Shown: piece by piece, positions 1-64,000 of the stretch
Position numbering within the stretch: position 1 is the first letter of the stretch
Layout of the letters: each line of letters begins with the position of its first letter
Source: a virus
Length of the DNA stretch: 64,000 nt
IMG/VR virus record: IMGVR_UViG_3300025030_000010
Coordinates: 1-64,000 of that record
Reading direction: 5' to 3' (one strand)
The notes under the pieces: generated by a model
The model's database searches: none
Told to the model about the DNA's origin: nothing
The model's input: the letters and a program-made list of their open reading frames with translations, nothing else
Made by a program: the position numbers and the translations under genes

Positions 1-5
1 CCCCC

Positions 6-1475
6 GTGGACAAGATCAATAAAGTCCTCGCGGAGCGTTCTCTAGCCGAGTTCGTTCGACAGCTCTGGCCGTATATCGACCCGCATCCGTACGTTCATGG
101 GTGGCACATCGACGCAATATGCGAGCACATGGAAGCGGTCGTTAATGGCGACATCAAGCGAATTCTGATCAACATTCCGCCTCGTCACATGAAATCGATC
201 AGCATTTCCGTGGGATTATGCCCGTGGGCGTGGTTGAAGAAGCCCGCACTACAATTCTTATACAGTTCCTACGCTTCAGGATTGTCTATACGCGACGGAG
301 TGAAAGCTCGACGGGTAATTGACAGCCCCGTGTATAAAGCACGCTGGAAAGACAAATTTACGCTTACCTCTGACCAGAACACAAAGATTCGTTTCGACAA
401 CAAAGAAGGCGGCTACCGCATCTCGACCTCCGTCGATGGTATGACAACGGGCGAGGGCGGCGACATCATCGTAATTGACGACCCCAACAACGTTAAAGAA
501 ACCGAGTCGGATGTAACTCGAAATTCCACGAACTCATGGTTTGACGAAGTTATGCAGTCTCGTTTCAATGACCCGAAGACAGGCGCTCTCGTGGTCATTC
601 AGCAAAGAACGCACTCGAACGATCTTTCGGGACATATTTTGAAGAAGTACGGTACCGGAGAGTATTATCATTTGGTTCTTCCCGCAGAGTATGAGATAGG
701 TACCAAGAGTCGATCTTTCGGCGGGTGGGTTGATCCTAGAACTGAAGAAGGTGAACTTCTTTGGAAAGAGCGCTTCGGAGTTGACGAGGTGGCTAGGCTC
801 AAAGTAGCTCTCGGTGCCTATGCAGCAGCAGGACAGTTGCAACAGCGTCCTTCCCCTCGTGATGGGGGAATTGTTCCGATCAAAGCGTTTCAGCGATATG
901 TAAAACCGCCTTCTCAAGAAGAGATAATGCGTCTCTCTCTTGTATTTGATACCGCACAGAAAGACAAAGAGCTGAACGACTTCTCTGTTTGTCAGGTGTG
1001 GGCCGAGACTTCGCGGGGATACTATCTCCTATTTGTGTGGCGTAAAAAGGTTCTTTTCCCCGAACTCGAACGCATGGCAATCGCTCTTTGCGAAGAGTGG
1101 TGTCCCCACGAAGTAATCATCGAGGACAAATCGTCGGGTACCTCGCTGATACAGTGCTTGAAGGAGCGCACGAAGTTTCCGATTATCGGAGACGACCCAG
1201 GCTCACAAAGTAAAGTGCTGAGAATGGAGAACGAATCGACGCTGATCGAATCTGGCAAAGTCTACATACCCGACGATAAAGATTGTCCGCCGCCTTGGCT
1301 AGTAGACTTCGAGGAAGAGTGTCTTGTGTTTCCTAACGGCGAGCATGACGATCAGATCGACCCGATGTCCATGTATCTGAAGCGCGTTCGATTGAGAAGA
1401 CAAAGAGGACCTGTTATCGTTGCGCCGCAGATTGGCGGCGATCTGGAGAAACCTTGCGCTTTCGCTGGATGTTAG
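6..1475 (+). CDS. terL: Terminase large subunit (packaging ATPase/nuclease)
   Basis: Packages the phage genome into proheads by ATP-driven translocation and cuts the concatemer. The 489-residue length is normal for the family. Seen: a Walker A-like PPRHMKS (residues 58-64), Walker B IVIDD (155-159), a QQRTH coupling motif near 200, and a C-terminal RNase H-like nuclease with acidic motifs VFDTAQKD (~313), IIEDKSSG (~376) and HDDQID (~447). The P-loop lacks the GKT form, as in many phage terminases. The start is GTG, 5 bases from the window edge, so its ribosome binding site and any small terminase gene lie outside. It heads the + strand late region. Confidence 0.96.
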   Translation: MDKINKVLAERSLAEFVRQLWPYIDPHPYVHGWHIDAICEHMEAVVNGDIKRILINIPPRHMKSISISVGLCPWAWLKKPALQFLYSSYASGLSIRDGVKARRVIDSPVYKARWKDKFTLTSDQNTKIRFDNKEGGYRISTSVDGMTTGEGGDIIVIDDPNNVKETESDVTRNSTNSWFDEVMQSRFNDPKTGALVVIQQRTHSNDLSGHILKKYGTGEYYHLVLPAEYEIGTKSRSFGGWVDPRTEEGELLWKERFGVDEVARLKVALGAYAAAGQLQQRPSPRDGGIVPIKAFQRYVKPPSQEEIMRLSLVFDTAQKDKELNDFSVCQVWAETSRGYYLLFVWRKKVLFPELERMAIALCEEWCPHEVIIEDKSSGTSLIQCLKERTKFPIIGDDPGSQSKVLRMENESTLIESGKVYIPDDKDCPPPWLVDFEEECLVFPNGEHDDQIDPMSMYLKRVRLRRQRGPVIVAPQIGGDLEKPCAFAGC

Positions 1476-1485
1476 GAGGCTCAGT

Positions 1486-1689
1486 TTGTGCGACTTCATA
1501 AATGCTTACTGTTGGAAGGAAAATGTCAAAGTCATGTGCGACAACACACCTCATGTTGCGTGCCGTACGCTGCGCGATGCTATCGAGAAAAATCAGGAGA
1601 AAGAAAATGGCGACACTGAACGAAATCTTTCGGAGAATCATTCTAGCAAACGAACTGAGCGACAATCTGAAGTACGTTCACAGATTTAG
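1486..1689 (+). CDS. Possible small overlapping ORF before the endolysin
   Basis: An AGGAGG at 1474-1479 directly follows the terminase stop and must serve something. Three frames are open here: a TTG start at 1486 (this entry, ~67 residues, rich in charged residues), a GTG at 1488 giving a 43-residue Cys/Arg-rich peptide ending at 1619, and an upstream extension of the endolysin frame from 1502. The TTG reading has the most protein-like composition but overlaps the endolysin start by about 80 bases. No function can be given. Confidence 0.25.
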   Translation: MCDFINAYCWKENVKVMCDNTPHVACRTLRDAIEKNQEKENGDTERNLSENHSSKRTERQSEVRSQI

Positions 1690-2185
1690 CGATGCTGACG
1701 GTGTGCGCTCCGGAAAGTCCGGATACAGCTTCGGCATTTCTCAGTTCGATACGCAGAACAACGATCAGGCGTTGAAGTGTCTGAGAGAGTGCGGTTTCAC
1801 CGAAGCTGAAATCACAGGCATCGTGAAGCAGACGATTGACGTGAAGCCTCTTGCCGCACGTCTCGCTGCTCACGCCGACATTATCGCGAAGTATGACAGC
1901 GAGCAGTTGTCCTACTGTCTGAACAAGGCGATCAACTTCGACATCGATCACGGCATTCAGATTGCGAACGTTTCGGCAATGTTAGCCGGAGCCGATTACG
2001 TGAATCAGTACGGTTCACAGGGCAACGGCGCTCGTGCATACTACAAAGGGTTAGGGCGACCCATAACCGCTGAAGACGTGCTTCAATTCAAGTTGACGCA
2101 AACGAAGTACGGCAGAGAACATCCGGACGACTGCCACAGGCGCTATAACAATCTCGTTCGAATTTATAAAGAAATGACGAAGTAG
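1607..2185 (+). CDS. Probable lysozyme-like endolysin
   Basis: 192 residues from the ATG at 1607, preceded by AGGAGAAAGAAA; an upstream in-frame ATG at 1502 lacks a good ribosome binding site. The N-terminal half has a block SGKSGYSFGISQFD preceded by HRFSDADG, resembling the substrate-binding core of phage lysozyme/transglycosylase folds, and the C-terminal part has the GNGARAYYKG stretch also common in muralytic proteins. Expected role is peptidoglycan cleavage at lysis. The next gene is a small hydrophobic protein fitting a holin, which supports a lysis pair. The exact family and catalytic residue are not certain; a virion-associated muramidase is the alternative. Confidence 0.55.
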   Translation: MATLNEIFRRIILANELSDNLKYVHRFSDADGVRSGKSGYSFGISQFDTQNNDQALKCLRECGFTEAEITGIVKQTIDVKPLAARLAAHADIIAKYDSEQLSYCLNKAINFDIDHGIQIANVSAMLAGADYVNQYGSQGNGARAYYKGLGRPITAEDVLQFKLTQTKYGREHPDDCHRRYNNLVRIYKEMTK

Positions 2186-2214
2186 CACCACATCAACAGG
2201 AGGAGGAAATCAAA

Positions 2215-2397
2215 ATGGTAAGTTCGAGCACAGCAGCAACTCTTGTCGGCGTAGCCGTCGCAGCAGGCACCGCAGCACAGCCTGTCCTCAACGCAGTTCA
2301 GGGTACCATGAACACAGGCGACTGGACTAATCTCGCAGCCGCAGTGGGCATGGCGATCTTCGGCTGGTTCACCAGGTTCAAAACCAAAACCCCGTAG
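2215..2397 (+). CDS. Small two-helix membrane protein, holin candidate
   Basis: 60 residues with ribosome binding site AGGAGGAAATCAAA. Two hydrophobic stretches (about residues 7-27 and 38-51) are joined by a short polar loop, and the C-terminus is basic (RFKTKT). Size, topology and location right after the probable endolysin match small class II holins. Nothing else identifies it; a small membrane protein of other function is possible. Confidence 0.5.
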   Translation: MVSSSTAATLVGVAVAAGTAAQPVLNAVQGTMNTGDWTNLAAAVGMAIFGWFTRFKTKTP

Positions 2398-2433
2398 TAG
2401 ATTCACAAATCTCACAACCAACAGGAGATTACA

Positions 2434-2868
2434 TTGAAAAAAGAATTCATGATTAATGGAAGTTTGACAGTCGCACCCGCAGCAGTCGGAGCAATTCAGA
2501 TTTCTGTGCCTGCTGGCGGAGCGATAACTCTGAAATCACCCGTCTTCTCGTGTGACAAGATCACCGTGACTCTCGCGCTCGTAGAAGATGCCTCGTTCGC
2601 TGCTGCCGGAACTGTCATTGTTCCGAAAAGTAAGATCAGGGGACTCTCGACCGCATCGAGAGCAACTGTTAAAGCTATCACTGGCGCAGTGGTGGTCAAC
2701 GGCGGCGCAGTTGCGACACTCGAAGCTCTCACCGTTCAAGCGGTCGCAAACAACGTTCCGCTTTCCGGATGCTGGGTTCTACAGCCCGGCAAAAACTATC
2801 TCGTGACGATCACTAACAACAACGCTGCCGCAGCCGCAGTCGATTTCACGCTCAAGCTGGAGGAGTAA
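2434..2868 (+). CDS. Hypothetical small virion-type protein
   Basis: 144 residues from a TTG start at 2434, well spaced from ACAGGAGATTACA; an ATG at 2449 is the alternative. The sequence is Ala/Val/Thr-rich and predicted mainly beta (alternating hydrophobic residues, a V-T-I-T-N-N-N run near the end), as in small capsid decoration or head-fibre proteins. It sits between the lysis pair and the portal gene, 3 bases before the latter. No recognised family. Confidence 0.6.
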   Translation: MKKEFMINGSLTVAPAAVGAIQISVPAGGAITLKSPVFSCDKITVTLALVEDASFAAAGTVIVPKSKIRGLSTASRATVKAITGAVVVNGGAVATLEALTVQAVANNVPLSGCWVLQPGKNYLVTITNNNAAAAAVDFTLKLEE

Positions 2869-2871
2869 TCG

Positions 2872-4167
2872 ATGCGGACAACTCCCGTAAGAAAATCTAA
2901 AGCCAATCTCTCAGAGGTTGGCTCAACAGGTCTTCGTGAGTTCGGCGGTCAGATCAATGAGGAGTTTCTTCGTCAACTTTCTGGCATAAAAGGACTCAAG
3001 ACTTTCGGAGAAATGCGCGACAACGATCCTACGATTGGCGCAATTCTCTTCGTTATCGACAAGCTGCTTCGCAACGTGAAGTGGAAAGCAGAACCTGCCA
3101 GCGCAGACCCTCGCGCTGTAGCTGAAGCTAACTTTCTCGCTGAGTGCAAAGATGATATGGAACACTCGTGGGAAGATACGATCAGCGAGATTCTGTCCAT
3201 GCTCACTTACGGCTTTGCGCCTCTTGAGAAAGTCTACAAGATACGCGCAGGAGTCGAAACAACGAACAAAAGCTTCTATAGCAAGTACAAAGACGGTCGC
3301 GTGGGCTGGAGGAAACTGCCCTTGCGAGCACAAGAGACGGTATGGGGTTGGAATCGTGACGCTGATGGTGACGTTGAGAGCTTAGAGCAGTTGCCTCCGT
3401 TCGGTCAGAAAGTCACCATTCCCGTATCGAAGCTCCTGCTTTTCAGGACCGTGAGTTACAAGAATAACCCGCAAGGGCGCAGCATTCTCAGAAACTCGTA
3501 TCGTCCGTGGCACTTCAAGAAGCGCATTGAAGAAATCGAGGGCATAGGCATCGAACGCGACTTGGCGGGTCTTCCCGTTGCTCACGTTCCGGCTAGTATG
3601 CTCTCGCCTAACGCATCGCCAGAAGAAAAAGCGACTCTCGCTGTTATCAGACAGATGGTAACTAGCATTCGTCGCGACACTCAAGAGGGTATCGTGTTCC
3701 CGCTTGTCTACGACTCGGACAAGAACCTGATGTATAAGCTTGAGTTGCTGAACTCGGGTGGAGCAAGACAGTTCGACACTAGCCAGATTGTTGACAGATA
3801 CGACAAGCGCATAGCCATGACCGTGCTTGCCGACTTCATCTTTCTGGGTCAGAGTAAAGTCGGCTCCTTCGCACTGTCGAGCGATAAAACCGATATGTTT
3901 GCAGCCAGTCTCGGTGCATGGCTGAACGACATCGCGGCAGTGTTCAACAGAGACGCAGTGCCGCAACTCATGAAGCTCAATAGCGTTCCGCCTGAGTTTT
4001 GGCCGAAGCTTGTTCCTGGCGACATCGAGAAAGCGGACATCACGAAGTTTGCCGACGCCGTGTCCAAACTGCTTCTCTGCGGTGCTCTTCTTCCGAGCGA
4101 TGATCTTAACGATAAAAGCAGGGTCATGTTGGAACTTCCGCTTGTTGAGTCAGACGGTAACAGCTAA
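2872..4167 (+). CDS. Portal protein (DUF935/Mu gp29-like)
   Basis: 431 residues. Forms the dodecameric portal ring at the capsid vertex through which DNA enters and leaves. The region MRDNDPTIGAILFVIDKLLR near residues 45-65, the following acidic tract with WEDTISEILSML, and RKLPLRAQETVWGW near 145-160 are typical of the DUF935 portal group found in Mu-like heads and many siphoviruses. Order terminase, portal, MuF-like protein, protease/scaffold, capsid is canonical. The stop codon abuts the ATG of the next gene (TAATG), indicating translational coupling. Confidence 0.9.
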   Translation: MRTTPVRKSKANLSEVGSTGLREFGGQINEEFLRQLSGIKGLKTFGEMRDNDPTIGAILFVIDKLLRNVKWKAEPASADPRAVAEANFLAECKDDMEHSWEDTISEILSMLTYGFAPLEKVYKIRAGVETTNKSFYSKYKDGRVGWRKLPLRAQETVWGWNRDADGDVESLEQLPPFGQKVTIPVSKLLLFRTVSYKNNPQGRSILRNSYRPWHFKKRIEEIEGIGIERDLAGLPVAHVPASMLSPNASPEEKATLAVIRQMVTSIRRDTQEGIVFPLVYDSDKNLMYKLELLNSGGARQFDTSQIVDRYDKRIAMTVLADFIFLGQSKVGSFALSSDKTDMFAASLGAWLNDIAAVFNRDAVPQLMKLNSVPPEFWPKLVPGDIEKADITKFADAVSKLLLCGALLPSDDLNDKSRVMLELPLVESDGNS

Positions 4168-5177
4168 TGACGAAGCGCGAAGCAGCAATAGCGGCAATTC
4201 TCGCTGCCGCTGATGGAAACACGTCAAAAATGAAAGCTGCTTTCTTAGCTGCGATAGACGAGCTTAGATTGAATCTCGTTGACTCAGTAGCTCTGGAAGC
4301 AGCTCTTGCCGTGGGTGACATCGAAGCAGCAATAGCGGCAACGCACATCGATGATCTTGAGAATCTTTTCTTCGGAATCGGCATGTCGAATAATGCCTAC
4401 GTTCTGAATGACGAGATGATCAGAGTGTTTGGCATCGGTGCAGCTACCGCGCTGTCGAATCTACCAGAAGCTCTGCAAAAGGCACTAAGTTTCAATCTGC
4501 TGAACGAGAGAGCTGTCAACATCATGCGTCGAGAAGGCGCAGATATGATATCGAATCTGACAGCAAGCAGCAAAGCGGGCGTGAGAGCGATCATGGAACG
4601 CTCGATAGCCGACGGAAGAAATCCAGTCAAGCAAGTTCAAGAAGTCAGACAGCTAATCGGTTTGACTCCGAACTCTGCTCAGGCTGTTTTCAACTTCAGA
4701 AGACAGCTCGAAGAGCAACGCACTCTCGGGTTCAAAGCTCCTGGCGATAGGCGTCTCAGCGCAATAGAGCGCTCGGTTGTAAATCGTCACATGAAAGAAG
4801 GACATCTGACCGATGCTCAAATCGACTCGATGGTTGAGCGATACTTTCAAAGTCTGCTGAACAAAAGAGCCAAAGATGTAGCTCGCACTGAAGCACTGAA
4901 TGCCATTAACAACGGGCAGCTTGAAATGTGGGAGCAAGCTAGGGATGCGGGGTATCTGGACGACGAAGAAGATCGGATGTTCTGGATAGTCACTCATGAC
5001 GATAAGCTCAGAGCGACACACGCTGCAATCCCAGGCATGAACCCGTACGGAGTCAAAATAGGCTCGTTGTTTCTTACACCTTTTGGACTCGTGAGAGGCC
5101 CAGGCGACAGAAATGTAAACTTGATCAACTGTAGATGCGTTTTAGTGATTGGTAGATTCGGAGAAACAATAACCTAA
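4167..5177 (+). CDS. Head morphogenesis protein (SPP1 gp7/Mu F-like)
   Basis: 336 residues. Minor head protein that associates with the portal in SPP1- and Mu-like phages. The C-terminal MuF-type domain is recognisable: ARTEALNAINNGQLEMW near 240, HDDKLRATHAAIPGMN near 278-293, and the closing NCRCVLV near 325. The N-terminal part is helical and Ala-rich. It follows the portal directly with a 1-base stop/start overlap. No toxin or ADP-ribosyltransferase extension follows the MuF domain. Confidence 0.85.
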   Translation: MTKREAAIAAILAAADGNTSKMKAAFLAAIDELRLNLVDSVALEAALAVGDIEAAIAATHIDDLENLFFGIGMSNNAYVLNDEMIRVFGIGAATALSNLPEALQKALSFNLLNERAVNIMRREGADMISNLTASSKAGVRAIMERSIADGRNPVKQVQEVRQLIGLTPNSAQAVFNFRRQLEEQRTLGFKAPGDRRLSAIERSVVNRHMKEGHLTDAQIDSMVERYFQSLLNKRAKDVARTEALNAINNGQLEMWEQARDAGYLDDEEDRMFWIVTHDDKLRATHAAIPGMNPYGVKIGSLFLTPFGLVRGPGDRNVNLINCRCVLVIGRFGETIT

Positions 5178-5193
5178 GGAGAATGTGACAGCC

Positions 5194-5592
5194 ATGGCAA
5201 TAGCTCAGGTAATTTTTAAAGGGGAATTTTCTAAGGTTGACAAAGTTCACAAAGTCGCGTATGGGTGGGCATACGTTACCGAGAGCGATGCGACAACGGT
5301 TGTAGACCACTCAGGCGACACTTGGGACATCGCTCAAGTCGAGAAGACCGCTCACCAGTTTGTGTGCGATTGTCGAGTCGGCGGAGAGAGTCATGTCTTC
5401 AAAGGCGGAGCAGAGCTTGTCGAGTCGCTTGTCTTTTCGAAGGCGGTACAAGAAGCACTCGGCATCGATTTGAAGAAGCAGGGCTGGTTCGTCGGTTTCA
5501 AAATCACGGACGAGACTCTGCTTGAGAAGATTGAAAAAGGCGAGCTTTCGATGTTCAGCATCGGTGGCAACGGAAACAGGGAGGCGATTTAA
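5194..5592 (+). CDS. XkdF-type prohead protease
   Basis: About 132 residues; matches the N-terminal part of PBSX XkdF, a putative serine protease (S78-like) that matures the prohead. The segment KVAYGWAYVTESDATTVVDH followed by GDTWD and a later GWFVGFKI...LSMFSIGG pattern is typical. Two starts are possible: GTG at 5185 (only 3 bases from AAGGAG) and ATG at 5194 (12 bases away); I prefer the ATG. The stop overlaps the next gene's start (TAATG), and that gene begins with what is normally the C-terminal part of XkdF, so the protein appears split in two. Confidence 0.75.
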   Translation: MAIAQVIFKGEFSKVDKVHKVAYGWAYVTESDATTVVDHSGDTWDIAQVEKTAHQFVCDCRVGGESHVFKGGAELVESLVFSKAVQEALGIDLKKQGWFVGFKITDETLLEKIEKGELSMFSIGGNGNREAI

Positions 5593-6635
5593 TGCGGACT
5601 AAAGGTAAGGCGACTCACAAACTCAGTGACGTTGTTCTCGATGAAATCTCGTTCGTTGGCAAGGGCGACAACCCTGAAGCGCATGTTCTGCTGCTGAAGA
5701 TCAAGAAAGACAAAGGAAAGCAATCCATCGTCGCCCTGGGTAAAGAGTTCGGCGGTGAAGCGAAAGAAATCGCACTGAAAGAGTGGTTCGACGGCGCCGC
5801 GGGTACTATCCTGAAAGACGCCATGACCTTCGATCAGATCATTAGCAACCAGGAGATTAAGAGCAAAGTGTGGACTCTGGTTTACACGCTCGAAGACTCC
5901 ATCTCCTCTATCATGAACGATAGTGACGTAACCGACAAAGCATCCATGATTCAACAGAGTGTCGATGAATTCAAAGCAGCAATAACCCCAATCGCAAAAC
6001 AAGGAGGAGCAGAAATGCCCGCAGAGCTGAAGAAGAAATTGGAAGAAACTGAGGCAACTGTCGCCACGCTGAAGTCGGAGAAATCCGCACTTGAAGCGGA
6101 GATCGTCACCCTGAAAGCCGCTCCGAAAGCGGGCGACAAGTGCCCCACCTGCGGCGCTGTGAAGAAAGAAGCCGACGGCATCGACAAGTCGGCCCTCCCC
6201 GAAGCTGTGCGCAAGCAGCTCGAAACTCAGGAGCAGGACATCAAGAAGCAGGCTGAGGACATCGCGAAGATGAAAGACGAAGGTCTTACTCGCGAGTACG
6301 TTGCCAAAGCTGTCGAAGTTGGCGCAATAGGCAAATCCGACGAAATCGGCACTCTGCTCAAGGACATCGCGAAACACGACAGCGCCCTGGCTGTCAAAGT
6401 CTTCGACGTGCTGAAAGGCGCAGACACGAAGATTCGCACTGGCGGCCTGTTCACGGAACTCGGCAAAGAAGAAGGCAAAGGCGGAGCATCTGCTTACGAC
6501 ATGATCGTTCAGAAAGCCTCCGAGCTGCGCAAGACCTGCCCGGAACTCAGCGAAGCTCAGGCGTTCACCAAAGTCTACGACACGGATCACGACCTGCGCA
6601 ATCAGCACCTGGCCGAGACTCGCAAGAGCAAGTAA
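5592..6635 (+). CDS. Scaffold-type protein with XkdF C-terminal segment
   Basis: 347 residues. Residues 10-35 (LDEISFVGKGDNPEAHVLLL) resemble the closing strand of XkdF proteins (EIS.V..G.N). A long charged coiled coil follows from about residue 142 (AELKKKLEETEATVATLKSE), then a CPTCG pair near 180 and a polar C-terminus, as in scaffolding proteins that guide capsid assembly and are removed. A perfect Shine-Dalgarno AAGGAGGAG sits in-frame inside the gene just before Met142 at 6015, predicting a separate ~206-residue scaffold product. Position just before decoration and capsid genes supports the role. Confidence 0.7.
   Translation: MRTKGKATHKLSDVVLDEISFVGKGDNPEAHVLLLKIKKDKGKQSIVALGKEFGGEAKEIALKEWFDGAAGTILKDAMTFDQIISNQEIKSKVWTLVYTLEDSISSIMNDSDVTDKASMIQQSVDEFKAAITPIAKQGGAEMPAELKKKLEETEATVATLKSEKSALEAEIVTLKAAPKAGDKCPTCGAVKKEADGIDKSALPEAVRKQLETQEQDIKKQAEDIAKMKDEGLTREYVAKAVEVGAIGKSDEIGTLLKDIAKHDSALAVKVFDVLKGADTKIRTGGLFTELGKEEGKGGASAYDMIVQKASELRKTCPELSEAQAFTKVYDTDHDLRNQHLAETRKSK
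6002..6017 (+). promoter_or_regulatory. Internal ribosome binding site and start in scaffold gene
   Basis: AGGAGGAGCAGAA followed by ATG at 6015, in frame with the enclosing gene (codon 142). Spacing and strength equal those of the true gene starts nearby. Nested scaffold starts are known in phages such as lambda (C/Nu3), which is the model for this call. Confidence 0.6.
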
Positions 6636-6686
6636 CTCTCAACCTGCAACAGTCACATAAAACCGAAACGAGGAGGAAGAACAAAA

Positions 6687-7067
6687 ATGGCAACTGAACA
6701 ACCGCTCTTTAAAGTCGGCACTCTTAAAGCCGCCGCCGATCTTTCCGCAAAGCAGTATCGCTGCTTGAAGGTCACCGCGGACGAAACTCTCAACATCGCA
6801 ACCGCTGCCGGGGAGAACATCTTCGGCGTGCTTCAGGACAAGCCTCTGGCAGGCGCACCCTGCGAAATGATGTGCATCGGCATCACCAAGCTCGTTATCG
6901 GAGCCGGCGGTCTTGCCGCAGGTGCAATCTGGGAAACCGCTGCTGACGGCTCCGGCATCACCGTAGCGGCAGCCAAAGTCGGCCTCGGTACCGTAATCAA
7001 GGGTGGCGCTGCCGGAGAACTGGCAACCGTTTCCATCGGCTTCGCTCAGGGTGCAACAATTCCGTAA
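6687..7067 (+). CDS. DUF2190-type capsid decoration protein
   Basis: 126 residues, ribosome binding site GAGGAGGAAGAAC. Small all-beta protein with the pattern A.DLSAKQYR..KVT...TLN.A.AAGENIFGVLQDKP, typical of DUF2190 proteins, which in other phages stabilise the outside of the capsid. Gly/Ala-rich C-terminal half. Lies directly upstream of the major capsid gene, the usual place for a decoration protein. Confidence 0.8.
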   Translation: MATEQPLFKVGTLKAAADLSAKQYRCLKVTADETLNIATAAGENIFGVLQDKPLAGAPCEMMCIGITKLVIGAGGLAAGAIWETAADGSGITVAAAKVGLGTVIKGGAAGELATVSIGFAQGATIP

Positions 7068-7123
7068 CCTTTAACTTTTCACTAGATAAACAACGTCAAA
7101 ACAATTTAACGGAGGATTTAAAC

Positions 7124-8086
7124 ATGCCGCAACCGACCCCTAGTGATGTGCATATCGACGCAGCGTTGACAAACGTTTCCGTCGCCTATGTGCAGGACGC
7201 ATCCAACTTCATCGCCGACAAGGTGTTCCCTTGCATCCCTGTCAGCAAGCAGTCCGGCAAATACTGGAAGTACGAGAAGGGTGCCTTCTTTCGCGACGAA
7301 GCGAAACGCCGTGCGCCTGGTACCGAATCCGCTGGTGGCGGGTACAAGCTCGGCACCGACGGGTACTACTGCGAGAAGTGGGCCTTCCACAAAGACGTGG
7401 ATGACGATACGGTCGCGAACAGCGATGCCGGAATCGACCCGTTCCGCGATGCAGCTACCTTCTGCATGAACACTCTGCTCATTCGTCGCGAGCGTCTGTT
7501 CATGGACGAGTTCATGAAAACGGGCGTCTGGGGCACCGATGATGTCGGCGGTGTCAACTTCGGCCAGTGGGACGATGAAGTAGCGTCCGACCCGAACGAT
7601 GATGTCAAGCGTGCCCGTCTCAAGATTCTCGGCAGCACGGGCTATCGCCCCAACACTCTGGTCGTGGACATCTTCACCCACGAAGCGCTCAAGAAGCACC
7701 CGCTTATCCAGGCGAAATTTGCCTACTCGAACGCCGCTTCGATCACCACCGCCATGTTGGCGGCGTACTTCGAGGTTGACAACTACTACATCTCGCAGGC
7801 TATCTTCACCGCCAGCGACGAGACGGTAGTAAACCCTGTCATGCAGTTCGTAGCGCCGAAATGCGCTCTGCTCTGCTACAGCGTGAAAACCCCGTCGCTG
7901 CTCCAGCCGACCGCTGGCTACACCATGACCTGGGCCGGCCTGACTGGTCTGAACAACATGGGCATCACGACCAAGCGTTTCCGGATGGAGAACATCGAGT
8001 CCGAGCGCGTCGAGAACCAGTTGTCCATCGAACTGAAGCTGGTCGCCGCCGACATGGGCTACTTCTTCTCCGGCACCGTGAGCTAG
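7124..8086 (+). CDS. Major capsid protein
   Basis: 320 residues, strong ribosome binding site ACGGAGGATTTAAAC. Features of HK97-fold coats of the Mu T/gpE-like kind: ADKVFPCIPVSKQSGKYWKY (residues 29-48), a later FHKDVDDDTVANSD segment, GYRPNTLVVD near 180 and a hydrophobic beta C-terminus. GC content and codon use look more biased than neighbours, consistent with high expression. No N-terminal scaffold domain, consistent with the separate scaffold gene upstream. A stem-loop follows its stop. Confidence 0.88.
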   Translation: MPQPTPSDVHIDAALTNVSVAYVQDASNFIADKVFPCIPVSKQSGKYWKYEKGAFFRDEAKRRAPGTESAGGGYKLGTDGYYCEKWAFHKDVDDDTVANSDAGIDPFRDAATFCMNTLLIRRERLFMDEFMKTGVWGTDDVGGVNFGQWDDEVASDPNDDVKRARLKILGSTGYRPNTLVVDIFTHEALKKHPLIQAKFAYSNAASITTAMLAAYFEVDNYYISQAIFTASDETVVNPVMQFVAPKCALLCYSVKTPSLLQPTAGYTMTWAGLTGLNNMGITTKRFRMENIESERVENQLSIELKLVAADMGYFFSGTVS

Positions 8087-8097
8087 ACTCACTAAAA

Positions 8098-8123
8098 TAG
8101 CGGACCTCTTCGGGGGTCCGCTA
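8098..8123 (+). terminator. Stem-loop after the capsid gene
   Basis: A perfect 9-bp stem TAGCGGACC/GGTCCGCTA with an 8-base loop follows the capsid stop. There is no T-run after it, so it is more likely a partial terminator, processing or mRNA-stabilising hairpin than a full stop, which would raise capsid transcript level over downstream genes. Confidence 0.6.
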
Positions 8124-8146
8124 TACCTCAAAGGAGGTGACTTAAC

Positions 8147-8500
8147 ATGCGGCAATACAATGGTGAATATGGAGGGAGAGTGTTACACCCGTTTAAAGGT
8201 GCGGGTACTTCGTTTATTCGAGGCGCTGTTCTTTCCGCTGAACTCGTGTCCGAATGGCCCTTAGCAAACAGACGTGCTCTGCATGATGCGGGCAGAGTCG
8301 AATGGTTCGGTGCTCCTAACGAAGAAGAAACCGAAGCGCGTGAAGAAGGCGCTGCTACGAAGAAAGAGAAGAAGGAAACGACTCCTCGGGCTCCGAGGGC
8401 ACCCCGCGCTAAGAAAGCAAAGAAGGCGTCCGTCGTAGTCGAGAAAGTCGAAGCAGCTCCCGCAGCAAAACCCGCGAAGCGCGGCGGCAGAACAAAATAA
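8147..8500 (+). CDS. Hypothetical head-region protein with basic tail
   Basis: 117 residues, ribosome binding site AAGGAGGTGACTTAAC. The N-terminal ~55 residues are folded-looking (GRVLHPFKGAGTSFIRGAVL). The C-terminal half is low-complexity Lys/Ala/Arg/Pro (PRAPRAPRAKKAKKA, AKPAKRGGRTK), the kind of unstructured basic tail that could touch DNA or capsid. Lies between capsid and connector genes; function unknown. Confidence 0.65.
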   Translation: MRQYNGEYGGRVLHPFKGAGTSFIRGAVLSAELVSEWPLANRRALHDAGRVEWFGAPNEEETEAREEGAATKKEKKETTPRAPRAPRAKKAKKASVVVEKVEAAPAAKPAKRGGRTK

Positions 8501-8521
8501 ATTGAGGAGGTGATTTAAGAT

Positions 8522-8983
8522 ATGGGAAGACTCACTGGTTTAGTCAAGCGCAATCGCGGCAAACACGCCTACGACTCTCTCTTTCTGAACGGACTTGAAA
8601 TTCCGTGTGAGCTGTCCTTCAGCATTGCACAGAACGCAACTCAGTTCGGAACCGAGGTCGAGATTTCCGTTTGCAATAAGGACGGCATTGTTATCCCCGG
8701 CGTCCACACTCTCGACGTGTATCTCAGCGATACCGTCAACGGCGTAGGCGTTACTGCCGTTGACCCCTTCGGCGCCGTAACGGCGAAAGCGGCATCCGGC
8801 ACCGTTCTCGGAATTCTGACTGCGAAGAAAGCTTTCAGAGTTACGACACTGGCGACTGGCAAATTCACACTTCAGATCATTGACGATGTGACTCCCGTTT
8901 TTCTTTACGTTGCAGCAAGCATCCCGAGCCTGGGGCTTGTTCAAGTTTCTCGCAAGACGGTCGCGGGCGACTACAAGCCGTAA
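8522..8983 (+). CDS. Hypothetical head accessory protein, all-beta
   Basis: 153 residues with GAGGAGGTGATTTAAGAT before ATG. Alternating hydrophobic strands, few helices, and Thr/Val/Gly-rich central part suggest an immunoglobulin-like or similar beta-sandwich, as in capsid decoration or head-fibre proteins. It ends just before a strong intrinsic terminator, closing the head block. No named family recognised. Confidence 0.6.
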   Translation: MGRLTGLVKRNRGKHAYDSLFLNGLEIPCELSFSIAQNATQFGTEVEISVCNKDGIVIPGVHTLDVYLSDTVNGVGVTAVDPFGAVTAKAASGTVLGILTAKKAFRVTTLATGKFTLQIIDDVTPVFLYVAASIPSLGLVQVSRKTVAGDYKP

Positions 8984-9010
8984 CATCGACAGCAGCATTT
9001 ATTCATGACA

Positions 9011-9040
9011 GAGACGCGGTTACTCGCCGCGTCTCTTTTT
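9011..9040 (+). terminator. Rho-independent terminator closing head block
   Basis: 9-bp stem GAGACGCGG/CCGCGTCTC with 7-base loop, followed immediately by five T. Separates capsid genes from connector/tail genes. Confidence 0.85.
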
Positions 9041-9056
9041 AAGCAAGGAGTTGACA

Positions 9057-9443
9057 ATGGCGTGGACATATTCTGGTAACCCTAGCGCAAGTAGCAAAGA
9101 CGCAGTTCGATTTCTTGTCGGGGATACTCAGGCAGAAGCGCCTTTAGCTCAGGACGAAGAGATAACGTGGGCGCTGACAGAGAACCCTAATATTTACGCT
9201 GCTGCTGCTCAAATCGCTAGTTCCATTGCGATTTACTTCGCGACTCAGGCACAGTCGATCAAGATCGGCCCACTGACTGAACAATACACTTCGAGAGCCA
9301 AAGACTATCGAGATTTAACCTTAACTTTGAAAACAAAGGCCACTGAAAGACAGGGCCTCAACATATACGCTGGTGGAATAGAAGATCGTAGTCCAATCGA
9401 GAATCTTTCTGTCGGAATGCACGATAACAACGGGAGTGACTAA
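9057..9443 (+). CDS. Head-tail connector protein (gp6-like)
   Basis: 128 residues from ATG at 9057, 6 bases after AAGGAG; an in-frame TTG at 9051 is less likely. Small helical adaptor docking under the portal. The pattern SKDAVRFLVGDT, then an acidic stretch DEEITWAL and the amphipathic helix AAAQIASSIAIYFATQA, matches gp6/gp15-type connectors. The end overlaps the next start (TAATG). Confidence 0.75.
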   Translation: MAWTYSGNPSASSKDAVRFLVGDTQAEAPLAQDEEITWALTENPNIYAAAAQIASSIAIYFATQAQSIKIGPLTEQYTSRAKDYRDLTLTLKTKATERQGLNIYAGGIEDRSPIENLSVGMHDNNGSD

Positions 9444-9805
9444 TGGGCTTCTACGAGCAACGTGCCGCTTCCGCACTTCGACTGATTAAGAAGTACGGCA
9501 TGACAATGACAGTGAGGCGAGTCACCAAAGGCGAGTATAACAGCGAAGCGGGCGAAAGAGCCGCGGATGTTGTGCTTTCGCTAGACGGAAAAGGCATCAT
9601 TGAGGAATACGAGACAAAAGAGATTGACGGCACACTGATTCAAGCAGGGGATAGAAAGATCATTCTCGCTGCTTCAGGTCTTGCAATTCGCCCCAAGAAG
9701 GGCGATCTTCTCGTTATCGACGGCGCAATCAGTCAGATCGTAAAGAACAAACCGACTTCACCTGGCGGAGTAGACATAATTCACAATCTTCAGATAAGGG
9801 ATTAA
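9443..9805 (+). CDS. Head closure protein (head-tail joining)
   Basis: 120 residues. Small beta-barrel type protein: MTVRRVTKGEYN, then GIIEEYETKEIDGTLIQAGDRKI and KKGDLLVIDG, as in siphovirus head-closure/stopper proteins that seal the connector after packaging. Second gene of the adaptor, closure, neck, terminator order seen here. Confidence 0.72.
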   Translation: MGFYEQRAASALRLIKKYGMTMTVRRVTKGEYNSEAGERAADVVLSLDGKGIIEEYETKEIDGTLIQAGDRKIILAASGLAIRPKKGDLLVIDGAISQIVKNKPTSPGGVDIIHNLQIRD

Positions 9806-9808
9806 ATC

Positions 9809-10225
9809 ATGCTCGCTGATCTGAAAAAGTTCCAACTCGATTTAAAGCACTTCTCCGAAGTCGTTACTCCTGAGACACACGCGAGACTGTGCGGAAGAAT
9901 TGCCTTCAGATTGCATCAATACGTTGTCGCAGGATGTCCGGAGAATCCTAAGGGTACACCCGTTGACACTGGCTGGGCGAGAGCAAACTGGGCTGTATTC
10001 ATAGGACGCAACTGTCCGACTAAGCCGATAGGGGAACGCGGCAAACACAGACTGATCTTTGACGCAACGACAATGACAATCGCTGTGCCAAAGTTTCCGT
10101 TTATCTGGGTCTACAACAACGTACCGTATATCGAAAAGCTCGAAGACGGACATTCTCAACAGGCTCCAACGGGTATGGTCGCAGGCGCACTTAACAACAT
10201 ACAAGTATATATGGATAACTTATGA
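9809..10225 (+). CDS. Neck/tail completion protein (HK97 gp10-like)
   Basis: 138 residues. Two family hallmarks are visible: GTPVDTGWARANW near residue 51 and VPYIEKLEDGHSQQAPTGMV near 111-130, both typical of HK97 gp10-like proteins. Its stop overlaps the start of the tail terminator gene by 4 bases (ATGA). Confidence 0.85.
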   Translation: MLADLKKFQLDLKHFSEVVTPETHARLCGRIAFRLHQYVVAGCPENPKGTPVDTGWARANWAVFIGRNCPTKPIGERGKHRLIFDATTMTIAVPKFPFIWVYNNVPYIEKLEDGHSQQAPTGMVAGALNNIQVYMDNL

Positions 10226-10647
10226 GCGCACTGACAGCAGAAACTGAAATGATACACCGCTTCAAGACGCTCTGGGCGGATAGATGTCCCGCTCAGTATC
10301 CGAATCTTGCTTTTGACCCACCTGAAAGAACTGGCAACGCAGAGTGGGTGAGAGTGAACATCAAGGACACAACTCCTGAAGGTGACGCTCAGATCAGCAT
10401 CGGCTCCGAGCAGAACGATTGTCGCTTCACAGGATTGCTCACGATACAGGTTTTCACGAACACTGACATCGGTCACGCTCCTGCAATGCGCAGAGCAGAA
10501 GAAGCTGCCGCGATCTTCTTGAAGTGGAAAGGAAGTGTCAACGGGTTACTGTTCAGAATACCCGTTATCAAAGAGATAGGCACAGACGCGGAGGGGTGGT
10601 TTCAGGTTAACTGTATCATCGCCTTTATTCGAAACGAAATCATCTAA
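10222..10647 (+). CDS. Tail terminator protein
   Basis: 141 residues. An N-terminal helix (IHRFKTLWADRCPAQYP) followed by beta strands and RRAEEAAAIF matches tail terminator (gpU/DUF4128-like) proteins, which cap the tail tube and join it to the head. Position after gp10-like and before tail tube agrees. Confidence 0.7.
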   Translation: MSALTAETEMIHRFKTLWADRCPAQYPNLAFDPPERTGNAEWVRVNIKDTTPEGDAQISIGSEQNDCRFTGLLTIQVFTNTDIGHAPAMRRAEEAAAIFLKWKGSVNGLLFRIPVIKEIGTDAEGWFQVNCIIAFIRNEII

Positions 10648-10663
10648 CCAGGAGGTGTCAGAA

Positions 10664-10864
10664 ATGCAGAAGTCGATATTGAAAGAGAATGCAGTTGTTG
10701 ACGGGGAGTTGAGACAGGCGGGGGAAGATGTCTCCGAAGCGTCTGCCTTTGAGCTGGGTGTGCTCGAAGCTCACGACAAGATCGTTATCACGAAACTCGA
10801 AGAAGAGAAGCTTCCTGAGCTTCCTGCTGCGAACCACAACAAGAAGAAGAACGGCGAAGAGTAA
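10664..10864 (+). CDS. Small acidic hypothetical protein
   Basis: 66 residues from ATG at 10664, six bases after AGGAGG... (CAGGAGGTGTCAGAA); an in-frame GTG at 10655 overlaps the ribosome binding site. Rich in Glu and Lys with a KKKNGEE end. No membrane segment or motif. It sits between tail terminator and tail tube genes; role unknown. Confidence 0.6.
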   Translation: MQKSILKENAVVDGELRQAGEDVSEASAFELGVLEAHDKIVITKLEEEKLPELPAANHNKKKNGEE

Positions 10865-10905
10865 ACACGAGTAGTCAAATCTAAAGAATAAAGGAGAGTT
10901 CAACG

Positions 10906-12096
10906 ATGCCTACCACAGGTGTTAACGCAGCAGTAGCAACAAACGACATTCTGCTGGCATACGCCCTCGAAGCAGCATGGGGTGTTAAGCCGGCAGTCGC
11001 GTTCAATCAGATGCGCATCGAATCTGAGAACTTCACTAGCAGCAAAACAAGAGCGCGGCCGGGCGAGATTAACCCGACTGGTCAGGCATCCGGCGCAGTG
11101 ACAACCAAAGTAGAAGCCAAAGGCGATCTGAAGTTCAGTCTCTCGACTGCTACTCCGTTCGACCTTTTCTGCGCTTCCATCATGGGTGTTGCTGACACGG
11201 CGGTCAACTTCGCCGCAAAAGTCACCGTCGCCGCTACCGCATCCGGATTTACTGACAGCGGTTCAGGGTTCGTCACAGGCAACGTTCACGCAGGGGACTG
11301 GATTCGCGTCACTGGCTGGTTGGCAGGAAACGCAGCGAACAACGGGTACTATCAGGTACTCACAGTTGTTGCAGGTACGATCACCACATTGCCGGCACCT
11401 CCGGTAGTTGCAGCCGCTGGTAACTCCGTGACGTTCACGGGACAGAAGTGCGTCAACGGCACAAACATCAACAGCTTCTGGTTTCAGAAGCAGCTCGCGT
11501 CGAATATGTTCTTCGCTTATCCGGGTTCCGTCTGCACGGGCGGCGGTATCTCCGCATCCCTGGGTGGCTTCTTCTCGGGTGATCTTTCGTTCTTGTGCAA
11601 AGATCAGGTCAAAGCTATCGTTGACGGTTCGACAGGCGCACAGATTGCCGCAGGAACAGGGACCGTTATCGATACTGTCAACGGTTTCGGTACGATCTAT
11701 CGCGGCGCAGCGCCTCTCGACGGCATTTTGCAAAAGATCGACCTGAAGTGGCAGCAGCAGGGCGCTCGCCAGCAGTACGGCATGGGCTCCACAGCCGCAG
11801 CAGGTTTCGGCAAAGGGCTTCTCGAAGTCTCCGGCACGATGGAAGTCTACTTCAAGACTTTCGCGCTCTATGACGAATTCATCGCAGAGACAGGCGCGAT
11901 GATCAGCTTCAGGGCAACGGACCTCACTGGTGCTGGCTACATCTTCACCATGGGTAACGCAACAATCATGAACCCGACCATCGTTGCAGGCGGACCCAAT
12001 CAGGATGTCATGGCGACATTTCAGATCGAAGCCAACCCGACTTCGGCAGCCAGCATCTTCGGCGGTCAGTCGTTCCAGATCGACAAGGTCACCTAA
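10906..12096 (+). CDS. Major tail tube protein
   Basis: 396 residues, ribosome binding site AAAGGAGAGTTCAACG. The start (LLAYALEAAWGVKP..FNQMRIESENF), the SSKTRARPGEI segment and the ending with MATFQIEANP are typical of the siphovirus tail tube family (Phage_tube type). It is longer than minimal tube proteins; residues ~95-175 with TASGFTDSGSGFVTGNVHAGD look like an inserted surface beta domain. Hexameric rings of this protein stack to form the tail. A structured terminator follows. Confidence 0.8.
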   Translation: MPTTGVNAAVATNDILLAYALEAAWGVKPAVAFNQMRIESENFTSSKTRARPGEINPTGQASGAVTTKVEAKGDLKFSLSTATPFDLFCASIMGVADTAVNFAAKVTVAATASGFTDSGSGFVTGNVHAGDWIRVTGWLAGNAANNGYYQVLTVVAGTITTLPAPPVVAAAGNSVTFTGQKCVNGTNINSFWFQKQLASNMFFAYPGSVCTGGGISASLGGFFSGDLSFLCKDQVKAIVDGSTGAQIAAGTGTVIDTVNGFGTIYRGAAPLDGILQKIDLKWQQQGARQQYGMGSTAAAGFGKGLLEVSGTMEVYFKTFALYDEFIAETGAMISFRATDLTGAGYIFTMGNATIMNPTIVAGGPNQDVMATFQIEANPTSAASIFGGQSFQIDKVT

Positions 12097-12112
12097 TCAT
12101 CGACAACAGTTT

Positions 12113-12182
12113 GGGCGGAGCGATAACCCCTCCATCGTGTGAGTAAGGCATGTGCTGAGACTCTTCACCGCCCCTTTTTTTT
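12113..12182 (+). terminator. Branched terminator-like RNA after tail tube gene
   Basis: Outer stem GGGCGG (12113-12118)/CCGCCC (12168-12173) followed by C and eight T. Inside are two smaller possible helices: CGAT/ATCG (12121-12124/12134-12137) and GTG-t-GAGT/ACTC-tt-CAC (12137-12144/12160-12168). It should act as an intrinsic terminator, limiting transcription into the tail chaperone genes, but is bigger than a simple hairpin. Confidence 0.65.
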
Positions 12183-12226
12183 AAGTGAGGGACAACAACT
12201 ATAATGAATCAAGCGAGGGTACAACA

Positions 12227-12682
12227 ATGGCAAATCCTTTTCAGATGTTCAAAACCGATCCGACTATCGAAACCACAACCGGCGTAATTCTCGACTACGG
12301 CGATTTCCGCTGCCGTGTAGCAAGAGCGGGTGGCGCTAACAAGCGTTACACGAAGCTGATCGAAGCTCGCATGAAGCCGCATAGCCGTCTGCTTGCCGTT
12401 GGCAAGATGGACGACGATGTCGCAACTCGCATCCTGGTCGAAGTCTTCTCCGAGACGGTCATCCTCGATATGGATGTCCTCGACAAAGAGAAGAGTACCA
12501 TCGAAGCGCCTGTCTACATCCCCGGCATTCTTTGCGAGGACGGCACGATCATCGAGGACAACTACAAGAACCGCGTTGAGTTCTTCTTGAAGCTCGAAGA
12601 AATGTTTCTCGACGTGAGGAAACAGGCCAACGACTTCACACAGTTTCTTGAAGCTGTGAAGGAAGACATCGTAAAAAACTAA
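12227..12682 (+). CDS. Tail assembly chaperone (G-like)
   Basis: 151 residues from ATG at 12227 (GCGAGGGTACAACA before it). Lies between tail tube and tape measure, the position of lambda G and its relatives, which coat the tape measure during tail assembly. Sequence is short, acidic and helical at the end (VEFFLKLEEMFLDVRKQAND). The last codons read GTA AAA AAC TAA and contain the slippery heptamer A AAA AAC at 12673-12679, one codon before the stop, allowing a -1 shift into the next frame. Confidence 0.82.
   Translation: MANPFQMFKTDPTIETTTGVILDYGDFRCRVARAGGANKRYTKLIEARMKPHSRLLAVGKMDDDVATRILVEVFSETVILDMDVLDKEKSTIEAPVYIPGILCEDGTIIEDNYKNRVEFFLKLEEMFLDVRKQANDFTQFLEAVKEDIVKN
12673..12679 (+). 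promoter_or_regulatory. -1 programmed ribosomal frameshift site
   Basis: A AAA AAC in the correct register (X XXY YYZ) immediately before the TAA stop of the upstream chaperone. After a -1 slip the frame stays open through 12679-13011 and becomes the downstream chaperone frame, predicting a 261-residue fusion, the counterpart of lambda gpG-T. Confidence 0.8.
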
Positions 12683-13011
12683 CCGACTGCCTGAACTGGA
12701 ACAACACTTGGGGAAGTCGCCTAAAAGGGCTACTTGAAATGGAGCAGAGCGGTGGGGAAACTCCTGCCGCTCTGCTTAATCGTCCAATACCGAGCGAAGA
12801 CGCTCTTCCGTACTGGCAAGCATTTCAAACTCTGACAGGTTCAAGGCAGTGGACACAAGCAGGGCCGTTATCGATACCTTATCCGACGGTAATAAATTGG
12901 CTCAACGAGAACTTTGTCTCTGAGCCAGATGATAGGGAGGATTATCTTCAGATCATTCAACAGCTAGATTCAGTTTATTTGGACATACAATACGCCAAAC
13001 TTAAAAAATAG
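12679..13011 (+). CDS. Tail assembly chaperone frameshift extension (T-like)
   Basis: Open in the -1 frame from the slippery site to 13011 (110 codons). An ATG at 12739 exists (90 residues), but no strong ribosome binding site precedes it, favouring synthesis as a frameshift fusion. Residues after the ATG include PYWQAFQTLTGSRQWTQAGP and VINWLNEN, a tryptophan-rich pattern common in T-type chaperone domains that bind the tail tube protein. Confidence 0.75.
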   Translation, partial: LTDCLNWNNTWGSRLKGLLEMEQSGGETPAALLNRPIPSEDALPYWQAFQTLTGSRQWTQAGPLSIPYPTVINWLNENFVSEPDDREDYLQIIQQLDSVYLDIQYAKLKK

Positions 13012-13019
13012 GTGACGCA

Positions 13020-16000
13020 ATGGGACAGGAAACATTCCTTAGAGTCGGAATCGACGGCAGTGCGGCGAAGTCCGGCGCTAGAGTCGTTACTCGTTCCATG
13101 GACGATATCTCCAATAGTGCGCAGACTGTGGGCAAGCATGTAGCCTATTTGCAGTCTGCGCTTACGCATTTGGCGGGTACCGCCGTGGGCGTATACGGCA
13201 TCGCAACCGCACTTCAAGCAATTAAAGCAGCATCTCTGGGAGTGCTCGACTATCTGGGTAAGATAGAAACCGCAACTCTTGGCATCGCCGCTGCGTATCT
13301 AGTCAGTGGGCAGTATCAGGACACAATCACGAAGAAAGCGCTCTCCGCACAGACGGCGCTAAAGGCGGCGCAAAACGAATCCGCCGCTGTAATCGAGCAA
13401 CTGAAGGTCGCCAACTTTCAGACCATCGCGACACTTGATCAGCTCATTTTCGCTTATCAAGTTACCCTGCCTGTCGCCATGTCTGCTGGCTTCAATAAGC
13501 AGCAGGTCATGGACTACACGCTTGCGATGGTACAAGCTGCGGGTGCTATCGGATTATCATTCGATCAGATAGCAGAAGAAACGCGCTCCATGCTCACAGG
13601 CAACATCACTCGAAACTCTCGTATCGCTCAGGTTCTTGGTCTGAGAAACGAAGACGTTACGGCGCTGAAGGGCAATGCAACAGGTCTTTTCGACATGCTC
13701 ATGGGTCGTCTGTCTGGCTTCAGAGTAGCGGGCATCGAGGCACAGAAAACATGGGCGGGTCTGCTCTCGAACACAAAAGATATTGCTTTGCAGTTATCGG
13801 GCAAAGCTTTCGAACCTGTTTTCGATGCAGTTAAGCAAAAGCTCGTGGAAATCCAGAAAGCCACTTTCACAATCGCGAAAGACAGTAGTGGATTACAGTC
13901 GATCAAATTCAGTGACGAGTTCATAAAGGGCGCGAAAGAGGCAGCAGAGTTTTTGAAAGCTTTCGCAAACGGTTTGATATCGAGTGCAACTTTCATCTAC
14001 GATCATGCTGGCGCTATAAAGGCGCTCGTGGAAATCTACATCGGGTTCAGACTTACGGTTTACGCTGCAACGTTAGCACAAAAAGCGTCAAACATCGTCT
14101 CTCTCGAAGGCATGGCGATTGAAAATAGTCGCCGCGCTCTTGCTGTCCAAGATTTAGGCATCGCAGCACAGGCAGCAAAAGCAGAGGCAACAAAAACTGC
14201 CGCTGCTGTCGCATATCAGCAAGCGAGAGTGGCAGAAAACGCAGCAGAGAGAGCGGGTATAGTTCTGGAGCTTCAGTCTGCATCCAGTACCGAAGCTGCC
14301 GCCACCGCAAGTTATGCCAAAGTATCGGCAAAGCTCGCAGAGGCTGCGGCTGAAGTTGCTTCTCTCACAGCGGTTCGTGGCTCACTCGAAGCAGAGAGAG
14401 CGCTGATCGTAGCTAAGATGGCGTCCAATGATGCAACGGCGATCGGTCTAGCTAATCAGCAGGCTAGTATCGTTGCAAAACAGGCGACTCGTGCTGCAAC
14501 AATCGCAGAGACTCAGCAGCTAATCACGCAGAAACAGGCTATCATTGCAAAATGGGAGTCCGAGTTGTTTTTCGAGGGGCGCAGTCTCACTCAGTCCTCC
14601 GGGCTTAATCTTGTGAAGCAGCAAGAGGTGAATCTCCGTCGCTCTCTTACCACTCACGTCAACAATGCGGCGAAAGCGGAACTGGCATTAGTTGCGATCA
14701 ACGAGCAGTCCATAGCAGCGGGACTCGCCAAGAAAGCACTGATCAATCAGCTCGTGCCTCTCGCGGTACAACAGAACGGGCTTGAGCAACAGCTAAAGAT
14801 AGCGGTAATAGAGCACTCTACTGCCGAACGTATCGCTGGGTCTGCGATAACTGAAAGAGGACTCGCAGCCAAGAAGCTTGTTGTCGCTGAAGCAGCACAA
14901 CTCGCAATCGAAGCGAATCTAGCTAAGGCAACAGCGGCAAATGCGCTGGCTCAAGGTGCGTCTACGGTCGCAACTGATCTTCACACGGCAGCTATTGCAG
15001 CTCAAACAATCGGCGCTCGTCTCGCAACAGGCGCAGTGACCATGCTCAAGTCCGCAATGATGTATCTGGGTGGACCGATAGGCACGATCATCACTCTGCT
15101 CGGCATCGCAGCCACAGCATGGTTCACATTCGGCAAGAGCGCAAGAGACGCAAACGCCGAAGCTCTCGAAGGCGCAGACGATGTGCTGTCAAATCTTCGC
15201 AAGCAGAATAAAGAGCTGCTTGAGCGCAAGCGTATCCAGAGAGCAGCGGGCGCAGACTGGAAAGATGGCAAGCTCAACGAAGGTGTATTTACTGACAAAG
15301 AGCTTGCCGATCTGAAGCGTAAAGAGGAAATGAAACGCGATCTCGAAGCGAAACTGGCGAAGATGCCTAACTTCGAGATGAAGAAAGTGGTTGACACTAG
15401 AGGCGGCGCCACCGCTCAAGATTCTTCTACCGCTCTGAAGATGCAAATCTCTTCAGTCACTCGTGACATCGAGGAGCTGAGACGGCTCAAGAAGCAGAAC
15501 GTGGAGATGGAGAAAGAGACAGAGTACAAGTCGAACGATCCTAAAGACAAGCAGGATTCTCTTTCTGCCAGTAGGAAGTATTACGATGCGCTTTACGCTC
15601 TGCAAAGAGCGAACGCAGATAAAGCGATTGCAGGATATAAGGAACTCGCAGCACGCAACAGATCGATTCTCGAAGACAACCACGAGCAGGCACTTGTGGC
15701 TACGACCGAGTATCACAAGAAGAAGATGAACATCGAAAAGGGGATGATTCAGGAAGAGAGAAACGCAAACACCGCGTTGCTCAACTTCTTGAAGAACTCA
15801 GCTCCCGAGGCGATCAGCGCCAAGGACGACCCGACAGGGACAAAGTCTGCGGCAATGGCGCTTGAGCACAAAACTAAGATCATCGTTGCTGAGACAAAAG
15901 CTATCGAGTTGGAAAAGCAGTACAATAACGTCACGATTGACGGCAACATTGCAATAGGTAAATCCAATCGTGACTTGATGGCGCAGCAAGAAGAACTGAA

Positions 16001-18938
16001 CGCTCAGGCGCTCGAAGCAAGTGGCAACACACTCGGCGCTGGTCTTGCAACACTCAACAATCAAGCGGCGCGTCTTGAAATGGCAAAAGCGGAAATCGAA
16101 GTGACTGCCGCTGCCGCCGCTCATGACGATCTGAGACTGCGCAGAGCACAGAAGACCGTTACCCTGCTTCAGCAAACGAAGCAACTCAAGCAAGATCAAC
16201 TCATGCTTGACGAACAGACTCGCCAGCTTGAGCCTCAAATGGCTTTGCTGAACGAGCAAGGCAATCTGCTGGCGGCTGTTGAGCTGAATCAAGCTCTTGA
16301 AAAACAGAGCGCGGCATACAAGGACTTGGCAGCAAAGGGCGGCATGGCTTTTCAGGCAAAGCAAAAGCTGATGGAGCTTGACCGCATCAAAGCACGTCAA
16401 GACGAAGAAAACACTCTGGCTGAAATCAAGAACAAGAACAGAGTGGACGAAGCCGATCTTAAAGCTGCTCAGGCAGGCAATACGAAAGGTTTCGGTTTCG
16501 GTGCAATAAACGCACAAGCAGAGGCAGAGAAAGTCGCGATATCTGCCAAGTATGAACTGGAAAGAAAAGCGATCACCGATAAGATCGAGCTGCTGCAAAC
16601 TGGCTCCAGTGTCGAGATTGATCTTGTTGGCTCACTTATGAATGCGCAACTCACGGCACTCGATACAGTTCATCAAGCGACAATGGCAGCAATCGCAGCA
16701 GAGAACGAGGCGAGGTACTTCAATCAACCCAAACTGCTCGAAGAGTCTCAAGCGGCTTCGATTGCAGCAGAAGCGAAGTATCAAGCTAAAATGGCCGATT
16801 TGTCTAAGTCGGCAAATAACAAACTTGCTGCTGAGAAGATAAACACAAATAAGAACTCAGGCGCAGTGATTGCAGCTCTTCAGCAGTCGCTTACTAACTT
16901 ACTGGGCAAACAGCAGCAGGAAACGCTCACCACAGAGCAGAAAGCAACAAGATCGAAGATGTCTATGGTCGCCGCTTACGGAGACGCGGCAGGGTCTATT
17001 TTCACCGCCCTGGCAGACACTCAAGATCAATCGAGTAGAAAAGGCTTCGAGAGTGCAAAGCAATACAACTTGGCCGCCGCTGTAATGAGTACCGCTGCTG
17101 CGATCATGAACGCTTTTGCATCTCTTCCTTGGCCCGCTGCTCCTATAGCAGCCGCACTCGCAGCCGCAACGGGTGTTGTTCAGATTGCGAAGATTGCATC
17201 CACAACCTTCGGTGGCGGTGGAAGTGTATCTACCCCGTCTACTGGAAGTTTCGGCGGAGGTGGAGCATCTGGCATAGGCACGACCGCATCTTCAATAGGC
17301 GGTCAGGTCAAATCGGCAAACGACACGTTGACGGAAGATAGTCTTCGTGCTCTCGCAAAAGCTTCGGACAATGCGAGTCTTGCGATTAGTAAAGTCGCAG
17401 ACGGACTCACTTCGATTGCCGATCTGTTCAAAACTGGATACTCGCAGAACATCGCAAAAGGTCTGACAACTCCTGAAGGTCAAGTTGCAAAGGGTGTATT
17501 CAGTCAGACTTGGACCGACATGAAAGACAACTTCGGTACCGCGATAATCGACAATCTGATGGGCGGAATGACAGCCGCAGTAGGAGTCGGAGCGTCTCTC
17601 ATTCGTCACGCTTTCGGAATCGGCAACAAGTGGCAATCTGTCGATTCTGGTATCACTCTCGGACTCAAGAATGGGGAAGTCGAGGGGCAGGCGTATGAAG
17701 ATCGTAAGAAATCGGGCGGCTGGTTCGGTAAGAACAAGAGTCGCACTGTAACTTCTGAACTTGGCTCCGGCTTCAACGGTGTACTTGACGATTTTCTCGG
17801 TGAAATCAAACACTCAATCTCTCTAGCTGCTGTAGCTATGGGAGCAAAAACGAACTTCGCACAAGCGCAGCTCGGAACGGTTAGAATATCGACCGCTGGC
17901 AAATCCCCTGAGGATATCCAGAAAGAGATGGAAGCATTCTATCGTAACGCAGCTAACGAACTTGCAAAGACCACTGAAGGTCTGCAAGAGTTCACCTTCT
18001 ACGGTGAAGATGCGTTCGACTCGATCATTCGTCTTTCCACATCGCTGCAAGGTGTGAATGCAATGTTCGAGCTTACTGGTCACACGTTAATCGAAGCCTC
18101 GTTCAAAGGCGCAGATGCCGCGTACCGTCTCGCAGATGCTTTCGGCGGACTCGAAGAGATGGAAGACAGAGTCAATGACTACTTCACTTCCATGTTCACC
18201 GAGTCCGAGCAGAAAGCAATGAAAGCTGCGACAGCTTCTCGACAAGTCAACACAGCGTTTTCTGAAATGGGCATTTCGGTTCCCAAAACAAACAGAGAGT
18301 TCATAACTCTGGTCGACAGTTTGGATGTGACAACGGAAAGAGGAGCTTCGCTTTACGTTGCACTAATGAACATCGCACCCGCTTTTGCAACAGTTACAGA
18401 AGCGGCAACAGAAGCAGCAGAGAAGTTATCGACAGCGTTTATAGACAATGCGCTGGCTGCGGCAAATAAGCTCAAGGACATCATGGGCGGGGCTTTATCG
18501 ACTCTGACTCCGAAAGAACAGCTTATGCAGCAGCAAGCAGCGTTTGCCTCCGCTCTAGCATCGGGTAACACCGCGGGTGCAATCGACATATCGACCGCGT
18601 TGCTCGAAGCGTCTCGTGTCATGTATGGTTCCGGAACAGGGTATCAGCAGGATTACGAGAACGTAACAAGAGCACTAGCTTCAATCGCAGGCATGGACGG
18701 TCAGCTTTCCATGGACGCAGTTGAACGACAGATCAAAAGTATCAACGACACGAAAGACGCAATCGAAGCAGGTACCGTTGAAATGGTGAAATCGATTGCC
18801 GAGCTGAAAGCTGCCATTGTGGAGATGCAAAGACAGCAAGCAGTCAACACCGCTACTATCGCAGGAGCAACTGCGGCCGGAGCGGATACTGTTGCAGATG
18901 CGGTAACAGGAACATTATCAGCACAAGCGAGGGCATAA
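13020..18938 (+). CDS. Tape measure protein
   Basis: 1972 residues, the largest gene. Sets tail length and leaves the tail during DNA ejection. Seen: long Ala/Gln/Glu-rich coiled coils (about residues 370-620 and 900-1250), a hydrophobic membrane-type segment MLKSAMMYLGGPIGTIITLL near 673-700, a second hydrophobic Ala-rich stretch near 1350-1395, then a Gly/Ser-rich linker with GGGG. At the usual ~0.15 nm per residue this predicts a tail near 290-300 nm (inference). No peptidase or lysozyme motif was recognised. Confidence 0.95.
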   Translation: MGQETFLRVGIDGSAAKSGARVVTRSMDDISNSAQTVGKHVAYLQSALTHLAGTAVGVYGIATALQAIKAASLGVLDYLGKIETATLGIAAAYLVSGQYQDTITKKALSAQTALKAAQNESAAVIEQLKVANFQTIATLDQLIFAYQVTLPVAMSAGFNKQQVMDYTLAMVQAAGAIGLSFDQIAEETRSMLTGNITRNSRIAQVLGLRNEDVTALKGNATGLFDMLMGRLSGFRVAGIEAQKTWAGLLSNTKDIALQLSGKAFEPVFDAVKQKLVEIQKATFTIAKDSSGLQSIKFSDEFIKGAKEAAEFLKAFANGLISSATFIYDHAGAIKALVEIYIGFRLTVYAATLAQKASNIVSLEGMAIENSRRALAVQDLGIAAQAAKAEATKTAAAVAYQQARVAENAAERAGIVLELQSASSTEAAATASYAKVSAKLAEAAAEVASLTAVRGSLEAERALIVAKMASNDATAIGLANQQASIVAKQATRAATIAETQQLITQKQAIIAKWESELFFEGRSLTQSSGLNLVKQQEVNLRRSLTTHVNNAAKAELALVAINEQSIAAGLAKKALINQLVPLAVQQNGLEQQLKIAVIEHSTAERIAGSAITERGLAAKKLVVAEAAQLAIEANLAKATAANALAQGASTVATDLHTAAIAAQTIGARLATGAVTMLKSAMMYLGGPIGTIITLLGIAATAWFTFGKSARDANAEALEGADDVLSNLRKQNKELLERKRIQRAAGADWKDGKLNEGVFTDKELADLKRKEEMKRDLEAKLAKMPNFEMKKVVDTRGGATAQDSSTALKMQISSVTRDIEELRRLKKQNVEMEKETEYKSNDPKDKQDSLSASRKYYDALYALQRANADKAIAGYKELAARNRSILEDNHEQALVATTEYHKKKMNIEKGMIQEERNANTALLNFLKNSAPEAISAKDDPTGTKSAAMALEHKTKIIVAETKAIELEKQYNNVTIDGNIAIGKSNRDLMAQQEELNAQALEASGNTLGAGLATLNNQAARLEMAKAEIEVTAAAAAHDDLRLRRAQKTVTLLQQTKQLKQDQLMLDEQTRQLEPQMALLNEQGNLLAAVELNQALEKQSAAYKDLAAKGGMAFQAKQKLMELDRIKARQDEENTLAEIKNKNRVDEADLKAAQAGNTKGFGFGAINAQAEAEKVAISAKYELERKAITDKIELLQTGSSVEIDLVGSLMNAQLTALDTVHQATMAAIAAENEARYFNQPKLLEESQAASIAAEAKYQAKMADLSKSANNKLAAEKINTNKNSGAVIAALQQSLTNLLGKQQQETLTTEQKATRSKMSMVAAYGDAAGSIFTALADTQDQSSRKGFESAKQYNLAAAVMSTAAAIMNAFASLPWPAAPIAAALAAATGVVQIAKIASTTFGGGGSVSTPSTGSFGGGGASGIGTTASSIGGQVKSANDTLTEDSLRALAKASDNASLAISKVADGLTSIADLFKTGYSQNIAKGLTTPEGQVAKGVFSQTWTDMKDNFGTAIIDNLMGGMTAAVGVGASLIRHAFGIGNKWQSVDSGITLGLKNGEVEGQAYEDRKKSGGWFGKNKSRTVTSELGSGFNGVLDDFLGEIKHSISLAAVAMGAKTNFAQAQLGTVRISTAGKSPEDIQKEMEAFYRNAANELAKTTEGLQEFTFYGEDAFDSIIRLSTSLQGVNAMFELTGHTLIEASFKGADAAYRLADAFGGLEEMEDRVNDYFTSMFTESEQKAMKAATASRQVNTAFSEMGISVPKTNREFITLVDSLDVTTERGASLYVALMNIAPAFATVTEAATEAAEKLSTAFIDNALAAANKLKDIMGGALSTLTPKEQLMQQQAAFASALASGNTAGAIDISTALLEASRVMYGSGTGYQQDYENVTRALASIAGMDGQLSMDAVERQIKSINDTKDAIEAGTVEMVKSIAELKAAIVEMQRQQAVNTATIAGATAAGADTVADAVTGTLSAQARA

Positions 18939-18939
18939 A

Positions 18940-21762
18940 ATGATAACAGACGCTCAATACATCGAGTGGCTGAGAAAGGAGAATACACAGAGGGCGTTGC
19001 TGATCGAGGCCAAATACTTCGATTCAGCAACGCCCGAAGGTGTTAATCCGGAACTCACCTTCGACAGAAACAGTACCGCTTACAAGATCGACGGCTCTAT
19101 CGTTGTCGCTGGTGCGCCTCGCTATGAGAATGGAAAATTCAACGAGTGTGTCTTTCTTGAAGAGACGACCGTAAACAAGATAATCACCCCGAACAATTGG
19201 AACTTAGTAGGTGGGGCAACAAAAGTAACTGACCAACTGGCCCCCAATGGATTACTTGAAGCTACCCATGTGACCAATACAGCAAACGTGTCTTCTTACG
19301 TGGACACTCCGAGTGGTGTATTTGCTAATTCAGGCACATTCACTCGGAGCGTTTATGCCAAGTTGATATCTGGCACTGGCACACTCACGCTTATCTATAA
19401 CACTGGCGCTGGTTCAGACTATGCCACGTTTGATCTTTCGACAGGTGTAGTCACTCATGCACCCGCTATCGGTACGCCTAGCTCTTCGATGGTTCATGTT
19501 GGAGATGGATGGTACAGGTGCATGGTTACGTGGACCAATGCCGCTTCCGGCGCAACGCCTGCCTCAGCAACTTACATATCTGGTTACGGAGCAACTCCTA
19601 TCGTATCCACTATCGCTTTGTGGAGACCGCAGACAGAGCAAAAGAATTTTGCGAGCACGTATCACCCGACAACTCGCAACTTAGAAACGATGCTCTTGCC
19701 CTCAGCGAATATCAACACGGCAGAGGGGTCGATGGAGATGTGGGTAAAGGCTCCTACGATAACAGCAACAAGTTTTAGATATCTCGTCCACAGAGATTTG
19801 TTAGGTTTGAACGATAGCCTCACCTTCGGAGTGTATACTGTAAACTCCGTATCCAACTGGTTTATATGGTCTGGCTACGGTGCGGGTTTCAACTCAAGTT
19901 ATTTGGTGGCTCTTACTTCAAGTGAGTGGACTCACATTGCTGTGACTTGGAAAGATAAGACTCGCATGTATATCAACGGCGTTCTGAAATGGACGAGTGC
20001 AAATGCACCCGCGTTACAGTTTCCGACAAACATTCCGATAGGACTCAATCTCAACGCATACATCGACAACTTTAGAGTTTCGAATGTTATGAGAACACCC
20101 GCGGAGATTTATCAAGCGGCTCAGGGTGGAGCTGCAATGAAATGGGATAGCGACACTATCGCGCTGTTTGATTTCGATGTGGCTCAAGAGAGAACGAAAT
20201 ATCTTTCGACTGTGCCTTATTCGTCAAACCCGACAGATTCTCCTGCGAATCAACCCTACGACGATTGTGTAGTAGGTAGACCCGCTGTTTCTTGCGCTTT
20301 GTCAGACACGCTCGAAGGATTTACAATGCCGAGTTGGGGTGATGTTCTACTGGACAACTCTCTGTTTGACAAAGATTCTTGGTTAGATTATGGATGGTCT
20401 GGAAGAACTATCAAGTTTCTTTTCGGCGACCCGTCTTGGCCTTTGTCTGACTTTCGATCAATCATGACAGGTACAATTTCAGGAGCGCCTACTGCACCTT
20501 CATCGAATCAGATCAAGATTGCAGTTAAAGACAAGCAGTGGGAGCTAAACAAGCCCGTTCAGAATCGACTCGTAGGCGAACCTACGCTACTTGCTGGAAA
20601 TACATATAAGATAGGAGAGTCACCGGAAGATATAGTGAGTGTCGATGCTGTATGGGATGGAGACGTACTACTCAATCCAGCTACAGATTACAGTGTCAAT
20701 CTTCTCACGACTCCGCCTGTTGTGGCTCTCGAATCACCTGCCGTCGGATTCGTTTCAATAGAATTCACGAGCAAAGTGGCAGCCACGGGACAAGTAATTT
20801 GTCTCGGATACGGGGAGTGCTTCAATGTAACACCTAACGTTCTGTCTGTTCCGCTTTTGAAGTATCAAGTTCACGGCGGTCCGATTAAAGCGATAGTTGA
20901 AGTGAGAGACAGCGGAGTTCCTATTGCGCATGTGGATGATCTTGAGAACGGAACTTTCGAACTGCTCTCAAAGCCGACTGGAACTGTAACATGCGATTTC
21001 TTAGGCGCAACTTCAGATGGTGTGTTCATCGAGGGTGTGGCAAGAATCTTCAGATACATCGTGCTGAATCAGACTGACTTGACGATAGACGATATCGATC
21101 ACGACAGTCTTTCTAGGTTTCTCGCTCTCTGTCCTCAGCGAGTCGGAATTTTCATCAATGCTCGCAAGAATACTCTGGATGTTCTTGACGAGCTTATGAA
21201 GTCTCTCGGCGGCTTCTACACTCCGGACAGAAACGGCAAACTTATCTTCGGGAGAATCGATCCTCCTGAGACACAGACGCCAGCGTTCGATCTTACAGCC
21301 GACGATATCGTGTTCGGGACTCTGAAGATAGTCAAGCAGTCTGTGCCTGTGCAAACCGTAAGAGTTGCCTATCTGCACAACTACACGCCGCAAGCTCAGA
21401 CTCACGGAGCTGTATCGGACGAAGACAAAGCAATATACGCTCAAGAGTGGCGATACGCAAAGCGAAGTAATCCGAATGTAAAGATTGTGCATTTGCTCGC
21501 AGCGGAGCCAGACGCACGAAAGACGAATCTGATCGATAGAGTCGAGGCTTACGCTGAAGCTGATCGTCAACTCGCTCTGAACGGAGTTGTCAGAACCACT
21601 TACTCTGCCGAATTCTTTACGTTGCCCTTGAGCTTAACAATGGGCACGTTAGTTCGACTTACACATCCGAGATACAAACTATATCGGGGAAAGAATCTTT
21701 ACATCGTAGGAATCAAAGAATCAGCAGCTAATCGCCGCGTGACGCTCACGCTCTGGGGATAG
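18940..21762 (+). CDS. Tail-tip protein with LamG-like domain
   Basis: 940 residues, starting 2 bases after the tape measure stop. Residues ~250-400 show a concanavalin/LamG-like domain: AEGSMEMWVKAP, SSEWTHIAVTWKDKTRMYIN and DNFRVSNVMRTPAEIYQ. Such domains bind sugars or join fibre subunits. The region after residue ~430 contains beta-rich domains and a C-terminal part (LMKSLGGFYTPDRNGKLIFG) resembling tail hub/baseplate proteins. Likely part of the adsorption apparatus at the tail tip, combining hub and receptor-binding roles. Confidence 0.7.
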   Translation: MITDAQYIEWLRKENTQRALLIEAKYFDSATPEGVNPELTFDRNSTAYKIDGSIVVAGAPRYENGKFNECVFLEETTVNKIITPNNWNLVGGATKVTDQLAPNGLLEATHVTNTANVSSYVDTPSGVFANSGTFTRSVYAKLISGTGTLTLIYNTGAGSDYATFDLSTGVVTHAPAIGTPSSSMVHVGDGWYRCMVTWTNAASGATPASATYISGYGATPIVSTIALWRPQTEQKNFASTYHPTTRNLETMLLPSANINTAEGSMEMWVKAPTITATSFRYLVHRDLLGLNDSLTFGVYTVNSVSNWFIWSGYGAGFNSSYLVALTSSEWTHIAVTWKDKTRMYINGVLKWTSANAPALQFPTNIPIGLNLNAYIDNFRVSNVMRTPAEIYQAAQGGAAMKWDSDTIALFDFDVAQERTKYLSTVPYSSNPTDSPANQPYDDCVVGRPAVSCALSDTLEGFTMPSWGDVLLDNSLFDKDSWLDYGWSGRTIKFLFGDPSWPLSDFRSIMTGTISGAPTAPSSNQIKIAVKDKQWELNKPVQNRLVGEPTLLAGNTYKIGESPEDIVSVDAVWDGDVLLNPATDYSVNLLTTPPVVALESPAVGFVSIEFTSKVAATGQVICLGYGECFNVTPNVLSVPLLKYQVHGGPIKAIVEVRDSGVPIAHVDDLENGTFELLSKPTGTVTCDFLGATSDGVFIEGVARIFRYIVLNQTDLTIDDIDHDSLSRFLALCPQRVGIFINARKNTLDVLDELMKSLGGFYTPDRNGKLIFGRIDPPETQTPAFDLTADDIVFGTLKIVKQSVPVQTVRVAYLHNYTPQAQTHGAVSDEDKAIYAQEWRYAKRSNPNVKIVHLLAAEPDARKTNLIDRVEAYAEADRQLALNGVVRTTYSAEFFTLPLSLTMGTLVRLTHPRYKLYRGKNLYIVGIKESAANRRVTLTLWG

Positions 21763-21767
21763 TCATT

Positions 21768-22625
21768 ATGCCGAACATGCGAATCATGCACATCAACGCA
21801 CTGGATGCCGCTTTAAATCTGACTTCAGTGCCCGCTTGCGTAACTACTATGCCCATAGAGAATTTGAAGTATCCTGAGCGAGGTAAAGCGGCTCGTGTTG
21901 TCGGGGTCACTTCATGGACGATAACTGGCGAGGTCCTCGGGACATTGTCAGGCATGACTCTCGTGGGACACAATCTCACAGGCGGAGCAACGGTTCGTCT
22001 GTATCTCTATTCGAACGCAGCGGGCACAGTTCAGATTTACGACTCAACTGCACTTGCAATAGGCACGAGACAAGCGTGGGGTAATCCGGCGGGTTCTCCT
22101 AACGGTGGTTTAGCTTGGGGTGTTCTACCGTGGATGTCAACTGGGCAAATCCCAGGCACCCCAGAATACTTCTCCCACTGGTTCACTGCTATTGCAAATG
22201 CGGCGGCGTTCAAGATCGTCATTACTGACACTAACAATGCCGACGGTTACTTGCAGATCGGCAGAATTTATCTCGGAAACTACTGGTCTCCGAGATTGAA
22301 CGTTGGCAACGGTTTGTCGATGGAGTGGAGAGAATCATCCACAACAACAAGAACCGACGGTGGCAGTCTTCGCACTGAGGGTTACATGCCGTATCGTGCT
22401 TTCAGCTTCAGCTTAGACGGCATGATCGAATCGGACAGAGCTGAGTTTTCTGAGATAGTCAGAAGAGTAGGCAAACGAGTTGACTTTCTGATCAGCTTTT
22501 ATCCGACATTGGGTGGCAATGCAGAGCGTGACTATCTCGCGGCAGTGAAATTTGTATCTCTGCCTAATATGAAAAGTCCTATTTATTCTTGGACTGAGAC
22601 TTCAGCAGAAATAGAGGAGATATAA
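21768..22625 (+). CDS. Minor tail protein
   Basis: 285 residues. All-beta sequence: a jelly-roll-like central part (VRLYLYSNAAGTVQIYDST) and YLQIGRIYLGNYWSPRLN followed by RAFSFSLDGMIESDRAEFSE and RVDFLISFYP. The latter half resembles a tail-tip structural fold in which a short helix contacts neighbours. Sits between the tip protein and the fibre genes. No enzymatic motif. Confidence 0.6.
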   Translation: MPNMRIMHINALDAALNLTSVPACVTTMPIENLKYPERGKAARVVGVTSWTITGEVLGTLSGMTLVGHNLTGGATVRLYLYSNAAGTVQIYDSTALAIGTRQAWGNPAGSPNGGLAWGVLPWMSTGQIPGTPEYFSHWFTAIANAAAFKIVITDTNNADGYLQIGRIYLGNYWSPRLNVGNGLSMEWRESSTTTRTDGGSLRTEGYMPYRAFSFSLDGMIESDRAEFSEIVRRVGKRVDFLISFYPTLGGNAERDYLAAVKFVSLPNMKSPIYSWTETSAEIEEI

Positions 22626-22626
22626 A

Positions 22627-23010
22627 ATGCCCGTGTCAGATTTCACATCAAGCAAACTAACAACAGACGATCCGAATTATGCCACCAAGATCAACGCTTT
22701 CATGGACTTGGTGGCTTCGGCTATCAATCTGAAATTAGACATTTCGGCTTTCACGGGCAAAACCGTAGTGCCGAAAACAGCTAACTTCACTGTCGCTGCT
22801 TCAGACTACACTATCGAGATGGACGCATCGATTGCCAGCGTAACGGCGACGTTGCCTTCTGCTGCTGCTAATACGGGTCGTCTTTTAGTTTTTGTTCGAA
22901 AGGACGCAAGTCTCTTTCGTGCCATTATCGATACTGTCTATGAGTTATATATTCAGAATGAATCCGTGACTCTTCAATCAAATGGAACGATATGGAAAAA
23001 GGTGGGTTAA
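22627..23010 (+). CDS. Small fibre-associated tail protein
   Basis: 127 residues, ATG one base after the previous stop region with GAGGAGATATAAA upstream. The C-terminal half, with VTATLPSAAANTGRLLVFVRK and ESVTLQSNGTIWKKVG, has the repeat-like beta pattern found at the ends of many phage fibre proteins. Possibly a fibre tip or an attachment adaptor. Confidence 0.6.
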   Translation: MPVSDFTSSKLTTDDPNYATKINAFMDLVASAINLKLDISAFTGKTVVPKTANFTVAASDYTIEMDASIASVTATLPSAAANTGRLLVFVRKDASLFRAIIDTVYELYIQNESVTLQSNGTIWKKVG

Positions 23011-23011
23011 A

Positions 23012-25189
23012 ATGGCCAGCTCAAATACAAGAGTTCTAGTGACGAACAAAGAAGGACTCGGGGTATACATGATACTTCGTTTCTTTGATGATCGTCTCAC
23101 TCTGACAGAAGAAGCGACAGGCAATGTAATCACGATAGCTCTCACTTCTTCTCTGGCAGGTGACAATAACGGCGATCAGGACGCATCGACAGTTCCACTT
23201 GGACCAACTTGGGGACTGAACGCAGACAATCTACAAGATGCCGCTCTGGAGCTTTCTGGCTCAGTGGGTGCAATATCGCTTTGTTCGTATATACTTCGAA
23301 CGGCAGACCCGATGATGCCAAACGCAACGGTGTTGTCCGATTTGCCAACTGGAATTCTCAGAAACACGGAGATTACAGGCGAACCTGTAATCGCAGGTCC
23401 TGAAGACTTCCCCACTTTGAATCAAGACACGAATGGTAATGCCGCCACCGCGACTGCATTGGAGACCGCTCGAAACATTCATGGACAGTCTTTCAACGGC
23501 ACAGTGGACATAACTATACCTAACGCGACTGCTGCTGCTAGTGGGGTAATGTCCCCCGCAGATAAATCCAAGCTTGACGGCATAGCGTCGGGTGCAATAG
23601 CTTACGTTCACCCTGCTACTCACCCGCCGTCTATTATAGCTCAGGACGCATCTAATCGTTTCGTCACAGATGTAGAAATTGTGTATTGGGATGCCAAAGA
23701 ACCTGCGATAAACTTAGGAACCTCTACGCAATACTATCGTGGGGACAAGACGTGGCAGACTTTACCCACTGCCTCAGGTACAGCCACAGACATTAAAATG
23801 AACGGGGTTCAGTCTGCGGGTGTTCTGACCACGCTCGCTAAGGCAGATCACATACATCCCGTTGATACAAGCAGAGCTGCCGCAGCTCACAATCAAGCCG
23901 CTGAAACCATCACAAGTGGATATCTCCCTATTGCCAGATTGAGTCCTTCGTTTGTATATGCGGCACACACCACCGTACCGGCAAACGGGGTACTTCGCGC
24001 CAATTTAGGGTCACCCACGGTTGCTGAAATGGCCATGTTTTCTTCCGAGGTAACAAACAAGACCCAGTTTCTTGCCGCTGCCAATCTTGTCGCTGAGTAT
24101 TACAATGGCACTATCTGGCAGGACCTAGGTTTAAATGACACACAGAAAAAGAAGTTAGTTAGCGGTAGACCCACACTCGGCAACTTCATTATACCAGGTA
24201 CCCACCAGAAGGTCAGATTCACTGTGCAAGCGCCAAGTTATATGTATCTGAACTATCTGTATATGTATCTGTCCACAAATGGAAACACTTGCAGTTGGAC
24301 TATAGAAAAGAGCTTCGACGGTACAACTTGGGATAATGTCGTTGCTGATAGCGGGCAAGCGTCATCATGGCCTGGGCATATGTTTTTATCTCATGCCACT
24401 ATTGCGTGGAATAACACACCGACCATAAACGTACATTGGAAGTACGCAAGAGTCACAATCAACATCGTCTGGAATTTCCCCGCAAACGGATTCTATATCT
24501 ACAATCTGGATTGGTGGGGCGGCTACCCAGCGGTTAAGCGAGAGATGTTTGATTGGGACGAGGACGCAAACATCATCATTCCTCGTCAGTTGAAAAGCAA
24601 CTTAGCCACGGGCACTGCACCTTTTGTGGTAGCATCAACAACCAAAGTCGATAACTTAAACGCAGATTTAGTGGACGGGTTTCAGGCGTCTCAGACTCCG
24701 GGACCTAACAACATTCCGGTACTCTCCTCGGCGTCTGTTTTAGTTCTTCCGGCAGGGGTTCAATTTCCGGCTACTGCGGTGTCTAGTGCAAATGCGAATA
24801 CTCTCGATGACTACGCGGAACTTTCGTTTGTTCCTGTAATCTCGGGAACTACAGTAGCTGGTACAAACACCTACGATCGTCAAGCGGGATTAATTACCAA
24901 GATAGGCAGACAAGTTACTCTTAGTTTGTACATTAGACTACTGACTAAAGATGCAGCGATGGCAGGCAACATTCAGATAGGAGGTCTACCGCATATCTCA
25001 AACGGAACAGTGGGTGCGTTCTGCTCGGTTGTACCTATCGGAATAACACCTCAAGCGTCTTTGTTGGGGAGCCTGGGGACTAGCTCGAATCTAATTCAAA
25101 TTGTCAACTCGGTTACTAATGTCGCTGCACCTGTGTCAGCGATAGCAGTCGGCTCTGGATTTCAACTAACGCTTACTTACTTTGTGTAA
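23012..25189 (+). CDS. Tail fibre protein
   Basis: 725 residues from ATG at 23012, with AAAAGGTGGGTTAAA upstream; an ATG at 22982 would overlap the previous gene. Typical fibre elements: NGNAATATALETARNI near 150, GVMSPADKSKLDGI near 180, STQYYRGDKTWQTL near 240 and LTTLAKADHIHPVD near 270, all common in trimeric fibre shafts. C-terminal part ends in a compact beta domain. Recognises the host surface. Confidence 0.82.
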   Translation: MASSNTRVLVTNKEGLGVYMILRFFDDRLTLTEEATGNVITIALTSSLAGDNNGDQDASTVPLGPTWGLNADNLQDAALELSGSVGAISLCSYILRTADPMMPNATVLSDLPTGILRNTEITGEPVIAGPEDFPTLNQDTNGNAATATALETARNIHGQSFNGTVDITIPNATAAASGVMSPADKSKLDGIASGAIAYVHPATHPPSIIAQDASNRFVTDVEIVYWDAKEPAINLGTSTQYYRGDKTWQTLPTASGTATDIKMNGVQSAGVLTTLAKADHIHPVDTSRAAAAHNQAAETITSGYLPIARLSPSFVYAAHTTVPANGVLRANLGSPTVAEMAMFSSEVTNKTQFLAAANLVAEYYNGTIWQDLGLNDTQKKKLVSGRPTLGNFIIPGTHQKVRFTVQAPSYMYLNYLYMYLSTNGNTCSWTIEKSFDGTTWDNVVADSGQASSWPGHMFLSHATIAWNNTPTINVHWKYARVTINIVWNFPANGFYIYNLDWWGGYPAVKREMFDWDEDANIIIPRQLKSNLATGTAPFVVASTTKVDNLNADLVDGFQASQTPGPNNIPVLSSASVLVLPAGVQFPATAVSSANANTLDDYAELSFVPVISGTTVAGTNTYDRQAGLITKIGRQVTLSLYIRLLTKDAAMAGNIQIGGLPHISNGTVGAFCSVVPIGITPQASLLGSLGTSSNLIQIVNSVTNVAAPVSAIAVGSGFQLTLTYFV

Positions 25190-25203
25190 AAGGGGATTTA
25201 ACA

Positions 25204-27336
25204 ATGGGAGTATTTGTACTTAGCACTAACGGGATGTATGTTCAACCTACCGAGTTGACCTTGGCATCCGCAGCATCCAATGCGGCTTACTCGGGAAAAA
25301 CGATCATGTTTAATACCGACCAGACGTTGAGTGCGAATCTCAACTGGCCGACCGATCGTAGATTTATCCCTCAGAATAATGCTAAAATCATTCACGGGGC
25401 TTACACGATCCATTACCCCGCTGAGGTGTCTGAATGGCCCAATCGTCTACTCTTCGAGGGAACTGGAGCGATCACGGGGCTTGTTGTATCTGCACCAGAG
25501 TGGTTCGACTCTGGCGATAGTTACTTGGCGTTCTTTCGTGCCGCAAAGTCATCCAAGAACGTGATTCTTCAACCGAAGAGTTACATCTGGAAATTCTCAA
25601 CAGCGGCAATAGCTCTCTCTAAGATGGGTCAAATCTGCATATCAGGCGTGTCGAATTTGACCACTATACAAGCCGACTGGACAGGAACTACAAATATCTC
25701 AGGAGAGAGAAACTTCGCATTTCTCTCGGACGATAATGTCGCTATCAGCAATGTCACTTTCGATGGAAATAAAGCACAGCTTCAGGGGTTATTCTCACTA
25801 GAGGACAACCTGCTCTGGAACTTTTCTTGGTTTTCTCATGACGACACCATAAAGATCAAAAAATCCGATCTTCTGCTGTCGAATGTAACTTTCAAGAATA
25901 TGCCTGGCTCATATACTCGCAAAGCGTCAATGACGGGGTTATTGGAGTGCTTTGATATGAATGTTGGGGTGTGGGATAGAGTTACGCTTGAGAACATCAA
26001 GAGAGTTAACTGCGACACCACGTTTCATCTCGCGGGTAGAATTCACGCAGGCATTGACGATGAAGCGAACTGGACAACTAACGTCTCTGTGAGAAACTTC
26101 AGAGTCTATCAAGATAAAACTCCGCACACAGGGCAGTTGCAGGGCTTTGGAACATACGGAGTGAAGCGAATCACTATCGACGGGTTATACGTCGAGAAGG
26201 CTAGACAGCACGGGCTCAACTTCGAGTGGACTGAGGACGCTGTTGCTAACGGAGTTGTAGTCAAGGATTGCGTTCTCGCCGGAATAGGCGGTTACGGTCA
26301 CAACAAGAATGTAATCGTGAACGAGCCGATGATTATCAACTGCGGGACTGCTCACGCTCTTACCACACCAGCTTCAATCTTCACCCCTCAATCGGTAGTT
26401 GTCGATGTCGCTCCGATTAGATTTGTATCCGGGTCGTGGTATACGGGAGGGATAAACGGGTCGCCAACTGATGTTAGAATCGTTAGACCCAAAATAGTAA
26501 TGCCAGCAACAGCGTCGATGATAGTCGGCACAATCTCGACTCCGACTCTCACAGGTGCTCTCGATCAATCCTCAGCTCAGACGATAGTGGAAATAGGCAT
26601 TGAGGATATAGACATGGCGAAGAGATTCAATCTCACAGACGGCAGATCGTGCGGGAACGCAGTCGTTGTGTCTAACGCTTCTTACATACCTCAAACTATA
26701 GACCGTCTGTCTCGAAGCGGCAGTGCCACTGCTACACCGAGCGCGAATAGAGATTACTTCACTCTCAGCGCATCGACACAATACACGGGGATTTTTGTCA
26801 ATCTGCCGGCAGGAGCTTACGCATTTAGTCTGAGACTAAAGTATGTCGATTCTGATTGGAATGTTACCGCGTCTAAATTGGACGGATCGAACGCTGTGTT
26901 TGCGAAAAAGATTACGAGCGCGACCCCTTCTGGGTATGTGATTGTTGGAGGTGTATTTGAATCTCTGACTGACACGCAACTCAAGGTGATTCGAGATTCC
27001 ACGGGTGCGGGCTCACTTCTAATTAAAGACCTTGTTATAGCGCCTCTGAGAAGTTTATCTGTCGAAGTTCCGTCATGGTTTGACGAGGGTATCGGAGCGA
27101 CAATCGTAGCTGCGACTACGATAAGCCCCACGAGTTTAATCTTCAAGACATCGGGTGTGACTCCGATTGCAACGATTAACTTGCCTAAATCGAACTTCAT
27201 CGGCTCGATCACGATTCTTCCGACAGCGGCATTCACAACCACTACCGCCGGGAATATCGCTCTTGCATCAACTGCGATTGTGAATAAAGCATTGACAATG
27301 ACGTATGACGGCTTCAAATGGTGGCCTAGCTACTAA
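25204..27336 (+). CDS. Putative beta-helix tailspike/depolymerase
   Basis: 710 residues, ribosome binding site AAAGGGGATTTAACA. The central region (residues ~130-420) has short repeated strands with stacked Asn and Val/Ile (ISNVTFDGNKAQ, LLSNVTFKNMPG, ITIDGLYVEKARQHGLNF, VVKDCVLAGIGG), the signature of right-handed parallel beta-helices of the pectate lyase type. Such proteins degrade surface polysaccharide. Catalytic residues cannot be assigned by eye. Lies after the fibre gene at the end of the tail block. Confidence 0.72.
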   Translation: MGVFVLSTNGMYVQPTELTLASAASNAAYSGKTIMFNTDQTLSANLNWPTDRRFIPQNNAKIIHGAYTIHYPAEVSEWPNRLLFEGTGAITGLVVSAPEWFDSGDSYLAFFRAAKSSKNVILQPKSYIWKFSTAAIALSKMGQICISGVSNLTTIQADWTGTTNISGERNFAFLSDDNVAISNVTFDGNKAQLQGLFSLEDNLLWNFSWFSHDDTIKIKKSDLLLSNVTFKNMPGSYTRKASMTGLLECFDMNVGVWDRVTLENIKRVNCDTTFHLAGRIHAGIDDEANWTTNVSVRNFRVYQDKTPHTGQLQGFGTYGVKRITIDGLYVEKARQHGLNFEWTEDAVANGVVVKDCVLAGIGGYGHNKNVIVNEPMIINCGTAHALTTPASIFTPQSVVVDVAPIRFVSGSWYTGGINGSPTDVRIVRPKIVMPATASMIVGTISTPTLTGALDQSSAQTIVEIGIEDIDMAKRFNLTDGRSCGNAVVVSNASYIPQTIDRLSRSGSATATPSANRDYFTLSASTQYTGIFVNLPAGAYAFSLRLKYVDSDWNVTASKLDGSNAVFAKKITSATPSGYVIVGGVFESLTDTQLKVIRDSTGAGSLLIKDLVIAPLRSLSVEVPSWFDEGIGATIVAATTISPTSLIFKTSGVTPIATINLPKSNFIGSITILPTAAFTTTTAGNIALASTAIVNKALTMTYDGFKWWPSY

Positions 27337-27363
27337 TCTCACGATAGAGGAGGACTGTAGATC

Positions 27364-27579
27364 ATGGTAAACAATATCACAGTGGCAACTTCTGGCTGTT
27401 GTGCGATGTGTGGATTTATCACAAACAACAAGGTGATTTGGATTTCAGGGTTAATTGTAGTTCTAATTACCTGGATTTATTCACTCGTGAACATCATCGT
27501 TAATTGCCGTCGGCGCAACAAGACACTCAAACGACTACACGAAAGGAGACTTAGACGTGAGCATACCAAGCCCGCCTGA
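27364..27579 (+). CDS. Small membrane protein
   Basis: 71 residues, GAGGAGGACTGTAGATC upstream. One clear membrane span (VIWISGLIVVLITWIYSLVN, about residues 22-41) preceded by two Cys in a CCAMC run and followed by a strongly basic tail. Overlaps the next gene by 23 bases. Its place at the end of the late region would suit a lysis accessory protein, but no family is recognised. Confidence 0.6.
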   Translation: MVNNITVATSGCCAMCGFITNNKVIWISGLIVVLITWIYSLVNIIVNCRRRNKTLKRLHERRLRREHTKPA

Positions 27580-27886
27580 TCCAGTGACATGGGACCAACT
27601 TGAACGAATCTCCAAGATAATTGGTCCACTGATTGCTGTTATCATGGGTTTGATTATTGCAGCATGGAGATCGATGGACAAGAACAACGAGAAGACGACC
27701 GAAGCTTTGAATGCCCATGTTGCGGATGACGATGATGTTCACGACAGACTCTTTACCGATCTGCGAGCAACAGACAGCAAACTCGATCATCTTCTGGGTG
27801 AACACGACAGTCGAAAAGCCTCGTCTGCTGCGTGCGAGACTCGCGCTAATCATCCGAATCCAGATAGCACGAGGCTTCCGCCCTAG
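27557..27886 (+). CDS. Membrane-anchored coiled-coil protein
   Basis: 109 residues from a GTG start preceded by AAAGGAGACTTAGAC. Membrane segment around residues 22-41 (IIGPLIAVIMGLIIAAW), then an acidic, likely coiled-coil region with DDDDVHDRL and DSKLDHLL. N-terminal anchor plus coiled coil recalls small holin-associated proteins such as XhlA, though order of domains differs. Last gene of the + strand block; function uncertain. Confidence 0.6.
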   Translation: MSIPSPPDPVTWDQLERISKIIGPLIAVIMGLIIAAWRSMDKNNEKTTEALNAHVADDDDVHDRLFTDLRATDSKLDHLLGEHDSRKASSAACETRANHPNPDSTRLPP

Positions 27887-27930
27887 ACGCAAGAAGCAGT
27901 CAAAGACGTGAAAGTAGTCGAGTAGACAAA

Positions 27931-27965
27931 AAGAAAGCTCTCCAGACGCATTGGAGAGCTTTCCT
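27931..27965 (-). terminator. Terminator between convergent arms (bidirectional)
   Basis: 12-bp perfect stem GAAAGCTCTCCA (27933-27944)/TGGAGAGCTTTC (27952-27963), 7-base loop. On the - strand it is followed by TTTTT, a strong intrinsic terminator for the early arm; on the + strand the tail is weaker (TTCCTCGTTCT), so it probably serves both directions. Confidence 0.85.
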
Positions 27966-27994
27966 CGTTCTATTGTATGCTGTTGTAGTTCTGC

Positions 27995-28249
27995 TTAGTG
28001 CATTGTAGCGCTTCCCTTTTCGACATCCGCTTGCATAAGCTCGATTGCTTCTGCGACCTTCATGACCTTGACGAGTATTCCGTCGGGTCTGCCGATTACA
28101 GTGATGCAGGTATCTGGGTCCATGTTTTTGATGTCTTCCTCGGTGATCATCATTTCGGTTTTGCCCTCTTTGATCATCATGAGAGCTGCGATCTTGTGCC
28201 ACTGACCGTTCGTTGCTTTTGTCACGGGATGCTCGGGATTGAGTTCCAT
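27995..28249 (-). CDS. Hypothetical protein
   Basis: 84 residues, ACAGGAGAAGACA before ATG. Basic/acidic mixed, no membrane segment or Cys motif; MMIKEGKTEMMITEEDIKNM is a helical stretch. Last gene of the - strand operon before the convergent terminator. Not recognised. Confidence 0.65.
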   Translation of the reverse strand: MELNPEHPVTKATNGQWHKIAALMMIKEGKTEMMITEEDIKNMDPDTCITVIGRPDGILVKVMKVAEAIELMQADVEKGSATMH

Positions 28250-28261
28250 TGTCTTCTCCTG

Positions 28262-28639
28262 TTATTTGCAGATGTCTCGAATGAATTTGACTGCCATTGC
28301 CGCTACCTGAATCGCCTCCTTTCTCATTGCTTTCGGACGTTGTAACGCGGGGTGCCTCTCGATTTCTCTTTCAAGCTCTGTCAACTCACAGAGAATCGTC
28401 TTGTGCCCGACTCTCGCTTCAACCATCGGGTCCGCTTTGTACTTCGCATCGGCTTTCATGAGTTCGGCGTGAATCTCTACGATGATCAGAGCCAATCTCG
28501 TTGGCAATAAGATTTCACCGATGGATGTTCGTAAAGCGACATCGTGCTCAATCGTCTGTTTTACTTTCCGATGAAGAAGCAGCAAGAGAACAAGAGAAGC
28601 TACATTGAAAGAAAACATGATGTTATTTAACAGTGACAC
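28262..28639 (-). CDS. Small membrane-anchored protein
   Basis: 125 residues from a GTG start well spaced from AAGGAGTATCGA, overlapping the end of the upstream gene by 17 bases. One N-terminal hydrophobic segment (FSFNVASLVLLLLLH) then a charged helical region. Function unknown; lies downstream of the Rad50 C-terminal half. Confidence 0.6.
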   Translation of the reverse strand: MSLLNNIMFSFNVASLVLLLLLHRKVKQTIEHDVALRTSIGEILLPTRLALIIVEIHAELMKADAKYKADPMVEARVGHKTILCELTELEREIERHPALQRPKAMRKEAIQVAAMAVKFIRDICK

Positions 28640-29243
28640 TCGATACTCCTTTTTTCTTAGATTTTCCCTTCTTAGTTACGTGAAAGACTCTGTCGGCAAA
28701 TTCAATCTGTTCAACTTGGTGAGATATCATGATGATTTGAATGCCGAGACGTTCGCTAATCTCTCTGATCATTCGAGCGCCTTTCTCTGGCAGATCATCG
28801 CCCTTTAGAAACTTCAGCGGTTCATCGAGAACTAGAACAGGTCGGGTTCGATGCGCTTTGAGTGACCATAACGCAACACGAAGAGCAAAGCAAGCGACAT
28901 CGACAGCGCCGCCTCCTGAAGCGGTAAGCGGGTCTACACGCTCTCCGTCTCTCACGAACCACAAGTCACACTCTGTCTGACTTCTTCGCTGTTCAAAGCT
29001 AACCTCGAACTCATACGGATCATCGAAGACAGCAGCAAGCGCAAGCGTCACGAGTTCAGAGACGTGATACTTCAGCTCTTCTTGCGTAAGCTGCGCCACC
29101 TTTTGAATAACTGCTTGTGCCTGTTCGCAGTGCTTTTGCTCTGTCACTAGAGCCATGTGCTTTTCGTGAAGCGCGTCTAGCTGATCTTCGATCTGCTCAA
29201 GCTTGCCTTTGTGCTGCTCAAGTATCTTCGCGAAGTCTTTCAT
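28623..29243 (-). CDS. Rad50/SbcC-like ATPase, C-terminal half
   Basis: 206 residues: a coiled coil (1-60), then the ABC signature TASGGGAVDVACFALRVAL (~107-125), Walker B VLVLDEPLKFL (~135-145) and H-loop MISHQ (~172). It has no Walker A; that is supplied by the separate protein at 33225-34289. Together they would form one Rad50-type ATPase head, working with the Mre11-like nuclease at 31673-32599 in end processing. The split at the coiled coil is recurrent in phages as far as I recall. ATG overlaps the stop of the 46-residue gene upstream (ATGA). Confidence 0.88.
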   Translation of the reverse strand: MKDFAKILEQHKGKLEQIEDQLDALHEKHMALVTEQKHCEQAQAVIQKVAQLTQEELKYHVSELVTLALAAVFDDPYEFEVSFEQRRSQTECDLWFVRDGERVDPLTASGGGAVDVACFALRVALWSLKAHRTRPVLVLDEPLKFLKGDDLPEKGARMIREISERLGIQIIMISHQVEQIEFADRVFHVTKKGKSKKKGVSSVTVK

Positions 29244-29380
29244 CGTTCCGACCAGTCGGCGTATGCCATTTTGACAACTTCATCGTAAGTCGAAGTCGGA
29301 TATTTTCTCTCGTATTTTCTGCGCTTGCCGTCGAACCATTTCCAGAACGATGTCGGCAGAGTGAGCTTAGAGTTCTCCAT
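29240..29380 (-). CDS. 46-residue hypothetical protein
   Basis: Short gene with an exact GGAGGAAAAGT ribosome binding site before ATG at 29380 and a stop that overlaps the next start (ATGA). Aromatic- and Lys-rich (SFWKWFDGKRRKYERKY). Its start lies inside the end of the upstream coiled-coil gene. Conserved-looking spacing on both sides indicates a real coupled gene; function unknown. Confidence 0.6.
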   Translation of the reverse strand: MENSKLTLPTSFWKWFDGKRRKYERKYPTSTYDEVVKMAYADWSER

Positions 29381-29612
29381 ACTTTTCCTCCAACTCAGCC
29401 TCGATATCGTCTATCTTCTCGTCAAGCTTCTCGTCCTGACTCTTGAGTTGCGACAGCTTTCTTTTCGCTTTTTCGAGAGTAGACACACCGAAGTCCTCTT
29501 GCAGTCGCTTCATGTTCTGCTTCAGCGCTCCCTCGACTTGCGCTTTCTCCAAAGAGGCTTCCGATATTTCGTCCTTCAACTTTAGAAACTTCTTCGCTGA
29601 ATCCTGGGACAT
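29367..29612 (-). CDS. Small coiled-coil protein
   Basis: 81 residues, ribosome binding site CAGGAGAAGAACTTC. Almost entirely coiled coil with Lys/Glu/Leu heptads (LEKAQVEGALKQNMKRL, LKSQDEKLDEKIDDIEAELE). Encoded just upstream of the Rad50 C-terminal half, so it could extend or bind the Rad50 arms, but this is inference. Its first 190 bases overlap the previous gene in another frame. Confidence 0.65.
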   Translation of the reverse strand: MSQDSAKKFLKLKDEISEASLEKAQVEGALKQNMKRLQEDFGVSTLEKAKRKLSQLKSQDEKLDEKIDDIEAELEEKYGEL

Positions 29613-29808
29613 GAAGTTCTTCTCCTGTAATAATGAGATGTTGTTCTTGAATTATCTTGGTCTGCATGATCAGAAAATCTCTACTTGTCGTGTGTAGAGT
29701 GATTGTTTCTTCCTGAAGCTTCTTGTGTTTCTTCTTTACCACTTCGAGACGAATGGCAAGATACATCGCGAAGATGAACCAAAAGATGGTAACTTGAGTT
29801 TGAGTCAT
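29422..29808 (-). CDS. Membrane-anchored protein with overlapping C-terminal frame
   Basis: 128 residues, AAGGAGAGACGAAATT before ATG, which overlaps the upstream stop (ATGA). Residues 5-22 (QVTIFWFIFAMYLAIRLE) are a membrane anchor followed by a basic helix. The C-terminal half is read through DNA that also encodes the 81-residue coiled-coil protein in another frame, and its composition there (Ser/Ala/Arg/Glu mix) looks unselected. Either a true overlapping pair or a short protein with a recent extension. Confidence 0.5.
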   Translation of the reverse strand: MTQTQVTIFWFIFAMYLAIRLEVVKKKHKKLQEETITLHTTSRDFLIMQTKIIQEQHLIITGEELHVPGFSEEVSKVEGRNIGSLFGESASRGSAEAEHEATARGLRCVYSRKSEKKAVATQESGREA

Positions 29809-30023
29809 AATTTCGTCTCTCCTTGCAGAAAAGTTCTTTGATCTGTATTTACTGCTTTCTTCTTTTTGGACGGGACGGCAGGACTGAACTGTGCGCAGTA
29901 TCTAGCTGCGTTGTCGATCAATGAGTAGTCGAACGTGCGCAAACGAAATACCATCGATTTACAGAGCTGCATGAGCTTAATACAGTTGTCGTTGTTATTG
30001 CAGTTGAAACACGTTCGTCTCAT
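29805..30023 (-). CDS. Small Cys-containing hypothetical protein
   Basis: 72 residues, TAGGAGCTGCT before ATG. N-terminal CFNCNNNDNC, further Cys at ~21 and ~43, and a basic end. The Cys spacing suggests metal binding or a structural role. Unknown function; directly downstream of the DEIPF-tipped paralogues. Confidence 0.55.
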   Translation of the reverse strand: MRRTCFNCNNNDNCIKLMQLCKSMVFRLRTFDYSLIDNAARYCAQFSPAVPSKKKKAVNTDQRTFLQGETKL

Positions 30024-30031
30024 AGCAGCTC

Positions 30032-30619
30032 CTAGAAGGGAATTTCATCCTCGATATCAAAAGGCACGATGTTCAGATTGCGAATCATCGAAACAGGGTA
30101 ACCTGCTTTGCGCATGAGCGACTTCGCCTCTGCTTCATCTCCGACAACCACTTTGGCAATCTTCACAACATGCTTGACGTTCGAACCGAAATACGGTGAA
30201 TCCGAATTCGAGTTGCCGTAAGTTACTCTGTTTATGCAGGGCAGATAGAACCAGTATTTCGATAGACTGTCGCTGATATCATCTATGCCGCCTTGAAACG
30301 GGTCTTTCGGCTCAATGTCTTTGTAGTCAAAGAGCCCTATCACGCCTTCAATGACTTGCTTGCACTTCTTTTCATCCGGCTCAAGCTCAGGGTGAATCTC
30401 CTTAAAAGCGAGACGAAGTGTGGGGAAGTCAGGCGCGATCAGTATTATGGGCTGAGAAAACGTCTTCATCGTGAACGTGCAAGCTATCCCCTTCATGAAC
30501 TCGCTTCTGATAACGACATCGTTCGGAGAGACAGTTTCGAATCCGAGAGCCGTGCCTTTCATCTTCGCTGCCTCAGGAGCAACAGTCAACGAGTGTTTCT
30601 TTTTCTTTGTTGTTCTCAC
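30032..30619 (-). CDS. Paralogue B with SSB-type DEIPF C-terminus
   Basis: 195 residues from a GTG start after TAGGAGGCAAC. It aligns by eye with the gene upstream: basic start (MRTTKKKK), a central beta/alpha part (IACTFTMKTFSQPIILIAPD), and a shared end (LMRKAGYPVSMIRNLNIVPF). The final residues DIEDEIPF match the acidic tip of bacterial SSB proteins, which recruits partner enzymes. No OB-fold could be confirmed. Could be a divergent SSB or a protein mimicking the SSB tail. Confidence 0.65.
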   Translation of the reverse strand: MRTTKKKKHSLTVAPEAAKMKGTALGFETVSPNDVVIRSEFMKGIACTFTMKTFSQPIILIAPDFPTLRLAFKEIHPELEPDEKKCKQVIEGVIGLFDYKDIEPKDPFQGGIDDISDSLSKYWFYLPCINRVTYGNSNSDSPYFGSNVKHVVKIAKVVVGDEAEAKSLMRKAGYPVSMIRNLNIVPFDIEDEIPF

Positions 30620-30627
30620 GTTGCCTC

Positions 30628-31236
30628 CTAGAAGGGGATTTCATCGTCCGGATTAATCGAGCTGATTTCAACTGCTCGTATGTCAGCAACTTCCCAGCCG
30701 GCTCGCTTCAAGAGCAGCTTCGCTTCAAGCTCTGTTCGCTTGACGGCATCTCCGAGTTCGGTGAAGTCGTCCGTCCCTAAGTCGCGCACCCAGATCATGC
30801 AAACGGAGTCGCTCGCCTCATGATGCACCCAAACGACATCGAGAGGCTTGCGCCCCTTATCGTCTGTATAACCTCTCCACGCTCTCACTTGCGCTTCTTC
30901 TTGTGCTTTCTCGTGAGACTTATGATCAACATAGTGAGAATGATCTTTATACGCTTCCTCGTGCTTTACGCAGACAACAAGCTCGGGGCTTGAACCATGT
31001 GTAAGCTTCAGCATTTTGAGAGCTTCCTGAAGCTGCGGCGCCGTAGGAGCCATGAGAACGAGATGTAGTGTCTTCGAGAGAGACACACAAGCAGCAGTTC
31101 CGACCATGCCGCCGTCGTGTTTCATGAATCCGATCTTCTGATTCTCAGTATAGAGAGCGTTTGCAGTATCAGCAGCTACGACTGGACCGCGCTTGACTGG
31201 CGCAGATTCTTTCTTGACTACTTTCTTTGTCCTCAT
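30628..31236 (-). CDS. Paralogue A with SSB-type DEIPF C-terminus
   Basis: 202 residues, ATG overlapping the previous stop (ATGA). Shares architecture with the downstream paralogue: basic start MRTKKVVKK, a central ACVSLSKTLHLVLMAPTAPQLQ region, LLKRAGWEVADIRAVEISSI near the end, and the tip NPDDEIPF. The gp32-like SSB elsewhere in the window has no such tip, so these two would be the only carriers of an SSB-type partner-binding tail. Function is inferred, not proven. Confidence 0.65.
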   Translation of the reverse strand: MRTKKVVKKESAPVKRGPVVAADTANALYTENQKIGFMKHDGGMVGTAACVSLSKTLHLVLMAPTAPQLQEALKMLKLTHGSSPELVVCVKHEEAYKDHSHYVDHKSHEKAQEEAQVRAWRGYTDDKGRKPLDVVWVHHEASDSVCMIWVRDLGTDDFTELGDAVKRTELEAKLLLKRAGWEVADIRAVEISSINPDDEIPF

Positions 31237-31676
31237 TTCTTAGCGTCCTCCAGCTCGTATTCGGTCTTGATCTGAAGCATCGCCAAGTTCCAGAATCTAT
31301 TCCAGACTCTCTCCCAGTAGGTTATCGTTTCTGCATCGAGTGCGTCACCTGCACCTTTTACCAGATCGAGAAGAGCGTGAGTGATTGCCGGAATCTTTTC
31401 TCTGCGAGCGATTACCGAATGAGCAGGCAAACTTCTCTCAAGAATCATGAGCATCATGACAACGAGAGAAGTCGAGAGCGTTATCACCTGCTCGTTGTCG
31501 AGTCCCTCGTAAACGTCTTTCTCAGGGCACTTCGGAAGTTGCTCTGTCGGCATTATCGCTGCGACAGTCGGAGTGTTTTCGCCTCTATCTGCCATTTCTA
31601 GCAGATAGAGAACTTCTGCTTTGCGCAGACGACCTAGATTAGCGTAAGACTGTCTGATTTCCTCAACTCGTGTCAT
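31233..31676 (-). CDS. Hypothetical protein in Rad50/Mre11 operon
   Basis: 147 residues from ATG at 31676, preceded by GAGGTGAAAAA inside the end of the nuclease gene and overlapping its stop. All-helical prediction: LGRLRKAEVLYLLEMADRG, then a hydrophobic helix STSLVVMMLMILERSLPAH and an acidic end. Not recognised. Confidence 0.6.
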   Translation of the reverse strand: MTRVEEIRQSYANLGRLRKAEVLYLLEMADRGENTPTVAAIMPTEQLPKCPEKDVYEGLDNEQVITLSTSLVVMMLMILERSLPAHSVIARREKIPAITHALLDLVKGAGDALDAETITYWERVWNRFWNLAMLQIKTEYELEDAKK

Positions 31677-32599
31677 TTTTTCACCTCGAATGAATCCCAT
31701 ATTAGTTGTTGAACTGCTTTGTGTGTTTTGTTCTTTGCCAAGAAGCTGCGCATGTTGTCTTCAAACGAAAGCGACATCTCACAATCATGAGAGAGACGTT
31801 CCACGAAAGCATCGATTCGCTCGTCTCGATCTGCCGCGCTGTCAATGTGCTCTCTCGATACAGCGTTCTTATCGATAGGCAAAAAGACTTGCTCGATGTC
31901 GTTTGTTTTTGCATCCCATAGAAAGACGCAGGGTTTATGATCCATCTGAGCAGCAGTTGTCCGCATGAATGAGCCGGGGTTTACTAACAGCGTGTTGCCG
32001 ACTCGCTCAGTGAACGTTTGATGATTGTCGCCTGTCAGTATCAGATCGAAGCCTGTCATTTGCTTGATGATCTGCTTCGCTGTGCCGCCGCAATTCTCAG
32101 CGCCAGGGAAAGGCGGCTTACCTTGATATACGAGATGATGAACAAGAGCTATTTTCATTACGTCTTTTTCTCGTTTTATACCAGTAAGCTCTATGCCCCA
32201 AGGGAAACCAATGACATCCGAATTGTATTTATAACCTGATATTTCAGTTGTCAGAGAGCGATCAGGAGAAAGCAGCTTTATCGCTTCAGCTTCTGCCAGT
32301 ACGTGTATGCCAGATTCCTCAATGCGTTCGAGACTGTGGGCAGGAAGATCGTGCTGACCAGGTATAGAGATAATGCCGTGAGCAAGATTCCGCAGAGCGT
32401 AGCCGATAAGAAAAGGACGAGGCTTCCAATGATGGAATAAATCACCTGCGTTGAGGACAGGTACATTATGTTTCTCCTGTAGCTCTCTCAAGAAAGCGTG
32501 CTTCTTCGTCTGCGCTTTCATGAAATCGTCTGTGCGACATTCTGGAGTTGTGTCGCGTAAGTGAATGTCGGAAGTGAGAATCGCAGAGACGTTTTTCAT
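31673..32599 (-). CDS. Mre11/SbcD-like nuclease
   Basis: 308 residues from ATG at 32599, whose ATG overlaps the stop of the 56-residue gene before it. Metallophosphoesterase motifs in order: SDIHLRD (10-16), NAGDLFHHW (~50), PGQHD (~77; GNHD variant), VHH (~153), and GDNHQ (~193; GHTH variant). The nuclease partner of the split Rad50 encoded on both sides, likely acting on DNA ends in recombination, as T4 gp47 does with gp46. Confidence 0.88.
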   Translation of the reverse strand: MKNVSAILTSDIHLRDTTPECRTDDFMKAQTKKHAFLRELQEKHNVPVLNAGDLFHHWKPRPFLIGYALRNLAHGIISIPGQHDLPAHSLERIEESGIHVLAEAEAIKLLSPDRSLTTEISGYKYNSDVIGFPWGIELTGIKREKDVMKIALVHHLVYQGKPPFPGAENCGGTAKQIIKQMTGFDLILTGDNHQTFTERVGNTLLVNPGSFMRTTAAQMDHKPCVFLWDAKTNDIEQVFLPIDKNAVSREHIDSAADRDERIDAFVERLSHDCEMSLSFEDNMRSFLAKNKTHKAVQQLIWDSFEVKK

Positions 32600-32766
32600 A
32601 TCTTGACTTTCCCGAATGTGATTGTGGTTGCCTCTTTGAGAATGCGTTTCTCTCTGCTCACATTGACTCTGAGCCCAAGATCGAGTTTGAGTTGAATCAG
32701 TGGCTTTCTGATATCGTACCACCACTGAGCGATTTCGACATGCACTGGCAAAAGAAAGTGACTCAT
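32596..32766 (-). CDS. 56-residue hypothetical protein
   Basis: Coupled gene: ATG at 32766 overlaps the previous stop, and its stop overlaps the nuclease start, both as ATGA; GGTGATAGT precedes. Sequence has WWYDIRKPLIQLKLDLGLRV, an amphipathic helix, and a basic part. Too short for homology by eye; role unknown. Confidence 0.6.
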   Translation of the reverse strand: MSHFLLPVHVEIAQWWYDIRKPLIQLKLDLGLRVNVSREKRILKEATTITFGKVKI

Positions 32767-33017
32767 ACTATCACCTTCGACAAGACATCCGGAGATGCCG
32801 ACACGAGAGTGCCTTCGATCTTCTTGAAGATGATACCGTCGAGAATATTTTCAAACAGTCCGTTGGGGGTTTTCGCAACGATGATCGAGTTTTTGTCTTT
32901 GTCCGTTAGACGAATCATGCCGTGCCATTCTTCCTCGAGGAAGAACTTACCCATCGGCTTATCGTCAATACTGACCTCGTATGCTTGCACAAGCTCTAGT
33001 TTCACTTCTTTCGTCAT
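32763..33017 (-). CDS. Hypothetical protein
   Basis: 84 residues from ATG at 33017, 6 bases after GAGGTG; the upstream in-frame ATG is too close to that site. Beta-rich with KPMGKFFLEEEWHGMIRLTD and an acidic/Ile-rich end. Coupled to the next gene by ATGA. Not recognised. Confidence 0.6.
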   Translation of the reverse strand: MTKEVKLELVQAYEVSIDDKPMGKFFLEEEWHGMIRLTDKDKNSIIVAKTPNGLFENILDGIIFKKIEGTLVSASPDVLSKVIV

Positions 33018-33030
33018 TTCATTCACCTCG

Positions 33031-33228
33031 CTATATTGTTTTAGCTAACTCCAAAGCTTCATTGGGCAAGAACCCCTCTGCGACAAGAGCGAGATACTTG
33101 GCTCTTTGTAACTTCGCAGTGAGACTATACAATTCGATCTGATCTGACATCGACTCTTTCAGCAAGCGGATTAACTCTTTCGTCTTGTCAGGTTTACCGC
33201 CGCCTTTGATAACACCGACTACCATCAT
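33031..33228 (-). CDS. Small helical hypothetical protein
   Basis: 65 residues, start overlapping the stop of the Rad50 N-half (ATGATG after GGAGGTAA). Helical (ELIRLLKESMSDQIELYSLT). Possibly an accessory of the split Rad50 by position only. Confidence 0.6.
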   Translation of the reverse strand: MMVVGVIKGGGKPDKTKELIRLLKESMSDQIELYSLTAKLQRAKYLALVAEGFLPNEALELAKTI

Positions 33229-34289
33229 TTACCTCCGCAGAGTGGGCAGACTTTGGGAAAGCTTCGTTTGAACTCCGATTCGAGTTGCTTCAGTACCACA
33301 TCGTCACTGGCTAATCGAACGGTCTGAACCTCGATGTTTCTGATCAACTGCGACAGTGCTTGAATGTCTCGACTGATTTCGTCCTGCTCTTCTATCAGCG
33401 CGATTCCTTTATTTACTGTTTCTTCTATATTAAAAAGATTGTCAAAGCTAGAGATTTTTTCCACCTGACTCTCTATCTTATGAATCAGCGCAGCGAGCTT
33501 CCTTTGCTCTTCCTTGACTTCGTTTTGCTTCTCTGTCAAAAGTATCGCGTCATTGACTTGCTGCTCAGAGGAAAGCAAATTTCGAAGCTCCTCGATGTCT
33601 CTTTCGTCTTCTTCTATGTCAGTAATCAGAGTCTCTAGTTCTGCGATCTGTTTTTCGACAGAACATTTCTTTTCGAGCAGTGATTGCCACGTACTGACAT
33701 CTTTCTCCATCTGCTCAAGATAATCAAACGACTTCTCTTGAGCTTCAAGTTCCTCTATCTGCTCTTTCGTGGTCTTGATGTCACTAGAAATGGCGAGACT
33801 CTTCTTGCGTATATTCGATATTGACGTGTCAATGCTAGTAAGATTTGCAACTTTGTTGAGAACTTTAGCCACGTCACCCGCGGACGAAGATAATAGAAAA
33901 GGGGCGTCGAGCTGCGTTTGGAGATTGATATCATCCATATTGACAGTTTCACTAACTTCAACCGGAATAGTAGTTTTGAACGCTTTGAACTCAGAAGTCT
34001 TTCTTTTCGGCGCAGCGATTTCATAAGCATTGCCCTCTTTTGATTTCAAACGTGAGACGGTGACAGCATCATCGAATGTCATATCAACGATGCTGTCACC
34101 ACCCCAGCTAGAATAAAATGTTTTGCCTGCTGCACGATTGTTTATTAGCCAGTCGAGCGAGCGATAGAGAGAAGACTTGCCGCTGTCTGTAATCCCCACT
34201 ATCGCATTCACACCCTTGTGGAACACGAGAGTCGTGTCTTTGTGTGACTGAATGTTTTGAACTCGAATCGATTTGATGTGACCGTTCAT
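33225..34289 (-). CDS. Rad50/SbcC-like ATPase, N-terminal half with zinc hook
   Basis: 354 residues. Walker A GITDSGKS (32-39) in an N-terminal ATPase half-domain, then a long coiled coil (~165-340), and a terminal CPLCGGK (348-354) that is the CxxC zinc hook used to dimerise Rad50 arms. The protein stops just after the hook; signature and Walker B are on the separate protein at 28623-29243. Between them lie an Mre11-like nuclease and small genes. Role: ATP-dependent DNA end recognition and processing. Confidence 0.9.
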   Translation of the reverse strand: MNGHIKSIRVQNIQSHKDTTLVFHKGVNAIVGITDSGKSSLYRSLDWLINNRAAGKTFYSSWGGDSIVDMTFDDAVTVSRLKSKEGNAYEIAAPKRKTSEFKAFKTTIPVEVSETVNMDDINLQTQLDAPFLLSSSAGDVAKVLNKVANLTSIDTSISNIRKKSLAISSDIKTTKEQIEELEAQEKSFDYLEQMEKDVSTWQSLLEKKCSVEKQIAELETLITDIEEDERDIEELRNLLSSEQQVNDAILLTEKQNEVKEEQRKLAALIHKIESQVEKISSFDNLFNIEETVNKGIALIEEQDEISRDIQALSQLIRNIEVQTVRLASDDVVLKQLESEFKRSFPKVCPLCGGK

Positions 34290-34302
34290 CGTCTGCTCCG
34301 AT

Positions 34303-35418
34303 CTAGGCTTTGATGTTGATTATCGGACGAATGTGGTTGACAATCTCGACCAGATCACGCTGCTGCTCCATGACCTCAAAGATGCTTTTGTAAGCGCCTT
34401 TCGCTTCATCGATAGTCGAGTCCTGAATCTTCGCAACGATGCCCTGATTCGTCATGCGCTCGCGCTCTTCTTCAACGTTCATCTTGCGTCTCGCTGCACC
34501 GCGACTCATGATACGACCTGCGCCGTGAGAAGAAGAGCAGAGAGAATCGGGGTTACCTTTACCTCGAACGATAAAGGAGCCGTCTTCCCAGTTGCCCGGA
34601 ATGACGCCATACATGCCTTTCTCAGCGTGAGTTGCGCCTTTGCGATGAACCCACAGACCGTCTTTGTTCTGCTCGACGTGGTTGTGGTTGCGATTGATGA
34701 ACGTGGAGTAGTCGTAATTGCCTTTGCCGCACCAGACGTAAAGAATGGCGCCGACTCGATTCATCATCTGACGGCGATTCTCAAGAGCGAAAGCGAGACA
34801 CATCTCCATGTCCATGAGATAGTCCTTTCCCATTGGAGAAAAGGTATGAAAGCCAAAATGACCTTCAAGTGGCTTGTCACTGAAAGCAGCAAGCTTCATG
34901 TAGTGTTCAGCTACGCCGTGTCCGACGCCACGAGAACCTGAGTGAATCACAACCCAGATTTTATCGTCTTCGTCATAGCCGATTTCGATGAAGTGATTGC
35001 CGCTGCCGAGTGAGCAGAGCTGCTTGAGTCCCTGCTTCTCTTCCCAGATTCTCATGAAGTCTTGAGTTCTAGGCAGGCACTTCAACGCAGGGAATATTCC
35101 GTCCGTCTCGTTGCGATTGCGTCCAGTAGGAATAAGCTCGTAGATGCGCTTGAAGATTTCATTACGATGCAAGACGATCTGCTCTCTGCTGAACGTTGTC
35201 TTGATTGCGCACATGCCGCAGCCGATATCATAACCAACCCAAGCAGGCACAACAACGTCTTTTGTGGCGATTACACCACCGATCGGGAGAGAGTAGCCCG
35301 TGTGAGCATCGGGCATGAGAGCGCCTTTGACAGCAAACGGCTGCCGCATTGCGCTGATGAACTGTTTAGCTGCGCTGCGCTCAAGAATCTCCGCATAGTT
35401 CTTTCTCTGCTTCTTCAT
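34303..35418 (-). CDS. rtcB: RtcB-type RNA ligase
   Basis: 371 residues, within the usual range for the short RtcB form. Joins 2',3'-cyclic phosphate or 3'-phosphate RNA ends to 5'-OH ends using Mn2+ and GTP. Seen: MPDAHTGYSLPIGGV (35-49), DIGCGM (64-69; metal Cys67), LGSGNHF (~141), HSGSRG (~161), RNHNHV (~238) and the nucleotidylated His in SSSHGAGR (~303). All active-site motifs look intact. In a phage it would repair host tRNAs cut by anticodon nucleases. Overlaps the end of the resolvase gene by 4 bases. Confidence 0.95.
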   Translation of the reverse strand: MKKQRKNYAEILERSAAKQFISAMRQPFAVKGALMPDAHTGYSLPIGGVIATKDVVVPAWVGYDIGCGMCAIKTTFSREQIVLHRNEIFKRIYELIPTGRNRNETDGIFPALKCLPRTQDFMRIWEEKQGLKQLCSLGSGNHFIEIGYDEDDKIWVVIHSGSRGVGHGVAEHYMKLAAFSDKPLEGHFGFHTFSPMGKDYLMDMEMCLAFALENRRQMMNRVGAILYVWCGKGNYDYSTFINRNHNHVEQNKDGLWVHRKGATHAEKGMYGVIPGNWEDGSFIVRGKGNPDSLCSSSHGAGRIMSRGAARRKMNVEEERERMTNQGIVAKIQDSTIDEAKGAYKSIFEVMEQQRDLVEIVNHIRPIINIKA

Positions 35419-36044
35419 CGCTTTGCCTCCCTGGCAGCCTTCTTTGCTGCCTTGTCGAGTTTGATTTGCTTCTTGCGTGCCGCTTTCTCTTTCTTTGTCA
35501 TTGAGATTTCATCGAGTGCCGCTTTTTGTTCAGAGTCGAGCGGGTGCGTGTTGTCCCCACCTATGCACTGCGCGATCTTCGCAAGACCGAAAGCGTCACC
35601 CTCGTCATTCGTCTTCGAGATGTATCCCCACTGTCTGAAGACGTGCATCATGATCAGGTCTTTTGCGCCGCTGCCTTTGCCGAGAACGAACTTCTTGAGT
35701 GACGTGGGCTGAACGACAGTGAAGGGAATTGAGTGCTCAAACAGCAGCATCCTAATCACCCCTCCAAGTTCTGCTGTCGCTTCACGATTGAACGGAGAGC
35801 CGAAAGAATAACCCTCGACACAAACAGAAGTGGGGTTAACTCTCGTCAAGATGCGATTCAACATACAGTAGATTTCGGAGAGTCTCGCTTCACCTTGGCT
35901 CTTAACCTGTATCGATGTTGAGTAAATGCGTTTGCCGTTGCCGTCGATGAACGCAACGCCAGAAGAGGTTAACGAAAGATCGAAGCCTCCGTATACAGCT
36001 AGAGGCTTCGATGCGCTACGTTTGACAGGTGTTCGTCTACTCAT
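35415..36044 (-). CDS. RuvC-like Holliday junction resolvase
   Basis: 209 residues from ATG at 36044, which overlaps the RecA-like stop (ATGA). RuvC-type RNase H fold: YGGFDLSLTSSGVAFID (18-34; first acidic), VCVEGYSFG near 83 (second acidic), and NDEGDAFGLAKI near 147 (terminal acidic pair). Expected to cut branched recombination and replication intermediates. A basic Lys/Ala tail at the C-terminus could bind DNA. Directly follows the RecA-like gene. Confidence 0.85.
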   Translation of the reverse strand: MSRRTPVKRSASKPLAVYGGFDLSLTSSGVAFIDGNGKRIYSTSIQVKSQGEARLSEIYCMLNRILTRVNPTSVCVEGYSFGSPFNREATAELGGVIRMLLFEHSIPFTVVQPTSLKKFVLGKGSGAKDLIMMHVFRQWGYISKTNDEGDAFGLAKIAQCIGGDNTHPLDSEQKAALDEISMTKKEKAARKKQIKLDKAAKKAAREAKR

Positions 36045-37248
36045 ACTTTGCTTTCCTTTTCGGACGAATCGATTCTTCGATGTCATTCCAGCAGGCGGTC
36101 ACTGCTTGCTTCAGCTCTTCTTTCAGATCATCATCTTCGATAGTCTGAATGAGCTTTGTGCGACTCATTGCGGGATAATCTCCGAGGTCGCCTTTCGTGT
36201 CGATCGGTTTCGTCTTGCTGACTTTTTCATCGTCTTCAGCTTTCGGAGCACGAGCGACTTTTGTTTTCGGACCTTTCGGAGCTTCTTTCGCAGAGTAGGA
36301 CCACCACTTCTCAGAAACGAGAAAGTCAACGCATGAGCCGATATCGTCAATGCCGTAATCGTCAAAGACGTAAAGCTTTATCGAGCGTTTCTTTCCGGTG
36401 ATCTTGTTCTTTCTCACCTTGACTTCAGTTTCTGCGCCGACTTGACGATCTTTCTCTTTGATTGCGCCTGTGTAAATGATCCAGACTTCATGCGTGGCGT
36501 AGAACTTGAGAGCTTTCCCGCCGGAGCGTGTTTTCTTCTCGTAGCTGAAAGCGTTGAGATTGTCGCGTGTCTGAGAGATGATCAAAAGAGCGCCACGACT
36601 GTCAGAGAGCTTCCCGCACTCTTCGCGCAACAACTGACTAGCGAGTTTCGGTTTAGCTGTGCCGTAGCTACCCTTGCTCTTTGCCTTGCTCTTCCCCTGA
36701 CGGATCAAGCGCTCGCTTTCGAGATGCTTCGTATCATCTTCGCAGCCGAGAGAGTCGAACGAGTCCATGATATAAATGAACGGTTCGTCCTCGTTGATTG
36801 CAGCACGAAGATTGTCACTGAATCCCTCGATGTTCTCGCTCGGTGGGTCCACGAACTGAAGACGTGCTTTGGTTCTTGGTCCGAACATCTTCTTCGTGTT
36901 GAACTCGTAGGCGTGCTCACCATCATCGAATTTCGCGTTCACGTCACTCTTGCTATCATCGTTGCACGTTTCGGCAACAGAAGTCATGCAGAGAACAGTT
37001 TTACCCGCACCCGAATCGCCAATGACGTTTGCCATTCTGCCGAGCTTCCATCCACAGTCGGGGTGATTTGTCAGTGCGAGATTCAGCAGCACGCTACCTG
37101 AAGAGACGAAATCGTTAGGGTCGAAAGGGACATCTTCGATATCCTCGCAGCTCACTTTCTTCGCAGCTTTCTTTCTCGCTCGTGTCTGTATCTGATCTTT
37201 GAGTGGCTTCTTCGCTGCGACTGCGCCCGTTGCTTTAACTCTTGCCAC
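36037..37248 (-). CDS. RecA/UvsX-like recombinase
   Basis: 403 residues. Walker A GDSGAGKT (77-84), Walker B FIYIMDSFDSL (~165), a following loop with GALLIISQTRDN (~225). Forms filaments on ssDNA and drives strand exchange. The C-terminal portion is basic then acidic with low-complexity Lys/Ala/Pro. Neighbouring gp32-like, UvsY-like, RuvC-like and Mre11/Rad50-like genes form a T4-like recombination set. A short HTH protein is encoded 2 bases upstream. Confidence 0.93.
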   Translation of the reverse strand: MARVKATGAVAAKKPLKDQIQTRARKKAAKKVSCEDIEDVPFDPNDFVSSGSVLLNLALTNHPDCGWKLGRMANVIGDSGAGKTVLCMTSVAETCNDDSKSDVNAKFDDGEHAYEFNTKKMFGPRTKARLQFVDPPSENIEGFSDNLRAAINEDEPFIYIMDSFDSLGCEDDTKHLESERLIRQGKSKAKSKGSYGTAKPKLASQLLREECGKLSDSRGALLIISQTRDNLNAFSYEKKTRSGGKALKFYATHEVWIIYTGAIKEKDRQVGAETEVKVRKNKITGKKRSIKLYVFDDYGIDDIGSCVDFLVSEKWWSYSAKEAPKGPKTKVARAPKAEDDEKVSKTKPIDTKGDLGDYPAMSRTKLIQTIEDDDLKEELKQAVTACWNDIEESIRPKRKAKYE

Positions 37249-37250
37249 GT

Positions 37251-37475
37251 CTATGCCTCCTTGTTGCGTTCTTTATCACCGCTGATATGCTTGCGAAACT
37301 TATCCTCGAAGACTCTGTAATGACCTCCGGGGCCTGAGGGTTGAAAGCCAAGAGACTTCTTGGTTACCCATTTGTGAATCGTCTGTATCGAGACATTGTA
37401 ACCGAGAAGTTCAAGAGCGAGAGAGCGTGCCTCTTGCATCGATATCGTCTTCTGCGGACTGACTTTTTCCTCCAT
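37251..37475 (-). CDS. Small HTH protein (excisionase/MerR-like)
   Basis: 74 residues. Pattern of a MerR/Xis-type HTH: LELLGYNVSIQTIHKWVTKK, then GFQPSGPGGHYRVFEDKFRKH, as in helix-turn-helix_17-type proteins where a beta hairpin follows the recognition helix. Could regulate the recombination operon it heads (RecA, RuvC, RtcB) or act in excision. Confidence 0.7.
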   Translation of the reverse strand: MEEKVSPQKTISMQEARSLALELLGYNVSIQTIHKWVTKKSLGFQPSGPGGHYRVFEDKFRKHISGDKERNKEA

Positions 37476-37491
37476 CGCGTTCTCCTGCTTG

Positions 37492-37524
37492 AGAAAAAGG
37501 CGAGTAAAAATGAATTTACTCGCC
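37492..37524 (-). terminator. Rho-independent terminator after SSB gene
   Basis: 10-bp stem GGCGAGTAAA/TTTACTCGCC with 6-base loop and a T-rich tail on the - strand. Separates the gp32-like gene from the HTH-RecA operon. Confidence 0.85.
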
Positions 37525-37556
37525 TCTCTTGTTTAGTGAATCAGTTCACGAATGAT

Positions 37557-38774
37557 CTAGCGTCTGCCGCCGCGCTTTGCAGGCTTCTTCTCTTCTTTCG
37601 CTTCGTCGGAGAGTTCTTTGCAGGCGTCCCAGTTCGGGCAGTCAATGCACTCGTCAAACTCGCCTTCGTCAACGCCGAACTCGCCGCCTGCCGGGCACTC
37701 GTCTTCAGCAAGCTCGGGCTCTTCTTTCTTGCCTTTGGCGCCGCGCTTCGGCTTCTCTTCTTCCTTCTCTTTACCGCGAGAAGCACGACCGCCACGAGAC
37801 GGTTTCTCTTCGGGCTCTTCTTCTTTCTCTTTGTTGCGTCCCCTGCCGCGAGAAGGTGCTTCTTCCTTCTCTTCTTTCTTGCCGCGAGAGCTACGTGACG
37901 ACTTCTCTTCTTTTTCTTCTTCCTCGTCTTTCTTGCCGCGCCCTCTGCCGCCTCTTGCGGGCTTCTCGTCTTCTTCTTTCTCTTTGCCGCGACCGCCGCG
38001 ACCACGAGCGGGCTTCTCTTCTACCTCTTCAGTCTCGGTGTCGAGGAAGATTGCTTCAAGCTTCTCGTAATCGAGAACGTTCAGAATCTCGTCCAGGCAG
38101 AGAACATCGTCAAGAATATCCTCGCCGTAATCGTCACGCTCTTCGAAGTCGATGCGAGTCGCTTCAAAGAATTCGTTCTTGCCCATCTTCTTCGAGCCGA
38201 AACGAATCTTGAGAGTGGAGCCGCCTTCGAGGTCAGCGAAGCCAGCTTTGTAGCCGTCCTCGTCGTCCTCACGAATCTCTTCTTCGAGCTTCTTGCCGAA
38301 GAGATGATAGCTGAACTCCCAGAGCTGAATGCCGGCCTTCTCGTTGTCAAGATCGATCACCTGGAACAGCTCGCGCTCTTTCGAGTTCAGCGACTTGATC
38401 AGGTCTTCATCGGCGTCGGCAGACTTAACGAGCTGTGCGCGATATTCGCAGATGGGGCACTTCTTGCCGACGGACTTCAGGCAGAGATAGGACTTCTCTT
38501 CGGGGCCGATGTTGTTGTGAGTCCAGATCGTGCGCTGATACCACAGATCACCGACATCGACTCCGGCGGGGTGCTTCTTGTCTGTCACTTCGTAGGGGAT
38601 GAAGTCGAGCTTGTAAGTCTTCGCTTTGTCAACCTTGAAGAACTTGATTTCAGCTCCCTCGGGGAACGTGAACTTGACTCCGCCGCGACCAGAAGATTCA
38701 CGAGTCGAAGCGCGATCACGCATCTTATCTGCCATGCTTTGCCCGCTGCCTTTTTTACCTTTTGCTTTTGCCAT
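37557..38774 (-). CDS. gp32-like ssDNA-binding protein with charged tail
   Basis: 405 residues. Residues ~32-210 resemble phage gp32-type SSB: a basic start, LDFIPYEVTD, WYQRTIWTHNNIG and KSYLCLKSVGKKCPICEYR (94-112), whose Cys pairs suit the zinc site of that family. Residues ~255-350 are low-complexity charged repeats (RGGRGKEKEED types), followed by a C-terminal Cys cluster (CPAGGEFGVDEGEFDECIDC). The tail would be flexible and mediate protein contacts. Covers ssDNA during replication and recombination; terminator follows. Confidence 0.78.
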   Translation of the reverse strand: MAKAKGKKGSGQSMADKMRDRASTRESSGRGGVKFTFPEGAEIKFFKVDKAKTYKLDFIPYEVTDKKHPAGVDVGDLWYQRTIWTHNNIGPEEKSYLCLKSVGKKCPICEYRAQLVKSADADEDLIKSLNSKERELFQVIDLDNEKAGIQLWEFSYHLFGKKLEEEIREDDEDGYKAGFADLEGGSTLKIRFGSKKMGKNEFFEATRIDFEERDDYGEDILDDVLCLDEILNVLDYEKLEAIFLDTETEEVEEKPARGRGGRGKEKEEDEKPARGGRGRGKKDEEEEKEEKSSRSSRGKKEEKEEAPSRGRGRNKEKEEEPEEKPSRGGRASRGKEKEEEKPKRGAKGKKEEPELAEDECPAGGEFGVDEGEFDECIDCPNWDACKELSDEAKEEKKPAKRGGRR

Positions 38775-38805
38775 GCTAAATTGCCTCCGTTAGAGAATTT
38801 TGCCC

Positions 38806-38874
38806 AAAAAAAGAGGCGAGAGAGCAGTGTTCTGACATGATTCATAATGTCCACGATCTTTCTCTTTTCGCCTC
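38806..38874 (-). terminator. Terminator after HU gene
   Basis: Stem GAGGCGA/TCGCCTC with a further partly paired GAGA/CTCT region, then TTTTTTT on the - strand. Loop is long (~40 bases). The SSB gene begins ~30 bases beyond it. Confidence 0.7.
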
Positions 38875-38893
38875 AATCGTTACAGCGTGTTAG

Positions 38894-39277
38894 TTACTTG
38901 CGACCGCGACGACCTGCGGCAGCTTTTGCGGCAGCTTTTGCGGGTGCTGCTTTCGCCGGAGCTGCCTTTGCAGGAGCCGCTTTCGCTGCTTTGCCGGCTT
39001 TCGCTGCTTTCGGACGAACGACTTCTTTGTCCGTGGGCTTGAAAGTCAGAACTTCTTTCGCTGCAATGATCAGCTCTTTGCCAGTCTGCGGGTTGCGGCC
39101 TTTGCGCTCGTCGCGCTGCTTGACTTTGAACGTCCCCAGGGGGCCGGCGGAGACGGTGCCTTCGAGGCTCAGTTCCTTGATCGATACGAGCGTTGCGTTC
39201 ACGGCGTCTTTTGCTGCTGCTACGGTCAGACCAGTTGCTGCTGCGACTTTCCCTGCGATATCACCAATACCCGGCAT
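38894..39277 (-). CDS. HU-like DNA-bending protein with H1-like tail
   Basis: 127 residues. Residues 1-90 match HU/IHF: GLTVAAAKDAVNATLVSI, GPLGTFKVKQRDERKGRNPQ and TGKE (60-68 is the DNA-contacting arm), and a VLTFKPTDK end. Residues ~93-127 are repeats of KAAPA type ending GRRGRK, like histone H1 tails. Expected to bend or compact DNA in replication or packaging. The tail DNA is low complexity; such tails are known in some bacterial HU proteins. Confidence 0.92.
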   Translation of the reverse strand: MPGIGDIAGKVAAATGLTVAAAKDAVNATLVSIKELSLEGTVSAGPLGTFKVKQRDERKGRNPQTGKELIIAAKEVLTFKPTDKEVVRPKAAKAGKAAKAAPAKAAPAKAAPAKAAAKAAAGRRGRK

Positions 39278-39320
39278 TTTACTTCTCCTTTTCCTGTGTT
39301 GTGGGTTGTTACAGCTTGGG

Positions 39321-39962
39321 TTAACGTCTCATTCTTTTCTTTATCTTCTCCTGCGCCGACTTCTTCTTCAGCTCGTTAAAGCGTTCAACTGAATCTGCGA
39401 TGTCACGAGGCGCGTTTGGCTCGCTGTAGTATTCTGAGAGAGCCATTCGAACCATGTTCTCAAGAGCAACTTTGCGCATCTGAAATGCGAAGACTGCTCC
39501 GTTGATCAGGTCTGCGTTCAAGGAAGCATCGATAAAAGCTCTCTTCGCTTCTTTGTAGTCTTCGTCTGTGCGATAGAACGCTTCGAGCGTGGCAGCGTTC
39601 TTTCCTGCTTCTGTGCCCTTAGCTTCGTTGACAAGCTCGCTTCGCAGCGTCTTGACTCTCTCTTCCGCTTGTGCCTTTGCTTTGTTCGCATGAGCGAGAG
39701 CCTTAGCGTACTTCATATAGCGGCGAGACTGATCTAGCCATTCTGCATCGAGGAAGTGAGGATTGATTTCAAGATCGGCCTCGTAATCGAATTCCTCATC
39801 TTCGCCTTTGTTGTTAGCCGAGAGAACAGAGTAAACCTCATTCCTCTCTTCTCGTCTCGACCGCTCGCTGCGTTGTCCTCGACTTTCTCTGCTAGTAGGC
39901 GACTTTCTCGGAGACTCTTCTTCCTCCGATCTTCTGCCTTTTCTGCTTGTCTCTCTAGGCAT
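39321..39962 (-). CDS. UvsY-like recombination mediator
   Basis: 213 residues. Residues ~60-200 match the UvsY-like group of phage mediators: DLEINPHFLDAEWLDQ, YAKALAHANKAKAQAEERV, and DADLI/VFAFQMRKVALENMVRM. The N-terminal 45 residues are Arg/Ser/Glu low complexity. It would load the RecA/UvsX-like protein onto ssDNA coated by the gp32-like protein, all three encoded within ~4 kb. Preceded by promoter TTGACT-17-TATTGT. Confidence 0.7.
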   Translation of the reverse strand: MPRETSRKGRRSEEEESPRKSPTSRESRGQRSERSRREERNEVYSVLSANNKGEDEEFDYEADLEINPHFLDAEWLDQSRRYMKYAKALAHANKAKAQAEERVKTLRSELVNEAKGTEAGKNAATLEAFYRTDEDYKEAKRAFIDASLNADLINGAVFAFQMRKVALENMVRMALSEYYSEPNAPRDIADSVERFNELKKKSAQEKIKKRMRR

Positions 39963-39980
39963 CTCTTTGTCTCCGTCGTT

Positions 39981-40021
39981 CTAATGAAGAGAACAATAAA
40001 TCAGCATCGATTTAAAGTCAA
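39981..40021 (-). promoter_or_regulatory. Early promoter with CTAATGAA motif
   Basis: On the - strand: -35 TTGACT (40021-40016), 17-base spacer, -10 TATTGT (39998-39993), then TTCATTAG at 39988-39981 in the initial transcribed region. Drives the UvsY-like/HU genes. The TTCATTAG element recurs at the promoters at 50.9 and 62.8 kb. Confidence 0.7.
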
Positions 40022-40065
40022 TCATTTAATTTAACTTGCATAAACCTCGTTAAACTGCTCATTAA

Positions 40066-40995
40066 TTAGCCGCAGATTGCCTCGTAACACGCCAACACGA
40101 CTCCGTTTCTCTTGTTGTTATAAAAGGGTTCCTTGAACGCATTCATGATGATTGCGGCTTTTGGATTGTCTGAACCCTTAACGAGAATAGAAGCGCAGTA
40201 ACCGAACACGCCCGTTCGTATCGTCTCAGGTTCCCCTTTAACTTTCGTTAGCGCCGTCGCTACTTCTTTCCACTTCACCTTGTCCTTCATGAGCACGCGA
40301 CAGAGTTCAATCACTTCTATCTCTGCCAAGTTCATCTGCTCTGCTGCCGCTGCCATTTCGCTTGTCGGCAGATCAATGATGCGCTCAAGTATCTGAAGCG
40401 TGTTTCGAGGACTACCTCCGCCGTCGTTGACGATCTTCTCCAACACGTCTTTGGGGACTTTTACACCTTCTTCTTTGCAGACGTATTGAAGATAGTCCAT
40501 CATCTCGTGCTCTTCGAGAGGCTTCACTTCAAATGTCGTGCAACGTTGACGCAGCGCAGGAAGCAGCTTCTGCGGGTCTGTAGTGGAGAAGATGAAATAG
40601 ACGTGTTTCGGGATAGACTTGGGTTCAAGCATCTTGAGAAGAGCGTTCTGAGCGTCTCCTGTGAGCTTGTGGGCCTCGTCTAACATCCAGATTCGACAAG
40701 GTCCGCCGCACATCGACTTGTAGCGAAGCTGATCGCGTATGTCACGAATGTTGTCGATGCCTTTGATATCCGCAACGTTCATCTCGTAGAAGTCGAACTT
40801 CATATTGCAGCCGAGTTCTCTGCCGACGATGTTGCCGAGAGTCGTCTTACCACAGCCGGGGTCGCCTGTGAACAAGAGAACATGAGGCATCTTTTCTCTG
40901 CTTCGCTTCAGTAGTGTGGAGAGTGAGTTCTTTAGCGCTGCGTTTCCCTCAAATTCCGAGAGAGTGCGTGGTTCCCAATCTTCAGGTAGTGACAT
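40066..40995 (-). CDS. Clamp loader AAA+ subunit
   Basis: 309 residues. Walker A GDPGCGKT (44-51), Walker B WMLDEAHKLT (~105), sensor STTDPQKL (~140) and LPALRQRCTTF (~150), where the usual arginine-finger SRC is QRC. Resembles T4 gp44/RFC small subunit. Opens and loads the beta clamp encoded at 46061-47071. No separate small loader subunit was recognised in the window. Confidence 0.88.
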   Translation of the reverse strand: MSLPEDWEPRTLSEFEGNAALKNSLSTLLKRSREKMPHVLLFTGDPGCGKTTLGNIVGRELGCNMKFDFYEMNVADIKGIDNIRDIRDQLRYKSMCGGPCRIWMLDEAHKLTGDAQNALLKMLEPKSIPKHVYFIFSTTDPQKLLPALRQRCTTFEVKPLEEHEMMDYLQYVCKEEGVKVPKDVLEKIVNDGGGSPRNTLQILERIIDLPTSEMAAAAEQMNLAEIEVIELCRVLMKDKVKWKEVATALTKVKGEPETIRTGVFGYCASILVKGSDNPKAAIIMNAFKEPFYNNKRNGVVLACYEAICG

Positions 40996-40998
40996 TCT

Positions 40999-41151
40999 TC
41001 AATCCCCTCTTTTGTGAAGATTTTGATCTGCGTCTTTGTGTCTTATTCGAGTCCCGCAATTACAACATCTGAAAAAGCGAAGTGCCTTTGCGTCACGAAT
41101 GAATTGAAACATGGTACTTCGACAATGTGGACATTTAAGCTCTTCTTCCAT
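40999..41151 (-). CDS. 50-residue zinc ribbon protein
   Basis: From ATG at 41151, after TGAGGTTGAC. CPHC (residues 8-11) and CCNC (30-33) form a C4 zinc ribbon, with LRFFRCCNCGTRIRH. Ends 4 bases before the clamp loader. DNA/RNA- or protein-binding adaptor by family; specific role unknown. Confidence 0.65.
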   Translation of the reverse strand: MEEELKCPHCRSTMFQFIRDAKALRFFRCCNCGTRIRHKDADQNLHKRGD

Positions 41152-41158
41152 GTCAACC

Positions 41159-41413
41159 TCAGTATTTGTCGTGAAAGCACTTGTCAAGATGCGCCTGTTG
41201 TTTCTCGCTGAGAGAGCGCCCCATTGCGAGTTGAGCGTGAACGCTGCGAATAAAACCCACGTCAAAGTCGTTATCGATCTTGTCGTTCTCGACCATCTCA
41301 AGCAGTCTCTTTGCCATCTCACGGTTAGACTTCATGACACTGTTCTCGGTAGCAGCTCGCTCTTTCAAGCGCTCTCGCATCGACTTAATCCCCTTCTTGC
41401 TGAAGTCAACCAT
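41159..41413 (-). CDS. Hypothetical helical protein
   Basis: 84 residues. Basic and helical (RERLKERAATENSVMKSNRE), ends with SLSEKQQAHLDKCFHDKY, a pattern seen at the ends of small phage replication proteins. Overlaps the upstream gene end by 8 bases. Not recognised. Confidence 0.6.
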   Translation of the reverse strand: MVDFSKKGIKSMRERLKERAATENSVMKSNREMAKRLLEMVENDKIDNDFDVGFIRSVHAQLAMGRSLSEKQQAHLDKCFHDKY

Positions 41414-41696
41414 TGTCTTTGTCCTCGTGACCGTGTTTGGTGCCGTGAAGGTGAGAGGAGATGTAATGAAACTTTGACATCTCGATTGCAGCGTCCATCA
41501 TGACACGCATCATGGGCCCGACGTAGCCGTTCCAGTGAGCTTCGGCTCGCTCTCTCGGAGTCAGTTCTTTAGACTTCGCGTCCTGTTGCACCTGATCGGC
41601 CGAGATTCGAGACTTCGACATAACCTGATCTTCGATACATCTCGGACAAACGCCTTCTTCGGGATACTTCTCTCTGTGTTTTTCGCATTCGGGCAT
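41406..41696 (-). CDS. Hypothetical Cys/His protein
   Basis: 96 residues. N-terminal CEKH and CPRC could bind zinc; the remainder is polar and helical with HWNGYVGPMMRVMM. C-terminal His-rich stretch HLHGTKHGHEDKD. Function unknown. Confidence 0.6.
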   Translation of the reverse strand: MPECEKHREKYPEEGVCPRCIEDQVMSKSRISADQVQQDAKSKELTPRERAEAHWNGYVGPMMRVMMDAAIEMSKFHYISSHLHGTKHGHEDKDNG

Positions 41697-41721
41697 AACT
41701 TATTCCTCTCCTTTTGATTTT

Positions 41722-41922
41722 TTACAAATGACGCACTCTTGCGCACCTGATCTGCTTGTTTTGATTGTGATGCGACATATCGACACAAATGCTCACGTTC
41801 GAAAGACAGCGTTGAAGAGCTTTATGGCCGCTCTTCTTGAAGATCATCCCTTTGCGCAAACTCTCGAATGGAATTTGAATCAACTTGCCGTTGCAATACT
41901 GATAGAATTTTGCGAATTTCAT
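41722..41922 (-). CDS. Small basic hypothetical protein
   Basis: 66 residues from ATG at 41922, overlapping the polymerase stop (TAATG) with AAGGAGCTATTCT upstream. Lys/Arg-rich with PFESLRKGMIFKKSG; no clear motif. Translationally coupled to the polymerase. Confidence 0.6.
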   Translation of the reverse strand: MKFAKFYQYCNGKLIQIPFESLRKGMIFKKSGHKALQRCLSNVSICVDMSHHNQNKQIRCARVRHL

Positions 41923-43823
41923 TAGAATAGCTCCTTGCACTTGTTGACGTACCACTCATAATCTATATCTTTCGGGAAGCCTACGCTCAAGTCCATAATC
42001 GGCTTAACTCCGTCTGTCATGGGGACTTTCTCCCCTTTGCCGTTGACGATGCAGCCTTTCTCACCTGCGGCATGATACCATCTGATAGCTTTGCCGAGAT
42101 GAAAGTCGTTCTTGAATGCCCCGCCGTTGCCGACAGCTCGAACAGTGACAAACTTTCTAACGTCTTTACAGGCACGAATCGTCTCTTCGAAATGCGTGCC
42201 GTGCTTCAGATACTCGATCATCGCAAGAGTGCATATCTCGTTTTCGGGATTCTTACTCAGACCGCTGGGAGAGAAGCAACCCTTCATCTTAACGGACCCG
42301 TCATACTTTATGGCTATGTAGTTGTTGATATCTCGTGACCAAATACCAGCGTATTTCGTCTGACTCATTTTGAAACGAGTGACTTTCTGCCAGTATTTGA
42401 GAATAGAGTGCATCTTTGCTTCTTTGTCGCGAGGGCACTTGATAACGATACCGTCTGTGTTACCTGAGACTATGTGAATCCCTGCGCGCTCCATCATGTC
42501 GATCAGCATGAGCAACGAGAGCTGCCCTGTGACTGTCACTTGAATCATAAGCTCAGGCGCATAAAGAACAGAGTACGGAGAGCCGAGCTTGCCAAAGCTT
42601 CCGTTTACAACGATCTTGAGAGAGCCTGACTTGATAACATCTCCGAGACTTTTAGCTTTCAGACGCTCAACAACGAGCGTGCGATAAACTTCGAGAAACT
42701 CTTTTCCTAGTCTCTTTGGGTAGAGACCGCAGCGAAGTATGATTTCGGGATAATATCCGTCTACGTCCCAATCCTCGATGATGTAACGTTCATCGCTGAG
42801 ATGAAATGCTCGCTTCTCCATCGAGTGAAGACCACCCATTCCCATCTTGTATGTGGACGTGCCGATCTTTATCTTCAGATCAGCGAGCGCTTTTGGCATC
42901 TTGACTTTGCCATTCATGCCCACTTCGAACGGCTCATTCTCCATGATGTCGAGAGCAGCGAGCAAGTCAGGATTAACGAACTGAATGAAGTCAGGAGCCG
43001 TGTAATAGAAAGACAGCTCTGAAATGTCAGGGCGCTTCAGTTGAACACCCTTCAGCTTCGACAGCTCGGACTTGATTACCTCTTCTGCTATCTGTGCATC
43101 TGACTTGGAGAGAAGATCGAGACCGTACTTTTTGGACATGACACGGCGAAGCTCAATCTGCTCCAACAACTCGTCCAGTGCAAGACCTGTTACCTCAAGG
43201 TCGTTGCCGCAGTATTCGTTGACGTTGTCCATTTCGTCTTCGGTTAACTCGTCGTCCTCGTGATACGGCAAGTCCTGCATCTTAGTACAATGCAAGCGAC
43301 CACCGTAGATTTTCAGAGAGATGCCGACGCCAGGGAGTAAGCCGATGATGTCGATGTGCTTTATGTCCATCTTCGGCAGCTTGTAGCGCTTCTCGAACTT
43401 GTAAGGGGTGAGGTCTTCTTGGATGATTTCGTTCGTTGCTTGCTTCAACTCTTCGCAATTCGCTCCTGTCAGAGCGAGTCGAACAATAAGGATGTCGTAG
43501 ATGTTGCCGTTGAAGGTAACAATCTCGTGTCGCATCAAGAAAGATTTGAGCTTCTCATGCTCCAAACGAAGATAGTCGGTCTGCTCGAAGTCGAATATCG
43601 CTCCGTCACTGACACGAGTGAACTTTACGAGAAAGTAATTCCAGAAGCACTCGACATCTAGCAGCACTTGAGGAGTTCTCGACAGCGCCACAACTTTCTC
43701 TTTCTTCTTCTCTTTTGCTTTAGGCGGGTCAAACTCGATCTGCAATCTAGGCGGGAGGGGTTTGTATCTCTTCAGTTTTCCTGCTGCTAAAAATCCGTCA
43801 ATCTTGCTGAAAAATCCACTCAC
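41922..43823 (-). CDS. Family B DNA polymerase
   Basis: 633 residues, short for the family. 3'-5' exonuclease motifs: LLDVECFW (54-61; D56, E58), VTFNGNIYD (~101), YCGNDLEVT (~205). Polymerase motifs: A DWDVDGYYPE (~350), B KIVVNGSFGKLG (~407), C SGNTDGIVI (~455). Motif C reads NTD rather than DTD; the catalytic second Asp is kept. Extra N-terminal basic tail. Replicates the phage genome with the clamp, loader, helicase and primase encoded nearby. Confidence 0.92.
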   Translation of the reverse strand: MSGFFSKIDGFLAAGKLKRYKPLPPRLQIEFDPPKAKEKKKEKVVALSRTPQVLLDVECFWNYFLVKFTRVSDGAIFDFEQTDYLRLEHEKLKSFLMRHEIVTFNGNIYDILIVRLALTGANCEELKQATNEIIQEDLTPYKFEKRYKLPKMDIKHIDIIGLLPGVGISLKIYGGRLHCTKMQDLPYHEDDELTEDEMDNVNEYCGNDLEVTGLALDELLEQIELRRVMSKKYGLDLLSKSDAQIAEEVIKSELSKLKGVQLKRPDISELSFYYTAPDFIQFVNPDLLAALDIMENEPFEVGMNGKVKMPKALADLKIKIGTSTYKMGMGGLHSMEKRAFHLSDERYIIEDWDVDGYYPEIILRCGLYPKRLGKEFLEVYRTLVVERLKAKSLGDVIKSGSLKIVVNGSFGKLGSPYSVLYAPELMIQVTVTGQLSLLMLIDMMERAGIHIVSGNTDGIVIKCPRDKEAKMHSILKYWQKVTRFKMSQTKYAGIWSRDINNYIAIKYDGSVKMKGCFSPSGLSKNPENEICTLAMIEYLKHGTHFEETIRACKDVRKFVTVRAVGNGGAFKNDFHLGKAIRWYHAAGEKGCIVNGKGEKVPMTDGVKPIMDLSVGFPKDIDYEWYVNKCKELF

Positions 43824-43862
43824 AGTTTGGCTCCTTTGTTTTAACTACGACCACTTGAGGGA

Positions 43863-43899
43863 ATAAGAAAAGGGAAGAGCGCGAAGCTCCTCCCTTTTT
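43863..43899 (-). terminator. Terminator after acyl carrier protein gene
   Basis: Stem AGGGAGGAGC/GCTCTTCCCT with one G-T pair, loop TTCGC, then TTTTCTTATT on the - strand. Closes the clamp to ACP operon; polymerase gene starts ~40 bases later. Confidence 0.75.
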
Positions 43900-43918
43900 A
43901 TCGGTCTGTCGAGCGGGA

Positions 43919-44149
43919 CTAGATCAGTCTCTTCACCAGATCGATTGCATCTTGAATCGTGTGCAAATTGCCGACTTCTTCATCGCTAATTTCGATGCCG
44001 AATTCGTCTTCCAGTTCAGCTACGCACTCCACGATGTCGAGCGAATCGCAGCCGATATCTTCGAGCGTCTTGTCTGCCGTGAGCGCATCGGCGGGATAGC
44101 CGAGATGCTCTGTGAATACGTCAATGACTTTCTGTTCCGTTGACTTCAA
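43919..44149 (-). CDS. Acyl carrier protein
   Basis: 76 residues, the standard ACP length, from a TTG start 7 bases after GAGGTG. Contains the 4'-phosphopantetheine attachment motif IGCDSLDIVE with Ser36, preceded by the helix-1 pattern VIDVFTEHLGYP and ending with the acidic helix-IV type sequence. Would be charged by host holo-ACP synthase and enter fatty-acid or lipid metabolism. No acyl transferase or other partner was seen in the window. The small acidic, single-domain form makes it almost certain. Confidence 0.93.
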   Translation of the reverse strand: MKSTEQKVIDVFTEHLGYPADALTADKTLEDIGCDSLDIVECVAELEDEFGIEISDEEVGNLHTIQDAIDLVKRLI

Positions 44150-44172
44150 TTTAAATCACCTCACTTTTTATT

Positions 44173-44487
44173 TTATTTTTCTGCTATGCAGTCGCCGTCG
44201 GTGTTGTAAAGATCGTAAGCGAATTCGCACTTGATACGCTCGGTGCAGTAATCACAAGTGAGCTGCTTCGCTCTGCTGTGATTTGCCACAAGATACTCGA
44301 TCATCGCACTGCGCTTATCTTCACAGATATGCTTGAAACGGTTCCAGCCGCCGCAGGAAGCACAGGGCTCATGTGACCCGAGCAAAGTGACGTGTTCGCA
44401 GAAATGACAGCTAGGATCGACATCCTCGAACGTGGAGACATCTACGCTGACTTCTGCTGCGTCTTCAGTCTTCATGATTCGCTGCAT
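44173..44487 (-). CDS. Zinc-binding hypothetical protein
   Basis: 104 residues (a shorter form from Met5 is possible). Three CxxC pairs: CHFC (~27), CASC (~42) and CDYC (~79), plus further Cys and His, indicating one or two zinc ribbons. Start overlaps the upstream gene. Unknown function. Confidence 0.6.
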   Translation of the reverse strand: MQRIMKTEDAAEVSVDVSTFEDVDPSCHFCEHVTLLGSHEPCASCGGWNRFKHICEDKRSAMIEYLVANHSRAKQLTCDYCTERIKCEFAYDLYNTDGDCIAEK

Positions 44488-44839
44488 CTTCTTCGAGCAG
44501 ACGCAGACCTCTTCTGATTGCTTTGGCTTTCTTGCCGTTGACTTTCGGCTCGGTGCGTCTCATTACGCCCGTTTTGAGGTCGCGGTCATACTGCGTACCC
44601 TTCAGGTCGATCAGCTTGTCACCCGCTGCGTTGTGACGCAGATTGTAGACAATGGTGCCGCCTTTAGCACGAATGGCGTCAACCTGCTCTTTCGTCAAGC
44701 CCTTGTTGACTTTCTTCTGCTTCTCGGTGTCTGCCACCGTGTCTTCGGAAACTTTAACGATGTTTGCCGCTCTATCGATTGCTGCGTTGAACCCTTCCGA
44801 TGTCACTGCTTCCGTCTGAACATTCAATCCGCCAGTCAT
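44465..44839 (-). CDS. Hypothetical protein
   Basis: 124 residues. Helical first half (FNAAIDRAANIVKVSEDTVA), basic end (GKKAKAIRRGLRLLEED). No motif recognised; lies between paralogue cluster and ACP. Confidence 0.6.
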   Translation of the reverse strand: MTGGLNVQTEAVTSEGFNAAIDRAANIVKVSEDTVADTEKQKKVNKGLTKEQVDAIRAKGGTIVYNLRHNAAGDKLIDLKGTQYDRDLKTGVMRRTEPKVNGKKAKAIRRGLRLLEEDAANHED

Positions 44840-44861
44840 TTAAAACTCCTTTTCTTTGTAG

Positions 44862-45275
44862 TTAAACCATCATTCTTTGCATCACGAGTTTTGCCAAAAG
44901 TGCTTTCTCTTCTTCGTTCTCTGTGCCTATTAACTTTCGAATTCTACTCTTTATGAGCAGCATGAACATTTCTCGCTCTCGTGAACCTTGAGGACTCATT
45001 GTCGCGTCTTTATCGTTACCGAAGACTTCACAGACCGCTTTGTATCTCCACAACTTATCATCTTTCTGATACTCAGCTATCTTTGTTCCCCGCTTATTTG
45101 CAAACTCATATACTACTAGATGCGTTCGCATGTCAACAACTCTCAGAGTGTGGGAATAAAAAATCACTTCTTCGATACAACCTGTCCCCCACTGTGACAG
45201 TCTTTGTGCAAGTTGTTCTTCTTCTGATGCAGTATAATCCACAGGAGTAGTATCGTACTTGTGAAATAATGACAT
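44862..45275 (-). CDS. Tandem paralogue C
   Basis: 137 residues from ATG at 45275, right after AACGAGGATTAAA. Third of three tandem genes sharing a C-terminal motif: here LWRYKAVCEVFGNDKD ... EEKALLAKLVMQRMM. The middle ~60 residues around REREMFMLLIKSR are an insertion relative to its siblings. Function unknown. Confidence 0.65.
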   Translation of the reverse strand: MSLFHKYDTTPVDYTASEEEQLAQRLSQWGTGCIEEVIFYSHTLRVVDMRTHLVVYEFANKRGTKIAEYQKDDKLWRYKAVCEVFGNDKDATMSPQGSREREMFMLLIKSRIRKLIGTENEEEKALLAKLVMQRMMV

Positions 45276-45276
45276 T

Positions 45277-45630
45277 TTAATCCTCGTTAAACTGAGTGTA
45301 AGCATTTCCAAATCGAGTTGACATAGAATCTGAAAGATCGACTTCAGACGAGAACATTCGCCATGTGACAACTTGCGCAAGAACCGCTTTGTCTTCGTCT
45401 GTGTCGTAGTGCTTGAAAGCGTCAACGAGAGCTTTTAGCTTCCAGTTCTTCGATGTCTTGTCGTATGTGCCTGTTTGACACGAAGACACACCGATTCGAT
45501 AAATTCTAATCTCACAAGCTCCGCTGTGAGGCACAACGTAAATAGATAAGATGCAATGTCCACAATGTAGCTGCTCGACTGTTCCGTTTCCCCATTCGCG
45601 TACTGCTTCGAGCGAGAATTCTTTGATCAT
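45277..45630 (-). CDS. Tandem paralogue B
   Basis: 117 residues from ATG at 45630, overlapping the previous stop (ATGA). Carries the shared motif NWKLKALVDAFKHYDTDEDK and AVLAQVVTWRMF. N-terminal part contains CGHC and several Cys. Family unknown; see the paralogue finding. Confidence 0.65.
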   Translation of the reverse strand: MIKEFSLEAVREWGNGTVEQLHCGHCILSIYVVPHSGACEIRIYRIGVSSCQTGTYDKTSKNWKLKALVDAFKHYDTDEDKAVLAQVVTWRMFSSEVDLSDSMSTRFGNAYTQFNED

Positions 45631-46064
45631 AGCTTCATCCTCAGTACAACGAGCTGTGCAATGACTTCTTTTGCGTTCACATCGTCTTTGAGCGCTGTAT
45701 AGAGTGCCTTGAGCGCCCACGACTCTCTTGTATCGAAATCGTCAACGTGAATCAGCTCTGCTTGCGGAGTGTGAGTGCCTTTGACCTCAAAGAGTCGTAT
45801 CTTTTGAGACACGTTCTGAATTGACACGACTCTGAACATGCGTCCGCACAAAAACAACTCCTGAAGATCATGACTCTCCATAAACTTGATAACATCTTTA
45901 ATTGGTCTTGTGTGGTCGTAGTAAGTGTTCATCTTCCCCACCGTGAGAGTGTGTTTCGGTCTACCCGCAGATTTAGGCGCAGACTGCGATAACAACTGAG
46001 CTGATATCCAGATTATCGCAGTTGCGCCTAATGTTCCTGCTGCGAAGTCGAGCAAGTCGATCAC
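45627..46064 (-). CDS. Tandem paralogue A, membrane-anchored
   Basis: 145 residues from a GTG overlapping the clamp stop (GTGA). Unlike its siblings it begins with a hydrophobic anchor (FAAGTLGATAIIWISAQLL). The shared motif is SWALKALYTALKDDVNA and KEVIAQLVVLRMKL. Coupled to the clamp gene. Confidence 0.65.
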   Translation of the reverse strand: MIDLLDFAAGTLGATAIIWISAQLLSQSAPKSAGRPKHTLTVGKMNTYYDHTRPIKDVIKFMESHDLQELFLCGRMFRVVSIQNVSQKIRLFEVKGTHTPQAELIHVDDFDTRESWALKALYTALKDDVNAKEVIAQLVVLRMKL

Positions 46065-47071
46065 TTTGCTTTAGGCTCCATGAGATTGACAACGTGAATG
46101 TAGTTGTCACCCTCGAACTTGAGGCTGTCACCGATAGTTGCTTCGAGATTGTTCTTGAGCATCGCCTTCATGAATTCGGGCTGAATGTCGAACTCTATGG
46201 GCTCGCCCGTGTAGACGATTCGAACAGGCTCTTTGAACCAGCCGTTCGCGCCTTCTGTCGAGATGATCATCTTGTTAGTTTCGAGGGCGATGTTGACGCG
46301 CTTGTCCTGACACATGACAGCAGCGCGATCAAGAACCTCTGCCGTGTTCGCGGGGAATTCGATTGCGTCCCCATCGACTTCAAGAAACTCGGAGAAGTCG
46401 GGGTATTCGTCCTCGATGATTCGACACGAGAACAGCGCCTCGTTCTCGTTTCTGAAGTGAATCCAGCCTTCTGTCTCAGCGTACTCAATAGGCTCGTAAT
46501 CGACAATGCTCTTCGCAGCGTTCGAAGGGATAAGCAGCGGCAGCGGGAAACACTTCGCAGCAGCTTTACCCAGATCGTATTCTGTAATCCTGTTGTTGTC
46601 GCAGGATATGACTTTCGATCTTTCTATGAACACGTTCTTGAGAATATCTTTGTCGGCGTCTTTGCTCACGGAGAAGAGACAGAACTTGACAGCTTCGCAG
46701 AAGTTATCCGGAAGATCGATCCAGTCGTCCTCTTCAGGCATCCCCAGTTCGTGAATCGGCAACTCTATCTCTTCTTCGAGACGTATCCCCGCTTTCGCTG
46801 TGCCTCCGACAAGAAGAAGAGTTCCCGCGCTCACTGTCAGTTCAAGCTCTTCTTTCTTGACTTTGGTGATCATGTCGTAGAATTCTTTCGCAGGAACAGC
46901 GCCCTCGAAATCGACATCGACAGGATGACTCACGGAGATTTCATCGTTAAAGGTGCAGACAACGCCATCTATGAATACGAAGCACGTTGACTGCTCAATG
47001 ACTAGCGATCTAGCTAATCCGGGTTTGACAGCTTCCAGCGCTTTTAAGAGCGCGAGGCGATTGATCTTCAT
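46061..47071 (-). CDS. Beta sliding clamp (DnaN-like)
   Basis: 336 residues, slightly shorter than bacterial DnaN. Three-domain clamp pattern: an N-terminal LLKALEAVKPGLA, NVFIERSKVISCDNNRITE near 167 (clamp loop typical of DnaN domain 2), and a C-terminal PEFMKAMLKNN region. Tethers the family B polymerase to DNA after loading by the AAA+ subunit at 40066-40995. Ribosome binding site AAGGAGTGCTTAGAA. Confidence 0.9.
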   Translation of the reverse strand: MKINRLALLKALEAVKPGLARSLVIEQSTCFVFIDGVVCTFNDEISVSHPVDVDFEGAVPAKEFYDMITKVKKEELELTVSAGTLLLVGGTAKAGIRLEEEIELPIHELGMPEEDDWIDLPDNFCEAVKFCLFSVSKDADKDILKNVFIERSKVISCDNNRITEYDLGKAAAKCFPLPLLIPSNAAKSIVDYEPIEYAETEGWIHFRNENEALFSCRIIEDEYPDFSEFLEVDGDAIEFPANTAEVLDRAAVMCQDKRVNIALETNKMIISTEGANGWFKEPVRIVYTGEPIEFDIQPEFMKAMLKNNLEATIGDSLKFEGDNYIHVVNLMEPKAK

Positions 47072-47073
47072 TT

Positions 47074-47262
47074 CTAAGCACTCCTTAGGTTTTTGCTGAT
47101 CGTCTTAAACATCTGTATCATGAAGGTCAGAGAGACAAGCTGTGCGAGTCTCACGGGATGAATTTCTTCGCGATGTTTTGCGAGAATGTGTTCTATCATA
47201 ATTTCAGTGGTAGTGTTGAACCACTCTTTGCAGTACGGGCACTTGTAAAGTTTTCTCTGCAT
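47074..47262 (-). CDS. Small C2H2-type zinc finger protein
   Basis: 62 residues. CPYCKEWFN (8-16) followed by H and H at about 24 and 29 (IEHILAKHREEIH) fits a C2H2 finger. The C-terminal half is a hydrophobic helix (VSLTFMIQMFKTI). Possibly a phage regulator or adaptor. Located just upstream of the clamp gene. Confidence 0.6.
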   Translation of the reverse strand: MQRKLYKCPYCKEWFNTTTEIMIEHILAKHREEIHPVRLAQLVSLTFMIQMFKTISKNLRSA

Positions 47263-47263
47263 C

Positions 47264-47395
47264 TTAGTATTCTCCTATGTCACAGGGTTGCATTTCAGCT
47301 CCGCATGTTCTGCATTTCGATTCGGGTTCGGTGACGTAAGTATCATCGCACTTCGGACACTCACACAGCGCAAGCTCGTCAAGATTCTCCGGCAT
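47264..47395 (-). CDS. 43-residue zinc ribbon protein
   Basis: Good ribosome binding site AAGGAGAATCGTC before ATG at 47395. CECPKC (11-16) and CRTCG (28-32) form a C4 ribbon; the remainder is acidic. Very small, so function is unclear. Confidence 0.6.
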   Translation of the reverse strand: MPENLDELALCECPKCDDTYVTEPESKCRTCGAEMQPCDIGEY

Positions 47396-47410
47396 GACGA
47401 TTCTCCTTAT

Positions 47411-47689
47411 TTAGGTCATTACTTCAAAGACGTGATAAACCCTCACCCCGCCGCGTAGCTGATAGGTTCCGATGTAGCTGTATCTGATCGAAGTGATAGT
47501 TTCGCCAGTTTCGTGAATTGCAAAACAGCGCTCTTCTTTGACATCCTCGTTCGCTTTGTTGAACTTCGCCCACAGACAGGGCTCTTCGTTCTGAGTCTGC
47601 ACTGACAGAATCTCAGCTCCCTTTGGCATAAGCACTCGCTGATTAACGAGTGCTGTTTCCAGCTTAAATTTCCAAATTGTACTCGCCAT
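47411..47689 (-). CDS. DUF7352-like small phage protein
   Basis: 92 residues. Matches, by memory of the family, short phage proteins with an N-terminal KFKLE strand, LPKG-like MPKGAEILSVQTQN, PCLWAKF and a closing LRGGVRVYHVFEV. These are common near replication genes in many phages; no function is established. Confidence 0.7.
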   Translation of the reverse strand: MASTIWKFKLETALVNQRVLMPKGAEILSVQTQNEEPCLWAKFNKANEDVKEERCFAIHETGETITSIRYSYIGTYQLRGGVRVYHVFEVMT

Positions 47690-47701
47690 GACAACTCTCC
47701 T

Positions 47702-48154
47702 TTACTTCAGTTTGGGCATGATTTCAAAGAAGCCGTGAAGAACCCCGAGTCCCTCGCAGCGCAAAACCTGTTCCGTGATGTATGTAATGAGATGATCACG
47801 CATCGCAGGATTCTCGGGGTCTTCTTTCGTCTTCTCTCTTACGTTGTCAACGAGCTTGCGAATGCCTACGATCTGCTTAGAGGGTTTCAGCGGATTATCA
47901 GAGATTTGAGTCAAGAGATGTTCAGCAGTCGTGAGAGACGCTAATAGTGAGGAGACGCTTCTGTAGTGCAAGTCGTGAACGATATGCAGCAGAAGATTAC
48001 CGATTACTTGTCCTGGCTTTGCGTCATACATAAAAGCATAGCCGTCTATTTTGATTCGAACTAGACCTTTCGCAGGACCCACGACATTCTTTTTAGGCGG
48101 GTCGTATGTCGCAGCAGGTATGATTTTTCTCTTACCTCTGATTATCGTTCGCAT
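47702..48154 (-). CDS. Hypothetical protein
   Basis: 150 residues. Basic N-terminus, then VRIKIDGYAFMYDAKPGQVI beta region and a mostly helical second half (LASLTTAEHLLTQIS). No motif recognised. Confidence 0.6.
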   Translation of the reverse strand: MRTIIRGKRKIIPAATYDPPKKNVVGPAKGLVRIKIDGYAFMYDAKPGQVIGNLLLHIVHDLHYRSVSSLLASLTTAEHLLTQISDNPLKPSKQIVGIRKLVDNVREKTKEDPENPAMRDHLITYITEQVLRCEGLGVLHGFFEIMPKLK

Positions 48155-48184
48155 CTTTACTCCCTCTCAGATCGTGATTCGATT

Positions 48185-48763
48185 CTACAGCTCGATTCTT
48201 GTGAAGCGATGATTCACGCCTTCTTGCAGCAGCGCCACAGTGGTCGCTTTCTCGAAGAACGTCTTGATCTGGTCTTCGTTGGCCGGAATGAAGGGGCAGT
48301 CGAAACTCGAAGGAGTCAGATCGTCATATTCGCTGCCGTAAGCGTCACCAGCGAAAGTGATAAAGTCCTCGTCGTTATAAAGAACAACGGTGCCGCTAGG
48401 GTACTCTTTGTTCGTCATGCAAACGAGCATTACGGCGTCTTCAAGATCGACAACAGGCGCCTGCTTTTTCATGGGCTTCTTCTTCTGAGAAGACGGGAGC
48501 ACAGGAGTTTTGTGACCGAGAACGAGAAGAATCTCTTTCAGACATCTCGCCATAGTTGACGCTCCGTTGTCGCCAATTTCGATCAAGATTTCGTGCAACT
48601 TCATCTCCGATTCGGAGTAAATCACAGGCGCTAGCGGTTCTTCTTTGACGATGTTGGCGAGAGCTTCGAACTTCACTTTGAAATCCGCAGTGTTGTTGGA
48701 CACATGATCTTCGATAGCGTTGAGCAGCGCTTTGATTTCAGCTTCAGTCTTTTTGATAATCAT
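48185..48763 (-). CDS. Hypothetical protein
   Basis: 192 residues. Helical N-terminal ~80 residues, a basic linker (SSQKKKPMKKQA), then a beta C-terminal domain with DFITFAGDAYGSEYDDL and FIPANEDQIKTF. Lies between the ABC-GNAT fusion and the DUF7352-like gene. Not recognised. Confidence 0.6.
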   Translation of the reverse strand: MIIKKTEAEIKALLNAIEDHVSNNTADFKVKFEALANIVKEEPLAPVIYSESEMKLHEILIEIGDNGASTMARCLKEILLVLGHKTPVLPSSQKKKPMKKQAPVVDLEDAVMLVCMTNKEYPSGTVVLYNDEDFITFAGDAYGSEYDDLTPSSFDCPFIPANEDQIKTFFEKATTVALLQEGVNHRFTRIEL

Positions 48764-48785
48764 GACATGACTCCTTTTGGGTTAA

Positions 48786-49883
48786 CTACAGATCGAGAAA
48801 GCCTTTAAGCTTTTCCTTAGCGAATACGTTGATGTTATTCGTGGGTGGAGCAATGTACTCGTGAGAGAAGCAGATACGCTCTACGTCCGTCTTCCACGTC
48901 CCGCCTAGCTGCCCCGCATTCACAACACAATTGCTGTTGTTTGAAGATGTCGCTCTCCAGAGAGGAGACTTGTTTCTGTGAGCGCCGAGCTTAGGATGTG
49001 TGACTCGTGAGTAGTAGCGATAACCTGCATTGATGTAGAGCTGCGCGACTGCGTTGCTGAACTTAACGCCTAGACCCATGCCCTGATAGTCAGGAAGAAT
49101 TACAGTGCGATGCGAGCGATAAGCGTTCTTTACAGTACCAGAGGGGAGAGGGAGAACAGCGATGAAGCCGATGATATTTTCCTCGAACTTCAAAGCGAAG
49201 CATCTCGCCGCTTTGTTCAGTGCCGAAGTTAGGTAGTGATGTGACTTAAACATTTCCCACAAAAACGAATCGCATGTGAGTATGTCAAGCTCGATTTTTG
49301 GGACTGGTTGGGGTAACCTCCGTTTGTATTTCTTCGTGTCCGTATTGTAAATCCAATCGGGCTGAAGCCAGTCGATGATATCGAAATGGCACGAAGCAAA
49401 CACAACGTTAGTGAGGCCCTGCTTACGGATATACTTCGAGATTGCGAAAGCGCACGACTTAGCGACGTTTCTATCAACTACAGACGTGAACTCGTCTATG
49501 ACGCATCCTGACTTCAATTTACGGGCAAGATTCGCTCTATACTGTTCCCCGTTGCTGAGAACATGAAAGGGCTTGAGCCAGCTAGGGATTGAGTTGAGTC
49601 CTACGGAGGTGAGCTTGTCGATAGCTTCGTCTGCGCTGCTGAAGTGAGAAGCGATTGCTTTCTTGCCGTCCCAGATAATCTCTTCATCTTCACCGAAGTC
49701 TTCGAGCAAGAGAGATTTGCCTGAGCCAGAAGCTCCGACGATTAAGCCGATGTTGAATTCGCCTGTGATGGTGGGTTTTTTGTGAAGAGTGAAAGTCGTT
49801 TCGCCTGTGAACTCGTAATCGAAAATCTTGCCTATCTCTTGCGATATGGCATCGAGTTTCACTTTAGACTTGATTTCAGCCAT
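48786..49883 (-). CDS. ABC-type ATPase fused to GNAT acetyltransferase
   Basis: 365 residues from ATG at 49883 after GGAGGTGCAGC. N-terminal ABC ATPase: Walker A GASGSGKS (50-57), signature LSNGEQ (~115), Walker B VIDEFTSVVDR (~133-143) and an H-loop-like SCHFD (~170). From ~225 a GNAT domain: VILPDYQGMGLGVKFSNAV with the Q/RxxGxG acetyl-CoA loop. The fusion corresponds to COG2401. No membrane protein or substrate gene lies beside it, so it is probably a soluble signalling or modification enzyme rather than a transporter. Its target is unknown. Confidence 0.85.
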   Translation of the reverse strand: MAEIKSKVKLDAISQEIGKIFDYEFTGETTFTLHKKPTITGEFNIGLIVGASGSGKSLLLEDFGEDEEIIWDGKKAIASHFSSADEAIDKLTSVGLNSIPSWLKPFHVLSNGEQYRANLARKLKSGCVIDEFTSVVDRNVAKSCAFAISKYIRKQGLTNVVFASCHFDIIDWLQPDWIYNTDTKKYKRRLPQPVPKIELDILTCDSFLWEMFKSHHYLTSALNKAARCFALKFEENIIGFIAVLPLPSGTVKNAYRSHRTVILPDYQGMGLGVKFSNAVAQLYINAGYRYYSRVTHPKLGAHRNKSPLWRATSSNNSNCVVNAGQLGGTWKTDVERICFSHEYIAPPTNNINVFAKEKLKGFLDL

Positions 49884-49914
49884 GCTGCACCTCCGTTGAA
49901 TCGGATTTTGAGTC

Positions 49915-49948
49915 AAAAAGAGGGCTCCCCGCGTTTGCGGAGAACCCT
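49915..49948 (-). terminator. Terminator after acidic winged-helix gene
   Basis: Stem AGGGTTCTCCGC/GCGGGGAGCCCT with two G-T pairs, loop AAAC, then CTTTTT on the - strand. The ABC-GNAT gene starts ~30 bases downstream. Confidence 0.8.
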
Positions 49949-49987
49949 ACTTCTTTGCTTAACTTGTCAATGCTGCCGGCGCCGTTC

Positions 49988-50830
49988 TTACTCGCCCAGA
50001 TACTTGATCTTGCTGTTCTTCACTTCGACCATGCCGAGAGCTGTCAAGAGCTGCATCGAGCGATCAACGATACGTGCGGACTGGTCGATGCCGGAGTTGC
50101 CGCCCTTCTTGGAGTAGAGATCGTCCGCTTTGCTGATCAGATCGTCCTCGGTCAGCGCTTTGCCTTCTTTGAGCACTGCGGCGACGGACATGTAGCGGGT
50201 GAACTTCTCGCTCTTCTCTTTCTTCGCAGGAGCCGCCTTAGCTGCTTTCGCGGGCTTCTCTTTCTCTGCCTTGGCCGGAGCTTTCTCGCTCTTCGCCGGA
50301 GCTTTTTCTTCTTTTGCTGCTTTGCCCTTTGCGCCTTTGGCGGGCTTCTCTTCTTTCTCTTCTTCTTTCTCGGGCTCGGGCTCTTCTGCCTCAGCTTCGC
50401 GAATCAGGTCGCGGACTGCGTCCTCGTCCATCTTCTTGGTGACCTTGATGTCCAGGTCGTTCTCTTTGATGTAGCTCTTCAGGCCGTCCATGTCGAGGTC
50501 TGCAAGCTCGTCGCCGTCGCCGTCGCCTTCTTCTTCAGCAATTTCGATACCCAGGGCTTCGAGGGTCTTTTCAGCGTCCTCGGAGAAAACGACTTTCTCT
50601 TCGTCCTCGGGGTCTTCCTGGAAGTCGGTGTCGTAGATGCAGGGCTCGCCGGACTCGGGGTCAACTGCTTCTGCTTTGATCATCTCAAGCAGCGCTTCAT
50701 CGGTGGTCTTGCGGTTGAACTTGATCGCCGGGTCAAGACCCATAACCTCGTTCATCTCTTTCGCCAGTGCTTCGAGTTCTGCGCGAGTCACTTCCGGCGC
50801 TTTAGCTGCTTTTACTTTTTCTTTCGCCAT
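49988..50830 (-). CDS. Acidic HeH/SAP-like plus winged-helix protein
   Basis: 280 residues from ATG at 50830 after AAAGGAGAGGGACGAAACA. Architecture: helical N-terminus, a very acidic stretch, a helix-extension-helix pattern LADLDMDGLKSYIKENDLDI..VTKKMDEDAVRDLI (DNA/RNA-binding type), a Lys/Ala/Glu linker (~150-205), and a C-terminal winged-helix-like part (SVAAVLKEG, ALTEDDLISKADDL). Could be an abundant nucleic-acid-binding regulator. It has its own promoter and terminator, with a perfect inverted repeat over the promoter. Confidence 0.7.
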   Translation of the reverse strand: MAKEKVKAAKAPEVTRAELEALAKEMNEVMGLDPAIKFNRKTTDEALLEMIKAEAVDPESGEPCIYDTDFQEDPEDEEKVVFSEDAEKTLEALGIEIAEEEGDGDGDELADLDMDGLKSYIKENDLDIKVTKKMDEDAVRDLIREAEAEEPEPEKEEEKEEKPAKGAKGKAAKEEKAPAKSEKAPAKAEKEKPAKAAKAAPAKKEKSEKFTRYMSVAAVLKEGKALTEDDLISKADDLYSKKGGNSGIDQSARIVDRSMQLLTALGMVEVKNSKIKYLGE

Positions 50831-50868
50831 TGTTTCGTCCCTCTCCTTTAATATGCTGCTGAAATTTG

Positions 50869-50933
50869 CTAATGAATGAATCGATGTCCACAATCTAATG
50901 AATTTCCAGTTTCAAGTCAACACAATTCATTAG
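50869..50933 (-). promoter_or_regulatory. Promoter with inverted-repeat operator
   Basis: -35 TTGACT (50919-50914), 17-base spacer, -10 TAGATT (50896-50891) on the - strand. An 11-bp perfect inverted repeat TCTAATGAATT (50893-50903)/AATTCATTAGA (50923-50933) brackets the -35/-10 region, plus a further CTAATGAA at 50869-50876. Likely a repressor or activator site for the acidic protein gene. Confidence 0.72.
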
Positions 50934-50948
50934 AGAAATGGAAAAAGA

Positions 50949-51251
50949 TTATTTCAGTTTAGAAACACGGAGTTGCTCGCGTCTATTGAGTTCTTTGCAA
51001 TAGGTGAAGGCTCTTTTTCGAGAGAAGAAAAACCCTTGATTGCCGCAAGCCTTCAAGTGAGAGCGGACAAAGCTCACAGGAACTTCGGTCACAATGCAGC
51101 CTCTGGGTGGCAACTTCGTCTTGTGACTGTGAAGAAATACCGTCATAACAGAGTGACGAAATCTGTATCTCTCTGGTGCAGCTCCGCAACTCACAACGAA
51201 GAGCGTTTGTCCTTGTTTGATGTTATATGCGTTGGGTCTACCTTTTGCCAT
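50949..51251 (-). CDS. Hypothetical basic protein
   Basis: 100 residues from ATG at 51251 (ACAGGAGAGACACA before it). Basic with several Cys; PPRGCIVTEVPVSFVRSHLKAC and SRKRAFTYCKELNRREQ. Overlaps the helicase gene end by only a few bases. Not recognised. Confidence 0.6.
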   Translation of the reverse strand: MAKGRPNAYNIKQGQTLFVVSCGAAPERYRFRHSVMTVFLHSHKTKLPPRGCIVTEVPVSFVRSHLKACGNQGFFFSRKRAFTYCKELNRREQLRVSKLK

Positions 51252-51267
51252 TGTGTCTCTCCTGTAT

Positions 51268-52797
51268 CTAGTAAGATGCAATATAAGCAGCGCCTATCTG
51301 AAGACACTGAAGAACGTGAACACAGCGCTGATCGTTGAACTCGTCTTCACGAACAACGATAGGACCCACGCGCAGAATTCCACGCTGCTTCTCGTCTCCG
51401 TATTGATTCAGCGCATACATGGCCGTTACATGAGCAAATTTGCGCTTATCTTCGCTGAAGTGCTCACGAGTGATAAGCGGAACTAAAGCGCTCGCTGCGT
51501 CTGACTGTGTGAGAGATATGAAGCAGCAGTGAAGCTCTTGTGAAAGTCTGCGACCCGCTTTCCACTTTTTGTTCTCGATACTACGTGAGTCCGAGCCGCT
51601 GTTTTCTTCAGGAGCTTTGATGTCCATGTAGTCGCTGAGAATGACATCTGGAACGAAGCCCTCGGTACGCTCCCAAATGTCAAGCTGTCTCTTCATGCCG
51701 CTAACGCTAAGTGTATCGCTCGGGAACGTCGCCAGCTTAAAGCCTTTTGCTCTGATGCGCTTCTTGTACTCTTTCCCCGCCGCGAGTGCTTCTCTCCACG
51801 TTAGCGGCTTAACTGCCGGACGTTTCTTGTGCCAAACTGCGCCTTGAAACTCTCGCGGATCGTCTTTCTGACAGACGGTGCAAACGACATGATCTGGAGC
51901 GTCTTCGAATTCAAACACACCCTCGGAATCGACAATGGCGTAGCCGTGAGACTTGCGGCACTTCTTGGTACAAATGTCTTTCTGGTTCTTCTCGCAGTCG
52001 AGAATCGGAATCAGAAGTTCGCCGCAGTATTTCGCCATGTCAGACTTGCGAGAAAGAGATATGTGAATTCGTCTCACCTGCTGATCTTTGGACATATCCC
52101 CACAAGAGAAGAAAGCGACATTGCAGCGAGCTTTGTGGGCAAACATCGAAAGCATCTGAATCCACCACGTCTTGCCTCTTTTCTCAGGAGCCATGAACAC
52201 AACGAATGAATCTCGTGTGAACTGATCATTGAGCAATCTGCCGAGAGCGCCAGGGAGTTTGAACAGCGGCTCACTCTTGTTCTCAAAGGCAGACTGAATC
52301 GACTCTTCATCATCGAACGGGTCTATGCCCTCTGTGACCTCTCTTTCGACTTTGTGATAGTCGGCTATCGCGTCTTCTGCGGCTTCGATGTCGTTCTGTT
52401 CAAGACAGAAATCAAGCTCGTCTCTGAGGTTCTTTGCAGAGCGAAGCTTAAAATACTTAACGGTCTTGTCCATCAAGTATTCAACATTGAACTTTTCAGC
52501 GTGCTCGAACTCGTCCGAGAGAGTATCCAAGAACTCTTCGATGTAAGTCACAAGCTCGTCGTCCGGCTTAGTCTTCAGCCAGTCTTCGAACAGCTCTTTG
52601 ATATCCTCGTTCGGAGCTTTCTCATACTGCTGATAGAAGTCGATGCACCACTTCGCGATAATCGGCCCGTACTGTATCTCAAGAAGATCGGCAGTGTAGA
52701 GCTGTATCATCTCTCTGAGATACTGAGTCGAGACAATCATGCCGATGATTATCTGTCGTTCGATCAGCGTGTCTACTTTTCTGCGCTTTACTGCCAT
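51268..52797 (-). CDS. DnaB/gp41-like replicative helicase
   Basis: 509 residues. N-terminal helical domain as in DnaB; P-loop APEKRGKT (~203-210) replaces GKT form; Walker B VILSDYMDI (~385); arginine-containing SF4 C-terminal region with SLTQSDAASAL (~425). A Cys-rich insertion with CEKN, CTKKC and CTVC (~265-310) is extra to standard DnaB. Unwinds the fork ahead of the polymerase; loader and primase are encoded upstream at 54060 and 56365. Confidence 0.88.
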   Translation of the reverse strand: MAVKRRKVDTLIERQIIIGMIVSTQYLREMIQLYTADLLEIQYGPIIAKWCIDFYQQYEKAPNEDIKELFEDWLKTKPDDELVTYIEEFLDTLSDEFEHAEKFNVEYLMDKTVKYFKLRSAKNLRDELDFCLEQNDIEAAEDAIADYHKVEREVTEGIDPFDDEESIQSAFENKSEPLFKLPGALGRLLNDQFTRDSFVVFMAPEKRGKTWWIQMLSMFAHKARCNVAFFSCGDMSKDQQVRRIHISLSRKSDMAKYCGELLIPILDCEKNQKDICTKKCRKSHGYAIVDSEGVFEFEDAPDHVVCTVCQKDDPREFQGAVWHKKRPAVKPLTWREALAAGKEYKKRIRAKGFKLATFPSDTLSVSGMKRQLDIWERTEGFVPDVILSDYMDIKAPEENSGSDSRSIENKKWKAGRRLSQELHCCFISLTQSDAASALVPLITREHFSEDKRKFAHVTAMYALNQYGDEKQRGILRVGPIVVREDEFNDQRCVHVLQCLQIGAAYIASY

Positions 52798-52799
52798 CG

Positions 52800-53189
52800 C
52801 TACACCCCTTCTTGTTCTGACATCATTTTTCTGACAGCCGTTTTCTGATTGTCAGTACCGACTTTCAAAATCAAATCGTGAAGTTGATTCTTTGCGTGAG
52901 TCGCTCCGTCTCCGACGCTCGTGTACTTCTTCAGATACGAGAGCGTCTGAAAGAGCGAATCGAGCAGACTCATTTCTTTCAGTCTCAAGCGCTCGACCTC
53001 TTTCATCATTGCTTCGATGAAGATGTTGCCGTAGAGAGACTTGCGATCAATGCGATACGTGTTGCCACGATGTCTGTAGCTGCCGATTGTCTCTGCGTTA
53101 GTTATCACCGCTTCTCTGTTGAATCTGAACGTCACGCCTTCATGCTCGCACTTGACTATGCCTTCCTCGTCAAACTTGAAATTGTTCAT
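52800..53189 (-). CDS. Hypothetical protein upstream of helicase
   Basis: 129 residues. Beta N-terminal (VKCEHEGVTFRFNREAV) and helical C-terminal (KEMSLLDSLFQTLSYLKKYT). Ends 2 bases before the helicase gene; not recognised. Confidence 0.6.
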   Translation of the reverse strand: MNNFKFDEEGIVKCEHEGVTFRFNREAVITNAETIGSYRHRGNTYRIDRKSLYGNIFIEAMMKEVERLRLKEMSLLDSLFQTLSYLKKYTSVGDGATHAKNQLHDLILKVGTDNQKTAVRKMMSEQEGV

Positions 53190-53199
53190 TTCGTCTCCC

Positions 53200-53376
53200 C
53201 TACAACTTGTTAAGAATTATTTCTTCGCCGTTGGACAATTTGAAATGAAACTCAGTGTGGTACTGAAGAGTGTGAATAGTAATGTTGACAATCAGGACAG
53301 CTTCTCCGTAATGAACGAGCTTGTCTCTTCGCTCGTATTTCTGTTTTAGATACTCTATCCACTGCGCTCTGTTCAT
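53200..53376 (-). CDS. 58-residue hypothetical protein
   Basis: ATG at 53376 overlaps the previous stop (ATGA); ribosome binding site AAAGGAGAAAGACGA. Basic, beta-alternating (AVLIVNITIHTLQYHTEFHF). Unknown function. Confidence 0.6.
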   Translation of the reverse strand: MNRAQWIEYLKQKYERRDKLVHYGEAVLIVNITIHTLQYHTEFHFKLSNGEEIILNKL

Positions 53377-53645
53377 TTCGTCTTTCTCCTTTCGAATGCG
53401 ATTTCACTCTGCCCCATCTTCAGCAGTAAAGCACGATGCTCAAAGAGATTCGGTATGGATTCACCCGCGTTGTGCCAAATCTTCGACATATTGCGAAAGA
53501 CCTTGACAACAATGGCAGTCTCTTCGTTCATGAACATCGGCACGGGCGGGAGCTTGAGTGTCTTATTCTGTTCGTCTGCCAACTTCTGTGCTTCTCTCAT
53601 GGCAAACTGATACGCTTCGAGCTGCTTCAGATTCAGTCTACTCAT
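53373..53645 (-). CDS. Hypothetical protein
   Basis: 90 residues, ATG overlapping the upstream gene end. Helical with LEAYQFAMREAQKLADEQNK; contains NEETAIVVKVFRNMSKIW. Not recognised. Confidence 0.6.
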   Translation of the reverse strand: MSRLNLKQLEAYQFAMREAQKLADEQNKTLKLPPVPMFMNEETAIVVKVFRNMSKIWHNAGESIPNLFEHRALLLKMGQSEIAFERRKTK

Positions 53646-53944
53646 GATGCTATACCGAGCGTGCGTTTGATCAGAAGAGCATCCTCGGGCTTTGAGGTCA
53701 AGTTCATCGACTCGCTTTTATCGTAAACGAAGACATCAAGCTCGCCATCATCGTTGATATAGACGCGAAAGAATCCGGCGCTTGTTGCCTCTCTGATGTC
53801 GAACTTCCCTTCAGGACCCGAACGTCTGTCAGTGTCGCGATACTGAAGACGCATTACCACAGTCTCTGACAAAACCGAGTGAATCATAGTATCGGGGAAT
53901 AATACCGCTTCGATGTTTCCGAATGCAACATATTTCGATTTCAT
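53642..53944 (-). CDS. Hypothetical protein
   Basis: 100 residues, GGGAGAGCACAGGAA before ATG. Mixed alpha/beta with FRVYINDDGELDVFVYDKSE. First gene of the helicase operon. Not recognised. Confidence 0.6.
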   Translation of the reverse strand: MKSKYVAFGNIEAVLFPDTMIHSVLSETVVMRLQYRDTDRRSGPEGKFDIREATSAGFFRVYINDDGELDVFVYDKSESMNLTSKPEDALLIKRTLGIAS

Positions 53945-53986
53945 TTCCTGTGCTCTCCCTTGTGTTCGAAGTAGTTCAGTCTAGTC

Positions 53987-54014
53987 TGTCTATGCTTCAC
54001 GATGCTGTTGTCAA
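53987..54014 (-). promoter_or_regulatory. Weak promoter candidate before helicase operon
   Basis: -35 TTGACA (54014-54009), 16-base spacer, -10-like TAGACA (53992-53987) on the - strand, in the 115-base gap between the loader and helicase operons. The -10 fits poorly. Confidence 0.35.
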
Positions 54015-54059
54015 GTCCAAGCTATGTCCTTGATTAGGTAACGTTATCGAGATAATGTC

Positions 54060-54683
54060 TTATCTGTTCGTTCGTCTGTCTTTGCCCGAAAGTTCGATAA
54101 CTTCACACATTCCGCCTATTCGAGATGATATGCGAGTGTCGAGCTTTTCAGCAAGTGCAGGCAGATCGAAGTTTGAGGTAAAGACAGTGCGCTTCTCATT
54201 TGCCCAGCGATAGTCGATGATCTGATAAACGAGAGTCAATGCCCAGTCTGTTGCCTGTTCTACGCCGATATCATCGAGATAAAGATTCTCTACCTGCTGA
54301 TACGCTTCGACAATATCTCTTTCACTCTCAAAAGAGGACTTTGAGAATGTTTGACGAATGCGACTGAGTAGATTGATCATCGATGTGAATGCCACAACTT
54401 CGTTAAAGTTACGACTCATGGGGATGTTGCAGATGTCGTTGACGAGGAGGGAAACTGCGAGGTGAGTTTTGCCAGTTCCTGCGGGGCCGTAGATAAACAG
54501 GCCTATGTCGGTGGGGAATGTTGCTCTGTAGTCCTTCAGTCGAGCATTGTGAAACTTTGCGGGGATTGCGAGACACTCGGGTCCGAAATAAGTCGGCAGC
54601 AAAAGCTCACGATTACAAAAGTTGCAGCGTTCAGCGTTGCCACCACGAATTAAAATTGTTTCGTCTCCACATTTACATTTCAT
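54060..54683 (-). CDS. DnaC-like helicase loader (AAA+)
   Basis: 207 residues from ATG at 54683 (AGAGGACCTCTAAA before it). N-terminal zinc site CKCG (3-6) and CNFC (20-23), as in phage DnaC-type loaders. P-loop GPAGTGKT (66-73), Walker B NLYLDDIGVEQ (~148), sensor TVFTSNFD (~185). Loads the DnaB-like helicase. The gene pair with the winged-helix initiator just upstream parallels lambda O-P. Confidence 0.88.
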   Translation of the reverse strand: MKCKCGDETILIRGGNAERCNFCNRELLLPTYFGPECLAIPAKFHNARLKDYRATFPTDIGLFIYGPAGTGKTHLAVSLLVNDICNIPMSRNFNEVVAFTSMINLLSRIRQTFSKSSFESERDIVEAYQQVENLYLDDIGVEQATDWALTLVYQIIDYRWANEKRTVFTSNFDLPALAEKLDTRISSRIGGMCEVIELSGKDRRTNR

Positions 54684-54684
54684 T

Positions 54685-55593
54685 TTAGAGGTCCTCTGTG
54701 TTGATTCGTCTGTCAACGATGTTGTAAGTTTGATCTTTGGCAACGTGTCCTGGCTTTATCGAGTTGCCTCGAACTGGTCGCTTGTCACGTTGAATTGCAC
54801 TTTGAAGTTTACTGAACTTGGAACGAAACGACTTGGCACAATGACACTCAGGCACATATTCTTTGGCAATGTTGAGTTTGTACCACTCAAGTGTCTTGTT
54901 GATTGTTGCAACGTCAATCTGTTCAATTTGATGTAGCAGTCTGAAGTGTTTGCTCCATGATTGTAGTGTTGAATCTTTTTGTTTCTTTCTGCCTATTGAT
55001 TGTAAGATTTCGTCAAGCTTCTGTGCAAATGAGATGTAGCGTTTATCTTTCTCTTTTACTTCTGACAGAATTTCTTCCGCTTCCGCCGTCGCGACTGCAA
55101 GTTGCGACAAAGAGGTTTTTGACTTTGACTTAGACTTTGGTTCTCTCTCTTCTTCTCTCTCCTGGTTCCTATAAGTTTTTGAATACGACCCTATAAGTTT
55201 TTTTATACGGGTAAAATCCGATTCGATCAGACTACCCTCTTCATTCAAAACATCGTGTATCATCTCTACCATTTTCTTGTAGCGTTTCGGATATTCATCG
55301 TCAATAAATATCCGACGATCTACTTCTTTCGAACCGCGCTTCTGAGTAGTTTCAACTGTGATGAATCCCCATTCTTTCAGCGCTGCTATTGAGTTTGAAA
55401 TGGTTTGAGGCCCAACTTGAAGAAGCTGTCCTAACCATCTGTTCGAAGCGTAACACCCTCTGGAGCTTTGAGATAGATTCCTCAAGTATCCAAATAGAAC
55501 TCTCTCGGTCATTGTCAACTCTGGGTGAAAGAGAAGTTCAGCGGGTATTCCTATTGACGGTAGACCAAAAGGATCGTCGCGCTTTTCTATCAT
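54685..55593 (-). CDS. Winged-helix replication initiator
   Basis: 302 residues from ATG at 55593, overlapping the previous stop (ATGA). Residues ~10-110 form a winged HTH (LTMTERVLFGYLRNLSQSSR, GCYASNRWLGQLLQVGPQTI, SNSIAALKEWGFITVETTQK). A helical region and a basic linker follow; C-terminal part likely contacts the loader. As with lambda O or DnaD-type proteins, it should bind the origin and recruit loader and helicase. The origin may lie in or near this gene or its leader. Confidence 0.75.
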   Translation of the reverse strand: MIEKRDDPFGLPSIGIPAELLFHPELTMTERVLFGYLRNLSQSSRGCYASNRWLGQLLQVGPQTISNSIAALKEWGFITVETTQKRGSKEVDRRIFIDDEYPKRYKKMVEMIHDVLNEEGSLIESDFTRIKKLIGSYSKTYRNQEREEEREPKSKSKSKTSLSQLAVATAEAEEILSEVKEKDKRYISFAQKLDEILQSIGRKKQKDSTLQSWSKHFRLLHQIEQIDVATINKTLEWYKLNIAKEYVPECHCAKSFRSKFSKLQSAIQRDKRPVRGNSIKPGHVAKDQTYNIVDRRINTEDL

Positions 55594-55817
55594 TGAATCA
55601 TTCTCTTTTCTCTGAGAGTTTTCATCGAACGCCTGACTGTGCTCTCCGACACGGCACATATCTTTGCAGTTTTTGCGATTGTGTTCGAATCGAGTTGAGT
55701 TATCGCGGCCCAGATGATTTTATCGTTAGATGATAAATCCGATCTTTCTAGCACCGCATTGATAACGAAACATCCTTGAAAAAATCCGTGAACGTCTAAT
55801 CTTTTGGACTCTGTCAA
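55590..55817 (-). CDS. Small HTH protein
   Basis: 75 residues from a TTG start 7 bases after AGGAGGTGTC. Contains SNDKIIWAAITQLDSNTIAK and ICAVSESTVRRSMKTLREK, a winged/HTH pattern similar to the N-terminus of the next gene. Could be a regulator or a partial duplicate of the initiator DNA-binding domain. Confidence 0.65.
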   Translation of the reverse strand: MTESKRLDVHGFFQGCFVINAVLERSDLSSNDKIIWAAITQLDSNTIAKTAKICAVSESTVRRSMKTLREKRMIQ

Positions 55818-55834
55818 TTTGACACCTCCTGAGC

Positions 55835-55883
55835 AAAAAAAATACCCGTCCCCAGAAGTGCCAGCTTCCGAGAACGGGTATTT
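55835..55883 (-). terminator. Terminator ending the leader RNA
   Basis: 10-bp perfect stem AAATACCCGT/ACGGGTATTT (55874-55883/55840-55849), loop of 24 bases with a weak inner stem, and eight T on the - strand at 55842-55835. Only 18 bases before the TTG start, so readthrough or an attenuation switch is needed for downstream expression. Confidence 0.8.
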
Positions 55884-56028
55884 AGGTAAAGCGAGATGTC
55901 TCGCTTCGACCGTTTCTTAAACTCATTCTGGCAAATGAGTCTGCATTGTTTGAGAGTTTGCGGAACGACAGGGGGCCGCTCCGCAAACTGGGTGTTACTC
56001 TGTGACGCTGGTTGCGTCGCATTCAGAA
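55835..56028 (-). ncRNA. Hairpin-rich leader RNA upstream of replication initiator
   Basis: About 190-base transcript predicted from promoter TTGACA-17-TATCGT to the terminator, with no ORF. Successive stems on the - strand: GACGC/GCGTC (56018-56014/56008-56004), a perfect 10-bp AGTTTGCGGA/TCCGCAAACT (55989-55980/55964-55955), ACTCATT/AATGAGT (55940-55921), AGCGAGA/TCTCGCT (55905-55890), then the terminator stem. Could be a small RNA, attenuator, riboswitch-like leader or part of the origin. Confidence 0.65.
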
Positions 56029-56034
56029 AGCTTG

Positions 56035-56063
56035 ACGATACAGTATCATTAAGATGATGTCAA
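56035..56063 (-). promoter_or_regulatory. Strong promoter of the leader RNA
   Basis: -35 TTGACA (56063-56058, exact consensus), 17-base spacer, -10 TATCGT (56040-56035) on the - strand, in the intergenic gap. Best -35 match of the promoters found. Confidence 0.78.
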
Positions 56064-56083
56064 CAACGTTCTCATGAGTTGAT

Positions 56084-56371
56084 CTAGTTGTTTCTCCAGT
56101 ATCTTTTCCCATCGTCACAAGACCAACAAGTTTGATCAGGAATGACTGTCACAACCGTTGTGACACCGACTGTGTTGCCGTTGATAGTGTTTCCGATTCC
56201 AGTGAGAGTCGAGCCTTCTCTGAACTCGACCGCTTTACAGTTGTTAGCTGCTGCGAATTCGCTCCACTCTTTCTGCTCTTGTGCATCGTACTTCACAACT
56301 AAGATCATGACCGCAAGTACCGCAATGCAGATAGCGTAAACTCCCCACAGCTCTTTCAGATGATTCACCAT
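56084..56371 (-). CDS. Membrane-anchored hypothetical protein
   Basis: 95 residues. N-terminal membrane segment WGVYAICIAVLAVMILVVKY (~9-28), then a polar domain with Cys at ~45, a Gly/Asn/Thr beta-like region, and CWSC near the end. Overlaps the primase end by 7 bases. Function unknown. Confidence 0.6.
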   Translation of the reverse strand: MVNHLKELWGVYAICIAVLAVMILVVKYDAQEQKEWSEFAAANNCKAVEFREGSTLTGIGNTINGNTVGVTTVVTVIPDQTCWSCDDGKRYWRNN

Positions 56372-57282
56372 AATCCTAACTCCTTCATTAGTTTGTCTGC
56401 CTCTCGCTGCTTCATCTCGCCAGGGTCACCTTCGTCAAGCTCCAGAATTTCAACTTCAACGCCTCTCGCTGATAACAACACAGCTATCAACTCGGACTGC
56501 TTTCGTGCCGCGAGTTCTCCGCCGTCGAACATGACGTAGACTTTCTTAAACTTCTTTGCCAGCAGATTGACTTGCGCTAGAGTGAAGCTGATTCCGAAAC
56601 AGCAGACAGCGCCTGGGCCTAGTCTCCACACGTCTGCGATTCCTTCAACGAGCAAGCACGCATCGCCTTCAGCTTCATCGTAGCCGTAGACTATCGTTTG
56701 ATGTTCCATTACCTCGTTGCACTTCTCGCAAGCTTTGTACTTCAGATCGGACTTATCTGTGATGTCTCGTCCTTGATAACTGACCATTTTACCTTTGAAG
56801 TAGATAGGAGCAATGATTCGCCACTTATATGGTCCGATCGGTCCGACACACTTCAAGTTCCAGATATCAACTAGATCAGCGGGGTTATAGTTACGTCCTA
56901 TCAGATAATCAACATGACGCTTTGTGAGTTCTTGAATTCCGAGCGGCCACTTCGTTTCTCTGCGTATCTGAACACGGACAGGACTCGCTACAGCGTCATT
57001 TCTCGACTGTGTGCGAGCATTCCCCTTGAACTCAGCTTGAATCTTCTTTGCCGCTTTAAAATCGCAGCCCAGAACAGCTTTGATTACATCGATCTGAGAA
57101 TGCTTGCCACATCTCCAACACTTAACAGCGCCAGTCGAGACGTGAACCCCTAAGTGGAAGCCACGAGAGCCGACACAGAATGGACAATGTATCTGTACCC
57201 ACCCTGGTCGGCATCTCTTGTGTCCACTAATCGCGTGCTCAATGCGATAGTCCTGATAAAATTTAAGGACGTTGAAGCTCAC
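56365..57282 (-). CDS. CHC2/Toprim DNA primase
   Basis: 305 residues from a GTG start after AGCGAGGAATAAAC. N-terminal zinc site C33/C36/C55/C58 (CPFC, CWRC), a CHC2 relative with two Cys pairs. Toprim region: CLLVEGIADVWRLG (~210) with catalytic Glu, and YVMFDGGELAARK (~245). Makes RNA primers for the family B polymerase; acts with the DnaB-like helicase. About half the size of bacterial DnaG, as usual in phages. Confidence 0.85.
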   Translation of the reverse strand: MSFNVLKFYQDYRIEHAISGHKRCRPGWVQIHCPFCVGSRGFHLGVHVSTGAVKCWRCGKHSQIDVIKAVLGCDFKAAKKIQAEFKGNARTQSRNDAVASPVRVQIRRETKWPLGIQELTKRHVDYLIGRNYNPADLVDIWNLKCVGPIGPYKWRIIAPIYFKGKMVSYQGRDITDKSDLKYKACEKCNEVMEHQTIVYGYDEAEGDACLLVEGIADVWRLGPGAVCCFGISFTLAQVNLLAKKFKKVYVMFDGGELAARKQSELIAVLLSARGVEVEILELDEGDPGEMKQREADKLMKELGLW

Positions 57283-57284
57283 GT

Positions 57285-57629
57285 TTATTCCTCGCTGGTG
57301 TCGATTCTGCGAATGAATTTCTGAACTTCATCAAAAGGTCTTCCGTCCTCTTCTCCGGGCATGTATATGTGCTGATCGACAATCTCTCCGACGGATATGT
57401 TGCCGGCGATCTTTACTAACCACAGTTCCCCGTTGTCAGGCTCGTTCTTCTTTAGATCGATCAGAATGTCAACTATATCCTGAGTCAAAGAAACAATCTC
57501 GCTCGCCTTCATTAGCGGGTACTTTGTGGGAAATGGAAACTTGTTTTTCTTATACTTCGGCTCTCTCACCGCAGCGAGAAGCTTACCCATGGACTCTCGA
57601 ATCTCTTTCAGTTCTTTCTTGGTCAACAT
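57285..57629 (-). CDS. Hypothetical protein upstream of primase
   Basis: 114 residues from ATG at 57629. Helical start (KKELKEIRESMGKLLAAVRE) and an acidic end with GEEDGRPFDEVQKFIRRID. Ribosome binding site is weak (GGGGGCC). Coupled to the primase GTG 3 bases away. Not recognised. Confidence 0.6.
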   Translation of the reverse strand: MLTKKELKEIRESMGKLLAAVREPKYKKNKFPFPTKYPLMKASEIVSLTQDIVDILIDLKKNEPDNGELWLVKIAGNISVGEIVDQHIYMPGEEDGRPFDEVQKFIRRIDTSEE

Positions 57630-57826
57630 AGTGGCCCCCAATGAATACTTAGAATTCTGTTGCACTTCTTTTCGTGCCCGCCGTCGGCCGCTCGTGATGC
57701 AGTCGAGCCGCATTTATACACGACTTCGACCCCATCATCCGAGCGGCGTTCAGCATTGCAGAAAGGGCACAGATAGGCAACTCTTCGGACGTTCTCCAAT
57801 TCGTTATCCGTCTCTGTGTTTACCAT
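57623..57826 (-). CDS. Zinc ribbon protein
   Basis: 67 residues. CPFCNAERR (20-28) plus two further Cys (~39, ~55) and a C-terminal Cys give a ribbon-like pattern. One of many miniature zinc-binding proteins in the early region. Confidence 0.6.
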   Translation of the reverse strand: MVNTETDNELENVRRVAYLCPFCNAERRSDDGVEVVYKCGSTASRAADGGHEKKCNRILSIHWGPLC

Positions 57827-57827
57827 G

Positions 57828-58274
57828 TTAGCAGGTCCCAGAGTGAAGCGGGTTGCCGTTAGTGTCGAGTAAGATTCCGCCAGTGACCGATTTCACAGTC
57901 TGAATCGAGTTGAGAGCATTGAAGATCGGAGCGAAGAGTTCGACAATCTTCTCTTCATCGCTGCGCGTGTCGTTCTTCATCATGTCGGGAGTGATGATTA
58001 CTGTGAAGCTGTGAACCTTCTCCGTTGCAGGCTGAACTACGGTCAGCTTAATGACAAGACCCTGACTGTAGTCCACGAACAGAGTCAAACCCGCTGTTCC
58101 TTTGACCGCTGCGTTCAACTTGTCGATCTGATCGGAGATGTAGAAGAAGGCGCTTTTCTGCTGTGTCTGCGCCTGAAGGGATTGCACAAGGGCAACAATT
58201 CGATCAACAGTTGTTTCATCGTTGATCGTCCCCTCAGTGTTGTCTTTGATGATGCTGGCGATTTCTCTCTTCAT
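57828..58274 (-). CDS. Hypothetical protein
   Basis: 148 residues, AGGAGAAACAAGAA before ATG. Beta-rich middle (GLTLFVDYSQGLVIKLTVVQ) and a helical N-terminal part. No motif recognised. Confidence 0.6.
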   Translation of the reverse strand: MKREIASIIKDNTEGTINDETTVDRIVALVQSLQAQTQQKSAFFYISDQIDKLNAAVKGTAGLTLFVDYSQGLVIKLTVVQPATEKVHSFTVIITPDMMKNDTRSDEEKIVELFAPIFNALNSIQTVKSVTGGILLDTNGNPLHSGTC

Positions 58275-58948
58275 TTCTTGTTTCTCCTTTTCTTCGCGGG
58301 TTTGGGTGCTTCTGGCGGTTTGCAGATTCTCTCGTATTCTTGCGAGACTCGATTATACTTTGTTCCGCAACGATAGTGTCCTGAAATATCATCACCGAAC
58401 TCGATTGTAGACTGACAGTGAGGACACGTCTGACTCATTTTCTCAGTGTGCAGGAGCTTGATGCGCTCGCGTTGACCTTTTATGAGTTCCTGAAACGTGG
58501 GGCAAGTCGCGTTGACTTTGCAGGTTCCATGACAAGTGATGTTGTTCACCCACCAAGGAGATTCACCCTCGAACTTGCATTTGTAATCGCAGTCACGGGG
58601 AGGATTCATCGAATAACCGCCGTGACCTAGACCAGTATATGGGACTTCTTTGACTTCTTTGACTTGCTTCACTCTCACCCCTTTTGTTCTCCCGCTTCTG
58701 CGCGGCTGAGGATTGTCAGGAGCGCGTGTTGTCTCTTCGTGCAAGTCAATCAGCTCTTTTACTTCAGAGACGCTACTGGCGGGGATTCTGCGCTCGTCCT
58801 GCTGCTTGAGATTGTAGACAGCGTAAAGCTTCCCCGAGTTGGCACCTTTGCAAATGTGGCCATGCTTGTACTCGATGCAGCGTCCGAGCTGTTCGCGAAG
58901 CGTTTCTTTCGGCTTCTGTGTCTGTGTGATTCCTTTAGTTCTCGCCAC
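58271..58948 (-). CDS. Cys-rich zinc-binding protein
   Basis: 225 residues from a GTG start after AGGAGAAACCA. Basic Arg/Lys linkers, a Cys cluster CDYKCKFEGESPWW ... CHGTCKVNATC (~119-149) and a second CPHCQ ... CGTKY ... C set (~174-206), so probably two zinc domains. C-terminal Lys-rich. Function unknown; probable nucleic-acid or protein adaptor. Confidence 0.6.
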   Translation of the reverse strand: MARTKGITQTQKPKETLREQLGRCIEYKHGHICKGANSGKLYAVYNLKQQDERRIPASSVSEVKELIDLHEETTRAPDNPQPRRSGRTKGVRVKQVKEVKEVPYTGLGHGGYSMNPPRDCDYKCKFEGESPWWVNNITCHGTCKVNATCPTFQELIKGQRERIKLLHTEKMSQTCPHCQSTIEFGDDISGHYRCGTKYNRVSQEYERICKPPEAPKPAKKRRNKK

Positions 58949-59783
58949 TGGTTTCTCCTTTGGACATATTTTGAATCTTTAGTAAGTCCATCTCGCCTTC
59001 GAATTTAACGTTTAAAGTGCCTTCTACTTTGAAACTTCTGTCGGTTGACTCGAAGTTCATCATCAGCGGAGCGGGGTAGTCGATAATCGGAAGATAACGC
59101 ATTGAATCGATTGTGTCAGAACCCATCGCTCGAATGCTGTCGGCAGCTCTTCTGATATCTGCTATCAGCGCCTCGCCTGTTACTGGATTCTCGTCCCATG
59201 TTGAAGTTGCTTTTATCGGAAAAGCTTTATCGTACCATTCTTCTGATTTCTTTCGCATTGCTTCTGCAATCCCAGGTGAAGCAGGTTCAACATACGGATC
59301 GTCCATTATCAGAATCGAGTTTGTTCTACCGATGATATTCGGAAGAGGAGCTCTTCTGCCGATAATATTTGCAGGGTGATTCTTATCCGCGCTTCGATTC
59401 TTCATAACGGTCAGATTCGGGAAAACTGAATTTCGATTGATGTCGAAATTCCCCATGTATTGACTTGCGAAATCCAACTGATTAACACCAAACTTCCCGT
59501 ATATGCTGTTTGTCGTGATCTTTCTTTGCAGCTTTTCCCAGAAAGCTTTCATGTTTCTTTTATCGACATACTTCGTTGTCAGTCCGGCCGATGTCAATAT
59601 ACGCTCTGCGCCTCGATACGCTCTGGAGCATTTCTCGTGGAAGACGTAATGCTTCGAGCGAGCTTTAACGTTGAGGATGTCAAGATACTTCGTCTTGACT
59701 TTGACGTAGATTCCTTTTCTGACTCTGTGATTAATCACTCTGTCGGAATTGGCCAACAGTTCGTTACAGACTCGACATTTCAC
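58935..59783 (-). CDS. Zinc-module protein, long form
   Basis: 282 residues from a GTG start overlapping the upstream stop (GTGA). Residues 1-65 are a zinc module MKCRVCNEL ... FHEKCSRAYRGAERIL similar to the 60-residue gene upstream. The rest is unlike anything I recognise: KITTNSIYGKFG (~90), a basic/aromatic middle, a proline-rich part, and LNVKFEGEMDLLKI near the end. Ends inside the next gene. Confidence 0.55.
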   Translation of the reverse strand: MKCRVCNELLANSDRVINHRVRKGIYVKVKTKYLDILNVKARSKHYVFHEKCSRAYRGAERILTSAGLTTKYVDKRNMKAFWEKLQRKITTNSIYGKFGVNQLDFASQYMGNFDINRNSVFPNLTVMKNRSADKNHPANIIGRRAPLPNIIGRTNSILIMDDPYVEPASPGIAEAMRKKSEEWYDKAFPIKATSTWDENPVTGEALIADIRRAADSIRAMGSDTIDSMRYLPIIDYPAPLMMNFESTDRSFKVEGTLNVKFEGEMDLLKIQNMSKGETSGEN

Positions 59784-59929
59784 ATTAGACCTCGTGCTCT
59801 ACATTTGTACCAAAGTTGACGATTCGTTGCGAATAGATTCGATTTGATTGCTGCAAACCATGCTCCACACGGGAAGCAGTGATTGTATTTCTTTAGATAG
59901 TCTCTACTCCCGCAAACTGGGCATCTCAT
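59780..59929 (-). CDS. 49-residue zinc ribbon protein
   Basis: ATG at 59929 overlaps the previous stop (ATGA); its stop overlaps the next GTG start. CPVC (3-6) and CFPC (18-21) define a C4 ribbon, then an aromatic segment with NRQLWYKCRAR. Unknown role. Confidence 0.62.
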   Translation of the reverse strand: MRCPVCGSRDYLKKYNHCFPCGAWFAAIKSNLFATNRQLWYKCRARGLM

Positions 59930-60108
59930 AAAATGCCTGCCGAACTCATGACCTTAAATGCCAGTGTGTAAGCTTTCGCGCAGCTTTCGTGCATTGAGAC
60001 TTTTATTCCTGTTCTAGGTAAATTGAGAATTCCATCGTGTTCGATTTTCATTCTGGCGCGATTCCGATCCTTCTTTTTTAGATTCGTCTTGCAGAAATAA
60101 CACTTCAT
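59926..60108 (-). CDS. 60-residue zinc module protein
   Basis: ATG overlaps the helicase stop (ATGA), GGAGGAATC upstream. CYFC (3-6) with HESC (~40) and a basic Lys/Arg middle. Same layout as the first 65 residues of the 282-residue protein (HExCxxAY and SAG[IL] near the end), so the two appear related by duplication. Confidence 0.6.
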   Translation of the reverse strand: MKCYFCKTNLKKKDRNRARMKIEHDGILNLPRTGIKVSMHESCAKAYTLAFKVMSSAGIL

Positions 60109-61865
60109 TGATTCCTCCGTTGTTCTCTCAATAGCGCCATTAGCATTTGATCTTTTGTTAACTCTCTGCCGTCCATGATTCGTTCAAGCGTTCTGTTCTT
60201 CAAGTCCAACACGTTTGCTCTGAACTCTTCGATAGTGTCATGAGCGATTAGATACCACGCTGTTGCTCCGTGTAAATCACCCGCTCTACCGTAACATCTA
60301 TCCTCTGCTTGCTCATGATCTTTCCCTGACCACCACATCTCCAGAAAAACAACATGATAGGAAGCGGTCAGAGTCACACCCTCTTTTGCTGCGCTGCTGC
60401 CTATGAAGACTCGTTTCTTCATATCATAGACAAACGAGGCGCATGACTCCTTGCTCTTCTCGTGTCGCTCTTTTCTCACACCGCAGTTAGCGCAGCGCTG
60501 AAAGGCGTCTATTGCAGCATTGCGTTTCTTCGGGTCTGTTACCGACCCGTCTATCTTGACAGCGATATCGCCAAACTCTTTCATGAGTCGGTCGATTACT
60601 TCTTTATGCTCTGCGAAGATAACAATCTTGTCCTCAGTATCGAGAAGATTCCATAGCCACTCTATTGCTGCGTCAATCTTCCCCTTTACAGCGAGCTTTG
60701 AAAGCTGTTCGATCTTCTGAAACGTCATTTCTCCTGTAGCGTCTCTCTTGTCGTATTCAGCGCGATTGTTTATCTCAAGCGGCACGACTGCTCGAACTTT
60801 GCGATCAAGCGTTTTAAAGACATCCTGCTTCTTTCTACGGAGCATTATCGAGCTAGTCAGAAGATTATAAAGCTCGTCTTCGTTGCTCGACCCGTTGAAG
60901 TTCCAGTTCCCAACAAAGTCTTTCTTGGCTCCGCAGTATCTGTGAGCGTACTTGAAGAAGCTCGGGAAGATTCGCTTATCAACTAGATTCGCAAGAGTGA
61001 AAATCTCCTTCGGACGATTCTTACCCGGAGTCGCTGTAATCGGAATGACGTGCGGCGCTCTGTCGCAAAGCTGCTCGACTGCCCACCATCGTATCGATTC
61101 CTTGTTGCAGATATAATGCGCTTCGTCCAACACGATACATTTCCACTTTACGTCCCACAAGTCTTGACGAATCGTGTTCTCTTTGCCGTGTGTCAGAATG
61201 TCATAATTGATAATGACTATCTCGCCTGTTATTTTCACAGGCTTAGTGCCGCTGATTATCTGTACCTTCGGGGAGTCCATCCAGAACTCAGCTTCGAGCT
61301 TCCAGTTTAACTTCAACACAGCAGGGCAGATAATTAGGACGGGGCGCACGTCTTGACGCAGTTGTAGCCATGCCAAAACTTGCATTGTCTTGCCTAGACC
61401 CTGATCGTCTGCTAACAGAACTCGTCCGTTCTTCGCTTCAATGATCTGAGGACCTTCAATTTGGTATTGTTCGAAGTAATCGAAGTGTTGTATTCCGGGG
61501 ATTTTGAAATGCGGATCGAATGTAACGGGGGCGAAGAGATTACTTTCCCAGTCCATTAAAGCGCGATCAAAGTTAAAGCCGCCTTCTCTCAGCTTGTTAA
61601 TAGCATCGAGACTCACAGGGGCCGTCCAGTATTGGGTGCTGGTGCCTTTGACGAACTGGCGCTGCGTGATTCGTTTAATAATCGCAACAGTTTCCATGTT
61701 CTTCAGAAAGCGGATTCGAATCGTCTCTCCCATGAGACTCGCGTGGCGGTCGTCATGAGAGAGTTCCGAGTTCTTCGGGTTGCGTATAACAGCGACTGGC
61801 TTCTTCTTGGTCGAAGTCTTCTTGTCTCTGCTATACAGTTGCTTTATGCGGTCAAGAGGATTCAA
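60105..61865 (-). CDS. SNF2/SWI2-type helicase
   Basis: 586 residues from a TTG start after AAAAGGGGTACTGA. Motifs: I ADDQGLGKT (152-160), II VLDEAHYIC (~247), III ITATPGKNR (~275), V/VI SAAKEGVTL (~490) and EDRCYGRAGD (~520). Resembles the SMARCAL1/HARP-like phage ATPases that remodel forks, with an N-terminal ~130-residue part before motif I. In T4 terms a UvsW-like repair role is possible. Follows the GIY-YIG and zinc genes in one operon. Confidence 0.9.
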   Translation of the reverse strand: MNPLDRIKQLYSRDKKTSTKKKPVAVIRNPKNSELSHDDRHASLMGETIRIRFLKNMETVAIIKRITQRQFVKGTSTQYWTAPVSLDAINKLREGGFNFDRALMDWESNLFAPVTFDPHFKIPGIQHFDYFEQYQIEGPQIIEAKNGRVLLADDQGLGKTMQVLAWLQLRQDVRPVLIICPAVLKLNWKLEAEFWMDSPKVQIISGTKPVKITGEIVIINYDILTHGKENTIRQDLWDVKWKCIVLDEAHYICNKESIRWWAVEQLCDRAPHVIPITATPGKNRPKEIFTLANLVDKRIFPSFFKYAHRYCGAKKDFVGNWNFNGSSNEDELYNLLTSSIMLRRKKQDVFKTLDRKVRAVVPLEINNRAEYDKRDATGEMTFQKIEQLSKLAVKGKIDAAIEWLWNLLDTEDKIVIFAEHKEVIDRLMKEFGDIAVKIDGSVTDPKKRNAAIDAFQRCANCGVRKERHEKSKESCASFVYDMKKRVFIGSSAAKEGVTLTASYHVVFLEMWWSGKDHEQAEDRCYGRAGDLHGATAWYLIAHDTIEEFRANVLDLKNRTLERIMDGRELTKDQMLMALLREQRRNQ

Positions 61866-62120
61866 TCAGTACCCCTTTTCCGTGTAGTTGAGCCAGTTTG
61901 TGATTTGAACAGTTGTTGTCGGCAGACCTTTAATGCGTCTACGAATCGCAACGAGCAGAGGCTTTTTGTGCATCAAGTTTCGGCTCGTCTTCAATCTTTC
62001 GAGAGTGAGTGTCGGCATGATTGCGATGAATGTTTGTTTGCAGGCGATACAGTCGAGCTTAACGTCTACGACTATTTCGTGGGGAGCGTTGCAGTGAGGG
62101 CAAAAACAGATATGCGGCAT
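61866..62120 (-). CDS. Zinc ribbon-containing hypothetical protein
   Basis: 84 residues from ATG at 62120 (GGGAGAATCAC before it). CPHC (7-10) and CIAC (~26) suggest a C4 zinc ribbon; a basic C-terminal half (NLMHKKPLLVAIRRRIK). Overlaps the helicase TTG start. Function unknown. Confidence 0.62.
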   Translation of the reverse strand: MPHICFCPHCNAPHEIVVDVKLDCIACKQTFIAIMPTLTLERLKTSRNLMHKKPLLVAIRRRIKGLPTTTVQITNWLNYTEKGY

Positions 62121-62137
62121 GTGATTCTCCCTTATGT

Positions 62138-62749
62138 TTAGAAATCGTATTGACTTCTCCAACTACTTGCCTTCATTTGCTCTTTTCTTATCGCTGATAT
62201 TTTACGCTTTGTTTCTTCGGTGAGACTTTTACCGAAATTGTGATTCTTCTCTCCGCGCTTTGCTGCCGCTTGCTTCTCTCTCGTCTCTTTGTTCTGAGCT
62301 TGAACTTTCACTCGCTCGCTCAATTCTTTTCTATATTGCGGCGAGTCATGAACAATTTTCATCTTCTTTCGGAACTCTTCACTTTCCCAAAGTCGCTTCT
62401 TACTAACACTCATTTTCGATTTAATCTCAGCAGTCAGAGAGAACCCGTAACCGCCGTCAATCATGTTCGTGAGATTTGCTCCGAGTGATTTGAAATAATC
62501 GATCCACCATGATTCCGATTCTTGCCATTGTGAATCACGGACTCGCTCAAGAATTATCAACTCTGGAATCAGCTTCAATCTTTTCAGCGAGCGTAACCAA
62601 CAATGTTTGTGTGAGCGACCGCGATGCTTTAAATGTTGCTTGAATCGAATGTGGGGAGAGTCTGCTTTGCCGATGTAGCGGAGTTGATTTGTGCGTGGGT
62701 CGATCAGCCCATAAATGTGAGTGTATTTGATTGCTCGTATAGTTCGCAT
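62138..62749 (-). CDS. GIY-YIG endonuclease with NUMOD3 motif
   Basis: 203 residues. N-terminal GIY-YIG: IYGLIDPRTNQLRYIGK (12-28) and an Arg/His-rich catalytic region following. C-terminal NUMOD3-type DNA-binding repeats: SLTAEIKSKMSVSKK and GEKNHNFGKSLTEETKRK. Typical of free-standing homing endonucleases of the Seg kind. It sits first in the operon behind its own promoter. Confidence 0.88.
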   Translation of the reverse strand: MRTIRAIKYTHIYGLIDPRTNQLRYIGKADSPHIRFKQHLKHRGRSHKHCWLRSLKRLKLIPELIILERVRDSQWQESESWWIDYFKSLGANLTNMIDGGYGFSLTAEIKSKMSVSKKRLWESEEFRKKMKIVHDSPQYRKELSERVKVQAQNKETREKQAAAKRGEKNHNFGKSLTEETKRKISAIRKEQMKASSWRSQYDF

Positions 62750-62795
62750 TTATTGTGTCCTGATCTTATCGCGTTGCGGTCGGAGGTGCTCCGTT

Positions 62796-62842
62796 CTAAT
62801 GAATGAGATGCGACTATAGCGACTCTGACTATAAGAAGTCAA
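62796..62842 (-). promoter_or_regulatory. Strong promoter with CTAATGAA motif
   Basis: -35 TTGACT (62842-62837), 18-base spacer, -10 TATAGT (62818-62813) on the - strand, then TTCATTAG at 62803-62796. Drives the GIY-YIG, helicase and zinc-gene operon. It overlaps the end of the preceding terminator region. Confidence 0.75.
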
Positions 62843-62884
62843 GCAGAAAGCGATTCCAAGCGGGTTCCTGCTCGTGGAATCGCT
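62843..62884 (-). terminator. Terminator after serine recombinase
   Basis: 9-bp stem AGCGATTCC/GGAATCGCT with an 18-base loop, then TTCT on the - strand. Confidence 0.7.
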
Positions 62885-62898
62885 AATGAAGCTCTTTC

Positions 62899-63468
62899 TC
62901 AGTTAGTTGATTCCGCTCTGTTAGCTTTGGCGATTCGATACACAGACGCGATTCCGATTCCGAGCGCGTCTGCCACATGCTGCTTTGTCTTCCCTTTACT
63001 CAGCAGCTCAAGCACTTCTTTAGTTTTAGCGATAGCAGTTGGCTGTCTGCCTTTGTAAGCACCCGCTGCCTTAGCTATCGCTATACCGGCTGCTTGACGC
63101 TCAAGCATCATTTCTCGCTCGAACGTTGCAATGGCTCCCAGCATGGTGAGCATTAGCTTCCCCGTGGGCGTTGTCGTATCGAGATTGATATTTAGTACCT
63201 TGAATTCAACGCCCTTTTTCTGTAGCGCGTCAACGATGTTTAAAAGGTCTTGAGTGCTGCGGGCGATACGGTCAATCTTACAGACCACGAGAACGTCACC
63301 CTCTCGAACATAGTCGAGCATAGCCACAAGCTGCGGCCTGTCTTTGCTGTTCTTCGCGCTCGCTTTCTCTTGATAGAGCTTATCCACTTTCTCTCGTTTC
63401 AGCTCTGACAGTTGAGCCTCTAACGATTGGCCAGTGGTCGAGACTCTCGCGTATCCGATTTTAGCCAT
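62899..63468 (-). CDS. Small serine recombinase (resolvase/invertase type)
   Basis: 189 residues, ribosome binding site GGAGAAGAGCA. Catalytic Ser10 in YARVSTTGQS, the arginine-containing CKIDRIARSTQDLL (~63), FEREMMLERQAAGI (~115) and a C-terminal HTH with HVADALGIGIASVYRIAK. Same size and layout as Tn3 resolvase, Hin and Gin. Could resolve genome multimers or invert a segment; no invertible tail-fibre cassette was seen beside it. Not a large serine integrase. Confidence 0.9.
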   Translation of the reverse strand: MAKIGYARVSTTGQSLEAQLSELKREKVDKLYQEKASAKNSKDRPQLVAMLDYVREGDVLVVCKIDRIARSTQDLLNIVDALQKKGVEFKVLNINLDTTTPTGKLMLTMLGAIATFEREMMLERQAAGIAIAKAAGAYKGRQPTAIAKTKEVLELLSKGKTKQHVADALGIGIASVYRIAKANRAESTN

Positions 63469-63598
63469 TGCTCTTCTCCTTCTGTCGCTCTATTTCCTTT
63501 CTCAGCTCGGCATTTGTTTCTTCGAGCGCTTTGTTTTGCTCCTGAAGAGCTTTGACCATTCTGCGGATAGTTGTGTTGATATTCTCTCTGCGCGCCAT
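63461..63598 (-). CDS. 45-residue coiled-coil protein
   Basis: From ATG at 63598 after AGGAGGTGCCGAC. Mostly a heptad-like coiled coil (ALQEQNKALEETNAELRKEI). Stop overlaps the recombinase start. Function unknown; possible partner of the recombinase. Confidence 0.6.
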   Translation of the reverse strand: MARRENINTTIRRMVKALQEQNKALEETNAELRKEIERQKEKSNG

Positions 63599-63609
63599 GT
63601 CGGCACCTC

Positions 63610-63810
63610 CTATTTGACTGCTCCGATTCGATATGTCAGACGCTTGTAAACCCATTCCGAAACGACTTCGGCAGCGTGTATAGCGTCAAGACTATACTCG
63701 TTGATCAGCTCGATTATTGACGGGTTGACGTTCCAGATTTCTCTCTCGTGGTATCTCTGCTCAATACCTTTAATGCGCGTTGCAATCGTTTTTCTTTCTG
63801 CCGCTGCCAT
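63610..63810 (-). CDS. Hypothetical protein
   Basis: 66 residues from ATG at 63810 (AAAGGAGAAAGCGAC). Basic, helical (IIELINEYSLDAIHAAEVVS), C-terminal VYKRLTYRIGAVK. Not recognised. Confidence 0.55.
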   Translation of the reverse strand: MAAAERKTIATRIKGIEQRYHEREIWNVNPSIIELINEYSLDAIHAAEVVSEWVYKRLTYRIGAVK

Positions 63811-63844
63811 GTCGCTTTCTCCTTTGCTTCGTGTTTGACTGCTC

Positions 63845-63884
63845 AAGAAAGCTTTCCAGACGGCTGAGGATTGTCTGGAAAGCT
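63845..63884 (-). terminator. Rho-independent terminator
   Basis: 12-bp perfect stem AGCTTTCCAGAC/GTCTGGAAAGCT (63873-63884/63850-63861), then TTCTTG on the - strand. Ends the partial gene to the right. Confidence 0.8.
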
Positions 63885-63915
63885 CGATCAGAAGTCAACG
63901 CTTGTGCTGATATGC

Positions 63916-64000
63916 TTAGAGATTGAAAGCAACGTTGAACGGAATCTCCAGTTTCTCTTCGGGTATGCAATATACCCACGCTTTCATTTCCGCTTTGTCG
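63916..64000 (-). CDS. C-terminal end of a gene cut by the window edge
   Basis: Only the last 27 codons are present: a stretch with KAWVYCIPEEKLEIPFNV, ending TAA at 63918-63916, then the terminator. The reading frame is open to the edge. Too short to identify. Confidence 0.55.
   Translation of the reverse strand, partial: DKAEMKAWVYCIPEEKLEIPFNVAFNL

Follow-up and report, generated by a model that had tools for sequence, protein, structure and literature searches.

To our knowledge, outside lambda-like models little is known about the timing and dosage of replication initiators in virulent phages. In the IncI-alpha/IncB plasmids (ColIb-P9), the loop of a leader hairpin pairs with a downstream element to form a pseudoknot that controls the initiator RepZ. 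In phage lambda, the small oop RNA is made next to the initiator gene O from a unit with a promoter and terminator of its own, and it runs antisense to cII/O transcription. Lambdoid phages have antitermination RNAs that act in cis, such as the putRNA of HK022. This ~70-nt element of two stem-loops binds the zinc domain of the beta' subunit and acts on distant terminators (PMC9378689). Within the incomplete coverage of our literature search we found no described equivalent of the leader RNA analyzed here, the nearest systems in logic being putRNA and the plasmid antisense systems.

The window, that is, the whole stretch of DNA analyzed, is a 64-kb part of an uncultured virus record of 75,381 bases and showed no DNA similarity to cultured phages. 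The replication module around the leader is transcribed from the minus strand. As originally predicted, the leader lies directly ahead of a replication-initiation operon, identified by the PHROG matches of the initiator and, weakly, of the 75-aa gene that precedes it:

57282-56365, minus strand: primase (PHROG 47)
56371-56084, minus strand: small ORF between the primase and the leader
55817-55590, minus strand: 75-aa protein with a TTG start, gene 1 of the operon (weak match to PHROG 8102, replication-initiation)
55659-54685, minus strand: replication initiator (PHROG 270/2880/391; HTH_36 slightly below the cutoff)
55168-55209, minus strand: two 20-nt iteron-like direct repeats within the initiator gene, a candidate origin
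54743-54060, minus strand: DnaC-like loader
52797-51268, minus strand: DnaB-like helicase, farther along the module

Elsewhere in the window (48786-49916), a 376-aa protein has an unusual architecture, pairing a P-loop-like motif close to the N terminus with a GNAT acetyltransferase domain at the C-terminal end.

The promoter, four hairpins, terminator, Shine-Dalgarno (SD) sequence and TTG start reported in the original prediction were all found in their places on the minus strand:

56063-56035, minus strand: sigma70-type promoter, TTGACA-17-TATCGT (10/12 match)
56063-56058, minus strand: -35 element, TTGACA
56040-56035, minus strand: -10 element, TATCGT, separated from the -35 by a 17-nt spacer
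56018-56004, minus strand: hairpin 1, GACGC/GCGTC (from folding; outside the conserved core)
55989-55955, minus strand: hairpin 2, AGTTTGCGGA.../...TCCGCAAACT (from folding; outside the conserved core)
55942-55919, minus strand: hairpin A, identical to hairpin 3, AGACTCATT-TGCCAG-AATGAGTTT (from folding)
55933-55928, minus strand: kissing loop L1, UGCCAG, the apical loop of hairpin A
55911-55885, minus strand: hairpin B, between hairpin A and the terminator, GGTCGAAGCGAG-ACAT-CTCGCTTTACC (from folding)
55883-55840, minus strand: intrinsic terminator T with a 19-pair stem (terminator scan and folding)
55864-55859, minus strand: kissing loop L2, CUGGCA, the 6-nt apical loop of the terminator
55842-55835, minus strand: T-run of the terminator, 8 T (U8 in the RNA)
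55830-55824, minus strand: SD sequence AGGAGGT, directly 3' of the terminator (read from the sequence)
55817, minus strand: TTG start codon of the first gene of the operon

The promoter is the top-scoring promoter-like site within 54-58 kb and T is the sole terminator-like site in the same interval; ~190 noncoding nucleotides follow the promoter, and after them come the terminator, the SD sequence and the start of the initiator operon. The stem-loops lie directly 3' of the promoter-like site, whose earliness we assume from gene content. The end of the T-run is 18 nt from the start codon, SD sequence included (terminator-to-start spacing, 22 nt), leaving no space for a further promoter. Operon transcripts, whether initiated at this promoter or upstream, must therefore read through T, and no other cis feature argues as strongly for attenuation or antitermination as this obligatory passage. 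With a terminator between the only promoter and the start codon, attenuation, which the original prediction had put forward, holds up as the likely logic. Palindromes in the promoter spacer and -10 (ATCAT-ctta-ATGAT and GATAC-t-GTATC, read directly) are possible operators, as is the palindrome TGTCAAATTGACA across the start codon (55813-55825).

The leader is strongly folded and apparently noncoding. The minus-strand RNA 56028-55835 has a minimum free energy (MFE) of -87.5 kcal/mol, compared with -49.95 +/- 4.66 for shuffled sequences (z = -8.06, 0/200), while the opposite strand of the region folds with z = -4.05. Among the scorable noncoding gaps of the window (at least 100 nt) the leader has the lowest minus-strand z, -5.1, a value that understates it because the gap caller cut the region at a spurious plus-strand ORF. 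No SD-preceded ORF was found on the minus strand of the leader. The originally predicted noncoding unit, structured and equipped with a promoter and terminator of its own, is supported. The Rfam covariance search that had been proposed returned no family: in the window no Rfam 15 family exceeded its gathering cutoff (best lower match, 19.8 vs 100 bits), and the leaders of relatives matched none in Rfam searches that included gathering and permissive cut-offs.

The replication-initiator context could suggest an antisense attenuator of the pT181/pIP501 type or attenuation through a leader peptide, for which a 46-codon ATG ORF beginning at 56022 and ending at the terminator foot might be a candidate. 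However, this ORF lacks an SD sequence, the scan for sigma70-type sites revealed no plus-strand promoter reading into the leader (the plus-strand site at 56022 faces away), and prefix folds revealed no competing antiterminator helix, the 5' arm of the terminator being essentially unpaired. We consider this the least probable explanation of those weighed here; the leader RNA is sense to the initiator, and the antisense control once envisaged is not supported. Nor is the proposal that the leader is part of the origin: the iteron-like repeats found were limited to one pair with a period of 22 (CGTATTCAAAAACTTATAGG and a second copy mismatched at 2 positions), which sits inside the initiator gene, so that an origin role for the leader is not required. 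Lambda O likewise harbors origin iterons within the initiator gene, and the repeats of the window, as their candidate counterpart, suggest a lambda-like origin at this pair.

The apical loops of hairpin A and the terminator are complementary. L1 is the exact reverse complement of L2 (6/6), their duplex amounts to -8.4 kcal/mol, and an equally long match arose in 0.46% of loop-shuffle trials (p = 0.0046); in a looser test of the terminator loop against the upstream 150 nt, the match of the window is not significant (p = 0.099). The window thus combines a complement of at least 6 nt between a hairpin loop and the terminator loop with a location between primase and initiator, the start codon lying ~20 nt beyond the terminator. 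As DNA, TGCCAG and CTGGCA stand 63 bp from each other as an inverted repeat ahead of the initiator gene, and could instead represent, for example, initiator-binding origin sites whose sequence varies with the initiator. Yet the two copies occupy the apical loops of two hairpins with covarying stems, and the iteron-like repeats are found inside the initiator gene instead, which makes such a DNA-level role very improbable.

To extend the comparison beyond the window, we searched for relatives. The initiator as seed returned none and DnaB a single distant locus; among viral contigs, neither the exact stem nor a combined hairpin-plus-terminator pattern was matched, and another hairpin pattern recovered its own contig alone. 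Primase homology in IMG/VR yielded 6 and then 80 loci, and nine distant loci from a primase alignment against bacterial genomes were left out of the counts. The closest relatives by primase are L008 (60%) and L009 (55%); since none was found above 60%, covariation rests on diverged phages. L008 reproduces the layout of the window without alignable sequence, with TTGACA-17-TAATAT, hairpins, a 16-bp terminator and an SD sequence. Its hairpin and terminator loops read UUCGCAG and CUGCGAA, and those of L061 and L077 read GAGCCAG/CUGGCUC and AGGCGG/CCGCCU, respectively.

Stable folds are enriched in the gaps 3' of primase (z <= -3 in 23/57, compared with 12/147 other gaps of the same loci). The terminator-to-start distance in relatives is mostly 8-26 nt, and the genes 3' of the leader belong to replication-initiation families, with an HNH gene coming first in L008 and L143. 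Since the initiators of these loci are drawn from different families, the leader design follows position and not one protein. Some relatives are devoid of a terminator or of a loop match, and in Vibrio SSP002-type phages, which have the primase, no comparable noncoding leader was recognised.

We compared the complementarity of each terminator loop to its own leader with that to the leaders of other loci. In the discovery set, which was partly assembled by eye, the loop matched its own upstream 150 nt over at least 7 nt in 13/23 cases, compared with 71/506 cross-locus pairings. A second primase search, seeded with L077, provided 44 new non-redundant loci for validation, in which a terminator rule fixed beforehand identified 19 terminators. 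Complements of at least 6 nt were present in 17/19 own and 73/340 cross comparisons, and those of at least 7 nt in 11/19 and 28/340 (combined shuffle p ~1e-10), with the upstream partner usually residing in a small hairpin, within its loop of 6-8 nt. When strict loop-to-loop pairing of at least 6 nt was demanded, 14/23 own combinations (10/19 in validation) were positive vs 0/482 cross combinations. A slightly relaxed loop definition applied to 105 loci gave 22/53 initiator-proximal terminators vs 10/310 elsewhere, and 65/2742 cross pairs; the plus-strand cases among the ten (L081, L103, L111, L126, L130 and L152) look like the leader element shifted downstream by intervening genes. This separation was obtained by limiting the analysis to strong terminators with small loops, and a looser comparison with large loops separated poorly (at least 6 nt in 16/65 own and 895/4092 cross pairs).

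A lone 6-nt match is weak, and shuffled genomes contained 0-3 looser descriptor matches per strand, as would suit chance complementarity on an ordinary inter-operon terminator. Given the cross-locus controls and the recurrence of the match in relatives such as L008 and L061, where both position and frame are kept, we find this explanation scarcely probable.

For covariation analysis, 15 members with 8-nt A loops, including the window, were aligned gap-free by joining the two short elements and omitting the linker. Changes on both sides occurred in 4/4 A-stem pairs, 6/6 kissing pairs and 4/4 inner terminator pairs, and the covariation score (0.93 vs 0.24 in shuffles, 0/500) was lost upon sliding the partner by 1-3 columns. 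These rows were picked for complementarity, a choice that by itself makes the kissing helix pair at 100%, and the unbiased figures are those of the cross-locus controls. Judged from these sequences, the complementarity of the A and T loops co-evolves in relatives. Hairpin A, the middle hairpin and the terminator make up the conserved core, with the loop-loop match linking its elements, and the kissing-loop leader structure is well supported. The original prediction had named the stem AGTTTGCGGA as the strongest internal element and proposed a covariation test across relatives. That stem is indeed the strongest (15 bp in the MFE structure) but lies, like hairpin 1, outside the core; the covariation test succeeded, in the A-stem, kissing and inner terminator pairs. 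Leaders of this kind, with the loop of the terminator itself as one side of a loop-loop contact that co-evolves, appear to be uncatalogued in Rfam.

A GGAGUA/GAAAC internal loop, conserved in the terminators of L106, L113, L115, L127, L136 and L143 and absent from the window, L008 and L061, is a subfamily trait that membership does not require; it resembles the sarcin-ricin type AGUA/GAA module. Very long terminator hairpins are found in L048 (4460-4665), L066 (4440-4602), L083 (3480-3785) and L013 (4498-4672), in whose large loops stretches of 8-10 nt are complementary to the leader upstream; this would be the same idea carried out as a larger pseudoknot. In L024 (4500-4949) the promoter-plus-hairpin unit 3' of primase is duplicated in tandem. 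L002 carries, at 1024-1077, a Type-P5 twister ribozyme that scores 52.7 bits against Rfam RF02684 and exceeds the cutoff, and a noncoding gap outside the replication module of L035 (1180-1598) has an extreme fold z of -12.9.

We propose, with a probability of about 0.55, that the kissing-loop leader RNA serves the replication-initiator operon as a conditional terminator (attenuator) acting in cis. Transcription would start immediately 3' of the -10 element, and hairpin A would fold in the nascent RNA, presenting L1, followed by hairpin B in the middle; T would then form and L2 would dock onto L1. The majority of transcripts would end at T, releasing a structured ~190-nt RNA, and only readthrough polymerase would produce the mRNA for the HTH protein, the initiator and the helicase loader. 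From sequence we infer that A and T actually dock, that termination is the default and that readthrough is regulated. A-T docking alone would leave the terminator intact, and it may set the rate of termination or readthrough or create a binding site, whether for host RNA polymerase, the initiator or some other factor.

The released RNA could also be the main product, a stable trans-acting sRNA that docking renders compact and nuclease-resistant, with targets elsewhere and the initiator supplied by low, unregulated readthrough. The promoter, the strong terminator, the absence of SD-preceded coding content and the persistence of the conserved contact in the terminated RNA agree with this possibility, whereas a free sRNA would not need the near-constant spacing of 8-26 nt to the initiator start, and the free variation of loop sequences leaves no conserved target-pairing seed visible; we regard it as possible though unlikely. 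Because both complementary loops are present on every terminated leader, a free leader could pair with a nascent one from its own phage. Such a self-recognising copy-number device, tuning the initiator to genome number in trans through fast-changing, phage-specific loops, strikes us as quite unlikely. Put-like processive antitermination, in which the folded leader would bind elongating RNA polymerase and take it past its own and later terminators, fits the order of promoter, hairpins and then terminator seen in HK022 put. The terminators of put are, however, separate from the element, whereas the terminator of the leader supplies one side of the conserved contact, and we deem this mechanism highly unlikely. 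Under the preferred attenuator model, the kissing-loop leader, which occurs in dozens of uncultured phages with varied initiators, would be a simple, testable RNA switch with interchangeable and possibly orthogonal loop pairs.

In the leaders of other relatives the terminator contact is missing and the pre-SD/SD region has its complement in a hairpin loop or bulge: L002 (5195-5325), L017 (with the leader of L002), L009 (4440-4575), L010/L012, and the three-way-junction group of L039 (4785-4898), L072 (4785-4910) and L045 (2680-2806). The complements in such relatives include CCGACAA/UUGUCGG, CCUGUUA/UAACAGG, CUGCUA/UAGCAG, UCUCCA/UGGAGA and CUCCUCAG/CUGAGGAG. Pairs of this type differ between relatives (CUUAG/CUAAG vs UGUUG/CAACA), and the changes in L010/L012 look compensatory; these leaders are possibly a translational version. 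As a general rule, loop/pre-SD pairing was rejected, complements of at least 6 nt being found in 7/57 leaders and 14/147 control gaps, and in the window the leader loops match the pre-SD region of the initiator over at most 4 nt (p = 0.84).

Compared with known systems, the leader resembles lambda oop in having its own promoter and terminator next to an initiator gene, but oop is antisense and the RNA of the window runs in the sense direction. With pT181/pIP501 it would share premature termination in the leader of an initiator mRNA and a central role of loop-loop kissing; those plasmid systems use an opposite-strand antisense RNA to trigger termination and have an antiterminator that competes with it, and we found neither of the two in the window. 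Loop changes set specificity in plasmid incompatibility groups, as they would in the copy-number reading, but here the element is encoded on one strand. Relatives such as L002/L017, L039, L072 and L010/L012, with a loop complementary to the pre-SD region, are reminiscent of ColIb-P9 RepZ, whereas the partner in the window is the terminator loop and not the ribosome-binding region. HK022 putRNA, likened here by description and not by sequence, also forms hairpins in a nascent phage transcript near a promoter, 5' of a terminator and replication genes; the difference is that in the window the upstream loop would pair with the terminator's own loop.
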